In this document: piece after piece, positions 1-43,513 of the stretch | Layout of the letters: every line of letters begins with the position of its first letter | Position numbering within the stretch: position 1 is the stretch's first letter | Origin: Nitrospinota bacterium | Lineage (GTDB): Bacteria; Nitrospinota; Nitrospinia; Nitrospinales; VA-1 | DNA: 43,513 nucleotides | Assembly: GCA_014382285.1 (NCBI GenBank) | Contig: JACNKA010000143.1 | Span: 1-43,513, forward strand | Reading direction: 5' to 3' | The notes under the pieces: model-generated | What the model saw: only the letters and a program-made list of their open reading frames with translations | Databases searched by the model: none | What the model was told of the DNA's origin: nothing | Made by a program: the position numbers and the translations under genes

Positions 1-477
1 TTTGGCGAAAGAAAGCAGCCCATTGATAGACCGCACTCCTACATCCAGCGGCTCTCTCAAACGTTTTCGTTCCAACGGGTTTATCGGATTTCCCATCAGC
101 GGATATTCCACGCCAGTTGGGATAGGCCCTTTGCCGTCGATAGGCAAACCGTTGCCATCAATAATTCTGCCAACCAATGCATCGCTGACTTGATAAGTTG
201 GAAATTCTTCGGTGGACTCAATAATGCTCCCAGGTTCAATCCCCATAATATCTCCCAGAGGCATTAATAGAATTCTTTTATCCTGAAACCCTACTACCTG
301 GGCCTGAATGGGCGGCCGGTTACTGGGAAATATGGTACAGAGGCTTCCCACCGATACCGCCGGGCCATCACCCTCAATAACCAGGCCAATGATACGGTTC
401 ACCCTTCCCGTTTTCTTAACGAAATCGGTTTTATCGATAAACGAACTATATTTTTTTAAATTAATGACAGAATCCAT
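1..477 (-). CDS. fliI: Flagellar export ATPase FliI, N-terminal part (cut by window edge)
   Basis: The first 159 codons of FliI, the ATPase that energises export of flagellar subunits at the cytoplasmic face of the basal body. The visible part is the beta-barrel N-terminal domain and the start of the ATPase fold. It includes the stretch IIGLVIEGDGPAVSVG and the typical segment DALVGRIIDGNGLPIDGKG, followed by the region that leads to the P-loop; the Walker motifs lie outside the window. The ATG is at 477, 6 bp after the fliH stop, so it is the next gene in the flgC-fliF-fliG-fliH-fliI transcription unit. FliH upstream is its regulator and partner. The alternative, a type III secretion ATPase (SctN), is unlikely because FliF, FliG and FlgC are linked. 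Confidence 0.93.
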   Translation of the reverse strand, partial: MDSVINLKKYSSFIDKTDFVKKTGRVNRIIGLVIEGDGPAVSVGSLCTIFPSNRPPIQAQVVGFQDKRILLMPLGDIMGIEPGSIIESTEEFPTYQVSDALVGRIIDGNGLPIDGKGPIPTGVEYPLMGNPINPLERKRLREPLDVGVRSINGLLSFAK

Positions 478-483
478 AATTTT

Positions 484-1428
484 TTAATTCATTTCTTCAG
501 GAGGTTCAATTTCCGTATCGTTCTCTTCCGACAGGGTTTGATCATCTATGGAAGTTTCTGAATCGTTCTCTTCAGGTTGTTTTTTTTCATCCGAAGAAAC
601 TTCCAAGCCATCTTCAGTGACCGTGTCCATTTGCACGTTTGCCACAGCAGCCAATTCTTCTGGCAAAGGAGGAGCAAGATTGAGAATGCGATCCATTTGT
701 TCTCCCAGCTTATCAATCCGCGCATCGATCACGCCAAAATTGGTTTCTACAACACAGCCACCCCGCTCTACTCCAGAGTGAGCCTCAAAAGTAATGTTTT
801 TTATATCACTGAATAAATGATGCAATTCCGGGCGAAAACTCTCCGCATATCCTTTATCCGTGGGATTAATCTTGATGACCATTGACTCGCGGTCAAGCAC
901 CGATTGAACCGCCAGGCGAATAATCTCCTGCACAGAATCATCACGCATAGAAAACTCAAAATGAATGACCTTCTTCGCCAGGCTAACTACCATTTCGACC
1001 ATCTCCCGCTCCACCTTGTCGTACATATTTTTGCGAAAACCGTTCAAGTCCGAAATCAAACCCTCCACAGTTTCCAGAAAAGGCTTGAATTCCTCGCGGG
1101 CGGCTTCTTCCCCTTTTTTAAATCCCTCAGCATACCCGGCATCATGACCCTCTTTTTTGGCATCCGCCTTGATCTTCGCAACCTGACTTTTCGCCTTATC
1201 CAGAGCATCCTTAAGAAGTTCTTTTACACCCTCTTTAGCTTTATTAACATTGGACTGGTCGAAATTCCTGGCGTTTTCCGAATCATAAGTGAAACCTCGA
1301 CGCATGGAAGGTTTCTCGATGATCAGATCGTTCAACTGATAAGAACGTACTTCCGTTGGGGACTTAGTTTTATCCCCGCGTGTCGCTTCAAGATTACTCA
1401 GAGTGAAAGATTTACCGAGTTCAGACAA
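484..1428 (-). CDS. fliH: Flagellar assembly protein FliH
   Basis: FliH binds FliI and links it to the export gate and C-ring. The 314-residue protein has a charged coiled-coil segment at about residues 55-125 (rich in K, E and A, with AGYAEGFKKGEEAA). A FliH/HrpE-type C-terminal domain follows at about 125-255 (EMVVSLAKKVIHFEF and GGCVVETNFGVIDARI). It ends in an unusual acidic tail of about 60 residues rich in D, E and S. The start is a TTG at 1428, chosen because AGGAG lies 6 bases before it on the minus strand; it overlaps the end of fliG by 8 bp. The protein is longer than the usual 230-260 residues, mainly because of the tail. The family call is firm from motif style and from its position between fliG and fliI. 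Confidence 0.88.
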   Translation of the reverse strand: MSELGKSFTLSNLEATRGDKTKSPTEVRSYQLNDLIIEKPSMRRGFTYDSENARNFDQSNVNKAKEGVKELLKDALDKAKSQVAKIKADAKKEGHDAGYAEGFKKGEEAAREEFKPFLETVEGLISDLNGFRKNMYDKVEREMVEMVVSLAKKVIHFEFSMRDDSVQEIIRLAVQSVLDRESMVIKINPTDKGYAESFRPELHHLFSDIKNITFEAHSGVERGGCVVETNFGVIDARIDKLGEQMDRILNLAPPLPEELAAVANVQMDTVTEDGLEVSSDEKKQPEENDSETSIDDQTLSEENDTEIEPPEEMN

Positions 1429-2419
1429 GGGCTTCTCCTCTACCTATCAGGATTTTTCCATTTCCTTCCAATTGCTTGCACACGGAAACTATATTGTGCT
1501 GAGCCCTTTCGACTTCGCTGATTTTCACCGGCCCCATAGATTGTAAATCCTCTTTTAGCATTTTCGCCGCGCGCTCTGACATATTGGAAAAAAGTTTTTC
1601 TTTCAATTCATCGGTGGCCGTTTTCAAAGACACCAACAAATCTTCAGGCTCTACTTCCTTAATGACAAGTTGAACTGCATTGTCATCGATTTCAAGAATA
1701 TCCTCAAAAACAAATCTCAAGTTACGAATCTCGTTGACCATACCCGGATCCACTTCTTCCATAGAAGTCAATATATCCGTTTCCATCGTCCTGTCCAGAG
1801 CTGCCATAACTTTAGCCACCACCTCAACGCCTCCCAGTTTTTTTCCCGACACGGCGGCGGATGTCCTGAACTCCTTCTGCAGGGCCTCGTCCAAATCACG
1901 AATAATATGCGGCTCTACCCTGCCCAAAGTCGCCAGGCGATGGACGATTTCCATACGTTTTTTTTCGGGGATATCTCGAAGAGTCTGACTTGCAGAATTA
2001 CCATCCAGATGAGCAAGAATAATTGCCGCCGTCTGAGGATGTTCATTCTTAATGAATGAAGCTATGGCCTTAGGCTCAAGAAGTTGAACGGTTTCCAAGC
2101 CACCGCCTATTTCTTCTCCCGGCGCGGTGATATTTTTTAAAATCTGCGTGGCCTTTGCCGGGTCAATCGCTTTCATCAGTGCCGATTTAAGAAAATCCAG
2201 CCCCCCCGTATTCAGTTCTCCGGTCTCCGTTTCGATCAGATTATAAAAATCTCTATTGACGGAGTCCATAACCGGCATAGCTATCTCACCCAAATTCGAC
2301 ATATAGTTGACAAGAGTCTGTATCTCGCCCTCATCCATATTCGCCAGCACCTGTGCGGCTTTTTCTTCACCCAGGTTCATCAGAAAAATGGCAGCTTTTT
2401 CGGGTCCATTAATTTTCAT
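1421..2419 (-). CDS. fliG: Flagellar motor switch protein FliG
   Basis: FliG is the C-ring protein that binds FliF and interacts with the stator to generate torque. The 332-residue length is typical. The middle domain carries the family hallmark EHPQTAAIILAHLD near residue 125. The C-terminal domain has the charged torque helix region (VFEDILEIDDNAVQLVIKEV) and ends with EVERAQHNIVSVCKQLE. The N-terminal domain starts with GPEKAAIFLMNLGEE. An in-frame GTG lies 6 bases upstream at 2425, but the ATG at 2419 has GAAGAG 5 bases before it and is preferred. The gene begins a few bases after fliF and its end overlaps the fliH start, which implies translational coupling. Confidence 0.95.
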   Translation of the reverse strand: MKINGPEKAAIFLMNLGEEKAAQVLANMDEGEIQTLVNYMSNLGEIAMPVMDSVNRDFYNLIETETGELNTGGLDFLKSALMKAIDPAKATQILKNITAPGEEIGGGLETVQLLEPKAIASFIKNEHPQTAAIILAHLDGNSASQTLRDIPEKKRMEIVHRLATLGRVEPHIIRDLDEALQKEFRTSAAVSGKKLGGVEVVAKVMAALDRTMETDILTSMEEVDPGMVNEIRNLRFVFEDILEIDDNAVQLVIKEVEPEDLLVSLKTATDELKEKLFSNMSERAAKMLKEDLQSMGPVKISEVERAQHNIVSVCKQLEGNGKILIGRGEALV

Positions 2420-2431
2420 AGTCACTCTTCT

Positions 2432-4027
2432 TTAAGATTTCGCTTTGGGTTCTTTTTCCCGCATCCATTTTCGGATTACACCGGCAGTATATTTTGGATC
2501 TTTGTGAACAAATTCCGCCACCGACTCTCGAACATGGGCCGATTCTGAGGCCATTTCACTGAGGCGGCGTTTCTCTTCATCTACCGCGTCAAAATCCCCC
2601 GTACTCAGTTGATCCGTGTCTGCAACCACTTCCACCGACATTGTCATCCAGTTGATGATGGGGCGAATGATTCGAGTGAAAAACAGAACGAGGAATATCA
2701 GGCCAACCACCAGCTTTCCAATTTCCATGCCAAGGTCAATCTGCTCAGCGCGAGCAATGCTCTCCCTCTGCGCTTCTAATTCGGACCGATCAAATTGAAT
2801 GTTCTCAACCTGAATGATATCCCCTCTTTCCTGATCAAATCCTACTGCGGATTGAACGATTTGCAGGTACTTGTCCATATCTTCCTGTGATCGCGGCTCA
2901 TATACAGGCGGATCTCCCGCCATGCTACCATCGATCATCACCGCCACACTGAGTTTGGAAATTTCTCCGAGAGGTTTCGAAACCCTTCGCACAACCTTGT
3001 TGATTTCATAATTGAACAGAGCATTCGATTTATTCCGCTGAGCCGCCTGTCCGGCAACTCCACCTGGAGCCTCACCGGAAGGGACCAAAGCCTGAACACC
3101 CGGAACCCCGCCCGGAGGCACAGCACCCGTAGAAGTCTCGCTGACCTGGTTCTCACTTCTCACGACCTGAGAGTCTGGATCATAAATTTCTTCAGTTCTT
3201 TCCACCCTTTCAAAATCCAGACTCGCCGTGACCTTAGCGATCACTTTTCCCGCCCCCAATGCATCTTCCAGCATTTTGATGATATTTTGTTGCAGTTCTC
3301 TTTCTACCTTCGTTTTATGTTTGAAATTGGATGACGATAACATCGCTTCCGTAGAGGCCTCCCTACCGCCGGAAAGCAAATTTCCTTTCAAGTCGACCAC
3401 CACCACATCCTGAGCATCGATGCCCCCGACACTGGCGGAAACCAGGTGAACGATTCCCTGTATCTGGGTCTCGGACAGGGTTTTACCGGATTTCACTTTC
3501 AACGTTATAGATGCCTTGCCCTTGGGTTTATCCTTGCGAAACAGATTGTCTTTTGGAATAACCAGATGGACCCGAACCTGGGCCACCGCGTCAAGGGTTT
3601 TGATCGTACGGGTCAGTTCACCCTGCAAGGCTCTTTGAAAATTCAATTTCTGCACAAATTCCGTCATTCCCAACGGAGTGTCCTCAAAGATTTCCAGTCC
3701 CACATCGGAACCCTCTGGCAAACCCTCGCTGGCCAACTGCAAGCGCACTTCATGTAACTTATCCGAGGAAATACGAATTGTCCGGCCTTCATTGGAGAGT
3801 TCAAAAGGAATTTTCTGGTTTTTCAATTTATCGACAATCGCCCCGGCATCTTCCTGTGAAAGATTGGCATAAAGGAGCTGGAAATCCGGGGTCTTCAACC
3901 AGAATAACATCACCAGTAAGGATGCCAGTGCCAAAGCCACAAGAGACAGAGCCGCCACTTTCTTGCCTTGTGAAAGTTCGTTGAACCGTTCGCCAAACTG
4001 CCGTAAAAAATCCAGAAAGTTTTCCAT
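2432..4027 (-). CDS. fliF: Flagellar MS-ring protein FliF
   Basis: FliF forms the MS ring in the inner membrane and is the platform for the rotor and export apparatus. The protein has 531 residues. A first membrane helix is at about 23-45 (AALSLVALALASLLVMLFWL). It is followed by YscJ-type ring-building domains (the DAGAIVDKLKNQKIPFEL and HLVIPKDNLFRKDKP regions), a periplasmic linker rich in G, P and A at about 300-330, and a second membrane helix at about 433-455. The cytoplasmic tail (VAEFVHKDPKYTAGVIRKWM) is the FliG-binding end. The ATG at 4027 follows flgC by 35 bp. No fliE lies between flgC and fliF, although that is where it usually sits. Confidence 0.95.
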   Translation of the reverse strand: MENFLDFLRQFGERFNELSQGKKVAALSLVALALASLLVMLFWLKTPDFQLLYANLSQEDAGAIVDKLKNQKIPFELSNEGRTIRISSDKLHEVRLQLASEGLPEGSDVGLEIFEDTPLGMTEFVQKLNFQRALQGELTRTIKTLDAVAQVRVHLVIPKDNLFRKDKPKGKASITLKVKSGKTLSETQIQGIVHLVSASVGGIDAQDVVVVDLKGNLLSGGREASTEAMLSSSNFKHKTKVERELQQNIIKMLEDALGAGKVIAKVTASLDFERVERTEEIYDPDSQVVRSENQVSETSTGAVPPGGVPGVQALVPSGEAPGGVAGQAAQRNKSNALFNYEINKVVRRVSKPLGEISKLSVAVMIDGSMAGDPPVYEPRSQEDMDKYLQIVQSAVGFDQERGDIIQVENIQFDRSELEAQRESIARAEQIDLGMEIGKLVVGLIFLVLFFTRIIRPIINWMTMSVEVVADTDQLSTGDFDAVDEEKRRLSEMASESAHVRESVAEFVHKDPKYTAGVIRKWMREKEPKAKS

Positions 4028-4062
4028 GGGAATTTTAGTTTAATGGTTTTTAAAGTTTATCA

Positions 4063-4500
4063 TTAACGACCCAGATCAATCGCTCGGAGGGCCATAGCCT
4101 TGGAAGCATTGAGTGCTGTGACGTTTGCTTCAAATGACCGTTGCGTGGTGACCATATTCACCATTTCCGTCATTTGATCTACATTGGGCATAGCAACATA
4201 ACCTAAATCATTGGCATCGGGGTGGCTCGGGTTGTAAACCAAACGCGGTTCTTCCTGATCTTCAATCACATCCGCAACCTGCACCTTTCTCAGTTTGTCA
4301 CCCAACTCGCTTTTAAAAGTATTACCAAATTCATTTTCCACAGGCATGGCAGTAATCAGGACATCTTTCCGGCGATAGGGGCCACCTTCAGGAGTCCGTG
4401 TGGTCTCCAAATTGGCCAGATTGCTGGAAATGGTTTCCATTCGCTTGCGCTGAACACTCAAGCCCGATGAGCTGATTTTCATATTTGTCAGAAAATCCAT
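4063..4500 (-). CDS. flgC: Flagellar basal-body rod protein FlgC
   Basis: FlgC is a proximal rod subunit exported through the flagellar apparatus. The protein has 145 residues, the normal family size. It has the N-terminal rod-protein motif (SGLSVQRKRMETISSNLANLET; Asn-Leu-Ala-Asn) and the C-terminal helix with MVNMVTTQRSFEANVTALNASK. The start is the ATG at 4500, preceded on the minus strand by GGCGAGG. A reading frame continues upstream to 4566, but that extension lies inside the promoter leader and lacks family similarity. It is the first gene after the sigma-54 promoter at 4572-4590. flgB, which normally precedes flgC, is absent from this locus. Confidence 0.93.
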   Translation of the reverse strand: MDFLTNMKISSSGLSVQRKRMETISSNLANLETTRTPEGGPYRRKDVLITAMPVENEFGNTFKSELGDKLRKVQVADVIEDQEEPRLVYNPSHPDANDLGYVAMPNVDQMTEMVNMVTTQRSFEANVTALNASKAMALRAIDLGR

Positions 4501-4571
4501 AATCCTCGCCTTCCCCAAAAAATTTGTTTTGTAAAAGAGGGGCTTTGCCCTCAACACTGTTTTCAAGTAAA

Positions 4572-4590
4572 TACAGCAAGTTCCATACCA
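4572..4590 (-). promoter_or_regulatory. Sigma-54 promoter for the flgC-fliF operon
   Basis: Read on the minus strand from 4590 the sequence is TGGTATGGAACTTGCT, with the GG (-24) and GC (-12) doublets separated by exactly 10 bases. This matches the sigma-54 consensus TGGYAYR-N4-TTGCW at nearly every position. The predicted start lies near 4562, giving a leader of about 60 bases to the flgC ATG. The gene directly upstream encodes a sigma-54 activator (4749-6131), which supports the call. Confidence 0.8.
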
Positions 4591-4670
4591 TTAGAAACCA
4601 AAGAGGCAAAAGAACGGTTTAACAATAGAAACCCTTTTATTTAAAAAGAGTTATGGATTTGAGATGGGAT

Positions 4671-4708
4671 AAAAAAAGGGGGGATTTTCTCAGTTGGGGG
4701 CAAAATCC
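4671..4708 (-). terminator. Rho-independent-type terminator after the response regulator gene
   Basis: On the minus strand a perfect 7-bp stem (GGATTTT at 4708-4702 with AAAATCC at 4688-4682, 13-base loop) is followed by a C run and seven T residues (4677-4671). It lies about 40 bases after the regulator stop codon and upstream of the sigma-54 promoter, so it separates the two operons. A competing hairpin, GGGGCCAAAAT/ATTTTGCCCC (4725-4697), could overlap it. Confidence 0.5.
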
Positions 4709-4748
4709 GTCATAATTTTGGCCCCTGCCGGTTATGCGAGCGATCGTT

Positions 4749-6131
4749 TTATTCCTTCCCGCTCTCGCGATATTCGTTGAGTTTGTTGCGCAGGGTACGG
4801 ATGCTGATGCCCAAAGAATCGGCGGCCTTGGTTTTATTGCCACTGAACTCTTCCAGTGTTTGCTGAATCAGCTCTTTTTCCATTTCATGAATCGTTCCTG
4901 AGAGTCTCGGCGCAGCATCTTTTTTCCCGGACGAGAGCGGCTCGTCATCAAAAAACAGGTTTGCCGGAAGCAGAGTATCGCCCTGACACATCAGGCAAGA
5001 CCGCTCGATAATATTACCCAGTTCGCGGATGTTGCCGGGCCAGCGATATTTTTTCAACAGGGTCAGGGTTGCCGGGTCTATCTTAATGGGGGGGCGGGAA
5101 TTTTCCTGACAAAACTGGTTCATAAAATATTCCGCCAGCAGTGGGATATCATCCTTTCTGTCACGCAAAGGAATCAGGATCAGAGGAACCACATTCAACC
5201 GGTAATACAAATCTTCCCTGAATTCCTGATCCTCAATCCGGCGGCGAATGTCCCGGTTGGTGGTGGCAATCACCCGCACGTCAACAGGGATAGGAGCTTT
5301 GCCGCCCACCTTATCCACTTCATGTTCCTGCAAGACCCTGAGCAGTTTAGCCTGCAAAGGTAAACTCATCTCTGTGACCTCATCCAGAAGCAGCGAACTT
5401 TGATGCGCCAGTTCAAACTTTCCTTCCTTATTTTCCGTGGCCCCGGTGAACGACCCCTTTTCATGGCCAAACAGTTCTGACTCCAGTAACCCTTCGGGTA
5501 AAGCGGCGCAATTGACCGCCATAAAAGGTTTGTCAGTGCGGGGACTGCATTGGTGAATATAACGCGCGAACAATTCCTTTCCCGTACCAGTCTCCCCCAT
5601 AATGAGAACGGTCGATTTACTGTAAGCAACGTTTTCGGCAAATTTCAGAAGTTTTTTCATTTCCTCATCCTGGGTCACAATTCTTTTTGTCACCGAGGAA
5701 CCGGGTTTGTCGATAACACCCGATGGTCGGACAGGAGGAATATAATCCTGCGGATTTAAAAATGCGCGCTTCACCGTGGAAACCAGAACATCAGCGGAAA
5801 ACCCGGAACCCTTTATCAGATAATCAAAGGCTCCTTCCTTCATGGCTTCGACCGCGTTGTCAATGGTTCCATAGGCGGTCATTATGACCACTGGCGTCTG
5901 AGGCGAACGCTCCTTAATCTCACGCAACAACTCCAATCCACTTAGTTTTGGCATGCGAACGTCCGTCAACACCAGGTCGAATACATGATTCTCAAACTGC
6001 TCCAACGCCTGTTTACCATCTTCCGCGCATACGAGTTGGTAGTTTTCGCGCTGAAGAGTTGTTTCCAGCGCAACCCTCATTTCGGATTCGTCATCGACAA
6101 TCAGAATTTTTTTTGAAGCATTATTTTTCAT
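4749..6131 (-). CDS. Sigma-54-dependent response regulator, NtrC/FlgR/FleR type
   Basis: A 460-residue activator that, when phosphorylated, remodels the sigma-54 RNA polymerase complex. The receiver domain is residues 1-120, with acidic pair D13/D14, phospho-acceptor D57 (LVLTDVRMP), T85 and K107. The usual proline after the lysine is a glycine here (YLIKG). The AAA+ domain is about 150-385, with Walker A GETGTGKE, the sigma-54 contact loop GSFTGA and Walker B LLLDEV. A Fis-type helix-turn-helix ends the protein (NKTKAADSLGISIRTLRNKL). The start is the ATG at 6131, which gives an intact receiver domain and overlaps the kinase gene by 11 bp; the longer frame to 6203 lies inside the kinase. Its neighbours point to control of flagellar genes. 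Its exact ortholog (FlgR, FleR or FlbD) cannot be decided here. Confidence 0.92.
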   Translation of the reverse strand: MKNNASKKILIVDDESEMRVALETTLQRENYQLVCAEDGKQALEQFENHVFDLVLTDVRMPKLSGLELLREIKERSPQTPVVIMTAYGTIDNAVEAMKEGAFDYLIKGSGFSADVLVSTVKRAFLNPQDYIPPVRPSGVIDKPGSSVTKRIVTQDEEMKKLLKFAENVAYSKSTVLIMGETGTGKELFARYIHQCSPRTDKPFMAVNCAALPEGLLESELFGHEKGSFTGATENKEGKFELAHQSSLLLDEVTEMSLPLQAKLLRVLQEHEVDKVGGKAPIPVDVRVIATTNRDIRRRIEDQEFREDLYYRLNVVPLILIPLRDRKDDIPLLAEYFMNQFCQENSRPPIKIDPATLTLLKKYRWPGNIRELGNIIERSCLMCQGDTLLPANLFFDDEPLSSGKKDAAPRLSGTIHEMEKELIQQTLEEFSGNKTKAADSLGISIRTLRNKLNEYRESGKE

Positions 6132-7443
6132 CGAAATCCTCATCCCAGCAGGGAATCTTGACCTTGAAAGAAGTGCTCTTGCCTTCTTCGCACACGGCTT
6201 CAATCGTCCCTTGATGAGCCTTAATAATGTTGTGCGAGATGGCTAGCCCCAATCCTGTCCCCTTATCCTTGGTAGTAAAAAAAGGATTAAAAATTTTGGC
6301 CAGATCATCGGCAGAAATTCCACCGCCGCTATCGGTAATCGTAACAGCGATGAATTTGCGGGCTCCCGCACCCCGATCATTCTCGGCTACCGGTATAAGA
6401 GCCTTCCGGGTTTGTATGCCCAATTCGCCTCCGTCCGGCATGGCCTGAATTGCATTACGGATCAAATTAGGGAAAACCTGGCGCAATAACTCCCGGTCAC
6501 CATTCGCCATCATTTCTTCTTTGCCAAAATCACGCACCACTTTAATATTCTCCGGCACTTTAATATCGTCCAGGCCGTCCAGAAGTTGCGACAACAAAAG
6601 ATTGATATCGCATTGTTGTCGGGATGGCTGGGACGATTTGGCAAAAAGGAGAAGGGTGGATATGATGCGATCCATGTTCTGCACGCCCGCGCGGATATGC
6701 TGAACCAGTTTGGCTTTTTCGGGATCTTCTTCCAGATCTTTTTTGAGTAACGAGGCAAACAATTCGATGCTGCCCAGCGGGTTCCTGATTTCATGCGCGA
6801 TCCCGGCGGCCATCTCTCCCATCTCTCGAAGACGTTGGTTGCGGTGAGCCAACTCTTCCAACCGGCGTAGATCAGTTCTATCCTGCAGGATCAACACGGT
6901 TCCTATCTGACCGCCATGATTGTCCCATACCGGGGAAGCTGAAACACGGGCATGGATTATTTTCTTATCCGGAGTGGTGATATCCTGATCCCGGCTGATC
7001 GTTTCCCCTCGGTTTTTTTCAAGTCTGGACACCATGTTTTCAAACAGGTCAAACGGAAAAACTTCTTTCAGAGTTTTTGCTAAACAGTTTTGCGGCTTTA
7101 AACCCGTCAAGGTTCCGGCCGTCTGGTTGAACGTCGTGATCCGCCCCGATCGATCCACCACAATAACACCGTTGGCAAGGCTTTCCAGAATGTCGTTTAA
7201 ATAATTTTTAACTTCCTCTTTTTCAACAAGATTTTTTTTCAGCTCCCTGTTTTTGCCTTCCAACTCCAGATCGAGTTTTTTGACCCTCACTTGCAAATCA
7301 TCATAAGAACGTTGCAGTTGTTCGGTGACCTCGTTAAAGGCCTCCATATTCTTGATGAGAGCTTCTATATCTTTGCCGCTTTCTTTGCCGATTTCAGTCA
7401 TGGACGGAGAACTATCACTTGCATAATTTTGTATGGGCCTCAA
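6121..7443 (-). CDS. PAS-domain sensor histidine kinase (FlgS/FleS/AtoS type), cytoplasmic
   Basis: A 440-residue kinase, presumably the partner of the overlapping regulator. An N-terminal coiled coil (about 25-80) leads into a PAS domain (about 82-190, starting NDILESLANGVIVVDRSG). It continues with a HisKA domain with phospho-acceptor H217 in GIAHEIRNPLGS and a HATPase_c domain (N box NLIRNAIQAM, DSGGGI and GTGLGLAI). There is no membrane segment or signal peptide, so it senses an internal cue; flagellar assembly state is the inferred signal, as for FlgS and FleS. The ATG at 7443 is used; an internal Met at residue 15 is also possible. Its last 11 bp overlap the regulator start. Confidence 0.9.
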   Translation of the reverse strand: MRPIQNYASDSSPSMTEIGKESGKDIEALIKNMEAFNEVTEQLQRSYDDLQVRVKKLDLELEGKNRELKKNLVEKEEVKNYLNDILESLANGVIVVDRSGRITTFNQTAGTLTGLKPQNCLAKTLKEVFPFDLFENMVSRLEKNRGETISRDQDITTPDKKIIHARVSASPVWDNHGGQIGTVLILQDRTDLRRLEELAHRNQRLREMGEMAAGIAHEIRNPLGSIELFASLLKKDLEEDPEKAKLVQHIRAGVQNMDRIISTLLLFAKSSQPSRQQCDINLLLSQLLDGLDDIKVPENIKVVRDFGKEEMMANGDRELLRQVFPNLIRNAIQAMPDGGELGIQTRKALIPVAENDRGAGARKFIAVTITDSGGGISADDLAKIFNPFFTTKDKGTGLGLAISHNIIKAHQGTIEAVCEEGKSTSFKVKIPCWDEDFDEK

Positions 7444-7535
7444 AGGGCTTACCTCTGCGCAATGGGTTCTTGCTTATTGTCCGCTAGTGGGCGGAGTATG
7501 AGGCAGGAAAAACACGGTCTCATTATAAAATAAAA

Positions 7536-10127
7536 TCACCCTTCTTTTAATTGTTTTTCCCATTCCTGGATTTTCACCTTGGATTCCGCCGCCTGCCTGG
7601 TAAGATCGTCCGCATTTTCGGTTTTTACCAGTCGATTTAAGCCTTCTGTGACCTTTGAGGGATCGCCAAGTTTTTCGAGGCTTTCAATCATAATAAAATC
7701 CGCCCAATCACGGAGCGGGTTATCGGGGAAAAGCTCCCGGGCCGATTTCAACGCTTCCAGGGCCGGACCAAAGCGATTCAACTTATAAAAAGATATGCCC
7801 AGGCGATAATAAGCCTTCTTAAGATATTCGGGAATCACTCTTTCCTGGCGGTCATAAGTCCCGATCGTCTTTTGATAAGATTGCACAGCATCCGCCAGTT
7901 GATTCATATCTGCATAAGTTTCCCCGATGAGGAAGTGAACTTCAGCCTTATCTTCTGACTTCTCCAAAAAATTTTCATAGGCATCCAGGGCTCCTGAAAA
8001 ATCCCCCATCCCCTTCAAAGCGTCAGCCAAAAGTTTCATCGCATCTGGAGTCCACTTGCTTCTGGGATAATTTCTCAAAAAAGTTCGCCCAACTAATAGC
8101 GCCTCGTCGTAGCTTGAATTTGCCAGATGAATTTGACCCAGGTTGAGAAAAACCCGATCCCGATATGTTTTCTGAGAATCTATCGCCTTCACTTTTTCGT
8201 AGAATTTGACAGCCTCAGCAAACATTCCGATAGCCTGGTACGCTTCTCCCACCTGAAGGAGAGTTTGGGCATTGTTAATATCCCCAATGGGAAGACTGAT
8301 GAAGTCACTGTAAGAATACAAAATCGGCAGGTTACCATTCTGCTTGGCGTATTTGTCAACCAGAGCAATGAGTGCTTGCCGGATGTAACGATCCGCTTCC
8401 TGAAAGAACTGGGACTCCGTCCCCAGAGGTAGAAGTTTTTTAAACTCTTCTATCGCCTTCAGGTAGTTTTGCTCCAGCAAATAAGCAATGCCTCGGCTCA
8501 GCGTCACTTCTGCAAGAATATCGACGCTTCGAGCCTCAGCGAATATTTTTTCGTAGGTCTTGAACGGCTTGTAATAAGGACCCACATCAAAAACAATATC
8601 CCTTATTTTCAAACGTGGCTTGCGCACTCCGATATCAGCCATACGGACTTTCCCATACTGGGTTTCCGCAGTTTCTTCCCGGATTTCGTTGCCCTCTTCA
8701 TCCAAAACAGGCTTGCCTTTTTCATCCAGCTTCCGATCTTTTCTTTTCCCTGATTCGTCAAAAACAGCCAGAGCGTTCTGATACTTTTCTTCTACGATAA
8801 AAGAATCACCGATTCGGTTTAGAGCTTTATGTGCATTCTGGGAAACCGGGTCTAAATTCAATAGTCCAAAATAATGTTTTCTGGCTTTTTTGTAATTTTT
8901 TTGTGAATAATAGATTTCCGCCATGGAAAAATTGAGTTCAGGCTTCTCATTGAGTTCGCCCGGCCAGCGCCTGGCACCTGATTCAAAGATCTTTAGTGCC
9001 CGAGGATAATCTTTTTCCTCAAAAAACTTGTTAGCGATTTCAAAAACCCCCGCCTTGGCCTCAATATTTTTTGGAGACTTTCTAAGTATTTTCTGAAATT
9101 CGTTAAAGGCCTCATCCAATCGACCTTCTTTCATCAACATGGCGGCCAAACTATTTTTTCGGACTTCATTATAAAGACTGCCCGGCTTGGCCTTGAGCCC
9201 TTGATTGTAGAGCATTCTGGCCTCCAGGCTATAGCCAATCTCATCAAAAATACTGGCTACCTTCAACAGAGCGTGATCGTAAAATTTTGATTTAGGAAAT
9301 TTCCGCAGAGCAAGTTTGTAAGAAGCCAAGGCCTTATCAAAAACAGGATTCAATTCTTTGAAAGTGATACGATATTCTGCCTCTGCCTTTAAATAGAGAA
9401 TATGATCGAGGTATTTACTTTCTGGATATTTTGAACCGAATTCCCTAAGCATTTTCACGGCAGCGGGATATTTTGCCTCCTGAAATTCTTTCAAGGCTTT
9501 CTGGTAATCCTCCAAACCGTTCTTCCCTTTTTCTCCCTGGAGCTTGGCAACCAGAGCCTTAACTTCCTTCGGGCTATGACCGACCAACCTGGCTTTTTTA
9601 GGTAGCGGTGCCTGCTCAGGACCGGGTTCAATGCTTGTCTGAATCCCGGAATTTTGCTCAGGCTTTCCGATCCTGGTTTGCATAATAGGCCGGCTCTCGC
9701 CCTTGAGGTCCAAAATGATCTGCGGCTTTTGAGGATTTACAGAATGAAAAAACCGGGTATTTGAGTTTTTCAGCAAAAAGGTTACTTGTAAATCTTCGTT
9801 AATGGAACGGACTGAATATTGCTCCAGATTTTTATCCTTAAACGACTTGCCACGTACCCTGGGGCCTTTTGTAGTCTGTGGCAAAATCAGCGTGATCCGC
9901 TTGTTGGCAAAATCCGCCTTAACCTGATAAGAAGCCGATTCAGTCAGGTTGACTAGAATTCGAGTATAAATAGGGTGTCCCCCTATTCTTATAGTCGAAA
10001 CCTCTGGGTGGCGAAATGATTCAGACTCAAACCCCTGGGCCCACACAACTTCACCAGCCCCCTGCATGCCGAAAAGGGGAAACAAAAGTAACCAAAAGAG
10101 CCTGATAGAATTTAAAGAAATAGCCAT
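7536..10127 (-). CDS. Exported AMIN/TPR-repeat protein, 863 aa
   Basis: A large envelope protein of unknown function. A signal peptide (about residues 1-30, hydrophobic run LFWLLLFPLFGM, likely cleaved after VWA) precedes an AMIN-like beta domain at about 40-145 (TRILVNLTESASYQV, PQIILDLKG). AMIN domains occur in secretin PilQ and amidase AmiC, where they bind peptidoglycan or target the envelope. From about residue 205 to the end there are many tetratricopeptide-type helical pairs (for example ALKEFQEAKYPAAVKML and ALDAYENFLEKSEDKAEVHFLIGETY). It is the first gene after a sigma-54 promoter and lies 92 bp ahead of the kinase gene, so it probably belongs to the flagellar regulon. It could scaffold the motor or rod in the periplasm, but nothing in the sequence proves that. 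Confidence 0.85.
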   Translation of the reverse strand: MAISLNSIRLFWLLLFPLFGMQGAGEVVWAQGFESESFRHPEVSTIRIGGHPIYTRILVNLTESASYQVKADFANKRITLILPQTTKGPRVRGKSFKDKNLEQYSVRSINEDLQVTFLLKNSNTRFFHSVNPQKPQIILDLKGESRPIMQTRIGKPEQNSGIQTSIEPGPEQAPLPKKARLVGHSPKEVKALVAKLQGEKGKNGLEDYQKALKEFQEAKYPAAVKMLREFGSKYPESKYLDHILYLKAEAEYRITFKELNPVFDKALASYKLALRKFPKSKFYDHALLKVASIFDEIGYSLEARMLYNQGLKAKPGSLYNEVRKNSLAAMLMKEGRLDEAFNEFQKILRKSPKNIEAKAGVFEIANKFFEEKDYPRALKIFESGARRWPGELNEKPELNFSMAEIYYSQKNYKKARKHYFGLLNLDPVSQNAHKALNRIGDSFIVEEKYQNALAVFDESGKRKDRKLDEKGKPVLDEEGNEIREETAETQYGKVRMADIGVRKPRLKIRDIVFDVGPYYKPFKTYEKIFAEARSVDILAEVTLSRGIAYLLEQNYLKAIEEFKKLLPLGTESQFFQEADRYIRQALIALVDKYAKQNGNLPILYSYSDFISLPIGDINNAQTLLQVGEAYQAIGMFAEAVKFYEKVKAIDSQKTYRDRVFLNLGQIHLANSSYDEALLVGRTFLRNYPRSKWTPDAMKLLADALKGMGDFSGALDAYENFLEKSEDKAEVHFLIGETYADMNQLADAVQSYQKTIGTYDRQERVIPEYLKKAYYRLGISFYKLNRFGPALEALKSARELFPDNPLRDWADFIMIESLEKLGDPSKVTEGLNRLVKTENADDLTRQAAESKVKIQEWEKQLKEG

Positions 10128-10160
10128 AATTTTTGACGTAATTGCTTTTTTCTGTATTAT

Positions 10161-10179
10161 AGAGCAAAAACTATACCAA
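10161..10179 (-). promoter_or_regulatory. Sigma-54 promoter for the TPR-kinase-regulator operon
   Basis: Read on the minus strand from 10179 the sequence is TTGGTATAGTTTTTGCTC, with GG and GC separated by exactly 10 bases and the -12 element TTGCT. It lies about 35-50 bases before the ATG at 10127. A TATAAT hexamer sits immediately downstream, but no -35 element lies at 16-18 bases, so sigma-54 is the better reading. If real, the operon that encodes a sigma-54 activator is itself sigma-54 dependent. Confidence 0.72.
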
Positions 10180-10387
10180 CCTGACTCAAGAGTGTTGCTG
10201 CCCCTGAACCAACAGGGCTAAAATCTAATTTTTAAAACGTTTTAGTCAATAATATAAAATAAATAGCTTTATTGATTTTTCGACCATTTCCCGGGAAACA
10301 TGACTTTTTCATAGGAAATAACCGGAAATTTGACAGGCTCAGAAACAAATACTCGGCTCCCATAATTTTCAGGAAACGAACAAACAA

Positions 10388-11491
10388 ATGAGCTCCACCG
10401 AATACGAAAAACTGCGATGGCAAGAAGCAGAAACCATCAGGAATCTTCTTAAAAAGCAAAATTCGTTACTGGGTGATTCCCTCGAAAATCTTGACCATCT
10501 CATTTATCTACAGAAAAGCATTAACCTCCTCAGTCTGCAGGAGATTTGCCAGGTGATGGTGGAAAAACTTCCATTTATTTTATCGGTGAAGTATTTCACA
10601 TTCTTTCTTTTTGACAAAAATCGACGCAGGCTGAGCCTCGTCAGCCACAATCACCCTGATATCAAAGAGGAGTATTCTCTATATCAAAATGATTCCCCTA
10701 TTATGAGGGAGGCAACGACTTCTGGAAGGTATATTTTTGAGCAGGATTTTTCTACCTCACGCTATTTTCGGGGAAGAAAAAATCCTCTCTTCTCCTGTAA
10801 TTTTTTTGTCACCATCCCGTTGATGATCGAAAATGAAATCATTGGGGTCATGAACTTGAACGATAATGAGAGGGGTCTCTACAATGTCGGGGACCTGGAT
10901 TTTGCCTTGAATGTTTCCGAGTTTGTTGCCCTTTCCATAAGCAACGCCATGTTGTATGAGCGGGCAGAAAAGCTTTCTACAACAGATGGCCTGACAGGCC
11001 TGGACAACCATCAGCAAATGCAAACGCTTCTAAAAAATGAAGTGGTGCGTTGCCGAAGATATAATTCTCCACTTTCAGTGATCATGATGGATATCGACCA
11101 TTTCAAAGAGGTCAACGACACTCATGGGCACCAGAAGGGCGATGAAATTTTATTAGACTTTTCCGCCATCATAAAAAAGTTTTGCCGGTCCAACGATGTG
11201 GCCGCAAGATATGGAGGAGAGGAGTTTTTCCTGGTCCTGCCGGAAACCCATATAGCTGGAGCTTTGCATATCGCCGAACGTATTCGAGAAGAAATGGCCA
11301 TCCAGAAATTCCAATCCAAGGGCAAAAACTTTCAAGTAACGGTGAGCTGTGGAATCGCAGAATTTGATTCCACTCACATGCAGGAAGCGGCAAACTTGAT
11401 TAAAGTCGCCGATCTCGCTTTGTATAAAGCCAAACATGAAGGAAGAAACCGCACTATTCAGGGCTCCGCCGATGACCTCCTTGACGCTTGA
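10388..11491 (+). CDS. GAF-GGDEF diguanylate cyclase
   Basis: Makes cyclic di-GMP from two GTP. The 367-residue cytoplasmic protein has a short coiled coil (about 5-40), a GAF-type sensory domain (about 45-190, ending ALSISNAMLYERAEKL) and a GGDEF domain (about 195-360). The active-site signature is GGEEF at 276-280. The inhibitory I-site RxxD is present as RSND at 267-270, exactly five residues before it, so product feedback is expected. DIDHFKEVNDTHGH, the metal and GTP-binding loop, is intact. The gene diverges from the flagellar regulatory operon, and its last 20 bp overlap the HDOD gene. Its GAF ligand is unknown. Confidence 0.93.
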   Translation: MSSTEYEKLRWQEAETIRNLLKKQNSLLGDSLENLDHLIYLQKSINLLSLQEICQVMVEKLPFILSVKYFTFFLFDKNRRRLSLVSHNHPDIKEEYSLYQNDSPIMREATTSGRYIFEQDFSTSRYFRGRKNPLFSCNFFVTIPLMIENEIIGVMNLNDNERGLYNVGDLDFALNVSEFVALSISNAMLYERAEKLSTTDGLTGLDNHQQMQTLLKNEVVRCRRYNSPLSVIMMDIDHFKEVNDTHGHQKGDEILLDFSAIIKKFCRSNDVAARYGGEEFFLVLPETHIAGALHIAERIREEMAIQKFQSKGKNFQVTVSCGIAEFDSTHMQEAANLIKVADLALYKAKHEGRNRTIQGSADDLLDA

Positions 11492-12326
11492 CCGTTTTCG
11501 GTCTTTAAAAAACCTGCCTTCCCTGCCAGAACAAATAGACAATGTTCTCATGGCTACGGAAACCTCATCATCCATGGATTATAGTGTTGTGGAAATGATT
11601 CAGTACGATCCTGCCATGGCCATGGCGGTATTGAAAGTCGCCAACACACCCATATATGGTTACCCTGAGCAAATATCTTCCCTGCAACAAGCCGCAGGCT
11701 TGCTGGGCCCCGGTGCAATAAAAAATATTATTTTGCGCACACCTATCATTGAACGATTCTCCGACAACTCTTCGGAAGCATTGCCCGTTGATTATCTTCA
11801 ATTATGGATTCACAGTGGTGTCACAGCGGCTGTATCTGGTGGACTGGGAAGATTTATTGGGGGCATGGAATCGGATGTCAGTTTCACTTCTGGACTCATC
11901 CACGATGCCGGGATAATCGCTTTAACGGTGTATTTCCCTACCGCATTTGCAAAGGTTCAGGACTTTATGGATAAAAATCAAGTTGACCTGATAGAAGCGG
12001 AAAAACAGACGCTCGGGTTTTCCCATCTCGAAGTAGCTGGCGAATTGATAGAAGCATGGGGCCTTCCCCCACAGCTTTCCCAAGTCATTCGGCACTATGC
12101 AGCGCCGACAAAAAACAACGCGCACTGGGAAATAACCGCAGTTGTGGCTTTGGCAAAATCCCTCGCCTGCGAATGGGGTTTTCCCAGTGGTTTGAAAGGT
12201 TTTGCTGAAACCAAACAAGAGAACCTGCTGGACCTGCTAGGAATTTCTGCAAAAGAATTACAAAAATGGGAACCTGAACTGAAAAAATACGCTGAGTTTT
12301 CTCTCGATACGATGAAAATTCCCTGA
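11472..12326 (+). CDS. HDOD-domain protein
   Basis: A signalling protein with the HDOD fold (HD-related output domain), a non-catalytic relative of HD phosphohydrolases common in chemotaxis and c-di-GMP networks. The domain begins at LPSLPEQIDNVLMATE and includes the helical core with LQQAAGLLGPGAIKNII and SGLIHDAGIIALTVYF. The metal ligands of true HD enzymes are incomplete. The ATG at 11472 overlaps the cyclase gene by 20 bp; an upstream ATG at 11436 (12 residues longer) is an alternative, and neither has a clear ribosome binding site. Close overlap with the diguanylate cyclase implies joint expression. Confidence 0.85.
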   Translation: MTSLTLDRFRSLKNLPSLPEQIDNVLMATETSSSMDYSVVEMIQYDPAMAMAVLKVANTPIYGYPEQISSLQQAAGLLGPGAIKNIILRTPIIERFSDNSSEALPVDYLQLWIHSGVTAAVSGGLGRFIGGMESDVSFTSGLIHDAGIIALTVYFPTAFAKVQDFMDKNQVDLIEAEKQTLGFSHLEVAGELIEAWGLPPQLSQVIRHYAAPTKNNAHWEITAVVALAKSLACEWGFPSGLKGFAETKQENLLDLLGISAKELQKWEPELKKYAEFSLDTMKIP

Positions 12327-12332
12327 GGTAGA

Positions 12333-12353
12333 GTCGGATTTATAAATCCGGAC
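12333..12353. terminator. Hairpin between convergent HDOD and HD-GYP genes
   Basis: The inverted repeat GTCGGATTTA/TAAATCCGGAC (one-base bulge) lies just after the HDOD stop and spans the stop codon of the opposing HD-GYP gene. Its place suggests a shared bidirectional terminator, but there is no T tract on either side. Confidence 0.3.
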
Positions 12354-13311
12354 CCATCAGGCGAATAAAACTTTGTAAGAGATCCGGGTCGAAATCATGA
12401 GCCATCTGTTTTTTCATTATAATTAACGTATCAAAAGCACCTAGAGCTTTTTTATAGGATCGCCGCGTCGTCAAAGCATCATAGACATCCATGATTTTGC
12501 AAATCCGTGCAAACAAATGGATTTCATTGCCGATTTTCCCAGCCGGATAGCCCCCGCCCTTGAATTTTTCATGGTGCTCTGCGGCCATTCGCACCACCGT
12601 GCCGCCAAAACAATTCATCCCGGAAAGAATTGTTCCTCCTACAGTAGCGTGGGCTTTCATTTTCTCAAATTCTTCCTCGGTGAGCTTGCCGTTCTTGTTG
12701 ATCAGGGCATGATCTATTTTCGCTTTACCGACATCATGCAACATTCCACCCAGAGATAATTGCTGTGTATCGCCTTTAGACATCTTGCTCTTTACACCAT
12801 AGGTCATGCAATACAACCCCACGTTAACGCTATGGGTATAGGTGTAGTAGTCCTTGCTGGTGATTTCTGCAATCCCATGAAACCCCGCCTCTGCGGTGGT
12901 CATGCACTCTTCCATCATTTCCATGACTTCTTCGGATGTTTCCAGTATCTTTTCTGAAGTGTTGTTCTCAAAAAACTCCTTCATCACTCCCTTGGAAACT
13001 TCATAAATTTTTTGGGTTTTCTGCTTGAGAGGAACATCTGGGTTGGCTATAACCGCTCGCAGGGAGTTGGTTGCATATTTGTAATACTTGAAAAGGTCTT
13101 CTTCATGAATATAAAACTCCTGATCGATTCCCTCTTCCAGAAGCCGCATCACCTTTTCCTGATGTTTGCGCTCCGTGCTGGCAAACTTTACAAATTTATC
13201 GGTTCCAAAACTATCTGTTTTATAGAAAATATCAAAAGCTTCATCTCCTCCTTTTGCGAGGAATTCGATATTGATTTCTCTATACTTGTCGCCTTCTGTT
13301 ACTGTACCCAC
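12340..13311 (-). CDS. HD-GYP domain protein, putative c-di-GMP phosphodiesterase
   Basis: HD-GYP enzymes hydrolyse c-di-GMP. The 323-residue protein has an N-terminal helical region (1-135) of no recognised family and an HD-GYP domain at about 140-315. The HD pair is H192-D193 (LHDVGK). The second motif is HHEKFKGGGYP at 246-256. The canonical form is HHExxDGxGYP, so the aspartate is replaced by K251 while GYP is kept. The start is a GTG at 13311 with GAGG 7 bases upstream. A TATAAT -10-like hexamer (minus strand, 13409-13404) could be its promoter. It converges with the cyclase/HDOD pair and probably acts opposite to the cyclase; activity is uncertain because of the changed motif. Confidence 0.88.
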   Translation of the reverse strand: MGTVTEGDKYREINIEFLAKGGDEAFDIFYKTDSFGTDKFVKFASTERKHQEKVMRLLEEGIDQEFYIHEEDLFKYYKYATNSLRAVIANPDVPLKQKTQKIYEVSKGVMKEFFENNTSEKILETSEEVMEMMEECMTTAEAGFHGIAEITSKDYYTYTHSVNVGLYCMTYGVKSKMSKGDTQQLSLGGMLHDVGKAKIDHALINKNGKLTEEEFEKMKAHATVGGTILSGMNCFGGTVVRMAAEHHEKFKGGGYPAGKIGNEIHLFARICKIMDVYDALTTRRSYKKALGAFDTLIIMKKQMAHDFDPDLLQSFIRLMGPDL

Positions 13312-13612
13312 TCTAGCCTCATAGTGAACAACAAATGCACCCTCCCTACGACCACCTTTGCGCAGAGCGATCCCGGGGAACTTAAAACAAATTTATTTCC
13401 CTGATTATAAACCTTTAAGGCGCTAAAAGTAATGCTGTTTTGCTATAAACTTAAAAACTCCTACACGGCAAGACTCACATCAACAAGGATGAGGACCTAT
13501 AACAAGCTGAAACTTATAATGTTGTGTAAATCAGAATCAATGAAACACAAAACTCTGTTCAGTAAAAACTCGTGCGACAAACATAAGTGCACGCAAAGAG
13601 GCGCGTCAGCGA
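13312..13612. other. Intergenic region between HD-GYP gene and M20 peptidase gene
   Basis: About 300 bases with no convincing gene. It should hold the HD-GYP promoter: a TATAAT on the minus strand at 13409-13404 with only a poor -35. Short frames on both strands here have low-complexity content and no ribosome binding site. No RNA gene or strong terminator was recognised. Confidence 0.4.
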
Positions 13613-15442
13613 TCAGGCTCCCCCATACACTTTAGTAATCCTGGATAAAAAATGTATGATGGATCGCGTACACCCCAACAAATCAGGCATGGACAAGCTT
13701 TCCCCCGGCTCATGCATTCTGGCATCAGGATCATAAGCACCCAGACAAAGGGGATGAACATTTCCTAAAGCCTGCATGAGCTTCGCAACAAATGGAATCG
13801 TGCCTCCACAACCGTAAAGACAAGCCTTCTCACCAAAACCTCTTTCTAAAGAATCCAGTATCAGAGGGAATACAGGATGCTCGATTCCAGTCATCCAGGG
13901 AGAAGCCCCCCTGTCCGCCTTGATATCCAACTCAAACCCCGGAAAAACATTCTTCTTGAGATGGGACTGGAGTGCCTCTCCAGCTTGTATTTCGTTGTTG
14001 CCGGGAGCCAACCTTATTTCCACCCAGGATCTGGCGGACTTTTTATCGTAGAGATGTGTCGAAAAATCGTGGTCCACTCTAAGAGACTCCACCCGAACCC
14101 TCTCTCCCCTCGCAGTTCGCAGTTCTTCAAGCCTGGGATGCCAGCAGCCTTCAGAAGAAACCAGTTCATCGATCATGCAAGCCAATTGCAATTCTGGAAT
14201 CGGAACCGGCCCACCATTGACCCCAGAGTGCGGATCTTTATCGGCCGAACGTAATAGAATATCTATCGACAATGGCTTCTCGCTGAGAATTACCATTTTC
14301 ATTTCCAGATGATACCGGTTTTGGTCAGTGAGAATTTCCCCCAGCCGCCGCTCAAATTCTTTCGTGTCACTAATCTCAGGAAAAGTCAGGCGCGCTCCAG
14401 CAGTTCCAAGGATCACGCTACCTGAAACTCGATGTCCCGGACGGGCATTTGCAAAAGAGGTTCTCAACTGGGCGATCAACATTGAGGGAATGTCTTCAGG
14501 GACTGTGAGCCGGGTAGCAGGAAGAAGTCCTGCTGTCTCTTTTAAGGCCAACACAGTAGTCGGAACTCGCGAATAACCTTCTCGTTCAACATCCGTCACC
14601 GGCTGGTCTGCGTTGGCAATCTCTGCGACTGCAAGAGAATGGTCTTCCCGAATCAGGGTGGCAAGAAGCTTGTAAAGAGCCGTTTGCTCGTCAATAGCAA
14701 CCTGTCCTTGTTCAGCGCTAACCGTTACATCCACCTGGATAACTCCGCGCAAGGATGTGGTGAGCCCCGGTTTGCCTTGCGCTGGATTGACCACATCAGT
14801 AATCACAACACAGTGGACGCCTTTGAAAAAATCTTTGTTTTCCTGGATTTGGTCAATCAGACTATGAGAACCGCTTTCCTCTTCCGTCTCATATAATATT
14901 TTTATATTGCAGGGAAGCAGTTTTTTCCTGCTATCTTCTCCCACCTTGACATCAAAATACCTGAACAGGGCATCAACGGCCATGCCAATAGAAACGACTC
15001 CACTCAGGTCATCGGCGGCTCCACGCCCATAAGCACGGGAGCGATCTTCATTCCACCTTAACTGCGTTGGAGGAGTTCCTCCCCATTTCTCAAAACGCCC
15101 ATCGTCCATATAAGGCTGTTTATCAAGATGCGCATAAAAGAGAACTGTCGGTTTTAATTCAGAAACAAAAGTTTCTGCCATCAATATGGGGAACGAACTA
15201 CTGGAAGACGAATCATTTATTATGACCTCGGACAAGCCAACTCCCAGAAGGTAGTCACGGGCGCATTCAAGGATTTCCCGCATATCGCTGGGCGTGGTGC
15301 GATCCCCCTCAAACTCATTAACTCCAAAGCTCCGGCTATCAATGCCGACCATTTCCCCCAGTACCTGCAAATGCTTTTGTACCAGTTCGGAGTCCTGACT
15401 CAGGACTTCGAAACAAAAAGAGTCCAGGGATTCAGAGTTCAT
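13613..15442 (-). CDS. M20-family metallopeptidase (dipeptidase/carboxypeptidase-like)
   Basis: A zinc-dependent exopeptidase or amidohydrolase of the M20/M28 clan. The start ATG at 15442 gives 609 residues; its ATGA overlaps the stop of the small upstream ORF, and an in-frame codon at 15469 is an alternative. Metal-site motifs are present: YAHLDKQP (H105, D107), GRGAADDLSG (D144) and ETEEESGSHS (catalytic Glu with metal-binding Glu at 188-189). A lid or dimerisation domain at about 220-440 and a C-terminal catalytic half with GCGGTIPFV follow. There is no signal peptide, so it is cytoplasmic. At 609 residues it is longer than common M20 dipeptidases (about 450-480). The substrate is not evident from context. 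Confidence 0.87.
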   Translation of the reverse strand: MNSESLDSFCFEVLSQDSELVQKHLQVLGEMVGIDSRSFGVNEFEGDRTTPSDMREILECARDYLLGVGLSEVIINDSSSSSSFPILMAETFVSELKPTVLFYAHLDKQPYMDDGRFEKWGGTPPTQLRWNEDRSRAYGRGAADDLSGVVSIGMAVDALFRYFDVKVGEDSRKKLLPCNIKILYETEEESGSHSLIDQIQENKDFFKGVHCVVITDVVNPAQGKPGLTTSLRGVIQVDVTVSAEQGQVAIDEQTALYKLLATLIREDHSLAVAEIANADQPVTDVEREGYSRVPTTVLALKETAGLLPATRLTVPEDIPSMLIAQLRTSFANARPGHRVSGSVILGTAGARLTFPEISDTKEFERRLGEILTDQNRYHLEMKMVILSEKPLSIDILLRSADKDPHSGVNGGPVPIPELQLACMIDELVSSEGCWHPRLEELRTARGERVRVESLRVDHDFSTHLYDKKSARSWVEIRLAPGNNEIQAGEALQSHLKKNVFPGFELDIKADRGASPWMTGIEHPVFPLILDSLERGFGEKACLYGCGGTIPFVAKLMQALGNVHPLCLGAYDPDARMHEPGESLSMPDLLGCTRSIIHFLSRITKVYGGA

Positions 15443-15627
15443 TTGAAGACAGAAATGGGGGTTTCGCATACCGACTGGCGTTGCATCACATCGTTGGTGC
15501 GACCAATGCCGTCTTCAACACTACCCGGAATGATGATTCTATGGCGAGCACAAATCTTGCCAACCAAATACGTAGGCCCAAAATAAGACTGCATATGTTC
15601 ATTGAGCTTGACTGAAAAGACTTGCAT
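15439..15627 (-). CDS. Small ORF (62 aa) translationally coupled to the M20 peptidase gene
   Basis: A 62-codon frame starting with ATG at 15627, with a weak AGGT upstream. Its stop TGA overlaps the ATG of the peptidase gene as ATGA, the usual signature of coupled translation. The protein contains YFGPTYLVGKICARHRIIIP and GSVEDGIGRTND, which look protein-like, but I do not recognise a family. It could be a genuine leader or partner protein, or the end of a decayed gene. No membrane segment or signal peptide is visible. Confidence 0.4.
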   Translation of the reverse strand: MQVFSVKLNEHMQSYFGPTYLVGKICARHRIIIPGSVEDGIGRTNDVMQRQSVCETPISVFK

Positions 15628-15822
15628 ATGGCTACCTGAAAATTAAATTCGCTATATTTTTCATTCCACACAAACATAATCGCTTAAAACATTTAAAAGA
15701 TCAACCGGGGTGCTTTCAGTAGTTTAGTGAAGCTTTCTTTACTTCATGGGATGCATGGTATAAAATCTTCCAACTGCCGGGAAGCGCAAATTTCTTGAAT
15801 CCTCGGCCAAAGTTTTAGTTGT

Positions 15823-16122
15823 ATGAGTTTTTTCCTGAAATATAACATGCTGCAAAACCTGAAAAATTTATTCAAGCTTTGCCAAATCTTAAAAACAAGG
15901 GGAAACTGGCCCCTTATTCGAAAGTCAAAAAAACAGCTGTGGGATTTTTTCATTTGCAGAAATGGTTTGATACAAAAACCTTTTTTTTCTGCCATGATTT
16001 ACTGGTTTCATATGCTCAAAGGCCTGGACATCCTAGTTTGGCGACTCGAAACTTTTGGGTTTGTGTTCAGCCAGAGATTAAACGATGACGACCGAAAATA
16101 TTTGAATCAATGTTTAAAATAA
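15823..16122 (+). CDS. Possible small hypothetical protein (99 aa)
   Basis: The only frame of note in the 15628-16200 gap. It is rich in aromatic and basic residues (LKTRGNWPLIRKSKKQLWDFF) and ends in a more ordinary helical tail (RLETFGFVFSQRLNDDDRKYLNQ). No ribosome binding site precedes the ATG, and an overlapping frame exists on the other strand. It could be a real small gene, a relic of a polysaccharide gene or chance. The rest of the gap holds no recognisable gene. Confidence 0.25.
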   Translation: MSFFLKYNMLQNLKNLFKLCQILKTRGNWPLIRKSKKQLWDFFICRNGLIQKPFFSAMIYWFHMLKGLDILVWRLETFGFVFSQRLNDDDRKYLNQCLK

Positions 16123-16200
16123 CCGCGTCCGGGCTTCACGTCTTTTTGACTTCCAGCACCGGCATTCACTTCCACCCTTCAATCACCCATACCCTCTAAT

Positions 16201-17679
16201 TTGAATTCCGCGCTGAACGACAAGAGACTTCAGATTTTACTTCTGATTTTTTCTTCACTTTTAATATTTCTAGGTCGGCAATTGGACACCGGCATCACTA
16301 ATTTCGACGATGCCTATTACGCCCAGAAGGCAAAGGAAATGCTGGAATCGGGGTCCTTCTGGCTCATCACCTTTGCAGGATCACCTGCTTTTGAAAATCC
16401 GCCCCTGCCTTTCTGGTTAACCGCCCTGACCTTCAGTATTTTTGGAGTTTCCAGTTACTCAGCGATTTTCCCCTCAGCTCTGTTTGCGACCGGAATCGTT
16501 CTCATAACTTACCGCTTGAGCTTATTGCTCTACAAAGACAACTGGATCGCTTTTGCCGCAGCCTTTATTTTGCTTTTCCCGGGAATGTTTGTCGATTCTT
16601 CTCGCCGGGGCATGGTCGATATTCCGGTAGCATTTTTTGTCACTCTAGCTTTCTATGCTTTCTTTAAGGCCCGGGACATCAAACCCTGGTATCTGGTTTT
16701 TGGTCTCGCAACCGCTGGCGCCATATTGTCTAAAAGCGTTCTTGGGCTTTTCCCTCTCACAATCGTCGGTGCTTTTTTAATTTTCAGCCGACAATGGAGA
16801 GAGATCGTCAACCCTTGGTTTTTGTCAGGATGTCTGATTGCTCTTATTTTAGGGTTTAGCTGGCACATTATTAACTGGCAACACTTTGGTCAAGGCTTTA
16901 TCGACGCTCACTTTGGCTCGCTGATTATCAACCGGAGTTTTGGCGGAACTAAAGAGCCCCTTTATTTCCTGGGATACGCTAAAGACTTTCTGAAGAACTA
17001 CTGGCCTTGGCTCCCTTTTGCGTTGATAGGCCTAGCACAATTTGGCAAACGTAGTTTTATAGATAAGGACAGAACATCCTTATTACTTTTCCTGTGGCCT
17101 ACACTCACCTTTTTGGTGATGAGCACGAGTAAAAATCAAACGCTCCGTTATTTATTTATGATGTTTCCGGCTCTCGCCATCGTCACCGCCAAAACTATTT
17201 CTGAATGGCTGGGGCCTGACAAAAAGAATCGCGCTCTGGGCATAATGGCCGGGGTTATTGCAGTAACTATTCTGTTCGTCAATACCACTCCCTTTCAGGT
17301 CAAAGTAACTCTTGCGCAAAGCAGTAAAGAAGTGCGGGAACTGGCAGCTGTCATAAACCTCAACACCCCCAAAAACCAAGCCATAGGCAACTACGGTCTC
17401 AGCCCCTCGAATCCCAGATTGGCTATGCTGTTTTATTCCAATCGTGCCTTGGAGTCATCCGTTATTCGTGATCCAGAGAAGCTAATGATGTCTCTATCTT
17501 CCACCCCGAAAAAAACATGGCTGTCCTCCATCGGAGAATTTAGAAAACTGGCCTCCCAGCATCCCAATAAGGTTTATTTGATTCAAGCCAATAACAAGTA
17601 TGCGTTTTTCACTTCAATTGAAAACCGAGAAAACATTAGATACGATTTCTCAGCAATGCGCTTACCCATCATCAAATAA
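16201..17679 (+). CDS. GT39-family membrane glycosyltransferase (ArnT/PMT-like)
   Basis: An inner-membrane enzyme of the type that transfers a sugar from a polyprenyl-phosphate donor on the periplasmic side. The 492 residues contain about 10 or more hydrophobic helices. The first loop carries the catalytic acidic pair in TNFDDAYYAQKAKEM, followed by NPPLPFWLTAL, both typical of the ArnT/PMT superfamily. The C-terminal 120 residues form a soluble periplasmic-type domain. The only usable start is a TTG at 16201, and upstream in-frame codons run to a stop without an ATG; no ribosome binding site is clear. It is tail to tail with a second GT39 gene, 4 bp apart. The acceptor (lipid A, O-antigen or protein) is unknown. 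Confidence 0.85.
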   Translation: MNSALNDKRLQILLLIFSSLLIFLGRQLDTGITNFDDAYYAQKAKEMLESGSFWLITFAGSPAFENPPLPFWLTALTFSIFGVSSYSAIFPSALFATGIVLITYRLSLLLYKDNWIAFAAAFILLFPGMFVDSSRRGMVDIPVAFFVTLAFYAFFKARDIKPWYLVFGLATAGAILSKSVLGLFPLTIVGAFLIFSRQWREIVNPWFLSGCLIALILGFSWHIINWQHFGQGFIDAHFGSLIINRSFGGTKEPLYFLGYAKDFLKNYWPWLPFALIGLAQFGKRSFIDKDRTSLLLFLWPTLTFLVMSTSKNQTLRYLFMMFPALAIVTAKTISEWLGPDKKNRALGIMAGVIAVTILFVNTTPFQVKVTLAQSSKEVRELAAVINLNTPKNQAIGNYGLSPSNPRLAMLFYSNRALESSVIRDPEKLMMSLSSTPKKTWLSSIGEFRKLASQHPNKVYLIQANNKYAFFTSIENRENIRYDFSAMRLPIIK

Positions 17680-17683
17680 CTTT

Positions 17684-19447
17684 CTATTTATTCGACAAAA
17701 GATATATCTTTTCCGTGAGGTCTGACTTATCCGCCGATCCTGATTTTCCAAAAATCTCCTTCAACCTCTCCCCGTCAATGCGTCTTCTCAACCAAGCAAC
17801 ATCCTCTGCCACTACCCTCAAAGAAATATTAGAAAAATTCTCCCGGAAATCTTTTTCCCGCATGACAAGCAAAACCTGTTCATCCGTATCAATGAACTGT
17901 TGAATTTGACTGGACTGGGAAAGCCCAAATACCTTTTGACCTGTCAACACACCCAGCTTTGCTCTTTGATTTCCTAACCGGTATACCGCTATGGGGCCGG
18001 TAATTTTTTCCGACAATATTTCCTTAGAAAACAGCTTCATCGGATAGCGACTAATATGAGGGAGCACTTCCCCACTTAAAAAAGAAAATGCAAAAACCAG
18101 AGAAAAGGAAATAACAAAAACTTGTTTTCCATATTGTCGTTTTTTGCTGAGCCTGAAAATGTAAATACCCGCCACCAGAAATACTGCAGGAAGGAAAAAA
18201 AACTGCACAGGGACTTGATGAATCAAACCAAAAAGATACAACGCCCCACCTGAGGATATTGCGATCACTAAAAAAACAACACCCGTTAAAACCGCAGAGG
18301 TTTTATAGCCCAGCCAATCCGATCCATCCTTTTCCATGTCCGCAAAAAATTTTCCTACCAGAATGGCAACCGCCGAGGAGGCCGGCAGCATATAACGGCT
18401 GTGCTCCGTCCTGACAAGGGTGAATAGAATCAGGCATACAAGAATCCAGATATAGCAAAACAAAACCGACTCATTCTCTCTGGCAAACAACAGACCGACA
18501 CGAGTTTTAATGCCATGGAAAACCTGACTGAAGTATTCTGATACGTTTGACACTGGAGAAAGGGAGCAACTGAGAATGCCTGTTTGATGGAAAACTGCAA
18601 CAAAAAAAAATAATATCCAAGGCAGATGATAACGAAACAGCGCCCAAAAAAAATAAAGACTGAATGGGGTATCATGAACCAGTCTATTGGTGATCTCGGC
18701 CCCAATAATATGATTCTTGAATTCATCTCCATGAAGAAAAAACATCGTTGCAAACCAGGGTAGAATCACTAGCAATAAAATCACCAGACCCTGCCCAATA
18801 CGCATTTGCGACCAAAACCTCTTCCTTCCAGTCGCCAGCAAAAAAATCACCACAACCATACCGGGAATAATGACTGCCGGAGGGCCCTTGGTCATGAACC
18901 CCAAAGCCATTGCCAGGTAAAATGAATGGGCCTCCATTTTCCCCTTAAAGTCACTCTGCAATAAATGCACAAAGAAATAGAGCGCTAAGAGAATAAAAAA
19001 ACTCATGACGATGTCAGTCGTGGCCCATCGAGAAATCTGAAAATGCATAAAAGTGGCTGGCAAAATCAGAACACTGTATAAAGCAGTTCGGCCTTCGAAC
19101 AACCGACTAGAAAGAAGATAAAGCAGCCCTATGGTGAGGGTTCCAAAAAATGCGGAAGTCAACCGTGCCGAAACCAGACTCACACCAAATATTTTGTACG
19201 AAGCGGACATCAGCCAGTAGTATAGGATGGGCTTGGCAAACCTTTTTTGATCATGGAACATAGGGGTGAGATAATCCCCCGACTCGACCATAGTACGAGT
19301 GGATTCAACATAATAATTTTCATCACTATGGTAAGGGGGAACCCCGCCAAGCTTATAAGTCAAGGCGACAAAACAAAAAATCAACCAGAGGAAAACAAGT
19401 TGTCTTTCAGTTGCCTTACTGAAGAGATCCTGGAAGAAGGTCAACAT
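17684..19447 (-). CDS. GT39-family membrane glycosyltransferase (ArnT-like)
   Basis: A second polyprenyl-phosphate-sugar-dependent glycosyltransferase, 587 residues. It has the family signature YHSDENYYVESTRTM (catalytic acidic DE) and KPILYYWLMSASYKIFGVS. It contains about 12 membrane helices and a soluble C-terminal domain of about 150 residues ending SDLTEKIYLLSNK. The start is the ATG at 19447. It converges on the other GT39 gene and diverges from the GT4 gene at 19699. Sequence similarity to the neighbouring GT39 is limited to family motifs, so a recent duplication is not indicated. It probably modifies LPS or another surface glycan. Confidence 0.87.
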   Translation of the reverse strand: MLTFFQDLFSKATERQLVFLWLIFCFVALTYKLGGVPPYHSDENYYVESTRTMVESGDYLTPMFHDQKRFAKPILYYWLMSASYKIFGVSLVSARLTSAFFGTLTIGLLYLLSSRLFEGRTALYSVLILPATFMHFQISRWATTDIVMSFFILLALYFFVHLLQSDFKGKMEAHSFYLAMALGFMTKGPPAVIIPGMVVVIFLLATGRKRFWSQMRIGQGLVILLLVILPWFATMFFLHGDEFKNHIIGAEITNRLVHDTPFSLYFFWALFRYHLPWILFFFVAVFHQTGILSCSLSPVSNVSEYFSQVFHGIKTRVGLLFARENESVLFCYIWILVCLILFTLVRTEHSRYMLPASSAVAILVGKFFADMEKDGSDWLGYKTSAVLTGVVFLVIAISSGGALYLFGLIHQVPVQFFFLPAVFLVAGIYIFRLSKKRQYGKQVFVISFSLVFAFSFLSGEVLPHISRYPMKLFSKEILSEKITGPIAVYRLGNQRAKLGVLTGQKVFGLSQSSQIQQFIDTDEQVLLVMREKDFRENFSNISLRVVAEDVAWLRRRIDGERLKEIFGKSGSADKSDLTEKIYLLSNK

Positions 19448-19698
19448 AAATCAGCGAGGAGCGCATAGAAAAAAGATTAAAAAAATGAGCCCGGTATACA
19501 GGCATCACGCAAAGGGTAAGCTCTTCACAAGTTTCAAGCTATTCCAGCCTTTCATTGCGAAATAGTCTGTCTCACCAAGCCAGCAAAGCTCGCCCCTCTG
19601 AAACATCACAATAATTAAATAGAAGAAATAAAGCAACCATGATAATCTCGATTTACCCACATATACTTTATAATCAATTCTTCTAATAATTTACGAAT

Positions 19699-20832
19699 GT
19701 GAAAATTTGCCTGCTCTGTTTTGACATTTCCAATAACTCCTTAGGAAGAGCCGCCCTACTGGCTAGCGCCCTCGCAACTCGACACGACGTTAAAATTATT
19801 GGAACCTCAAAGAATGGGGATATCTGGTATCCCATGCGTAATATTGAAATTCCCATCCAAATATATCCCTGGAGCCGCTTTCCCACTTTTATCCCTACGA
19901 TACGTAAAATGCTTCGGGAAATGGATGCCGATGTTTATATTGCCTGCAAATTACGACCTACAAGTTTTGGAATCGCTTTGCTGAAAAAATGGCTTTCAGG
20001 AAGGCCCGTTCTCCTGGATATTGATGATTGGGAAGCCGGATTTTATTATCACTCAGGTTTTTGGGGACGTGTTGGCCGCTTCCTGAATTTCTCTAATCCC
20101 AACGGATTGCCTTATACCTGGCTCATGGAAAAACTTGTCGGCTTTGCCGAATCCATCATCGTCAGCAACAAGTTTTTGCAAAATCGTTTTAGCGGATGTC
20201 TGATTCATCATTGCCGAGACACGACAGTCTTAAACCCTGACAATTTTGATTCGCAGAAAATTAAAATATCACTTGGCCTGGGGAATAATCGAGTGATCAT
20301 GTTTCTGGGCACTCCTCGGGCCCATAAGGGCATTGATGATCTTATCCAGGCGTTTGAAGGCTTGAACTCTTCAGACCTTCGACTGGTCTTTATTGGAGCC
20401 GAAACCTCTTTCAATCCGACTCGGAATAAGCCCCCTTCCATTCAGGAAAGGGTCATTGTACTTCCAAAGATTCCCTTTGAAGAGCTCCCCAAATATCTCG
20501 CAGTAGCCGACATCCTGGTTATCCCTCAAAGGGATACTACGGATACCCAGGGGCAGAGCCCGGCAAAACTGTTTGATGCCATGGCAATGGCTAAGCCCAT
20601 AATCACCACCCGTGTCTCAGACATTCCTGAAGTGTTGGGAGGAAATGGCTACCTTGTTGAACCAGGGAACCCGCAAGAACTTGCCCGCACCCTCCAGCAT
20701 GTCTTGGATCATCCTGATGAAGCCAGGGAAAGGGGTCTCCAAGCTAGAGAACGGTGCATTGAGTTCTATGACATAAAAGTCATGGAAGCAAAATTGGAAA
20801 ATTTGATCAAAGACATAATCGTTTCGGTTTGA
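19699..20832 (+). CDS. GT4-family glycosyltransferase
   Basis: A 377-residue cytoplasmic GT-B retaining glycosyltransferase using a nucleotide sugar. Its N-terminal Rossmann half starts MKICLLCFDISNNSLGRAALLASAL. The C-terminal donor-binding half has VIMFLGTPRAHKGIDDLIQAF, and the nucleotide-sugar loop is GQSPAKLFDAMAMAKPIITT (the usual Glu of the EX7E motif is an Asp or shifted). The start is a GTG at 19699. A TATAAT at 19669-19674 could be the -10 element but has no good -35. It lies upstream of a decayed GT9 fragment and an intact GT9 gene, which suggests an LPS-core or O-antigen role. Confidence 0.88.
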   Translation: MKICLLCFDISNNSLGRAALLASALATRHDVKIIGTSKNGDIWYPMRNIEIPIQIYPWSRFPTFIPTIRKMLREMDADVYIACKLRPTSFGIALLKKWLSGRPVLLDIDDWEAGFYYHSGFWGRVGRFLNFSNPNGLPYTWLMEKLVGFAESIIVSNKFLQNRFSGCLIHHCRDTTVLNPDNFDSQKIKISLGLGNNRVIMFLGTPRAHKGIDDLIQAFEGLNSSDLRLVFIGAETSFNPTRNKPPSIQERVIVLPKIPFEELPKYLAVADILVIPQRDTTDTQGQSPAKLFDAMAMAKPIITTRVSDIPEVLGGNGYLVEPGNPQELARTLQHVLDHPDEARERGLQARERCIEFYDIKVMEAKLENLIKDIIVSV

Positions 20833-20881
20833 TAGCGACTGGCGTTCACATGCTAAATTCTCAAGTTATCCTGAATCCGCT

Positions 20882-20987
20882 ATGATCAGGTTTCGCACCC
20901 GTGTCGATATGGTCTATAATGAAACCGTATACATAAACCACCTTGCTAATTTTAGCCCCAATTTTTTGAATGGAGTGTTGACTTATC
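20882..20987 (+). pseudogene. Remnant of a GT9 (heptosyltransferase-like) gene start
   Basis: About 35 codons directly upstream of the intact GT9 gene match its N-terminus in frame. IRFRTRVDMVYNETVY here parallels IKLRSIGDVVYNTAVY at residues 18-33 of the gene at 20988. The DNA also aligns, with shared blocks such as TATAAT-x4-C-x-GT-x-TA at a constant offset of 154 bases. The frame then runs past the intact gene's start out of frame and ends at 21073. This is a diverged partial tandem copy or the stump of a replaced paralogue. It is unlikely to encode a functional protein because the rest of the enzyme is missing. Confidence 0.6.
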
Positions 20988-22043
20988 TTGCTAAGTTTTC
21001 CCCGGGAAAAATTACCCAAAAATCCGAAATTTCTTATTATCAAACTGCGCTCCATTGGGGACGTGGTTTATAATACTGCGGTTTATGCCCCTTTAAAGAG
21101 AAGTTTTCCTGATTGCCATTTGACGGTGCTGGTGGAGCGCTTTACGTTAGATGTAGTTCGCCATCATCCAGACATTGACCAGGTTCTATGCTTTGAAAAA
21201 AAGTCCTGGCTGCACCAGCTCGGTTTTTATTACCGCCTTTTTGCGGATCATTATGATGTCGTGATTGATATGCATGAAGGAACACGGGGGGCAGTCATGT
21301 GCTTTGTCACCCAGGCACCCTATCGTGTTGGCCATAAATTTGCCAAACGATCTTTTTTGTATAACGTTAAACTCGAATTTGGTGACCTCCACCCCAAACA
21401 GCCCATTGATTATCAAGTCGCCCTGATAAAAAAAATGGGCGTGGAGTTTGGCGAAATTGCCCCATCCATCCATATTTCAGAATCCGCGAAAATTAAAGCA
21501 GACAAACTATTGCATGCGCAGAGAATCGACCCTCACGAACCATTCTGTATTTTGCATCCTGGCTCAAGGCATCATGACCGCTGGGAGCCTGAAAAATTTG
21601 CCCAACTCGCCGACGCAATTTATTCCCAGCACCGCATGAAAACTTTATGGACCTGCGGACCAGGGCAGAAGCACATGGTCGATGAAATCACGCCTAAAAT
21701 AATAAATACTCCCTATGCTTTCATCAGCACAAATCTCGAGACACTTGGGGCCATAACTCAAAAAGCTCGGTTTGTAGTTTGTCATGATGGGGGTTATATG
21801 CATTTCGCAGCCGCTCTTGGGGCTCCAGTAGTGGGGATGTTTGGGTGGACGAACCCTGAGATTTGGCGCCCCCCCGGAAATAATGCAACCATCGTTTCAA
21901 AAGAAATAGAGTGCCGTCCCTGCACCCGGCATACAAAAAAAGAGGAGTGCTGGAATGGCCGACCTGAGTGCAAAGTTCTCATCACTGTGGAAGACATTCT
22001 TTTAGCCATCAGCGAAGTTTACCCCGCAAATATTACGAATTAG
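20988..22043 (+). CDS. GT9-family glycosyltransferase (LPS heptosyltransferase-like)
   Basis: A 351-residue GT-B enzyme of the WaaC/WaaF/WaaQ family, which adds heptose or a related sugar to the LPS core in the cytoplasm. The N-terminal motif is FLIIKLRSIGDVVYNTAVY. The C-terminal donor site has HPGSRHHDRWEPEKFAQLA and CHDGGYMHFAAALGAPVVGMFG, followed by a Cys-containing segment (CRPCTRHTKKEECWNG) seen in some family members. The start is a TTG at 20988, since an in-frame stop lies just upstream; the ribosome binding site is weak. Its end overlaps the convergent GT9 gene by 11 bp. The precise sugar cannot be told. Confidence 0.88.
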   Translation: MLSFPREKLPKNPKFLIIKLRSIGDVVYNTAVYAPLKRSFPDCHLTVLVERFTLDVVRHHPDIDQVLCFEKKSWLHQLGFYYRLFADHYDVVIDMHEGTRGAVMCFVTQAPYRVGHKFAKRSFLYNVKLEFGDLHPKQPIDYQVALIKKMGVEFGEIAPSIHISESAKIKADKLLHAQRIDPHEPFCILHPGSRHHDRWEPEKFAQLADAIYSQHRMKTLWTCGPGQKHMVDEITPKIINTPYAFISTNLETLGAITQKARFVVCHDGGYMHFAAALGAPVVGMFGWTNPEIWRPPGNNATIVSKEIECRPCTRHTKKEECWNGRPECKVLITVEDILLAISEVYPANITN

Positions 22044-23037
22044 ATTTTTCTTCCAGCACTTTTTCTACCTGCTCCCAAACCGTGTCCACGGTTATACTTC
22101 CAAAATGGAACTCTCCCGGATCCATCCCCTCAGCACAATTTTTCTCTTCCAGATCAATTTTTATGACTCGACATAAGTGATCCGGAACCTCATGTGGACC
22201 TGAACCCGTGGGCGAAATGGTTCCGAAAAGCGCCACAACCGGAGTTCCCACCGCTAACCCGATATGCATGGGGCCCGTGTCGGAAGTCACCATAAGTCCT
22301 GCCTTAGAGATCATGGCAGCGTTCACCAGAATCGGCTGACTACAGACTTCCATCGCTCGGGAGCTATTGAGTTGATTCAAAATAGTGAGGGCTCGCTTTT
22401 TTTCATTCGGCCCTCCCCCTAGAATTATATTCCACGATGTTATCTTAAGGATTCGACTTGCAAGCTCACTGAAACGCTCCACCATCCATCGCCTGCTTTC
22501 AACCGCAGCCCCCAAATTCAGATAAACATATTCCCCGGGACTAAAATCATGGGCCTGCAAAATTTGTTGTGACCTGCCCAGGGTGATCGAATCAAAAAAT
22601 ATTTCCATCTGGCCCCCGTTCGGTTTCACACCAAACTTTTCCAGCATGAGCAGCCTTCTCTCTATTCCATGTATATTGGCATCCATTTTCACGCGATTCG
22701 ACTCGGGCACCCAATTAAAACCCTGAATACACCAAACGGGCAATGAACGAAACCACGGCATCATCCGTCTAAAATTGCGGTTGGCGTGAAAAATTAAAAT
22801 CGCGTCATAGTATCTTCCTAGTAATCTCATCCCTAAAAAGGGCTGGCGGTACCATTGGTCCTGGTATTCAAAAATTCGGTTCAAATGAGGATTAAAATCA
22901 AATAAAGGTCGCCAAGCACAATTCACAACCAGATCAATCTCTATACTTGGAAATGTCTTTTTCAAGGCCCGGATACCCGGAGTTCCCCAAAGACAGTCTC
23001 CCATTCCGGTAGAGCTAACAATAAGAATCTTTTCCAT
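22033..23037 (-). CDS. GT9-family glycosyltransferase (LPS heptosyltransferase-like)
   Basis: A 334-residue GT-B enzyme of the heptosyltransferase family. It starts MEKILIVSSTGMGDCLWGTPG, where the GD motif replaces the IGD of the classical members. The donor half has YLNLGAAVESRRWMVERFSELA and TSDTGPMHIGLAVGTPVVALFG, the family's best-conserved stretch. The N-terminal catalytic residue region lies around residue 15. It is convergent with and overlaps the other GT9 gene at their 3' ends, so the two were not duplicated in tandem. Its role is inferred as LPS core or O-antigen assembly. Confidence 0.88.
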   Translation of the reverse strand: MEKILIVSSTGMGDCLWGTPGIRALKKTFPSIEIDLVVNCAWRPLFDFNPHLNRIFEYQDQWYRQPFLGMRLLGRYYDAILIFHANRNFRRMMPWFRSLPVWCIQGFNWVPESNRVKMDANIHGIERRLLMLEKFGVKPNGGQMEIFFDSITLGRSQQILQAHDFSPGEYVYLNLGAAVESRRWMVERFSELASRILKITSWNIILGGGPNEKKRALTILNQLNSSRAMEVCSQPILVNAAMISKAGLMVTSDTGPMHIGLAVGTPVVALFGTISPTGSGPHEVPDHLCRVIKIDLEEKNCAEGMDPGEFHFGSITVDTVWEQVEKVLEEKSNS

Positions 23038-23366
23038 ATTTAATACGATGCTTGAAGGATTAATCCCATAGATTGGACTTTATACATACTTGACGACATT
23101 AACAATTGAATGCCTCGCATATTGAGACTCTTTCGATGCAGCTATTTCCAAAAATATTTTTTCTACCACAGATTTGGTTTTAGTAGCTTTTCGCTGACAA
23201 TAGATATACTACAGAAACCTAAATTTTTTCTCGTAAAATAGCCTGCTTCGCTCATGGGCTCGTGATAAGGGGAAAGGATGCGAGAAATTGATTTCCTGCG
23301 GATATGTGCTTTAATGTGTAAATACAGATTATTCTGGAATTTATAATGTTAAAAGGAGTAATGCTC
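23038..23366. other. Intergenic region between divergent GT9 and methyltransferase genes
   Basis: About 330 bases that must contain divergent promoters. On the minus strand TTGTTA and TATAAA occur with 15-base spacing, and on the plus strand only weak matches exist. No gene, repeat or RNA structure was recognised. Confidence 0.35.
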
Positions 23367-24062
23367 GTGGAAGAAAAAAACGAACCAATCCATTCGGAGT
23401 CTGGTTTAAAAAACAAGCAACCCAACCTGGACACCCGGACCGGAATTCTTTCTGATTTTTATTCCCAGCACCATTTTTCCGGGAATCGCAGGAATCAGTC
23501 TATATCAGAAGAGCGTCGTTCGCAGAAGTTCAAAGAATGGATGGGAAAAGATAAAAAGGTCTTAGACCTAGGTTGTCGCGATGGAATATTGACCCGCCAT
23601 TTCATTGATCAAAATGAGGTAACAGGCATGGATATCGATAAGATGGCTCTGGAAGACTGTAAAAATAATTTGGGCATTGAAACAAAGTGGGCAGACTTCA
23701 GCCTTCAGATTCCCCTACCTACTTCATCGCTTGATGTCGTTGTTGCAGGTGAAACGCTGGAACACCTACCCTACCCAGCCATTACCATAGCGGAAATCTC
23801 TCGTATTTTAATACCTGAAGGACTGTTCATCGGTTCCGTCCCCAATTCCTATCATTTGAAAAATAGGCTACGGGTACTAAAAGGCAACTTAATAGATAAC
23901 GACCAAACTCATTTGCGCGCCTATAATGTGATGCTACTCAGACAATATCTTGAAAAGAACTTCGTGATAGAAGAGTTGATTAGTTGCCGAGGAAGGTCTG
24001 CTTTTCTTTCTATTTCATGGTTTGGAAGAGACTTGGTCTGGAAATGCCGTAATAAAAAATAG
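23367..24062 (+). CDS. Class I SAM-dependent methyltransferase
   Basis: A Rossmann-fold methyltransferase of about 231 residues. SAM-binding motif I is VLDLGCRDG, followed by the acidic GMDIDKMAL (ribose contact), then VVVAGETLEHLPYP (motif IV, UbiG/UbiE-like) and EISRILIPEGLFIGSVPN. The start is chosen as the GTG at 23367 because AAGGAG ends 8 bases before it. The ATG at 23361 is too close to that site (2 bases) and the ATG at 23346 lies upstream of it. It sits in the polysaccharide region and may methylate a sugar or a lipid-linked glycan, but the substrate is not visible in the sequence. Confidence 0.85.
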   Translation: MEEKNEPIHSESGLKNKQPNLDTRTGILSDFYSQHHFSGNRRNQSISEERRSQKFKEWMGKDKKVLDLGCRDGILTRHFIDQNEVTGMDIDKMALEDCKNNLGIETKWADFSLQIPLPTSSLDVVVAGETLEHLPYPAITIAEISRILIPEGLFIGSVPNSYHLKNRLRVLKGNLIDNDQTHLRAYNVMLLRQYLEKNFVIEELISCRGRSAFLSISWFGRDLVWKCRNKK

Positions 24063-24417
24063 CTTCTTCGCATGAGAACCAACAAATTGCCCAACTTCGC
24101 GATTTACTCCCACCTTTACTATCTCATCCGAACGTGGACCCTATGAGCTAAAAAGTATCGAGTGAATCAGTGATAAATAACATCCGCCATAGAACCCGCA
24201 AGAAATATTCTTCCTAAGAGAGGATTCGCATCGTTTAGATGTCTTCGAGCTGAAGACACTATGCAACCGAGAAGACATTCCCCACTGACCTGTATCACTG
24301 CCGGAACAAAGATATTCTGGAAGCAGACCATCTGTATTGCACTATACTGAAAGGTTATGATAGAGTGAAATTTCAATCACAGTTTGCTGATCTTTATTTT
24401 TTTTGTAGGCTCCCTTA
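24063..24417. other. Gene-free interval before the GT4 pair
   Basis: About 355 bases without a supported gene. A 24-codon plus-strand frame (MRTNKLPNFAIYSHLYYL...) ends quickly, and a 69-codon minus-strand frame has no ribosome binding site or family resemblance. Given the relics found elsewhere in this cluster it may be decayed coding sequence, but I see no proof. Confidence 0.3.
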
Positions 24418-25539
24418 TTGAAAACCCTCCACATCTTACATTCTGAAGCAGCTCCCGGTTGGGGCGGGCAGGAAATCAGGGTGTTTCAAGAATGCCAATT
24501 ATTGCTAGAACGCGGGCACCGTGTTTCTATTGTTTGCCCGCCTGACAGCCCGCTTGGCGACAGATGCCGCAGGCTCAGCCATCCCAACCTGAGTTATTCT
24601 CCCTTAGCCATGAAGCGGGCCTTCAGCTTATCAACCCTGTTTTCCCTGATAAAGATCATCAAAAACTCCCAACCTGATATTCTTCACTCTCATAGCTCCA
24701 TAGACAGTTGGCTGATCGCCATGGCGGGAAAAATTTTAAGCGTCCCCATCATTCGAAGTCGGCATGTCATGATCCCAATTAAAAATCATATTTTTAATCG
24801 TTGGCTATATGCGAAGGTCCCCAGGCGAGTTCTGACAACCGGAATAGGTATAGCAAAAATGGTCTCTGAGAATGTCGGGGTCTCAACTGAAAAAATAATT
24901 TCCATCCCAACAGGCGTTGATTTTCGCAAATTTGATTTTCAAATTTGCGGTAAGAAAATAAGAGCGGAGCTGGAAGTGGAATCCTATCAACCCCTGATCG
25001 GCATGGTTGCTGTGATGCGTAGCTGGAAGGGTCACGATTATTTCGTGGACTCTGTACCTTTGGTTTTAGAGAAGTTTCCCGATGCGCGATTTGTCATCGT
25101 CGGTGACGGCCCTGCATACGAAAGAATCCTTTCCAAAGTCCAACAACTAGGGCTTGAAAAAGTAATTTTTATGCTTGGACACCGTGAAGACATTCCTGAA
25201 ATCATGGCAGCATTGGATATCCTTTGCCTTGCTTCGTTCGCTGTAGAAGGCGCTGCTCAGGTAATCCCCCAGGCCTTTGCCATGAAGACTCCAGTCGTTT
25301 CTACGCGCATTAGTTCAATTCCACCTATTTTAGGAAATGGCAAATGGGGTATTTTAATCGAACCCAAAAATTCGCAGGACTTGGCTAACGGAAGCATGAA
25401 ATTTTTAAACGATCTCCGGTTAGCCCAGTCCATGGCAGAAAAAGCTTACATCTTCTGCAAAAATGAGTTGAGCGCTGATAAAATGATGGATCAGACTATT
25501 GCCGTTTATCATGACGTTCTGAAAGACTGTTCATCTTAA
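24418..25539 (+). CDS. GT4-family glycosyltransferase
   Basis: A 373-residue GT-B enzyme. The N-terminal acceptor domain begins LHILHSEAAPGWGGQEIRVF, with the Gly-rich loop typical of GT4, and contains PDILHSHSSIDSWLIAM. The donor domain carries IGMVAVMRSWKGHDYFVDS and the loop VEGAAQVIPQAFAMKTPVV, where E of the EX7E motif pairs with a glutamine, an atypical second residue. The start is a TTG at 24418 with only a weak upstream AGG. The next GT4 gene follows after 20 bp, so the two are probably co-transcribed. It likely adds a sugar to LPS or another surface glycan; specificity is unknown. Confidence 0.88.
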   Translation: MKTLHILHSEAAPGWGGQEIRVFQECQLLLERGHRVSIVCPPDSPLGDRCRRLSHPNLSYSPLAMKRAFSLSTLFSLIKIIKNSQPDILHSHSSIDSWLIAMAGKILSVPIIRSRHVMIPIKNHIFNRWLYAKVPRRVLTTGIGIAKMVSENVGVSTEKIISIPTGVDFRKFDFQICGKKIRAELEVESYQPLIGMVAVMRSWKGHDYFVDSVPLVLEKFPDARFVIVGDGPAYERILSKVQQLGLEKVIFMLGHREDIPEIMAALDILCLASFAVEGAAQVIPQAFAMKTPVVSTRISSIPPILGNGKWGILIEPKNSQDLANGSMKFLNDLRLAQSMAEKAYIFCKNELSADKMMDQTIAVYHDVLKDCSS

Positions 25540-25559
25540 ACCTCCCGGTTTTTTGTATC

Positions 25560-26714
25560 ATGAAAATAGCTATCATCCGGCGAAAATTTGTTCTTTATGG
25601 CGGTGCCGAACAGTTTGTACAAGGCTATATCCAGCAACTCGCCGAGGCTGGACACGACATTCATATTTTTGCCAACCAATGGTCCTCATCCGACCATCCA
25701 AATATACATCTTCATCATGTTCGAGCTTTTAAACTTAATGCTTTCATAAGAACCCTGTCATTTGCATGGTTTGCCGCCAGGGCTGTTGGAAAAGAATCTT
25801 TCGATATTATTCAGAGCCATGAAAAAACCTGGAAACAAAATGTCTACCGCGTTGGCGATGGATGCCATAAGGAATGGCTGGATCAAAGAAAACGTTTTAT
25901 CCCGTTGCTCAAAGGTTTATTTCTATCTTGTAATCCCTTTCACCGATTGATTCTCAAACTGGAAAAAAACCTGTTCGAATCAGGCCACTGTAAAAAGTTC
26001 ATCGCTATTTCCCAGATGGTTAAAAACGATATCCTCAAGCACTACAATTGTCCGCAAGAAAACATTTCGGTGGTCTATAACGGTGTGGATCTGACACGTT
26101 TTCACCCTGACAATAAAAACCGGCACAGGCAAAACGTCAGAAAGGAACTGGGAGTTCCAGAAAATTCCGTTCTTATTTTATTTGTGGGGTCCGGGTTTGA
26201 AAGAAAGGGACTAAAAGCTCTGCTTCGGGCAACGCAATATTTACGCTCGGAAGATTGGAGGATGTTAATAATAGGCAAAGGTAAATGGGGCAAATACCTT
26301 CAATTCGCTCCCGAAAACCTGAGGAGTCGAATTATCTACAAGGAACCGATTCCAGGTATAGAAAAATACTATTCCGCGGCGGACATTTTCGCCCTACCTT
26401 CCATTTATGAACCATTTGGAAATGCCAATTTGGAAGCTCTGGCATCAGGACTTCCAGTTATCACCACCCGCCATTGCGGCGCGGCCGATATAATCCAGCA
26501 TGGACAAGATGGACTGATTGTGGGGACCCCTGAATCCTCTCAAGAAATTGCCGAGAATATCAACATTCTTTTTGATCCCTCCTTACGCCAATCCATGGGC
26601 CAAAATGGTCGAGCCTTGGCTGAGAAGTTTTCCGTGGAAAAAAACACCCGTGAAATGTTGAAAACTTACCAAGAGATCATTGCCGCTCAAGGTAAACAAA
26701 ATCGCCCCTCTTAA
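25560..26714 (+). CDS. GT4-family glycosyltransferase, WaaG/RfaG-like (LPS core)
   Basis: A 384-residue GT-B enzyme resembling LPS core glucosyltransferase I. WaaG-like features are the start MKIAIIRRKFVLYGGAEQF, the internal segment KQNVYRVGDGCHKEWLDQR and the donor site PSIYEPFGNANLEALASGLP with both Glu of the EX7E motif. WaaG transfers glucose from UDP-glucose to heptose of the inner core at the membrane surface. Here the sugar may differ. It follows the other GT4 gene by 20 bp. The linked GT9 enzymes, which make or extend the heptose region, support an LPS-core role. Confidence 0.87.
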   Translation: MKIAIIRRKFVLYGGAEQFVQGYIQQLAEAGHDIHIFANQWSSSDHPNIHLHHVRAFKLNAFIRTLSFAWFAARAVGKESFDIIQSHEKTWKQNVYRVGDGCHKEWLDQRKRFIPLLKGLFLSCNPFHRLILKLEKNLFESGHCKKFIAISQMVKNDILKHYNCPQENISVVYNGVDLTRFHPDNKNRHRQNVRKELGVPENSVLILFVGSGFERKGLKALLRATQYLRSEDWRMLIIGKGKWGKYLQFAPENLRSRIIYKEPIPGIEKYYSAADIFALPSIYEPFGNANLEALASGLPVITTRHCGAADIIQHGQDGLIVGTPESSQEIAENINILFDPSLRQSMGQNGRALAEKFSVEKNTREMLKTYQEIIAAQGKQNRPS

Positions 26715-26722
26715 AAAAATTT

Positions 26723-26938
26723 CTACGCCGCCGGAGTGAACGTATCCCGGGGAAAGGTATATTCCATATCCAACCTTTTCTTCACCCAGCCTGGAACCTG
26801 CTTTCTACCACTTGTGTTCAGGGTCTTATTCGATTCCTCATCCTGAAATTTATTCCAAAATGATTTACTGAGTTCCTGAGCCGAAACAATCTTTTTTATT
26901 TTCCCCTGAGAATTCATAATCTTCACGTCGTATAACAT
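26723..26938 (-). CDS. Small conserved-looking hypothetical protein (71 aa)
   Basis: A short basic protein preceded on the minus strand by GGGAG 7 bases before the ATG, a strong ribosome binding site that supports a real gene. It begins MLYDVKIMNSQGKIKKIVS and continues with an acidic/basic middle and GRKQVPGWVKKRLDMEY. There is no membrane segment, Cys motif or known domain. It is convergent with the WaaG-like gene and 8 bp from its stop. Function unknown. Confidence 0.6.
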   Translation of the reverse strand: MLYDVKIMNSQGKIKKIVSAQELSKSFWNKFQDEESNKTLNTSGRKQVPGWVKKRLDMEYTFPRDTFTPAA

Positions 26939-27277
26939 GGCTTTTCTCCCAAAAGATCAATATTTGTATTCATCCTGTAGACTGCAAAGCCTTTGCCAAA
27001 TTGTTCCGATCGAGGAAAAAATAGTTTAACTACTGAAATAACAAGGGATTTAATAGGTAGCGCTAAAAGGAGGGAGACGCTGCATATGCCAAATAAGGTT
27101 GGCATATGCAACGTAGATGTAAAAACTTTAGTACAATGAATGCGATTTGCAGGTCTGCAAAGTTCGTAAAATACCCACTAGTTTAAAGAAGATTATTTCG
27201 CGACTGGGAAAATGAATCGCAGTATTCTGTAACTACAAAAGCACTTATTTAACAAGCCCCCCACTCACTCTAGCATT
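26939..27277. other. Intergenic region holding a perfect inverted repeat
   Basis: About 340 bases upstream of the small protein gene and downstream of the CDGSH gene (both minus strand). Besides the 27081-27110 repeat there is a shorter palindrome GCAAAGcCTTTGC near 26986-26998. No convincing promoter or gene was seen. Confidence 0.35.
27081..27110. repeat. Perfect 10-bp inverted repeat with 10-base spacer
   Basis: TGCATATGCC and GGCATATGCA flank AAATAAGGTT. Each arm contains the palindrome GCATATGC. There is no T tract on either side, so it is not a standard terminator. It could be a protein-binding site or an RNA hairpin in the 3' part of the CDGSH transcript or the leader of the small protein gene. 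Confidence 0.6.
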
Positions 27278-27508
27278 CTAGATTTTTGAATGTGTGCCAT
27301 CACAAAAAGGGGCGTTCCCTGTGCGTCCACAGTCACAAACCACATATCGCCGGGCTACTTCTATGGTGAATTCTTTCGGAGACTTACCCGTATTTTTCGA
27401 ACTGTGAGAACCATCGCAATAAGGTTTCGTGGCGGATTCCCCACAGGTACAGAAAAACTTTTTGCCTGGAGTTTCATCTGTGAATATAGGACAGTTTTCG
27501 TAAGCCAT
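27278..27508 (-). CDS. CDGSH iron-sulfur domain protein (double motif)
   Basis: A 76-residue protein with two exact copies of the CDGSH [2Fe-2S] motif C-x-C-x2-S/T-x3-P-x-C-D-G-x-H: CTCGESATKPYCDGSH at about 20-35 and CDCGRTGNAPFCDGTH at about 58-73. Each binds a redox-active cluster through three Cys and one His. Bacterial double-CDGSH proteins of this size are soluble and lack a membrane anchor, as here. AAGGA lies 8 bases before the ATG at 27508. It is a single-gene unit in the polysaccharide region with no evident functional tie to it. Likely roles are electron transfer or cluster handling. Confidence 0.93.
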   Translation of the reverse strand: MAYENCPIFTDETPGKKFFCTCGESATKPYCDGSHSSKNTGKSPKEFTIEVARRYVVCDCGRTGNAPFCDGTHSKI

Positions 27509-27613
27509 GAATGATCCTTTTAATTAGGTTATTAAAAAGAGAACGGTCGCAAATTTTCCAGAAGTTGTCAATGGGTTTTCAAGCACAAGTTCTTTAAATG
27601 CTAAAAGGTTTCC

Positions 27614-27724
27614 ATGAAAACACTTGCCACAGGAGCCACAGGCCTGGTTGGAAGAAATCTGCTGCCTTTGCTCAAAGACAATGGAGCTGTTGTGGGTATC
27701 AGTTGGATTCCTGAGGATATCTAG
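27614..27724 (+). pseudogene. Stump of an NAD(P)-dependent epimerase/SDR gene
   Basis: A 36-codon frame, MKTLATGATGLVGRNLLPLL and onward to WIPEDI, ending at a TAG. It carries the Rossmann nucleotide-binding motif TGATGLVG that opens extended SDR sugar epimerases. In another frame just after the stop, HAYVKKDLE is followed by a stop, as if a frameshifted continuation existed. The remaining 280 or so residues of such an enzyme are absent, and the next gene is on the opposite strand. AAAAGG upstream could be its old ribosome binding site. It is best read as a truncated relic. Confidence 0.65.
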
Positions 27725-27805
27725 CGCATGCCTATGTCAAAAAAGATCTTGAATAAACCTTCATGTTTAGAAGACAACAAATCGAAAAACTTTTTGTTCA
27801 ATATC

Positions 27806-28843
27806 CTAAATCCAACCCCGGACAAGCTTCCAGTAAATACTGAGCAGCGGACTCAATAAATAGTCCATCAACGGATTCTTCATCCCACTCACAGCAATCG
27901 TCCCTTGGTATAACCGGGATATCTCTTTATCGCTCACTTTTCGGAAAGATCGTATTTGCCGACGCTTCCGCGCTATCTGCGGAAATTGTCCAAGAATTTC
28001 AAAGTAGATTTTCACCTTGAGATGCAACCAGCCATGCGTCAACGCATGAACAAGCTGAGTCAACTCCACAACAAGCAAAGCCGGGAAGATCAGGGTCAGG
28101 GTTTTGCACTCCATATTCTTGAAAAGGATATGGAGTCGGTTTTTTTCAGACTGATAAAATTTCCGCACACCTTTATTAAAATTATAGTGGTGATAACAAA
28201 CCGCCTTGGGGGTTACCAATAACTTCCACCCTGCCAGCCTGATTCGCCAGGAGAGATCATGATCCTCATGGTAAAGAAACAAGTCCTCATCGAACCCACC
28301 TACCTGCTCATACACCTCCCGACTGAACATGAATATTCCACCACACGCAGTCTCCGTCAAAGGCAAATCATTCTTATCTTGCTGACCCACCAGGTTCGGG
28401 TACGCCACTCCAGTATAATTCACCAAAACCCCGAACGAGTTGATCACTGCTGAATCATTTGATGAGGGTTCCTGAGCATCATGGTGATAAAGAATTTTTG
28501 GAATTGCCGCCCCAATTTCCTTGTCAGATTCCAGCAGAGCCACTAGTTGCCCAACGCTATCGGGCTTCATTTCCAGATCATTATTCAAAAACAGAAAATA
28601 GTCCCCTTGCGCTTTTTCCAGTCCCCGGTTCACGGCAGAACCAAATCCCAGATTCTCGCCATTTTCCAATAAATGCACCGAAGGATAAAATTCCTTCAAC
28701 ATAGCTTGCGAACCATCCCCCGAGCCATTATCACTGACCCAGATTTCCAGATTCTCATATTCCTGTATCAATAGAGATTGCAGACATTCAGACAGGACGT
28801 CTTTGCCGTTCCAGTTCACAATAATTGCGGAAACTTTTTTCAT
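27806..28843 (-). CDS. GT2-family glycosyltransferase (rhamnosyltransferase-like)
   Basis: A 345-residue GT-A fold inverting glycosyltransferase. It begins KKVSAIIVNWNGKDVLSECL, with nucleotide contact VSDNGSGDGS, ENLGFGSAVNRGL, the DxD-type FLNNDLEMKPD and the family box FDEDLFLYHEDHDLSWRIR, as in WbbL-like rhamnosyltransferases. The C-terminal 80 residues contain a hydrophobic stretch (LIFPALLVVELTQLVHAL) that may associate with the membrane. It lies downstream of the SDR-cupin pair on the same strand, with a terminator-like hairpin between. It probably adds a deoxysugar to O-antigen or capsule. Confidence 0.9.
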   Translation of the reverse strand: MKKVSAIIVNWNGKDVLSECLQSLLIQEYENLEIWVSDNGSGDGSQAMLKEFYPSVHLLENGENLGFGSAVNRGLEKAQGDYFLFLNNDLEMKPDSVGQLVALLESDKEIGAAIPKILYHHDAQEPSSNDSAVINSFGVLVNYTGVAYPNLVGQQDKNDLPLTETACGGIFMFSREVYEQVGGFDEDLFLYHEDHDLSWRIRLAGWKLLVTPKAVCYHHYNFNKGVRKFYQSEKNRLHILFKNMECKTLTLIFPALLVVELTQLVHALTHGWLHLKVKIYFEILGQFPQIARKRRQIRSFRKVSDKEISRLYQGTIAVSGMKNPLMDYLLSPLLSIYWKLVRGWI

Positions 28844-28876
28844 CAGAGAAGTTTGGGAGTGTTGAGAAACGAAGAA

Positions 28877-28916
28877 GAAAAAATTACAGTTTCACCCTGG
28901 CAGAAAAAAATGAAAC
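28877..28916 (-). terminator. Terminator-like hairpin after the cupin gene
   Basis: On the minus strand GTTTCA (28916-28911) pairs with TGAAAC (28894-28889) across a 16-base loop, followed within a few bases by six T residues (28883-28878). It lies just after the stop of the cupin gene and before the GT2 start. Confidence 0.4.
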
Positions 28917-28926
28917 TCGTTATGAA

Positions 28927-29331
28927 TCATTCCAAAATCTTTTCATAATAAGTATCAGGGTCTTTCGGGTCAAATTTTTCATTGGAATAAACCAGGAGAA
29001 CCATATCTCCCTCACCAATATTCTTGATGGCATGAAGAGTTCCAGGGTCTATCCTGATGGTCTTCAGGTCATTCACACCCATTATAATCTCGCGGATCTC
29101 TCCGGTCTCCCGATCTTTAAGCACTAATTGACCGGTTCCAGTCGGGACACAAAACCACTCCACCTTTCTCGTATGGTAATGGTTCCCCCGAACTTTTCCG
29201 GGATAAGCAACCGACACATGCAGTTGACCGAACTCCTTGCATCCTTCCGGCAGTTCGCCTCCTAAAACCTCTATCAACCATCCTCTCTCATCTGACTTCC
29301 TGTCCAGATCCTGAATTTCATAATGCTTCAT
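28927..29331 (-). CDS. CapF C-terminal-like cupin protein
   Basis: A 134-residue single-domain cupin resembling the C-terminal domain of CapF/WbjC, the bifunctional enzyme of UDP-N-acetyl-fucosamine biosynthesis. Visible motifs are DERGWLIEVL, GKVRGNHYHTRKVEWFCVPTG (His-rich metal-binding strand), LVLKDRETGEIREIIM and DPGTLHAIKNIGEGDMVLL. The start ATG overlaps the upstream SDR stop as ATGA, so both are translated together. In CapF the cupin catalyses epimerisation, which fits this pairing. An alternative is a FdtA/WxcM-like sugar isomerase, but the adjacent CapF-like SDR makes the first reading better. Confidence 0.85.
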   Translation of the reverse strand: MKHYEIQDLDRKSDERGWLIEVLGGELPEGCKEFGQLHVSVAYPGKVRGNHYHTRKVEWFCVPTGTGQLVLKDRETGEIREIIMGVNDLKTIRIDPGTLHAIKNIGEGDMVLLVYSNEKFDPKDPDTYYEKILE

Positions 29332-30182
29332 GTTCTCTTTCTCCTGCGGAAATAGGACAGAGTCCGCTCAATCCCTTTTGACAGAGAAACTCGGGGGCGC
29401 CAGCCATATTTCTTGGAAAACCTTGAAGAATCACAACAATAGGAAATTTCCGAATTCTTTTTATCCATTAAAAATTTAACCTTCGTGTTTTTATGGAGCT
29501 TGCCAATCTGTTTCACGATTTGTTTTAAAGAAACCATCCGTCCGGAACTCACGTTAAATATTTTCCCCGAACCTGCCACAGATTTAAACCCGGCAAACAT
29601 GAATGCCTGCACGACATCTTCGATATAAACAAAGTCCCGGCATTGTTGTCCATCCCCATTGATCACCAAAGGCAACCCCTTTATTGCCCTGTAACACAAT
29701 GTCGGCACAACAGAATTATAATTCGGCCTGCATCCTGATCCGTAAACATTTGACATCCTCAATATCACAGACGAAATCCCGGAATTCTTTATAAGATTTT
29801 CCGCAGACTGCTTGCTGACCCCATAAACCGTATCAGGGTTAGCCTTCCCTGTTTCACGGATAGGTCTTCTATAATTCACCCAGGAATAAACCTGAGCAGA
29901 AGACGCAAAGACAAGCCGGACAGAAGGTTTACCATCATTTAGAATGGATTCCAGTAATCGCGAAGTGCCGATGATATTTCCACTAAGAATCTCCTCATTG
30001 GTATCCCGGTTGACCCCTCCCAAATGAAAAATAAGATCGGTATCTGCAACAAAGCGTTTGAGCTCCTGCTTTCCGGGCAACCCTTTCCGACGCGGAAGGG
30101 TCACCACTGATCCCTGCCCTTTTAACGCAGATAGCAGATGCGTTCCTATAAAACCCTTTGCCCCGGTTACGCCAATTCGCAT
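29328..30182 (-). CDS. NAD(P)-dependent sugar dehydratase/reductase, CapF N-terminal-like SDR
   Basis: A 284-residue extended SDR. The Rossmann motif is GVTGAKGFIGTHL at the N-terminus. The catalytic region has the Ser in FASSAQVYSW and Tyr-Lys in TVYGVSKQSAENL. The segment IFHLGGVNRDTNEEILSGN is reminiscent of CapF (HFAGVNRP...GN). It overlaps by 4 bp the cupin gene that equals the other half of CapF. The pair probably reduces and epimerises a nucleotide keto-sugar on the way to a fucosamine-like sugar. A plain UDP-glucose 4-epimerase-type activity cannot be excluded. Confidence 0.85.
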   Translation of the reverse strand: MRIGVTGAKGFIGTHLLSALKGQGSVVTLPRRKGLPGKQELKRFVADTDLIFHLGGVNRDTNEEILSGNIIGTSRLLESILNDGKPSVRLVFASSAQVYSWVNYRRPIRETGKANPDTVYGVSKQSAENLIKNSGISSVILRMSNVYGSGCRPNYNSVVPTLCYRAIKGLPLVINGDGQQCRDFVYIEDVVQAFMFAGFKSVAGSGKIFNVSSGRMVSLKQIVKQIGKLHKNTKVKFLMDKKNSEISYCCDSSRFSKKYGWRPRVSLSKGIERTLSYFRRRKRT

Positions 30183-30506
30183 AGATTCTATTTTTTTGGA
30201 TTGTTAGGTTGAGGCGCCCATATTAAAGGAGCGGATCATCGCTTTGTGAAATTCGGCAAGAAGGTAAAATGGCTTTATCATTCCGTGAAATCACCAAACT
30301 CAGTATACCCCCTCTTTCTTTGCAAAACCAGACGACCCGGTTTGACCCTTAGCAGGGTAGGCAGGTAGCGCAGCATTCCCCTTGAGCTCTCATGCCCTGA
30401 ACTGAGAGAATTTTTTACTCGCCAAACAAGTGATTGTTCGTTGCCAGCGGAGGTTCTCCACTTTATAGTGTTTCTAACGGCATTTTTTTTCTGGAGCTTG
30501 AGGCCT
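30183..30506. other. Intergenic region between divergent SDR and AttH-like genes
   Basis: About 320 bases that must hold divergent promoters. It contains small hairpins, ACCCTtagcAGGGT near 30340 and CTCTC-N13-GAGAG followed by six T near 30390-30415. The last resembles a weak terminator on the plus strand or an attenuator ahead of the AttH-like gene. No gene was supported here. Confidence 0.35.
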
Positions 30507-31619
30507 ATGCGCCTTGTTATTGCATTTCTAATCTTATTTTTCCTCTTCCTGTCAACGGCTGGCGCAGAAACCCCGTTCAAACAGGCACTTCCTGGATACG
30601 CCTACCAGTTCCCTCGTGATGATTTTTCACACGACGAGTTTCGCATTGAATGGTGGTATTACACCGGAAATCTGAAAGATGAAAAAGACCGTCCGTTTGG
30701 CTACCAGCTCACTTTCTTCCGGGTCAGGCTCGAAGGTGAAAATCCTGTCGCCAACCCCTCTTCCTGGAAAATTGACCATGTCTATTTTGCGCATATGACA
30801 GTCTCCGACATTCACAACAAGAAATTTCATTTCTTCGAACGCATCAACCGGAAAGGAGTGAAAAACGCCGGATCCGCGTCCGACCAGCTTCATGTATGGA
30901 ATGAGGATTGGAGCCTGACTGCAAAAGGTGACAGCCATCACCTGCAAGCCATCGAAAGGGGAGTCGGACTCAAGCTGAAGCTGACCCCAATAAAAAACCG
31001 CATCCTGCATGGCAAAGAAGGAGTCAGCAAAAAAGGCAGTGTTGCCGGAAACGCCTCGCATTATTTTTCTTTTCCGCGTATGGAAACCACCGGGCAGATT
31101 TTTCTGAATGGCCCGGCCATCCCGGTCAAAGGAACCAGTTGGATGGATCACGAGTTTTCCAGCAACCAACTCAACGACAACCTGGTCGGGTGGGACTGGT
31201 TCTCCATAAAACTCAATAACCAGACAGAACTCATGCTCTATCAACTGCGCGACAAAAACGGCGGCAAAGACCCGCACTCCAGCGGAACTTTAATATTAGC
31301 GGATGGGCAGTCCCGCCCCATCCTCCACCACGAGTTTTCCATCACTCCAAAAAAGTTCTGGACCAGCCCGCATACAAAAGCCACCTACCCGGCTAGCTGG
31401 ACACTCACCCTGCCAGAAGGGGATCTCAACGTCACCACCGATTTTTCAGATCAGGAACTTTATGACCTGCGCTCCATCTCAGGCTCTTACTGGGAAGGAA
31501 GCGTCACTATAAAAGGTGAATTGCAAGGCCAACCGGTATCAGGCAAAGGCTATGTCGAACTGGTCGGCTACGAAAAACCCCTCACCACTGGGCGTGGGGC
31601 TGTAATACCCCCTCATTAG
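30507..31619 (+). CDS. AttH/CrtC-family lipocalin-like protein, exported
   Basis: A 370-residue exported protein of the AttH / carotenoid 1,2-hydratase superfamily, which has two lipocalin-like beta barrels. A signal peptide (MRLVIAFLILFFLFLSTAGA) precedes the hallmark FRIEWWYYTGNL and YQLTFFRVRL. It continues with DHVYFAHMTVSD, GTSWMDHEFSSNQL and GWDWFSIKL, which line the barrel. The ATG at 30507, with GGAG 10 bases upstream, gives the signal peptide at the N-terminus; a longer frame from 30441 is less likely. Most family members of this type are predicted periplasmic hydrolases or lipid-binding proteins. No ABC transporter partner lies adjacent. Confidence 0.9.
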   Translation: MRLVIAFLILFFLFLSTAGAETPFKQALPGYAYQFPRDDFSHDEFRIEWWYYTGNLKDEKDRPFGYQLTFFRVRLEGENPVANPSSWKIDHVYFAHMTVSDIHNKKFHFFERINRKGVKNAGSASDQLHVWNEDWSLTAKGDSHHLQAIERGVGLKLKLTPIKNRILHGKEGVSKKGSVAGNASHYFSFPRMETTGQIFLNGPAIPVKGTSWMDHEFSSNQLNDNLVGWDWFSIKLNNQTELMLYQLRDKNGGKDPHSSGTLILADGQSRPILHHEFSITPKKFWTSPHTKATYPASWTLTLPEGDLNVTTDFSDQELYDLRSISGSYWEGSVTIKGELQGQPVSGKGYVELVGYEKPLTTGRGAVIPPH

Positions 31620-31756
31620 CTTTCATGCCCCGGAGGGGTACAACTAGCAATGACTTTTTCTGGCGAACAAAGTTTACCCCGGCTTAAAATACTTTTACTC
31701 CGATGCCTCCTCTACAACCAGAAGTTTACTGAAAAACTATGTGATATTCTTCCACT

Positions 31757-32620
31757 ATGACTTTTGATATTGAAAAGATGAACAAGCTTCCCGTCGGGGA
31801 GCGGTTTTTTGATGTGAACGAGATCTGGTATTTCATGAACCGTGGGGTTGTTCGCCTGCTGTATCCCACATCGGTGACACCAAACCAGATCACTTGTCTT
31901 TCTCTGCTTTTCGGTCTGGCTTCAGCCGGGTTCTATATTTCAGGAATTTCAGATGCTCTCATGTGGGGCGCGGTTTTTCTTTACGGAAAAATGTTTCTCG
32001 ATAATGTCGATGGCAACCTTGCCCGAGTGCGAGGCACGACATCACGGTTCGGCAGATTCCTCGACTCACTCACCGATTTTCTCGTTACCGTTCTGGTTTA
32101 TATTGCGATAACAATGTACGTGGTTCGAGCAACGGCGATACCGGAGTACTGGATTCTAGGGTTATTTGGATTGCTGGCTTGTTTTCTGCAAAGCAGTTTC
32201 TTTGTTTTCTATCTTGTCAACTACACATCACGGGTAGGTTCCTACGAAAAAAACCGGGTCGATGAAGGCGTCACAGAAGCAGACAAGCGCAAAGTGGAAG
32301 AAGGCCAGACGGACCCTTGGGACCTCAGACTGCAAACTCTGTTTGTCTGGGCCTACGGCTGGCAGGATAAAGCAGTGAAAAAATTAGACGCACTGTTTCG
32401 AAGCTTCGCACGAGTTCCTGACAACGATGCAGACTGGTATTCCGACCGTAAATTTCTGGCCTGGATCAGTCCTTTATGCTTATGCACTAATAATATGATG
32501 CTGGTGATTTTTTCCCTGCTGGGGCAACTGGAATTATTCCTGCTCCTGCTGGTTTCTTTCGTGAACATGTATGGGTTAGGGCTGCTAGCCTGGAAAGTCC
32601 TGCGCAGAACAGGCAGATAG
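31757..32620 (+). CDS. CDP-alcohol phosphatidyltransferase family protein
   Basis: An inner-membrane enzyme that joins a CDP-activated lipid or alcohol to an alcohol acceptor. The full family signature D-G-x2-A-R-x8-G-x3-D-x3-D is present at residues 85-107 (VDGNLARVRG ... GRFLDSLTD), including the metal-binding Asp residues. The 287-residue length exceeds the usual 180-220 because a charged soluble loop (about 165-225, YEKNRVDEGVTEADKRKVEE) interrupts the membrane helices. The ATG at 31757 lacks a clear ribosome binding site. The gene stands alone; the product could be phosphatidylinositol-, phosphatidylglycerol- or inositol-phosphate-type, which this sequence does not settle. Confidence 0.9.
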   Translation: MTFDIEKMNKLPVGERFFDVNEIWYFMNRGVVRLLYPTSVTPNQITCLSLLFGLASAGFYISGISDALMWGAVFLYGKMFLDNVDGNLARVRGTTSRFGRFLDSLTDFLVTVLVYIAITMYVVRATAIPEYWILGLFGLLACFLQSSFFVFYLVNYTSRVGSYEKNRVDEGVTEADKRKVEEGQTDPWDLRLQTLFVWAYGWQDKAVKKLDALFRSFARVPDNDADWYSDRKFLAWISPLCLCTNNMMLVIFSLLGQLELFLLLLVSFVNMYGLGLLAWKVLRRTGR

Positions 32621-32652
32621 CAAAGACTCGTTGAGCCGAGAAAACTCTTTGC
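32620..32652. terminator. Stem-loop between convergent genes
   Basis: GCAAAGA at 32620-32626 pairs with TCTTTGC at 32646-32652, and an inner CTCG/CGAG stem extends it. It starts at the stop codon of the phosphatidyltransferase gene and faces the radical SAM gene end. No T run follows, so it may be only an mRNA-end hairpin. Confidence 0.35.
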
Positions 32653-32694
32653 CAGCCAAATAAAGATTTTGCCGGTTGGCCCTACGCCGAGTAG

Positions 32695-34398
32695 TTAGCA
32701 GAGGCCGCAGATGTGGCAGATGGAGGTATCGCAAACGGGGGTGTGCGCCGCTTTCAATCCGCGCTGATAGTCTTCCCAAAGGAAGTTCTCGCGATAGCCA
32801 TGATCGACAATATCCCAAGGAAGGTAGTCATCCTTTTCATATTGCCGGTATACATACTGGTCAACGGGATGCTTCTTCAACGCGCTCTTGGCATCGTGTC
32901 CGTTATGCAGGTAGGTTTTGAAAAACGCCTGTGTATTCCGGTCTCCCCGCGACAAATAAGTTTGCAGATAAGCCTCGTTGGGGGAACCAAAACTCATTTT
33001 AAGGTGTGGCAGTTTGGACAGAGCCTTTCTCACCCGGGCAAATTTTTTCTTTAAACTTTTCACGGATTCCATAGGATGCCATTGAAACGGTGTACCGGGT
33101 TTGGGGATCAATGGACTCAGGCCAATCGTCACCCGGCCAATGCGCCCAAGTTTACGGCATTCATCGATATAAGCCTCCTGCACCCTCTCGACCAGTCGAA
33201 TGAATTGGTCAATGTCATCCTCGGTTTCAAGCGGCAGACCTATGATGGAATATATTTTTAAATGCAGAATGCCTTTCCGGGTCAGGAACCGACATTTCTC
33301 AACGATGAAGTCATCGGTCGCAGCCTTATTGATGACATCGCGCATTCTTTCGGAGGGTCCATCCACAGCCACCGTCAACGTTTTCTGGCCGCTTTGAAGA
33401 ATCAAGTCCACCAACTCATCAGTGAGTGTTTCCATCCGCAAAGAAGAGAACGAAAGCTTCTTACCCTGTTCGGTAATTTTCCGCGCTAATGCTGGCAACT
33501 CAGGGTGATCGGTCACCGACGGCCCAACCAGGCCAATCGTTTGCGCCGACTTTCCAAGTCCAGTGAGCAGAGTATCCATCGAATTATAAGTTTTTTCCAG
33601 ATTGGGGAGACGTGGGGGGCGGTATATAAAACCCGCCGTGCAGAACCGGCAGGCCCAAATGCACCCTCTTGTAACCTCCATCAACGCCATATCTTTGAAA
33701 GTGGAGTCTTCATCATGCAGAACCGAGTGCGTACAAAGCGATTCTTCCTCCACCACCCAATGCCGTACCACGCGGGCTGGGGCCCCCTCTAAAGGCGAAA
33801 CTCCGACTTGCAGGTCTTGCTCCATTCTGGGACGATAATGCTGCGGCAAATAAATTCCGGGAATGGAAACAGCGCGTTCGAAAAACTGATCCCGGTCTTC
33901 ATTCTCACGCATCAGCCCAAAAAAGCGTTCGGCCATGCCCTCACCTTCACCGATGAACAGAACATCCATGCATTCGGCCAGCGGTTCAGGGTTGATGAAT
34001 ATCGCCGACCCCCCTGCGGTGACCATCGGAAACGAGGCATCGCGCTCCTCCCGATCCAGCGGAATACCGAAGTATTTCAAGGCCAGCACCGTGTTCAGGT
34101 AGTCCGGCTCAAACGAAATCGAAAAGGCGATGACATCGAACTCAAGCGGGTGCATTTGCAAATCCATCGACCGCAACTCTTCGCGCGTCAGGGACTGCGT
34201 TTCCGGTTTCCAGCCAACGGGCATGGCAAAGCGATCGCACATCACACCCGCAATTTTGTTCAACAGAGAATAGACCTGCTGGAAACCCAGGTTGGCCATC
34301 GCCACATCGTGCGTGTTGGGGTAAACCAGAAGCACTCGCAAATCATTGCGAGAAAGAGTCGGTTCTAGGGCCGATTCGGCTGAATAAGAAACCTGCAT
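32695..34398 (-). CDS. B12-binding radical SAM protein (TIGR03960-like)
   Basis: A 567-residue iron-sulfur enzyme. The N-terminal region (about 20-160) resembles a B12-binding domain (RVLLVYPNTHDVAMANLG and FPMVTAGGSAIFINPEPLAE). The radical SAM core has the cluster motif C-x3-C-x2-C in TRGCIWACRFCTAG (C246, C250, C253), followed by SLRMETLTDELVDL and YSIIGLPLETEDDI. The C-terminus is Cys-rich (CDTSICHICGLC), as seen in this subfamily. The ATG at 34398 is preferred to a TTG at 34434. In many genomes this protein is fused or adjacent to DUF2344; neither is seen here. Its substrate is unknown. It diverges from the TrpD-like gene. Confidence 0.87.
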   Translation of the reverse strand: MQVSYSAESALEPTLSRNDLRVLLVYPNTHDVAMANLGFQQVYSLLNKIAGVMCDRFAMPVGWKPETQSLTREELRSMDLQMHPLEFDVIAFSISFEPDYLNTVLALKYFGIPLDREERDASFPMVTAGGSAIFINPEPLAECMDVLFIGEGEGMAERFFGLMRENEDRDQFFERAVSIPGIYLPQHYRPRMEQDLQVGVSPLEGAPARVVRHWVVEEESLCTHSVLHDEDSTFKDMALMEVTRGCIWACRFCTAGFIYRPPRLPNLEKTYNSMDTLLTGLGKSAQTIGLVGPSVTDHPELPALARKITEQGKKLSFSSLRMETLTDELVDLILQSGQKTLTVAVDGPSERMRDVINKAATDDFIVEKCRFLTRKGILHLKIYSIIGLPLETEDDIDQFIRLVERVQEAYIDECRKLGRIGRVTIGLSPLIPKPGTPFQWHPMESVKSLKKKFARVRKALSKLPHLKMSFGSPNEAYLQTYLSRGDRNTQAFFKTYLHNGHDAKSALKKHPVDQYVYRQYEKDDYLPWDIVDHGYRENFLWEDYQRGLKAAHTPVCDTSICHICGLC

Positions 34399-34430
34399 AA
34401 AAACCGTAAAAAAATTATTACTTTTAGTTA

Positions 34431-34463
34431 TCAATTAAGAGTTATCATCATACTCTAATTAAT
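34431..34463. promoter_or_regulatory. Imperfect inverted repeat in the divergent promoter region
   Basis: AATTAAGAGT and ACTCTAATT flank TATCATCAT in the 91-bp gap between the radical SAM and TrpD-like genes. A position between divergent promoters is typical for a regulator site, but no regulator gene is near. Confidence 0.3.
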
Positions 34464-34489
34464 GGCACTGAGAAAGGAAACCCCAATAA

Positions 34490-35563
34490 ATGCAGGCCCC
34501 GGAAACCAGAATGCAGGAATACCTGCAAAAAATAGCGGCTGGTCCGCGTTTGAGTAAAGACCTGACTGCAGAGGAAGCCGAAGATGCCCTGAACCTGATT
34601 CTCGATGATGAGGTTTCAAAAGTCCGTGCCGGGGTCTTTCTCATTGCCGCACGCATGAAACTGGAAACCCTGCCCGAAAATATCGGCTATTGGCGAGCCC
34701 TGCAAAATCGCGTTTCTCCAGTCACGGTAGATATGGATCAACTCCTGCAAATCGCCGACCCCTTTGACGGGTTCCAGCGCATCCCCTATTTCGGGTTTTA
34801 CGCGATCCCGGTAATTGCCCAACTCGGCCTCCCGGTTTACGGCCATTCAGCACTGCCGTTACCACCAAAATTTGGCATCACCTTCGAAGATATTTTGCAG
34901 AACCATTATAAAGTGGCCGAGGGAAAACAACGCCTGGCGTTGCTGGAAAAATATCAGTTCGGTTATCTCAGCACTGCTGACACCCTGCCACAATTAGAAG
35001 CGTTAAGATCTTTGCGAACTGAAATCGTCAAACGCCCAATGCTGGCTACTTTGGAAAAAATTCTAATGCCAGTCAAAGCCCGACAAAATATTCTTGCCAC
35101 CACCTACTTTCACCGAGGCTACGAAGTCGCGCTCACTGAAATCGCTAAACTCAGTGAGTTCGACAAAGTGATCATCGGCAATGGCATGGAAGGCACCACC
35201 CTGTTCGGCGTTCACAAAGAGGCCAAAGTGTTTATTCAGGATAATGTCGCGGAGGTGGAACAAAAAAATCTATCGCTGAAAACCCTGTACAACGAAGAAA
35301 CCGCACATCGTATCGCCAAAGCGCATGAGGAATTAAAGTCGATAGAATCCAATCTTGAAACTATCGCGAAGCTTGGCGAAGAAGCTTTGAAAACAGGAAA
35401 GGGGCCAGCAAGCATGCAAATAGCCAGCCAGGCAGGAACACTGGCCCACCTATGCGGACTCTTTGCCACCGCGCAGGAAGGATTCGATCAAGCCCTCGCC
35501 GTTCTGGAGTCCGCCAAGGTTTATGAATCACTCATGCGATGGATTGAAGATACAAAAAGTTAA
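34490..35563 (+). CDS. TrpD-like (anthranilate phosphoribosyltransferase family, TrpD2/YbiB-type) protein
   Basis: A 357-residue protein with the two-part fold of family 3 glycosyltransferases. The N-terminal helical domain has SKDLTAEEAEDALNLILDDE and KVRAGVFLIAARMKLET. The C-terminal nucleotide-binding half has DPFDGFQRIPYFGFY, LGLPVYGHSALPLPPKFG and VIIGNGMEGTTLF. In true TrpD the PRPP loop reads GDGG and the next motif KHGNR; here the corresponding stretch is YGHSALPLPPKFG, so the classical PRPP/anthranilate site is not conserved. It is probably not the tryptophan enzyme, and no other trp gene is nearby. Related YbiB proteins bind DNA or RNA. AAGGA lies about 11 bases before the ATG. Confidence 0.8.
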   Translation: MQAPETRMQEYLQKIAAGPRLSKDLTAEEAEDALNLILDDEVSKVRAGVFLIAARMKLETLPENIGYWRALQNRVSPVTVDMDQLLQIADPFDGFQRIPYFGFYAIPVIAQLGLPVYGHSALPLPPKFGITFEDILQNHYKVAEGKQRLALLEKYQFGYLSTADTLPQLEALRSLRTEIVKRPMLATLEKILMPVKARQNILATTYFHRGYEVALTEIAKLSEFDKVIIGNGMEGTTLFGVHKEAKVFIQDNVAEVEQKNLSLKTLYNEETAHRIAKAHEELKSIESNLETIAKLGEEALKTGKGPASMQIASQAGTLAHLCGLFATAQEGFDQALAVLESAKVYESLMRWIEDTKS

Positions 35564-35643
35564 CTCGCGATACTAACAAGTTTTGTATGTGGTTTTTCAT
35601 ACTCAACTAATGGATTGAACGTTTAAGCTAAAGGGACTTTTGT

Positions 35644-38600
35644 ATGCCACTCACTGGTGGACCCGCAGATAAACTAGGCAACCGTTACGAAAATTTTTGG
35701 ACTCTATATTGCATTCTTGATGTGATGGATGAACAAGCAGAGGTAATTCGTCTAGAACCACCGGGGCAAGATGGCGAAGGCTTTGAATTTTACCTAGAAA
35801 AAAAGGGCGTAAAAGAGTACCACCAAGTTAAAAGACAAAAAAGCGGGGTTGAGCATTGGTCCTTAAATTCTCTTAAATCAGAAAAAATCCTTAGTAATTT
35901 CAAAAAAAAGCTCGCCAACCCCTCTTATCGTTGCTCTTTTATTTCCATCCAAGATGCTTCTCAACTCAGGGAACTAACTGAACGTGCAAATGCCGCAATC
36001 AACTTTAAAGAGTTTCAAACAGAATTTTTGAATTCACAACAAACGAGAAAGGGCTTTCAGACCCTATCTCAAATTTGGGCTCTCGAAGATCAAGAAACTT
36101 TTGAGAACCTAAAAAGAATTATTGTCCGAAACATTGATGAAAACACCTTAAAGACCCATCTAATTACAATCGCAGGATATCTCGCGGAAGGTAATCCAAC
36201 TGTCATTTTAGAAGAGTTATCTTCATTAGTTTCTGAATCAATCCATAAAAATTTGACTGCATTTGATATCTGGAGTTTTTTGGAGTCTCGAGGAGTCAAA
36301 AGAAGAAAATGGGGCAAAGACCCGCATATCATTAACAGTGTAAACAACACGACAAAAAGGTATTTCGAAAGTGGAAAAAGGGACTTTATAAATGAAAAAG
36401 CGATCCCTCAAGAAGAAGTTAAAGTTATTTTGGATTGGTTTGAGGCTGAAAACAAAAAACAAGTGATGATGGTCACCGGGGTAGCAGGTGGAGGTAAAAC
36501 GAGTGTAATCGCACAATTATTAGACAACTTACATAAAAATAGCTATCCAATTTTGGCCTTTAGACTTGATAGGTTACCTCTTGAATCTATCTTGCCAGAC
36601 AAAACAGGAGAAGAACTTGGGCTGCCAGGTTCCCCAGCCAAAGTTCTTGCAGCAGCATCCAATAAAAAGAAAAGTTTGTTGATTATCGATCAACTTGATG
36701 CCGTCAGTTTACTTTCAGGACGAAAACCTGAGTTTTTCGATTGCATACAGGAAATTCTTGAAGAAGCATTATGTTTTGAAAATCTAAGAATTATCTTAGT
36801 CTGTAGACAGTTTGACTTAGATAACGATCATCGCTTTCGACAGTTGGCGGAACCAAATGGTTTGGCTGAAAAACTTAACGTTTCCAACTTAAAGGAAAAG
36901 CAAGTTCTCGACATAATTCCCGAATGGACTTTGAAAAAAAATAGTTTAAGCCCACAGCAAATCAAATTACTGACTATTCCGCTGCATCTCAAACTTCTCT
37001 CAGAAATTTGCAAGAATTCAGAAAAAACAGAATTATCTTTTTCCACAAGTAAGGATTTGTTTGATTTGTATTGGGATCACAAGCAATTTCAGTTACAAGC
37101 CCGCCTTAACAAACCTTTCAACTGGTTTCATATTATCAACAAATTAGTTGATGATTTAAATAAGAACCAGATCCTTTCAAGCCCAAAATCGCTACTAGAT
37201 GAATTTGGACCTGACACCAAGGCCCTAGAATCAGAGAACGTATTGGTTGTGGATAATCAAAGGTATGCCTTTTTTCATGAGGGGTTCTTTGATTACTGTT
37301 TTGCGAGAAGGTTCATTACACAAAACGTAAGCATAGTTGAATTATTTCTAGAAGGAGAACAGGGACTTTTCAGACGCTCTCAAACACGTCAGATCCTTTT
37401 ACATCTCAGGGATGGAGATCGTAGCCGCTATATTCTTGAGCTGGATGCCTTCTTAAATAACCCTCAAATTCGTTATCACCTCAAACACGTTGCTATTTCA
37501 CTATTATCTCAGCTAACGGACCCTATTGAAGAAGAATGGGGAATCATTGCTTCTCTCTTGAGTATCGTAGATAAAGAGGAAGCAAATGAGATTTGGGGAA
37601 TATTCTGGGGATCAAGCTCCTGGTTCCGCTTGTTAGATTCAATAGGGGAAATTGAAAATTGGCTAACAAAGTCTGACGAAGAAACAATAAATCGAGCTGT
37701 CAGCCTGTTTCCGCAGATTTTGGAAACTGACGGGACCAGAATTGCAGAAATAATAGGGAAATTCACACATGTCTCTGAAAAATGGAACCAACGACTTCGA
37801 AGTGTATTTTCATGGGATTTTGAAAACTTGAACAGGGGACTATTTGATTTATTATTAAAACTGATTAATGAAGGAATTTTTGACACGGAACTTCTTTCCA
37901 ATGATAAAAATGTTGACTTTGGCATGTCACTTAGCGGCTTACCCAAAAGGAACCCCACATGGGGTTCAGAAGCCTTAGGTCAACTTCTGAATCGTTTGTT
38001 ATGGCTTATCTCTAATCAGGGAAGAACCAATCCATTTGAAGATTCTCCGCGAAGGGAAACCATTGACAAAGATTTGATTTTTGACTCTGCCAAAGGCAAC
38101 CCCTTGGCGTTTTACGAAAACATTTTTCCTTTTATTCTGAAAATTATAGAGACAAATTTAACAGATAGAGGCGACCTGCCTTATAGAGACAAAGTTTGGT
38201 TTTACCGAGTTCCTCATGAAAAGTTTACCACTCAAGACGACCTTTTATCTGCAATGGAATTAGCATTTTCAAATATTGCAAAACAAAACCCAGAATTTTT
38301 CTCTCATATAGCAAGTCAGATAAAAAGCCGCGAATACGACACCATACAATTTCTATTAACGCGCGGATACACTGCCAACGGGGAATATTTTGCAAGTGAA
38401 GCCGTTTCTTTTCTTTCTGAAACCCAAACAAGATTGAAAACAGGTTCCGCAAGCGATAGCTATTGGGCTACACGAGAGTTGGTCGAATCCATTGCGCCTT
38501 TTTGCACACCAGATATTCTCCAAACCTTGGAAAATCTTGTTTTAAACTACTCCGACAAATATGAAAAAAAGTCTCATAATCGCCGTCGCGTTGGTTACTC

Positions 38601-40146
38601 TCAATTCACCCTATTAGGTGGGTTTAACTCGGATTTATTATCTTCGAAGGGAAAGCAGCGGCTACAGGAATTACAACGAAAGTTTAATCAAAGCGTCCCA
38701 GAAAAACCTTCAGGCATAAAGTCAGGTTGGGTCAAATCGCCCATTTCCTCATCCTCCGCAGATAAGATGAATGACGAACAATGGTTAAAGGCAATAAAAC
38801 GTTACAACCAAGAAGACATGTCTGAATGGAGGGAAGATAGCTTTTATGGAGGTGCGCATGAGCTGTCTAAAGAAGTAGAGCGGTTAAGTGAACTCGAACC
38901 GCATAGGTTTGCTAATTTAGCCTTGAGAATTCCCCAGAATAGCCAATTTTATTACTTTGATGCAATCTTAAGAGGCATGGCAAAAAGCGCGGAATCATTA
39001 GATGTCGAAACTATCTCAAAAGTCTGTTTGTATTGCCACGATCTGCCCATCAAACCTTGCGGAATAACAATTTCAAAAGCCATCCAAAGCATTAAAGGTC
39101 AAAACTTGCCTAATAATTTATTAGACATCCTAGTTTGGTACGCCACGGAAGACCCTGATCCCGAGAAGGAGTTATGGCAAGTCAAGACAGGAGATAATTA
39201 TTATTACGGTGGTGATATTTTTTTGTTTGGTCTTAATACCGTTCGTGGCCATTCAGCTCTTGTCATGGGTGACTTGATAGCGACAGATAAAAATCGGATC
39301 AATTATTTCCTACCCGCTTTAAAAAAAATGATATTAGACCCCTCACCTGCCGTTCGAGCCTATATAGCCTACACACTGAATGCCGTTGACAATCATGACA
39401 GGGAATTAGCCGTTGAACTTTTTATAACACTTTGTCAATTTGAAGATAGTTTTTTGGGAACACGCTATGTCGAGAATTTTTTATTTTTTGCATCTCAAAC
39501 CCATTTCGAGCAATTAAAAACCATCGTTGAAAGAATGGTTGAATCTAAGGAGGAGGATGTTGTTGATTCTGGAACTCGAATAGGATGCCTAATAGGATTG
39601 GGCATTGAAGAAGCCCGACCCTTAGTGGAAAAATGTGCCTCGGGAAATGAAGCTCAAAGAAAAAGTGCGGCAGAAATATTTGCCCATAATTTATTTAAGG
39701 CACCTTTTCGCAGATACTGTGAAGGGAAGTTAAAACTATTTTTTCATGACCCCAGCGACGAAATTAAAAAGACAGCAAGCAATTTCATTCGATTTAAAAG
39801 CGATGAAATAAAAGAATACCTTCCCTTAGTTCAACACTTTATCGAAAGCCCCGCTTTCCATTTTGGCTTAGATAAACTAATTGAATCCCTAGATGAAACA
39901 ACTGCTAATTTGCCAGAATTATCAGTGTTCGTTGCAAATCATTTTTTGGGATTAGCGGGAGAAGATGTCCGAGATTTTGGGTCTAGAAAATTTATGTCTG
40001 GACAAAACGTGAGCAAACTTATAATAAGGGGTTATAGCCAAGCAAGTGACCCTGCTTTGAGATCCCAATACCTAGACTTGATAGATCAAGTTGTAAAACT
40101 TAGGGTTTATGGCTTGGATGAAGCTTTAGCCACTTTTGAGCGATAA
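35644..40146 (+). CDS. Avs-like antiphage STAND NTPase with N-terminal Cap4-like nuclease domain (1500 aa)
   Basis: A very large single-gene unit whose layout fits AVAST-type (Avs) antiphage proteins. Residues 1-215 resemble Cap4/DUF4297-type nucleases: G12-x2-YE16, an acidic patch D43-G-E45-G-x-E48 and QVK at 61-63, together a PD-(D/E)xK-like core. A P-loop NTPase of STAND/NACHT type follows at about 260-560, with Walker A GVAGGGKTS (K285), Walker B LLIIDQLD (D349, D352) and an arginine in LVCRQFD. The remaining roughly 900 residues are helical, with HEAT-like repeats near 1230-1480 (SPAVRAYIAYTLNAVDNHD and AQRKSAAEIFAHNLF), the expected target-sensing part. The ribosome binding site AAGGGA lies 7 bases before the ATG. 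The gene is visibly more AT-rich than both neighbours, which suggests transfer. The target and Avs subtype cannot be told. Confidence 0.8.
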   Translation: MPLTGGPADKLGNRYENFWTLYCILDVMDEQAEVIRLEPPGQDGEGFEFYLEKKGVKEYHQVKRQKSGVEHWSLNSLKSEKILSNFKKKLANPSYRCSFISIQDASQLRELTERANAAINFKEFQTEFLNSQQTRKGFQTLSQIWALEDQETFENLKRIIVRNIDENTLKTHLITIAGYLAEGNPTVILEELSSLVSESIHKNLTAFDIWSFLESRGVKRRKWGKDPHIINSVNNTTKRYFESGKRDFINEKAIPQEEVKVILDWFEAENKKQVMMVTGVAGGGKTSVIAQLLDNLHKNSYPILAFRLDRLPLESILPDKTGEELGLPGSPAKVLAAASNKKKSLLIIDQLDAVSLLSGRKPEFFDCIQEILEEALCFENLRIILVCRQFDLDNDHRFRQLAEPNGLAEKLNVSNLKEKQVLDIIPEWTLKKNSLSPQQIKLLTIPLHLKLLSEICKNSEKTELSFSTSKDLFDLYWDHKQFQLQARLNKPFNWFHIINKLVDDLNKNQILSSPKSLLDEFGPDTKALESENVLVVDNQRYAFFHEGFFDYCFARRFITQNVSIVELFLEGEQGLFRRSQTRQILLHLRDGDRSRYILELDAFLNNPQIRYHLKHVAISLLSQLTDPIEEEWGIIASLLSIVDKEEANEIWGIFWGSSSWFRLLDSIGEIENWLTKSDEETINRAVSLFPQILETDGTRIAEIIGKFTHVSEKWNQRLRSVFSWDFENLNRGLFDLLLKLINEGIFDTELLSNDKNVDFGMSLSGLPKRNPTWGSEALGQLLNRLLWLISNQGRTNPFEDSPRRETIDKDLIFDSAKGNPLAFYENIFPFILKIIETNLTDRGDLPYRDKVWFYRVPHEKFTTQDDLLSAMELAFSNIAKQNPEFFSHIASQIKSREYDTIQFLLTRGYTANGEYFASEAVSFLSETQTRLKTGSASDSYWATRELVESIAPFCTPDILQTLENLVLNYSDKYEKKSHNRRRVGYSQFTLLGGFNSDLLSSKGKQRLQELQRKFNQSVPEKPSGIKSGWVKSPISSSSADKMNDEQWLKAIKRYNQEDMSEWREDSFYGGAHELSKEVERLSELEPHRFANLALRIPQNSQFYYFDAILRGMAKSAESLDVETISKVCLYCHDLPIKPCGITISKAIQSIKGQNLPNNLLDILVWYATEDPDPEKELWQVKTGDNYYYGGDIFLFGLNTVRGHSALVMGDLIATDKNRINYFLPALKKMILDPSPAVRAYIAYTLNAVDNHDRELAVELFITLCQFEDSFLGTRYVENFLFFASQTHFEQLKTIVERMVESKEEDVVDSGTRIGCLIGLGIEEARPLVEKCASGNEAQRKSAAEIFAHNLFKAPFRRYCEGKLKLFFHDPSDEIKKTASNFIRFKSDEIKEYLPLVQHFIESPAFHFGLDKLIESLDETTANLPELSVFVANHFLGLAGEDVRDFGSRKFMSGQNVSKLIIRGYSQASDPALRSQYLDLIDQVVKLRVYGLDEALATFER

Positions 40147-40180
40147 CTTTTTCTAGCTTCAAACTAACGATTCTTATTAT

Positions 40181-40831
40181 TCACTGCGCGCGGCGGCTCG
40201 CCGCCAACATCGGTTCGAGTTGTTGCCAGACCAGGTCGGTGACGATGCTGTAACCTGATGCAACAGGATGCAAGCCATCCGGTTGTGTGTAATCACGCTC
40301 TCCCGCAACCCCCTCCAATAAAAAAGGCAGGAAAGCCAAATCATATTTTTTGGCAAGCTCAGGAAAAACCGTTTCAAACTCCTGCATATAGTCTTCGCCA
40401 TAATTAGGCAGGGCCTTCATTCCGGCGAGTAAAATCCGAGCGTTGTGTTCGCGGCAGATTGCGATCATGGTTTCCAGGTTCTTCCGCATTTCATCGACAG
40501 AAAGCCCACGCAAACCATCGTTGGCACCCAACGCCAGAATGACAATTTCCGGCTCGTGCTTCATCAGCCAGCGGATGCGCCGCACTCCGCCCGCAGTGGT
40601 GTCTCCACTCACGCCGGCATTGACCACCTTATGCGGGAACCCGGCAGAGGCAATCTTCACTTGCAATCTGGAGGGATAACTTTCTTCATCCTTCACGCCA
40701 TACCCCGCCGTCAAACTGTCTCCAAACGCTAAAACCACAGCCTTCTCCTTCGAGTGAACCGATACCGGGAACAACACACAAAGTGCCCCGAACACACAAA
40801 TTAATCGGAATATTTGATTTAAGTTTAACAA
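40181..40831 (-). CDS. tesA: Periplasmic GDSL/SGNH arylesterase, TesA-like
   Basis: A 216-residue SGNH hydrolase acting on acyl esters or thioesters in the periplasm. A signal peptide (about 1-27, LICVFGALCVLFPVSVHS) precedes block I FGDSLTAGYG with catalytic S39. It continues with oxyanion residues G76 (GVSGDTT) and N104 (LGANDGL), and catalytic D185-x2-H188 (DGLHP). The start is a TTG at 40831 with GGGG 6-9 bases upstream; no later Met precedes the signal peptide. It diverges from a YbbA/YbbP-type ABC exporter, the same arrangement as tesA-ybbA-ybbP in enterobacteria, which supports the name. The family is broad and the natural substrate is not evident. Confidence 0.9.
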   Translation of the reverse strand: MLNLNQIFRLICVFGALCVLFPVSVHSKEKAVVLAFGDSLTAGYGVKDEESYPSRLQVKIASAGFPHKVVNAGVSGDTTAGGVRRIRWLMKHEPEIVILALGANDGLRGLSVDEMRKNLETMIAICREHNARILLAGMKALPNYGEDYMQEFETVFPELAKKYDLAFLPFLLEGVAGERDYTQPDGLHPVASGYSIVTDLVWQQLEPMLAASRRAQ

Positions 40832-40885
40832 GTTTGTCCCCAGCTTTTTATACTACAATACATAAAATATTAAGAACTCAACAGT

Positions 40886-41569
40886 GTGAGAATAGTGATT
40901 GAAATAACCAACTTGATAAAATCCCTGCACGGCGGCGGGCATAAAGTCGAAATCCTGAAATCTCTCGACCTCACCGTTCCCACCGGTCAGTTTATAGCGA
41001 TCACCGGCCAGTCGGGAAGTGGCAAAACCACTCTGCTCAGCTTAATAGCGGGGCTCGACACACCCACCAGCGGTCAAATTGTGATCGACGGACAGGATAT
41101 CACGAAACTCGATGAGGACGAGCTTGCCCTCTTACGCGGAAAAAGGTTTGGCTTCATCTTCCAGAATTTCCACCTCATCCCTACTTTAACAGCTCTGGAG
41201 AACGTGGTGCTCTCGGCCGAGTTGAACAACACTCCCGGCGCAACAAAAAAAGCCAACAACCTCCTGGGCACCGTGGGTCTGGGCGACCGCCTGCATCATT
41301 ACCCGGCGCAACTATCTGGCGGAGAACAACAACGCCTGTCTTTGGCCCGCGCTTTTATCAACGAACCCGATATCATTCTCGCCGATGAACCCACAGGAAA
41401 TCTCGACTCCAAAAACAGCGACCGCATCATCGAACTCATACTCGAGCTACATAGGGTGAAGCAGGCAACCATCATCCTGGTGACACACGAACTTCATGTT
41501 GCCGAACGCTCTGAACGCATCCTGACCCTTGCAGATGGGCAGATCATTTCAGATCAAATGAACTCATGA
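40886..41569 (+). CDS. ybbA: ABC transporter ATP-binding protein (YbbA/LolD/MacB type)
   Basis: A 227-residue ATPase of the MacB/LolD class, which powers exporters without a canonical substrate channel. Walker A is GQSGSGKTT at 41-49, the Q-loop is IFQNFHLIP, the signature is [14 protein letters not shown] at 143-156, Walker B is [12 protein letters not shown], and the switch His is in [11 protein letters not shown]. The start is a GTG at 40886 with a second in-frame GTG three codons later; there is no strong ribosome binding site. Its stop overlaps the permease ATG as ATGA. With the linked TesA-like esterase it may move lipids or acyl products out of the inner membrane, but the E. coli homologue's role is not established. 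Confidence 0.9.
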
Positions 41570-43513
41570 AGACTTCGCAACTGAACCTCCGCCAACTTTT
41601 CACATTAGTGATTGCCGAGTCGCGGGGTGCCAAGCGCAGGATGCTGTTTTTTGTTCTTTGCATCGGCATCGGTGTCGGCGCGGTGATGACGGTAAAAAGT
41701 TTTTCCAATCTCGTGGGCGAAACCATACAGGGCCAGGCGAAAGGGCTTTTATCCGCCGACCTTGCCATCAAGGGAAGTTGGGAGCAAAGTCAAAAGGATC
41801 TCGACTACCAGAAAAATATTTTACCTCCCGAAAGCGAATTCCTTTTCATCAAGGAACTGCACGGCATGGCACAATTCAAAAACCCAAAAGGGGGAGGAAA
41901 ACCAGCTTCCTTGATCACCGAGCTCAAATCCATTCCGCTCACCGGCCCGCAATACCCTTTTTACGGGGAATTTAAAAGCCAGCCGGAAAAACCGTTACAG
42001 GAGTTATTAGCCAATGGCGGTGCCGTGGTGGAGCCTTCCTTCCTTCTAAAAACCGGATTAAAACAAGGCGAACACTTTTCTCTGGGAAAAATCAAGGTGC
42101 GTATCAATGGGGTTGCGCTCTCAGAACCGGATCGCATTTCAAGAGCCTTCAGCATTGGCCCCCGGGTATTTATTTCCCGCTCCTCTCTGGATGAATCGGG
42201 ACTGGTTCAGCCGGGAAGCCGGGTCAAACACAGAACTCTCATACGACTGCCACCCGGTTTTGATTTGGAAAACGCCCAACTGCTTCTGGAGAGGGGCCTG
42301 ACGGACAAGTCAATTTCTGTCCGCACTTATAAGGACATGCAGTCCTCTTTATCCAGTTCCATCGAACGCATGGGTCATTACCTGGGTGCGCTGGGGGTCA
42401 TCGCCCTTCTCATGGGAGGCATCGGTGTCGCCATGATCGTGCGAACCTTCATGGCACAAAAACTCGACACACTGGCGATTTTGAATTGCCTTGGAGCATC
42501 CTCTAAAACCTTGTTAAAAGTGTACCTCCTTCAATCCATGTTGATGGGTCTGGCAGGCAGCCTTTTAGGTGTGGGGCTTGGCTTCTCGCTCACGTTCTTG
42601 CTTCCATCTAAAATGGAGGGGCTGATCAACTTAAAACTGGAACCGGTCTTCTATTGGGTTCCGGCTTTGCAATCGCTTCTTCTGGGTTGCACCACCACCC
42701 TCTTGTTTTGCCTGTGGCCTTTAATCCGCGCCGTGAGAACCCGGCCTCTGCGCCTTTTCCGTAGAAATTTTGAGGATGAAGAAGAACACGGTTTCCGATG
42801 CGAAGGCTGGCTTCCCTCCCTGACACTGGGCCTGGGTCTGGCCGCGATGATTTGCTGGCAGGCAGAATCCATTAAACGCGGCTTGATTTTTTTATCCGCT
42901 CTGGTGATTTCAGTCGGGGTGCTTGCGCTGGCATCCGTTTTACTTTTAAGACTTTTAAAAGCGCTGCCACAGTCCGGCTCCATGACCCGCCGTTATGGCA
43001 TGTCAAATCTCAGGCGGCCTAACAACCAGGCCACCGCCATCATCACCTGTCTTGGCATGGGCATCATGTTGATTCTCACTGTCCGACTGGTGCAAATGGA
43101 TATGCTGGCCATGCTGAACAAGAACACCGAGATGAACCCGCCAAATTATTTTTTCATTGATATCCAGCACGACCAGAAAGAAATATTCACCGAAGTTCTT
43201 GACCGGGTCGCGCCAAAAGCAGAGCGCACCCTCACGCCTCTGGTGCGCTCGCACCTGCACAGCGTTGATGAAAAATTAATAGAGAACTGGAAATATAAGG
43301 ATAAGATGCGCGAAGAATGGTTCATCAACCGCGAATTTGTTTTAACCTATACGGCCGGTCCACCGCCAAAGGACAACGAAGTCATCGAAGGGAAATGGTG
43401 GGACGAGGCAAGGGCCAAAAACGCCGAAGTGTCTCTGGAAGAGGATGCAGCAAAAAGATTAAGCGCTAAAATCGGATCGCAACTCACCATCGACATTCAA
43501 GGTATTCCTATCC
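41566..43513 (+). CDS. ybbP: ABC transporter permease, FtsX/YbbP-like (cut by window edge)
   Basis: 649 codons are visible with no stop and the gene runs off the window. It begins [21 protein letters not shown], a short cytoplasmic segment before the first membrane helix (MLFFVLCIGIGVGAVMTV). A periplasmic domain (about 55-255) precedes an FtsX core of three helices (LGALGVIALLMGGIGVAMIV, LLKVYLLQSMLMGLAGSLLG and the WVPALQSLLLGCTTTLLF region). A second set of helices (LTLGLGLAAMICW onward) and a further periplasmic domain follow, as in the duplicated FtsX layout of YbbP. The ATG overlaps the ATPase stop as ATGA. The usual length is about 800-850 residues, so roughly 150-200 residues are missing. 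Confidence 0.9.
   Translation, partial: MKTSQLNLRQLFTLVIAESRGAKRRMLFFVLCIGIGVGAVMTVKSFSNLVGETIQGQAKGLLSADLAIKGSWEQSQKDLDYQKNILPPESEFLFIKELHGMAQFKNPKGGGKPASLITELKSIPLTGPQYPFYGEFKSQPEKPLQELLANGGAVVEPSFLLKTGLKQGEHFSLGKIKVRINGVALSEPDRISRAFSIGPRVFISRSSLDESGLVQPGSRVKHRTLIRLPPGFDLENAQLLLERGLTDKSISVRTYKDMQSSLSSSIERMGHYLGALGVIALLMGGIGVAMIVRTFMAQKLDTLAILNCLGASSKTLLKVYLLQSMLMGLAGSLLGVGLGFSLTFLLPSKMEGLINLKLEPVFYWVPALQSLLLGCTTTLLFCLWPLIRAVRTRPLRLFRRNFEDEEEHGFRCEGWLPSLTLGLGLAAMICWQAESIKRGLIFLSALVISVGVLALASVLLLRLLKALPQSGSMTRRYGMSNLRRPNNQATAIITCLGMGIMLILTVRLVQMDMLAMLNKNTEMNPPNYFFIDIQHDQKEIFTEVLDRVAPKAERTLTPLVRSHLHSVDEKLIENWKYKDKMREEWFINREFVLTYTAGPPPKDNEVIEGKWWDEARAKNAEVSLEEDAAKRLSAKIGSQLTIDIQGIPI

What the first reader, a model, noticed from the sequence alone, without database searches (positions are those of the whole stretch)
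35644..40146. Single-gene Avs-like antiphage system (Cap4-like nuclease + STAND NTPase + long helical sensor)
One 1500-codon AT-rich gene sits between housekeeping-like genes. Residues 1-215 resemble a Cap4-type nuclease, 260-560 a STAND P-loop NTPase (Walker A K285, Walker B D349/D352), and about 900 helical residues follow. Established knowledge: Avs proteins use the C-terminus to detect conserved phage proteins (terminase or portal) and then activate an N-terminal effector. The sensor here shows no strong resemblance I can recognise, so it may be a new subtype.
Basis: partly seen in the sequence, partly recalled or inferred. Interest (0 to 1): 0.78.

Follow-up and report, generated by a model that had tools for sequence, protein, structure and literature searches.

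The report
Single-gene NLR-like DNase immune receptor
This bacterium carries one large, recently acquired gene built like an animal NLR immune receptor - a DNA-cutting head, an ATP-driven switch and a long coiled sensor - which probably kills the infected cell when it detects a phage, and it belongs to a widespread family that the reference libraries searched do not name.

Summary
In detail: 35644-40146 is one intact 1500-aa ORF, its start fixed by an N-terminal motif shared with about 70 full-length relatives. Residues 1-215 are a Cap4-type PD-(D/E)XK nuclease (E38, E48, Q61-x-K63). Residues 257-560 are a STAND/NACHT NTPase (K285, D349/D352) that models at pLDDT 92, with portal-bound Avs4 and NLRP3 as best folds. 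Residues 561-1500 are an all-helical HEAT-like superhelix (pLDDT 91). The gene is a lone, AT-rich insert in a short intergenic gap that is empty in 13 relatives of the genus.

170 contigs across at least eight phyla hold relatives. Cousins carry a SEFIR or caspase domain in place of the nuclease on the same NTPase-plus-sensor body, the hallmark of NLR/Avs-type receptors. No Avs1-5 model matches the window protein; PADLOC offers only candidate 'PDC-M54A' on the NTPase part. A distant full-length homologue is solved (PDB 9n00/9n01/9yix, named only 'AAA family ATPase').

Verdict: an Avs-like bacterial NLR, a new variant of a known kind. Antiphage function is inferred. The trigger is unknown; I favour a conserved phage protein, with abortive DNA degradation as output.

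The parts
35644..40146 (+). whole receptor gene, 1500 aa (Cap4-like nuclease - STAND/NACHT NTPase - HEAT-like sensor)
35644..36288 (+). residues 1-215: Cap4-type PD-(D/E)XK endonuclease effector
   Evidence: PF14130 in 11/41 relatives, best 1.9e-8, window 0.029; alpha/beta model, pLDDT mostly above 90
35755..35832 (+). nuclease motif: E38, E48, Q61-x-K63 (predicted active site)
   Evidence: K63 invariant, E38 and E48 at least 90% in 41 sequences
36412..37323 (+). residues 257-560: STAND/NACHT NTPase with helical and winged-helix parts
   Evidence: nSTAND1 3.1e-6, above cut-off; Foldseek Avs4 8dgf 5.2e-13, NLRP3 9.4e-10
36478..36501 (+). Walker A GVAGGGKT, residues 279-286 (K285)
   Evidence: G282, G284, K285 invariant in 43 sequences
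36676..36702 (+). Walker B region LLIIDQLDA, residues 345-353 (D349, Q350, D352)
   Evidence: D349, Q350, D352 invariant in 43 sequences
36802..36828 (+). sensor-1-like motif CRQFDLDND, residues 387-395
   Evidence: R388, D391 invariant
37270..37308 (+). winged-helix motif FFHEGFFDYCFAR, residues 543-555 (H545)
   Evidence: F543, H545, D550 invariant
37324..40143 (+). residues 561-1500: all-helical HEAT-like superhelix, presumed sensor
   Evidence: pLDDT 91.4, helical hairpins; CAND1/importin-type folds; HEAT and alphaRep sequence matches
38821..40143 (+). C-terminal module, residues 1060-1500; a separate overlapping ORF in two relatives (L029, L031)
35564..40180 (.). inserted segment absent from 13 relatives of the genus; only this gene in it

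Best explanation
It is a stand-alone NLR-like (STAND) antiphage receptor. At rest the NTPase holds nucleotide and the HEAT-like superhelix keeps the protein off. A phage product binds the superhelix; I think a conserved phage protein is most likely. The NTPase then exchanges nucleotide and the protein oligomerises, which brings the N-terminal Cap4-type nucleases together, and they degrade phage and host DNA (abortive infection). Shown here: domain content, conservation of catalytic residues, predicted folds, effector swapping on a conserved NTPase-plus-sensor body, horizontal acquisition. Inferred: defence function, autoinhibition, oligomerisation, dsDNA cleavage, ligand.
For: nSTAND1 Pfam hit above cut-off. 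Cap4_nuclease in relatives. N-part model pLDDT 92; best PDB folds are Avs4 bound to phage portal, then NLRP3, NLRP9, NOD2, NLRC4 and Avs5. C-part model pLDDT 91, HEAT-like superhelix. The same NTPase, middle and C-terminal parts lie behind a SEFIR N-terminus in L007 (2e-46, 4e-24, 6e-21) and a caspase N-terminus in L139 (4e-35, 1.5e-5, 4e-15), with clean controls on 5096 ORFs and on shuffled proteins. Full-length homology to 9n00 (profile E 5e-57), whose N-terminus resembles Lamassu LmuA. AT-rich single-gene insert at a site empty in 13 relatives. Some relatives sit next to type I or III restriction, Druantia or ubiquitin-like operons or integrases. Active-site residues and low dN/dS are kept across the family.
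Against: No experiment. The window gene itself is not in a defence island: the 29 other window genes scanned gave no dedicated defence gene. Island association of relatives is modest (type I restriction in 4 of 116 neighbour genes scanned). Sensor regions evolve only slightly faster than the rest, with no sign of diversifying selection. The Cap4 match in the window protein itself is below Pfam's cut-off.
Confidence: 0.8

Rival explanations
1. It is a direct member of a described AVAST type (Avs1-Avs4) that recognises the phage terminase or portal protein.
For: Same tripartite plan; the Avs4-portal complex is the best fold match of the N-part; weak NTPase matches of relatives to Avs2 models and of profile A1 to Avs2 9o4e, 4e-4.
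Against: No Avs model in PADLOC or NCBIfam matches the window protein at E up to 1. Profile A3 of the C-terminal part lists no Avs protein among its PDB matches. Its fold search returns HEAT superhelices, no Avs, among the best 50.
Confidence: 0.1
2. Same receptor, different trigger: it guards a host factor or responds to plasmids or other incoming DNA rather than binding a phage protein directly.
For: Several relatives are carried on plasmids themselves, so inter-element competition is possible; bNACHT25 shows that sensing through a host factor (DnaJ) occurs in a related receptor (PMC12169576).
Against: Nothing found here points specifically to plasmid or host-factor sensing; related STAND nucleases of known function are antiphage (PMC12931631).
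Confidence: 0.2
3. It is a non-immune STAND regulator (stress or developmental signalling).
For: STAND proteins also include regulators of metabolism; a maltose-system regulator appears among the fold matches (8bob).
Against: DNase, SEFIR or caspase effectors on the same body, no DNA-binding output domain seen, patchy distribution and recent insertion.
Confidence: 0.04

Closest known systems
PDB 9n00/9n01/9yix, 'AAA family ATPase', 1523 aa
   Same: Homologous along the nuclease, NTPase and much of the C-terminal region (profile E 5e-57; C-part 2e-30); same size and order
   Different: Distant: single-sequence matches cover mainly residues 241-663 plus weak C-terminal stretches (E 2.7e-15). Its function is not given in the database and I found no held paper on it.
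AVAST Avs1-Avs4, in particular Avs4 (8dgf)
   Same: Effector - STAND NTPase - sensor plan with a nuclease output (PMC12931631); best fold match of the N-part
   Different: No sequence match to Avs models in the window protein; HEAT-like sensor with no Avs match; ligand unknown
bNACHT proteins (e.g. bNACHT25/32, clade 6: PD-(D/E)XK + NACHT + NCH1)
   Same: PD-(D/E)XK DNase at the N-terminus and NACHT-type switch (PMC12169576)
   Different: NACHT Pfam match below cut-off (E 0.0072); C-terminal part is about 940 residues of HEAT-like repeats instead of an NCH domain (the NCH comparison is from the paper, not tested)
PADLOC candidate PDC-M54A
   Same: NTPase region matches (7.7e-21, residues 271-560)
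   Different: Candidate without a description in the library and not found in held papers; best stretch does not cover the nuclease or most of the sensor
Lamassu LmuA, Hachiman HamA, CBASS Cap4 nucleases
   Same: Same nuclease class (PF14130; LmuA match of the 9n00 N-terminus; weak HamA match, E 1.3)
   Different: Those nucleases work with SMC-like, helicase or cyclic-nucleotide sensors, not with a STAND receptor (own knowledge)

Membership tests
AVAST (Avs1-Avs5) | Tripartite plan: N-terminal effector, central STAND NTPase, C-terminal sensor (PMC12931631) | tested here: met
AVAST (Avs1-Avs5) | Match to a curated Avs model | tested here: not met
   no Avs model in PADLOC or NCBIfam at E up to 1 for the window protein; some relatives match Avs2 weakly in the NTPase
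AVAST (Avs1-Avs5) | Sensor homologous to that of a known Avs type | tested here: not met
   HEAT-like fold and sequence matches, no Avs match
AVAST (Avs1-Avs5) | Activation by phage terminase, portal or other phage protein | not testable with these tools
   needs co-expression or binding assays
STAND/NACHT NTPase | P-loop, Walker B, STAND sensor and winged-helix motifs | tested here: met
   nSTAND1 27.5 bits vs cut-off 27.1; invariant motifs; NLRP3 NACHT fold
bNACHT | NACHT domain by Pfam PF05729 cut-off | tested here: inconclusive
   E 0.0072, 16.6 bits vs 26.7; a distant relative (L006) passes with 32 bits
Cap4 nuclease (PF14130) | Profile match above curated cut-off | tested here: inconclusive
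   window 15 bits vs 26.2; 11 of 41 family members match at E up to 0.05, best 1.9e-8
Cap4 nuclease (PF14130) | PD-(D/E)XK active-site residues | tested here: met
   E38, E48 at least 90%, K63 invariant in 41 sequences
Cap4 nuclease (PF14130) | dsDNA endonuclease activity | not testable with these tools
   needs purified protein
Antiphage defence system | Genes sit in defence islands | tested here: inconclusive
   some relatives beside restriction, Druantia or integrase genes; window copy is not
Antiphage defence system | Reduces plaque formation | not testable with these tools
   needs a phage assay

The most novel reading that the evidence does not exclude
A separate, unnamed superfamily of bacterial NLR-like receptors that shares one HEAT-repeat sensor and STAND switch while trading DNase, SEFIR and caspase effectors, and that senses a class of phage ligand not used by Avs1-5.
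Probability: 0.45. Interest if true: 0.65.

Novelty: new variant of a known kind. Interest (0 to 1): 0.5.

Why it matters
It adds a large (170 contigs, at least eight phyla), mostly unlabelled branch to the bacterial relatives of NLR immune receptors. The conserved HEAT-like sensor with interchangeable effectors shows the same modular logic as animal and plant NLRs. The sensor is under purifying selection, so a conserved ligand is a testable expectation. As a single 4.5-kb gene it is easy to clone and test. The family is missed or only partly matched by PADLOC, so defence catalogues probably undercount it in Cyanobacteria, Actinomycetota, Chloroflexota and Planctomycetota.

Tried and rejected
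(1) Single-sequence scans of genome contigs and viral contigs found no relatives, because the patterns drawn from one sequence are not conserved; the five-sequence profile A1 worked. (2) No relative in the 76 other genomes held from the same phylum nor in phage records. (3) Considered that the C-terminus might be a housekeeping family: the fold search gives only generic HEAT superhelices at low TM-score and Pfam gives only HEAT/Cnd1 fragments; rejected. (4) Looked for diversifying selection in the sensor: dN/dS is mostly 0.05-0.35 in all regions; values above 1 occur only where there are almost no synonymous changes; rejected. (5) Tried to identify 9n00 in the literature and among plasmids: no paper found, best plasmid relative 32% identical. 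(6) Promoter scan equals the shuffled expectation and the terminator scan is uninformative.
Full report
The observation. The window holds one ORF at 35644-40146 (+), ATG start, 1500 aa. It is AT-rich (GC 37-40% against 44-52% around it). The first residues, MPLTGGPADKLGNRYE, are shared with relatives (MPLPGG..DKxGNRYE), so the start codon is secure.

Domains by sequence. Pfam nSTAND1 matches residues 270-425 at 3.1e-6, just above its curated cut-off; NACHT and several AAA models match more weakly, and HEAT/Cnd1 fragments match near 1200-1265. Residues 1-223 alone match Cap4_nuclease PF14130 at 0.028, below cut-off. Of 41 aligned family members 11 match it at E up to 0.05, best 1.9e-8. PADLOC gives the candidate PDC-M54A (7.7e-21, residues 271-560) and no Avs model. 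NCBIfam gives no Avs model either.

Relatives. tblastn of plasmid records found long relatives in Rhizobium, two Sinorhizobium plasmids, Isosphaeraceae and Herpetosiphon at 22-24% identity, and NTPase-only matches in Segatella and Nostoc; phage records gave none. A five-sequence profile then found 170 contigs with relatives in a collection of 84,980 species genomes; 80 were kept. Seventy are at least 1400 aa and are 27-42% identical to the window protein along its length. They lie in Cyanobacteriota, Chloroflexota, Planctomycetota, Actinomycetota, Armatimonadota, Pseudomonadota, Myxococcota, Verrucomicrobiota and unplaced bins. In a quick tree the window protein is a lone long branch near a cyanobacterial clade of 13. 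None of the 76 other genomes held from its own phylum has it.

Conserved sites. In 43 aligned N-parts G282, G284, K285, D349, Q350, D352, R388, D391, F543, H545 and D550 are invariant. In 41 nuclease domains K63 and W72 are invariant and E38 and E48 nearly so, giving the PD-(D/E)XK pattern E38...E48...Q61-x-K63; some relatives have S in place of Q61. dN/dS between pairs of relatives is mostly 0.05-0.35 in every region, so these proteins are under selection; the few higher values rest on very few synonymous changes. Residues 631-900 are among the fastest-evolving stretches, while the nuclease start, the NTPase core and the winged helix are slowest. One pair (L018/L020) is 92% identical in residues 226-420 but 51-58% in 701-1060, with dS raised as well, which looks like exchange of a sensor segment.

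Predicted structure. Residues 1-640 model at mean pLDDT 92.1, pTM 0.87. The best PDB folds are Avs4 bound to the phage portal (5.2e-13), then NLRP3, NLRP9, NOD2, NLRC4 and Avs5. TM-scores are modest (about 0.2-0.6), which I put down to several domains in one query. Residues 560-1500 model at pLDDT 91.4 as helical hairpins throughout. The nearest folds are CAND1, importins and SF3B1, i.e. HEAT superhelices, with low TM-scores, and the sequence profile also finds alphaRep, PP2A-A and transportin HEAT repeats.

Effector swapping. I cut the family profile into four parts: nuclease, NTPase, residues 659-1059 and residues 1059-1500. The Nostoc protein L007 has a SEFIR domain at its N-terminus (1.2e-13), no nuclease match, and matches the NTPase (2e-46), middle (4e-24) and C-terminal (6e-21) parts. 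The Tolypothrix protein L139, annotated as a caspase family protein, matches at 4e-35, 1.5e-5 and 4e-15. Segatella L006 lacks a recognisable N-terminal effector but keeps the NTPase and part of the C-terminus. Against 5096 ORFs from all loci held, the middle and C-terminal profiles hit nothing outside the family at E up to 1, and shuffled proteins reach only E about 0.3. A separate profile comparison agrees for the NTPase. One conserved receptor body with different effectors is the plan of NLR and Avs proteins (PMC12931631; PMC12169576).

Solved homologue. Profile A1 matches PDB 9n00/9n01/9yix ('AAA family ATPase', 1523 aa) at 5e-57 over residues 6-659 and 983-1517; A3 matches its C-terminal half at 2.2e-30. 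Its N-terminus resembles LmuA of Lamassu (7.9e-8). It is not among the best 50 matches of the two fold searches, whose library ends in April 2026, so it was probably released later; no paper naming it was found. Someone has therefore solved a distant member of this superfamily, which limits novelty.

Genomic setting. The two flanking genes are convergent and about 8-220 bp apart in 13 relatives of the genus (G030-G039, G041-G043; in G041 one gene is split between two contigs). Alignment of ten of these gaps shows the site without the insert. The window has 4.6 kb there with only this gene; G040 has an unrelated 3.6-kb insert. So the gene looks like a single-gene acquisition at a site that takes cargo. 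No integrase accompanies it. The 29 other window genes scanned include no dedicated defence gene. Around relatives, type I restriction HsdR (4 genes), type III restriction, Druantia and other defence genes occur among 116 neighbour genes, and the Sinorhizobium copy lies near a multiubiquitin/ThiF operon and an integrase; this is suggestive, not strong.

Mechanism. Shown: domains, motifs, folds, effector swapping, insertion at a site empty in relatives. Inferred from STAND/NLR knowledge: the superhelix binds a trigger, the NTPase switches, the protein oligomerises and the Cap4 heads cut DNA, ending the infection by cell death. The trigger is not known. Purifying selection on the sensor favours a conserved ligand, most simply a conserved phage protein; a guarded host factor is possible.

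Verdict. The finding is supported. The gene is Avs-like in plan and probably in action, but it fails the sequence test for named Avs types and has a HEAT-like sensor, so I file it as a new variant of bacterial NLR-like (STAND) receptors.

Noticed in passing
L126 about 6573-10130 (G040, same site): A closely related genome carries a different 3.6-kb insert at the same intergenic site, with a Rieske-ferredoxin-like gene and small ORFs: the site seems to take cargo repeatedly.
   Followed up: partly
L029:3545-8018 and L031:8001-12477: In two Rubrobacteraceae bins the receptor is split into two overlapping ORFs at window residue about 1057-1064, in a low-confidence loop of the model; could be a true two-gene form or a shared frameshift.
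   Followed up: partly
L018 versus L020: Nearly identical NTPase but strongly divergent residues 701-1060 with raised dS: possible sensor-segment exchange by recombination.
   Followed up: partly
L139:2144-13722 (Tolypothrix plasmid): A trypsin-like peptidase gene followed by two large caspase-family genes, the first fused to the same NTPase and sensor.
   Followed up: no
L138:5983-11811 (Nostoc sp. MS1 plasmid): A 9n00-like receptor gene appears interrupted by an IS630 transposase gene, leaving nuclease-NTPase and C-terminal parts as separate ORFs.
   Followed up: no
window 484-4566: Flagellar genes (FliG-, FliF- and basal-body-rod-like by eye, not searched) lie at the other end of the contig.
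   Followed up: no
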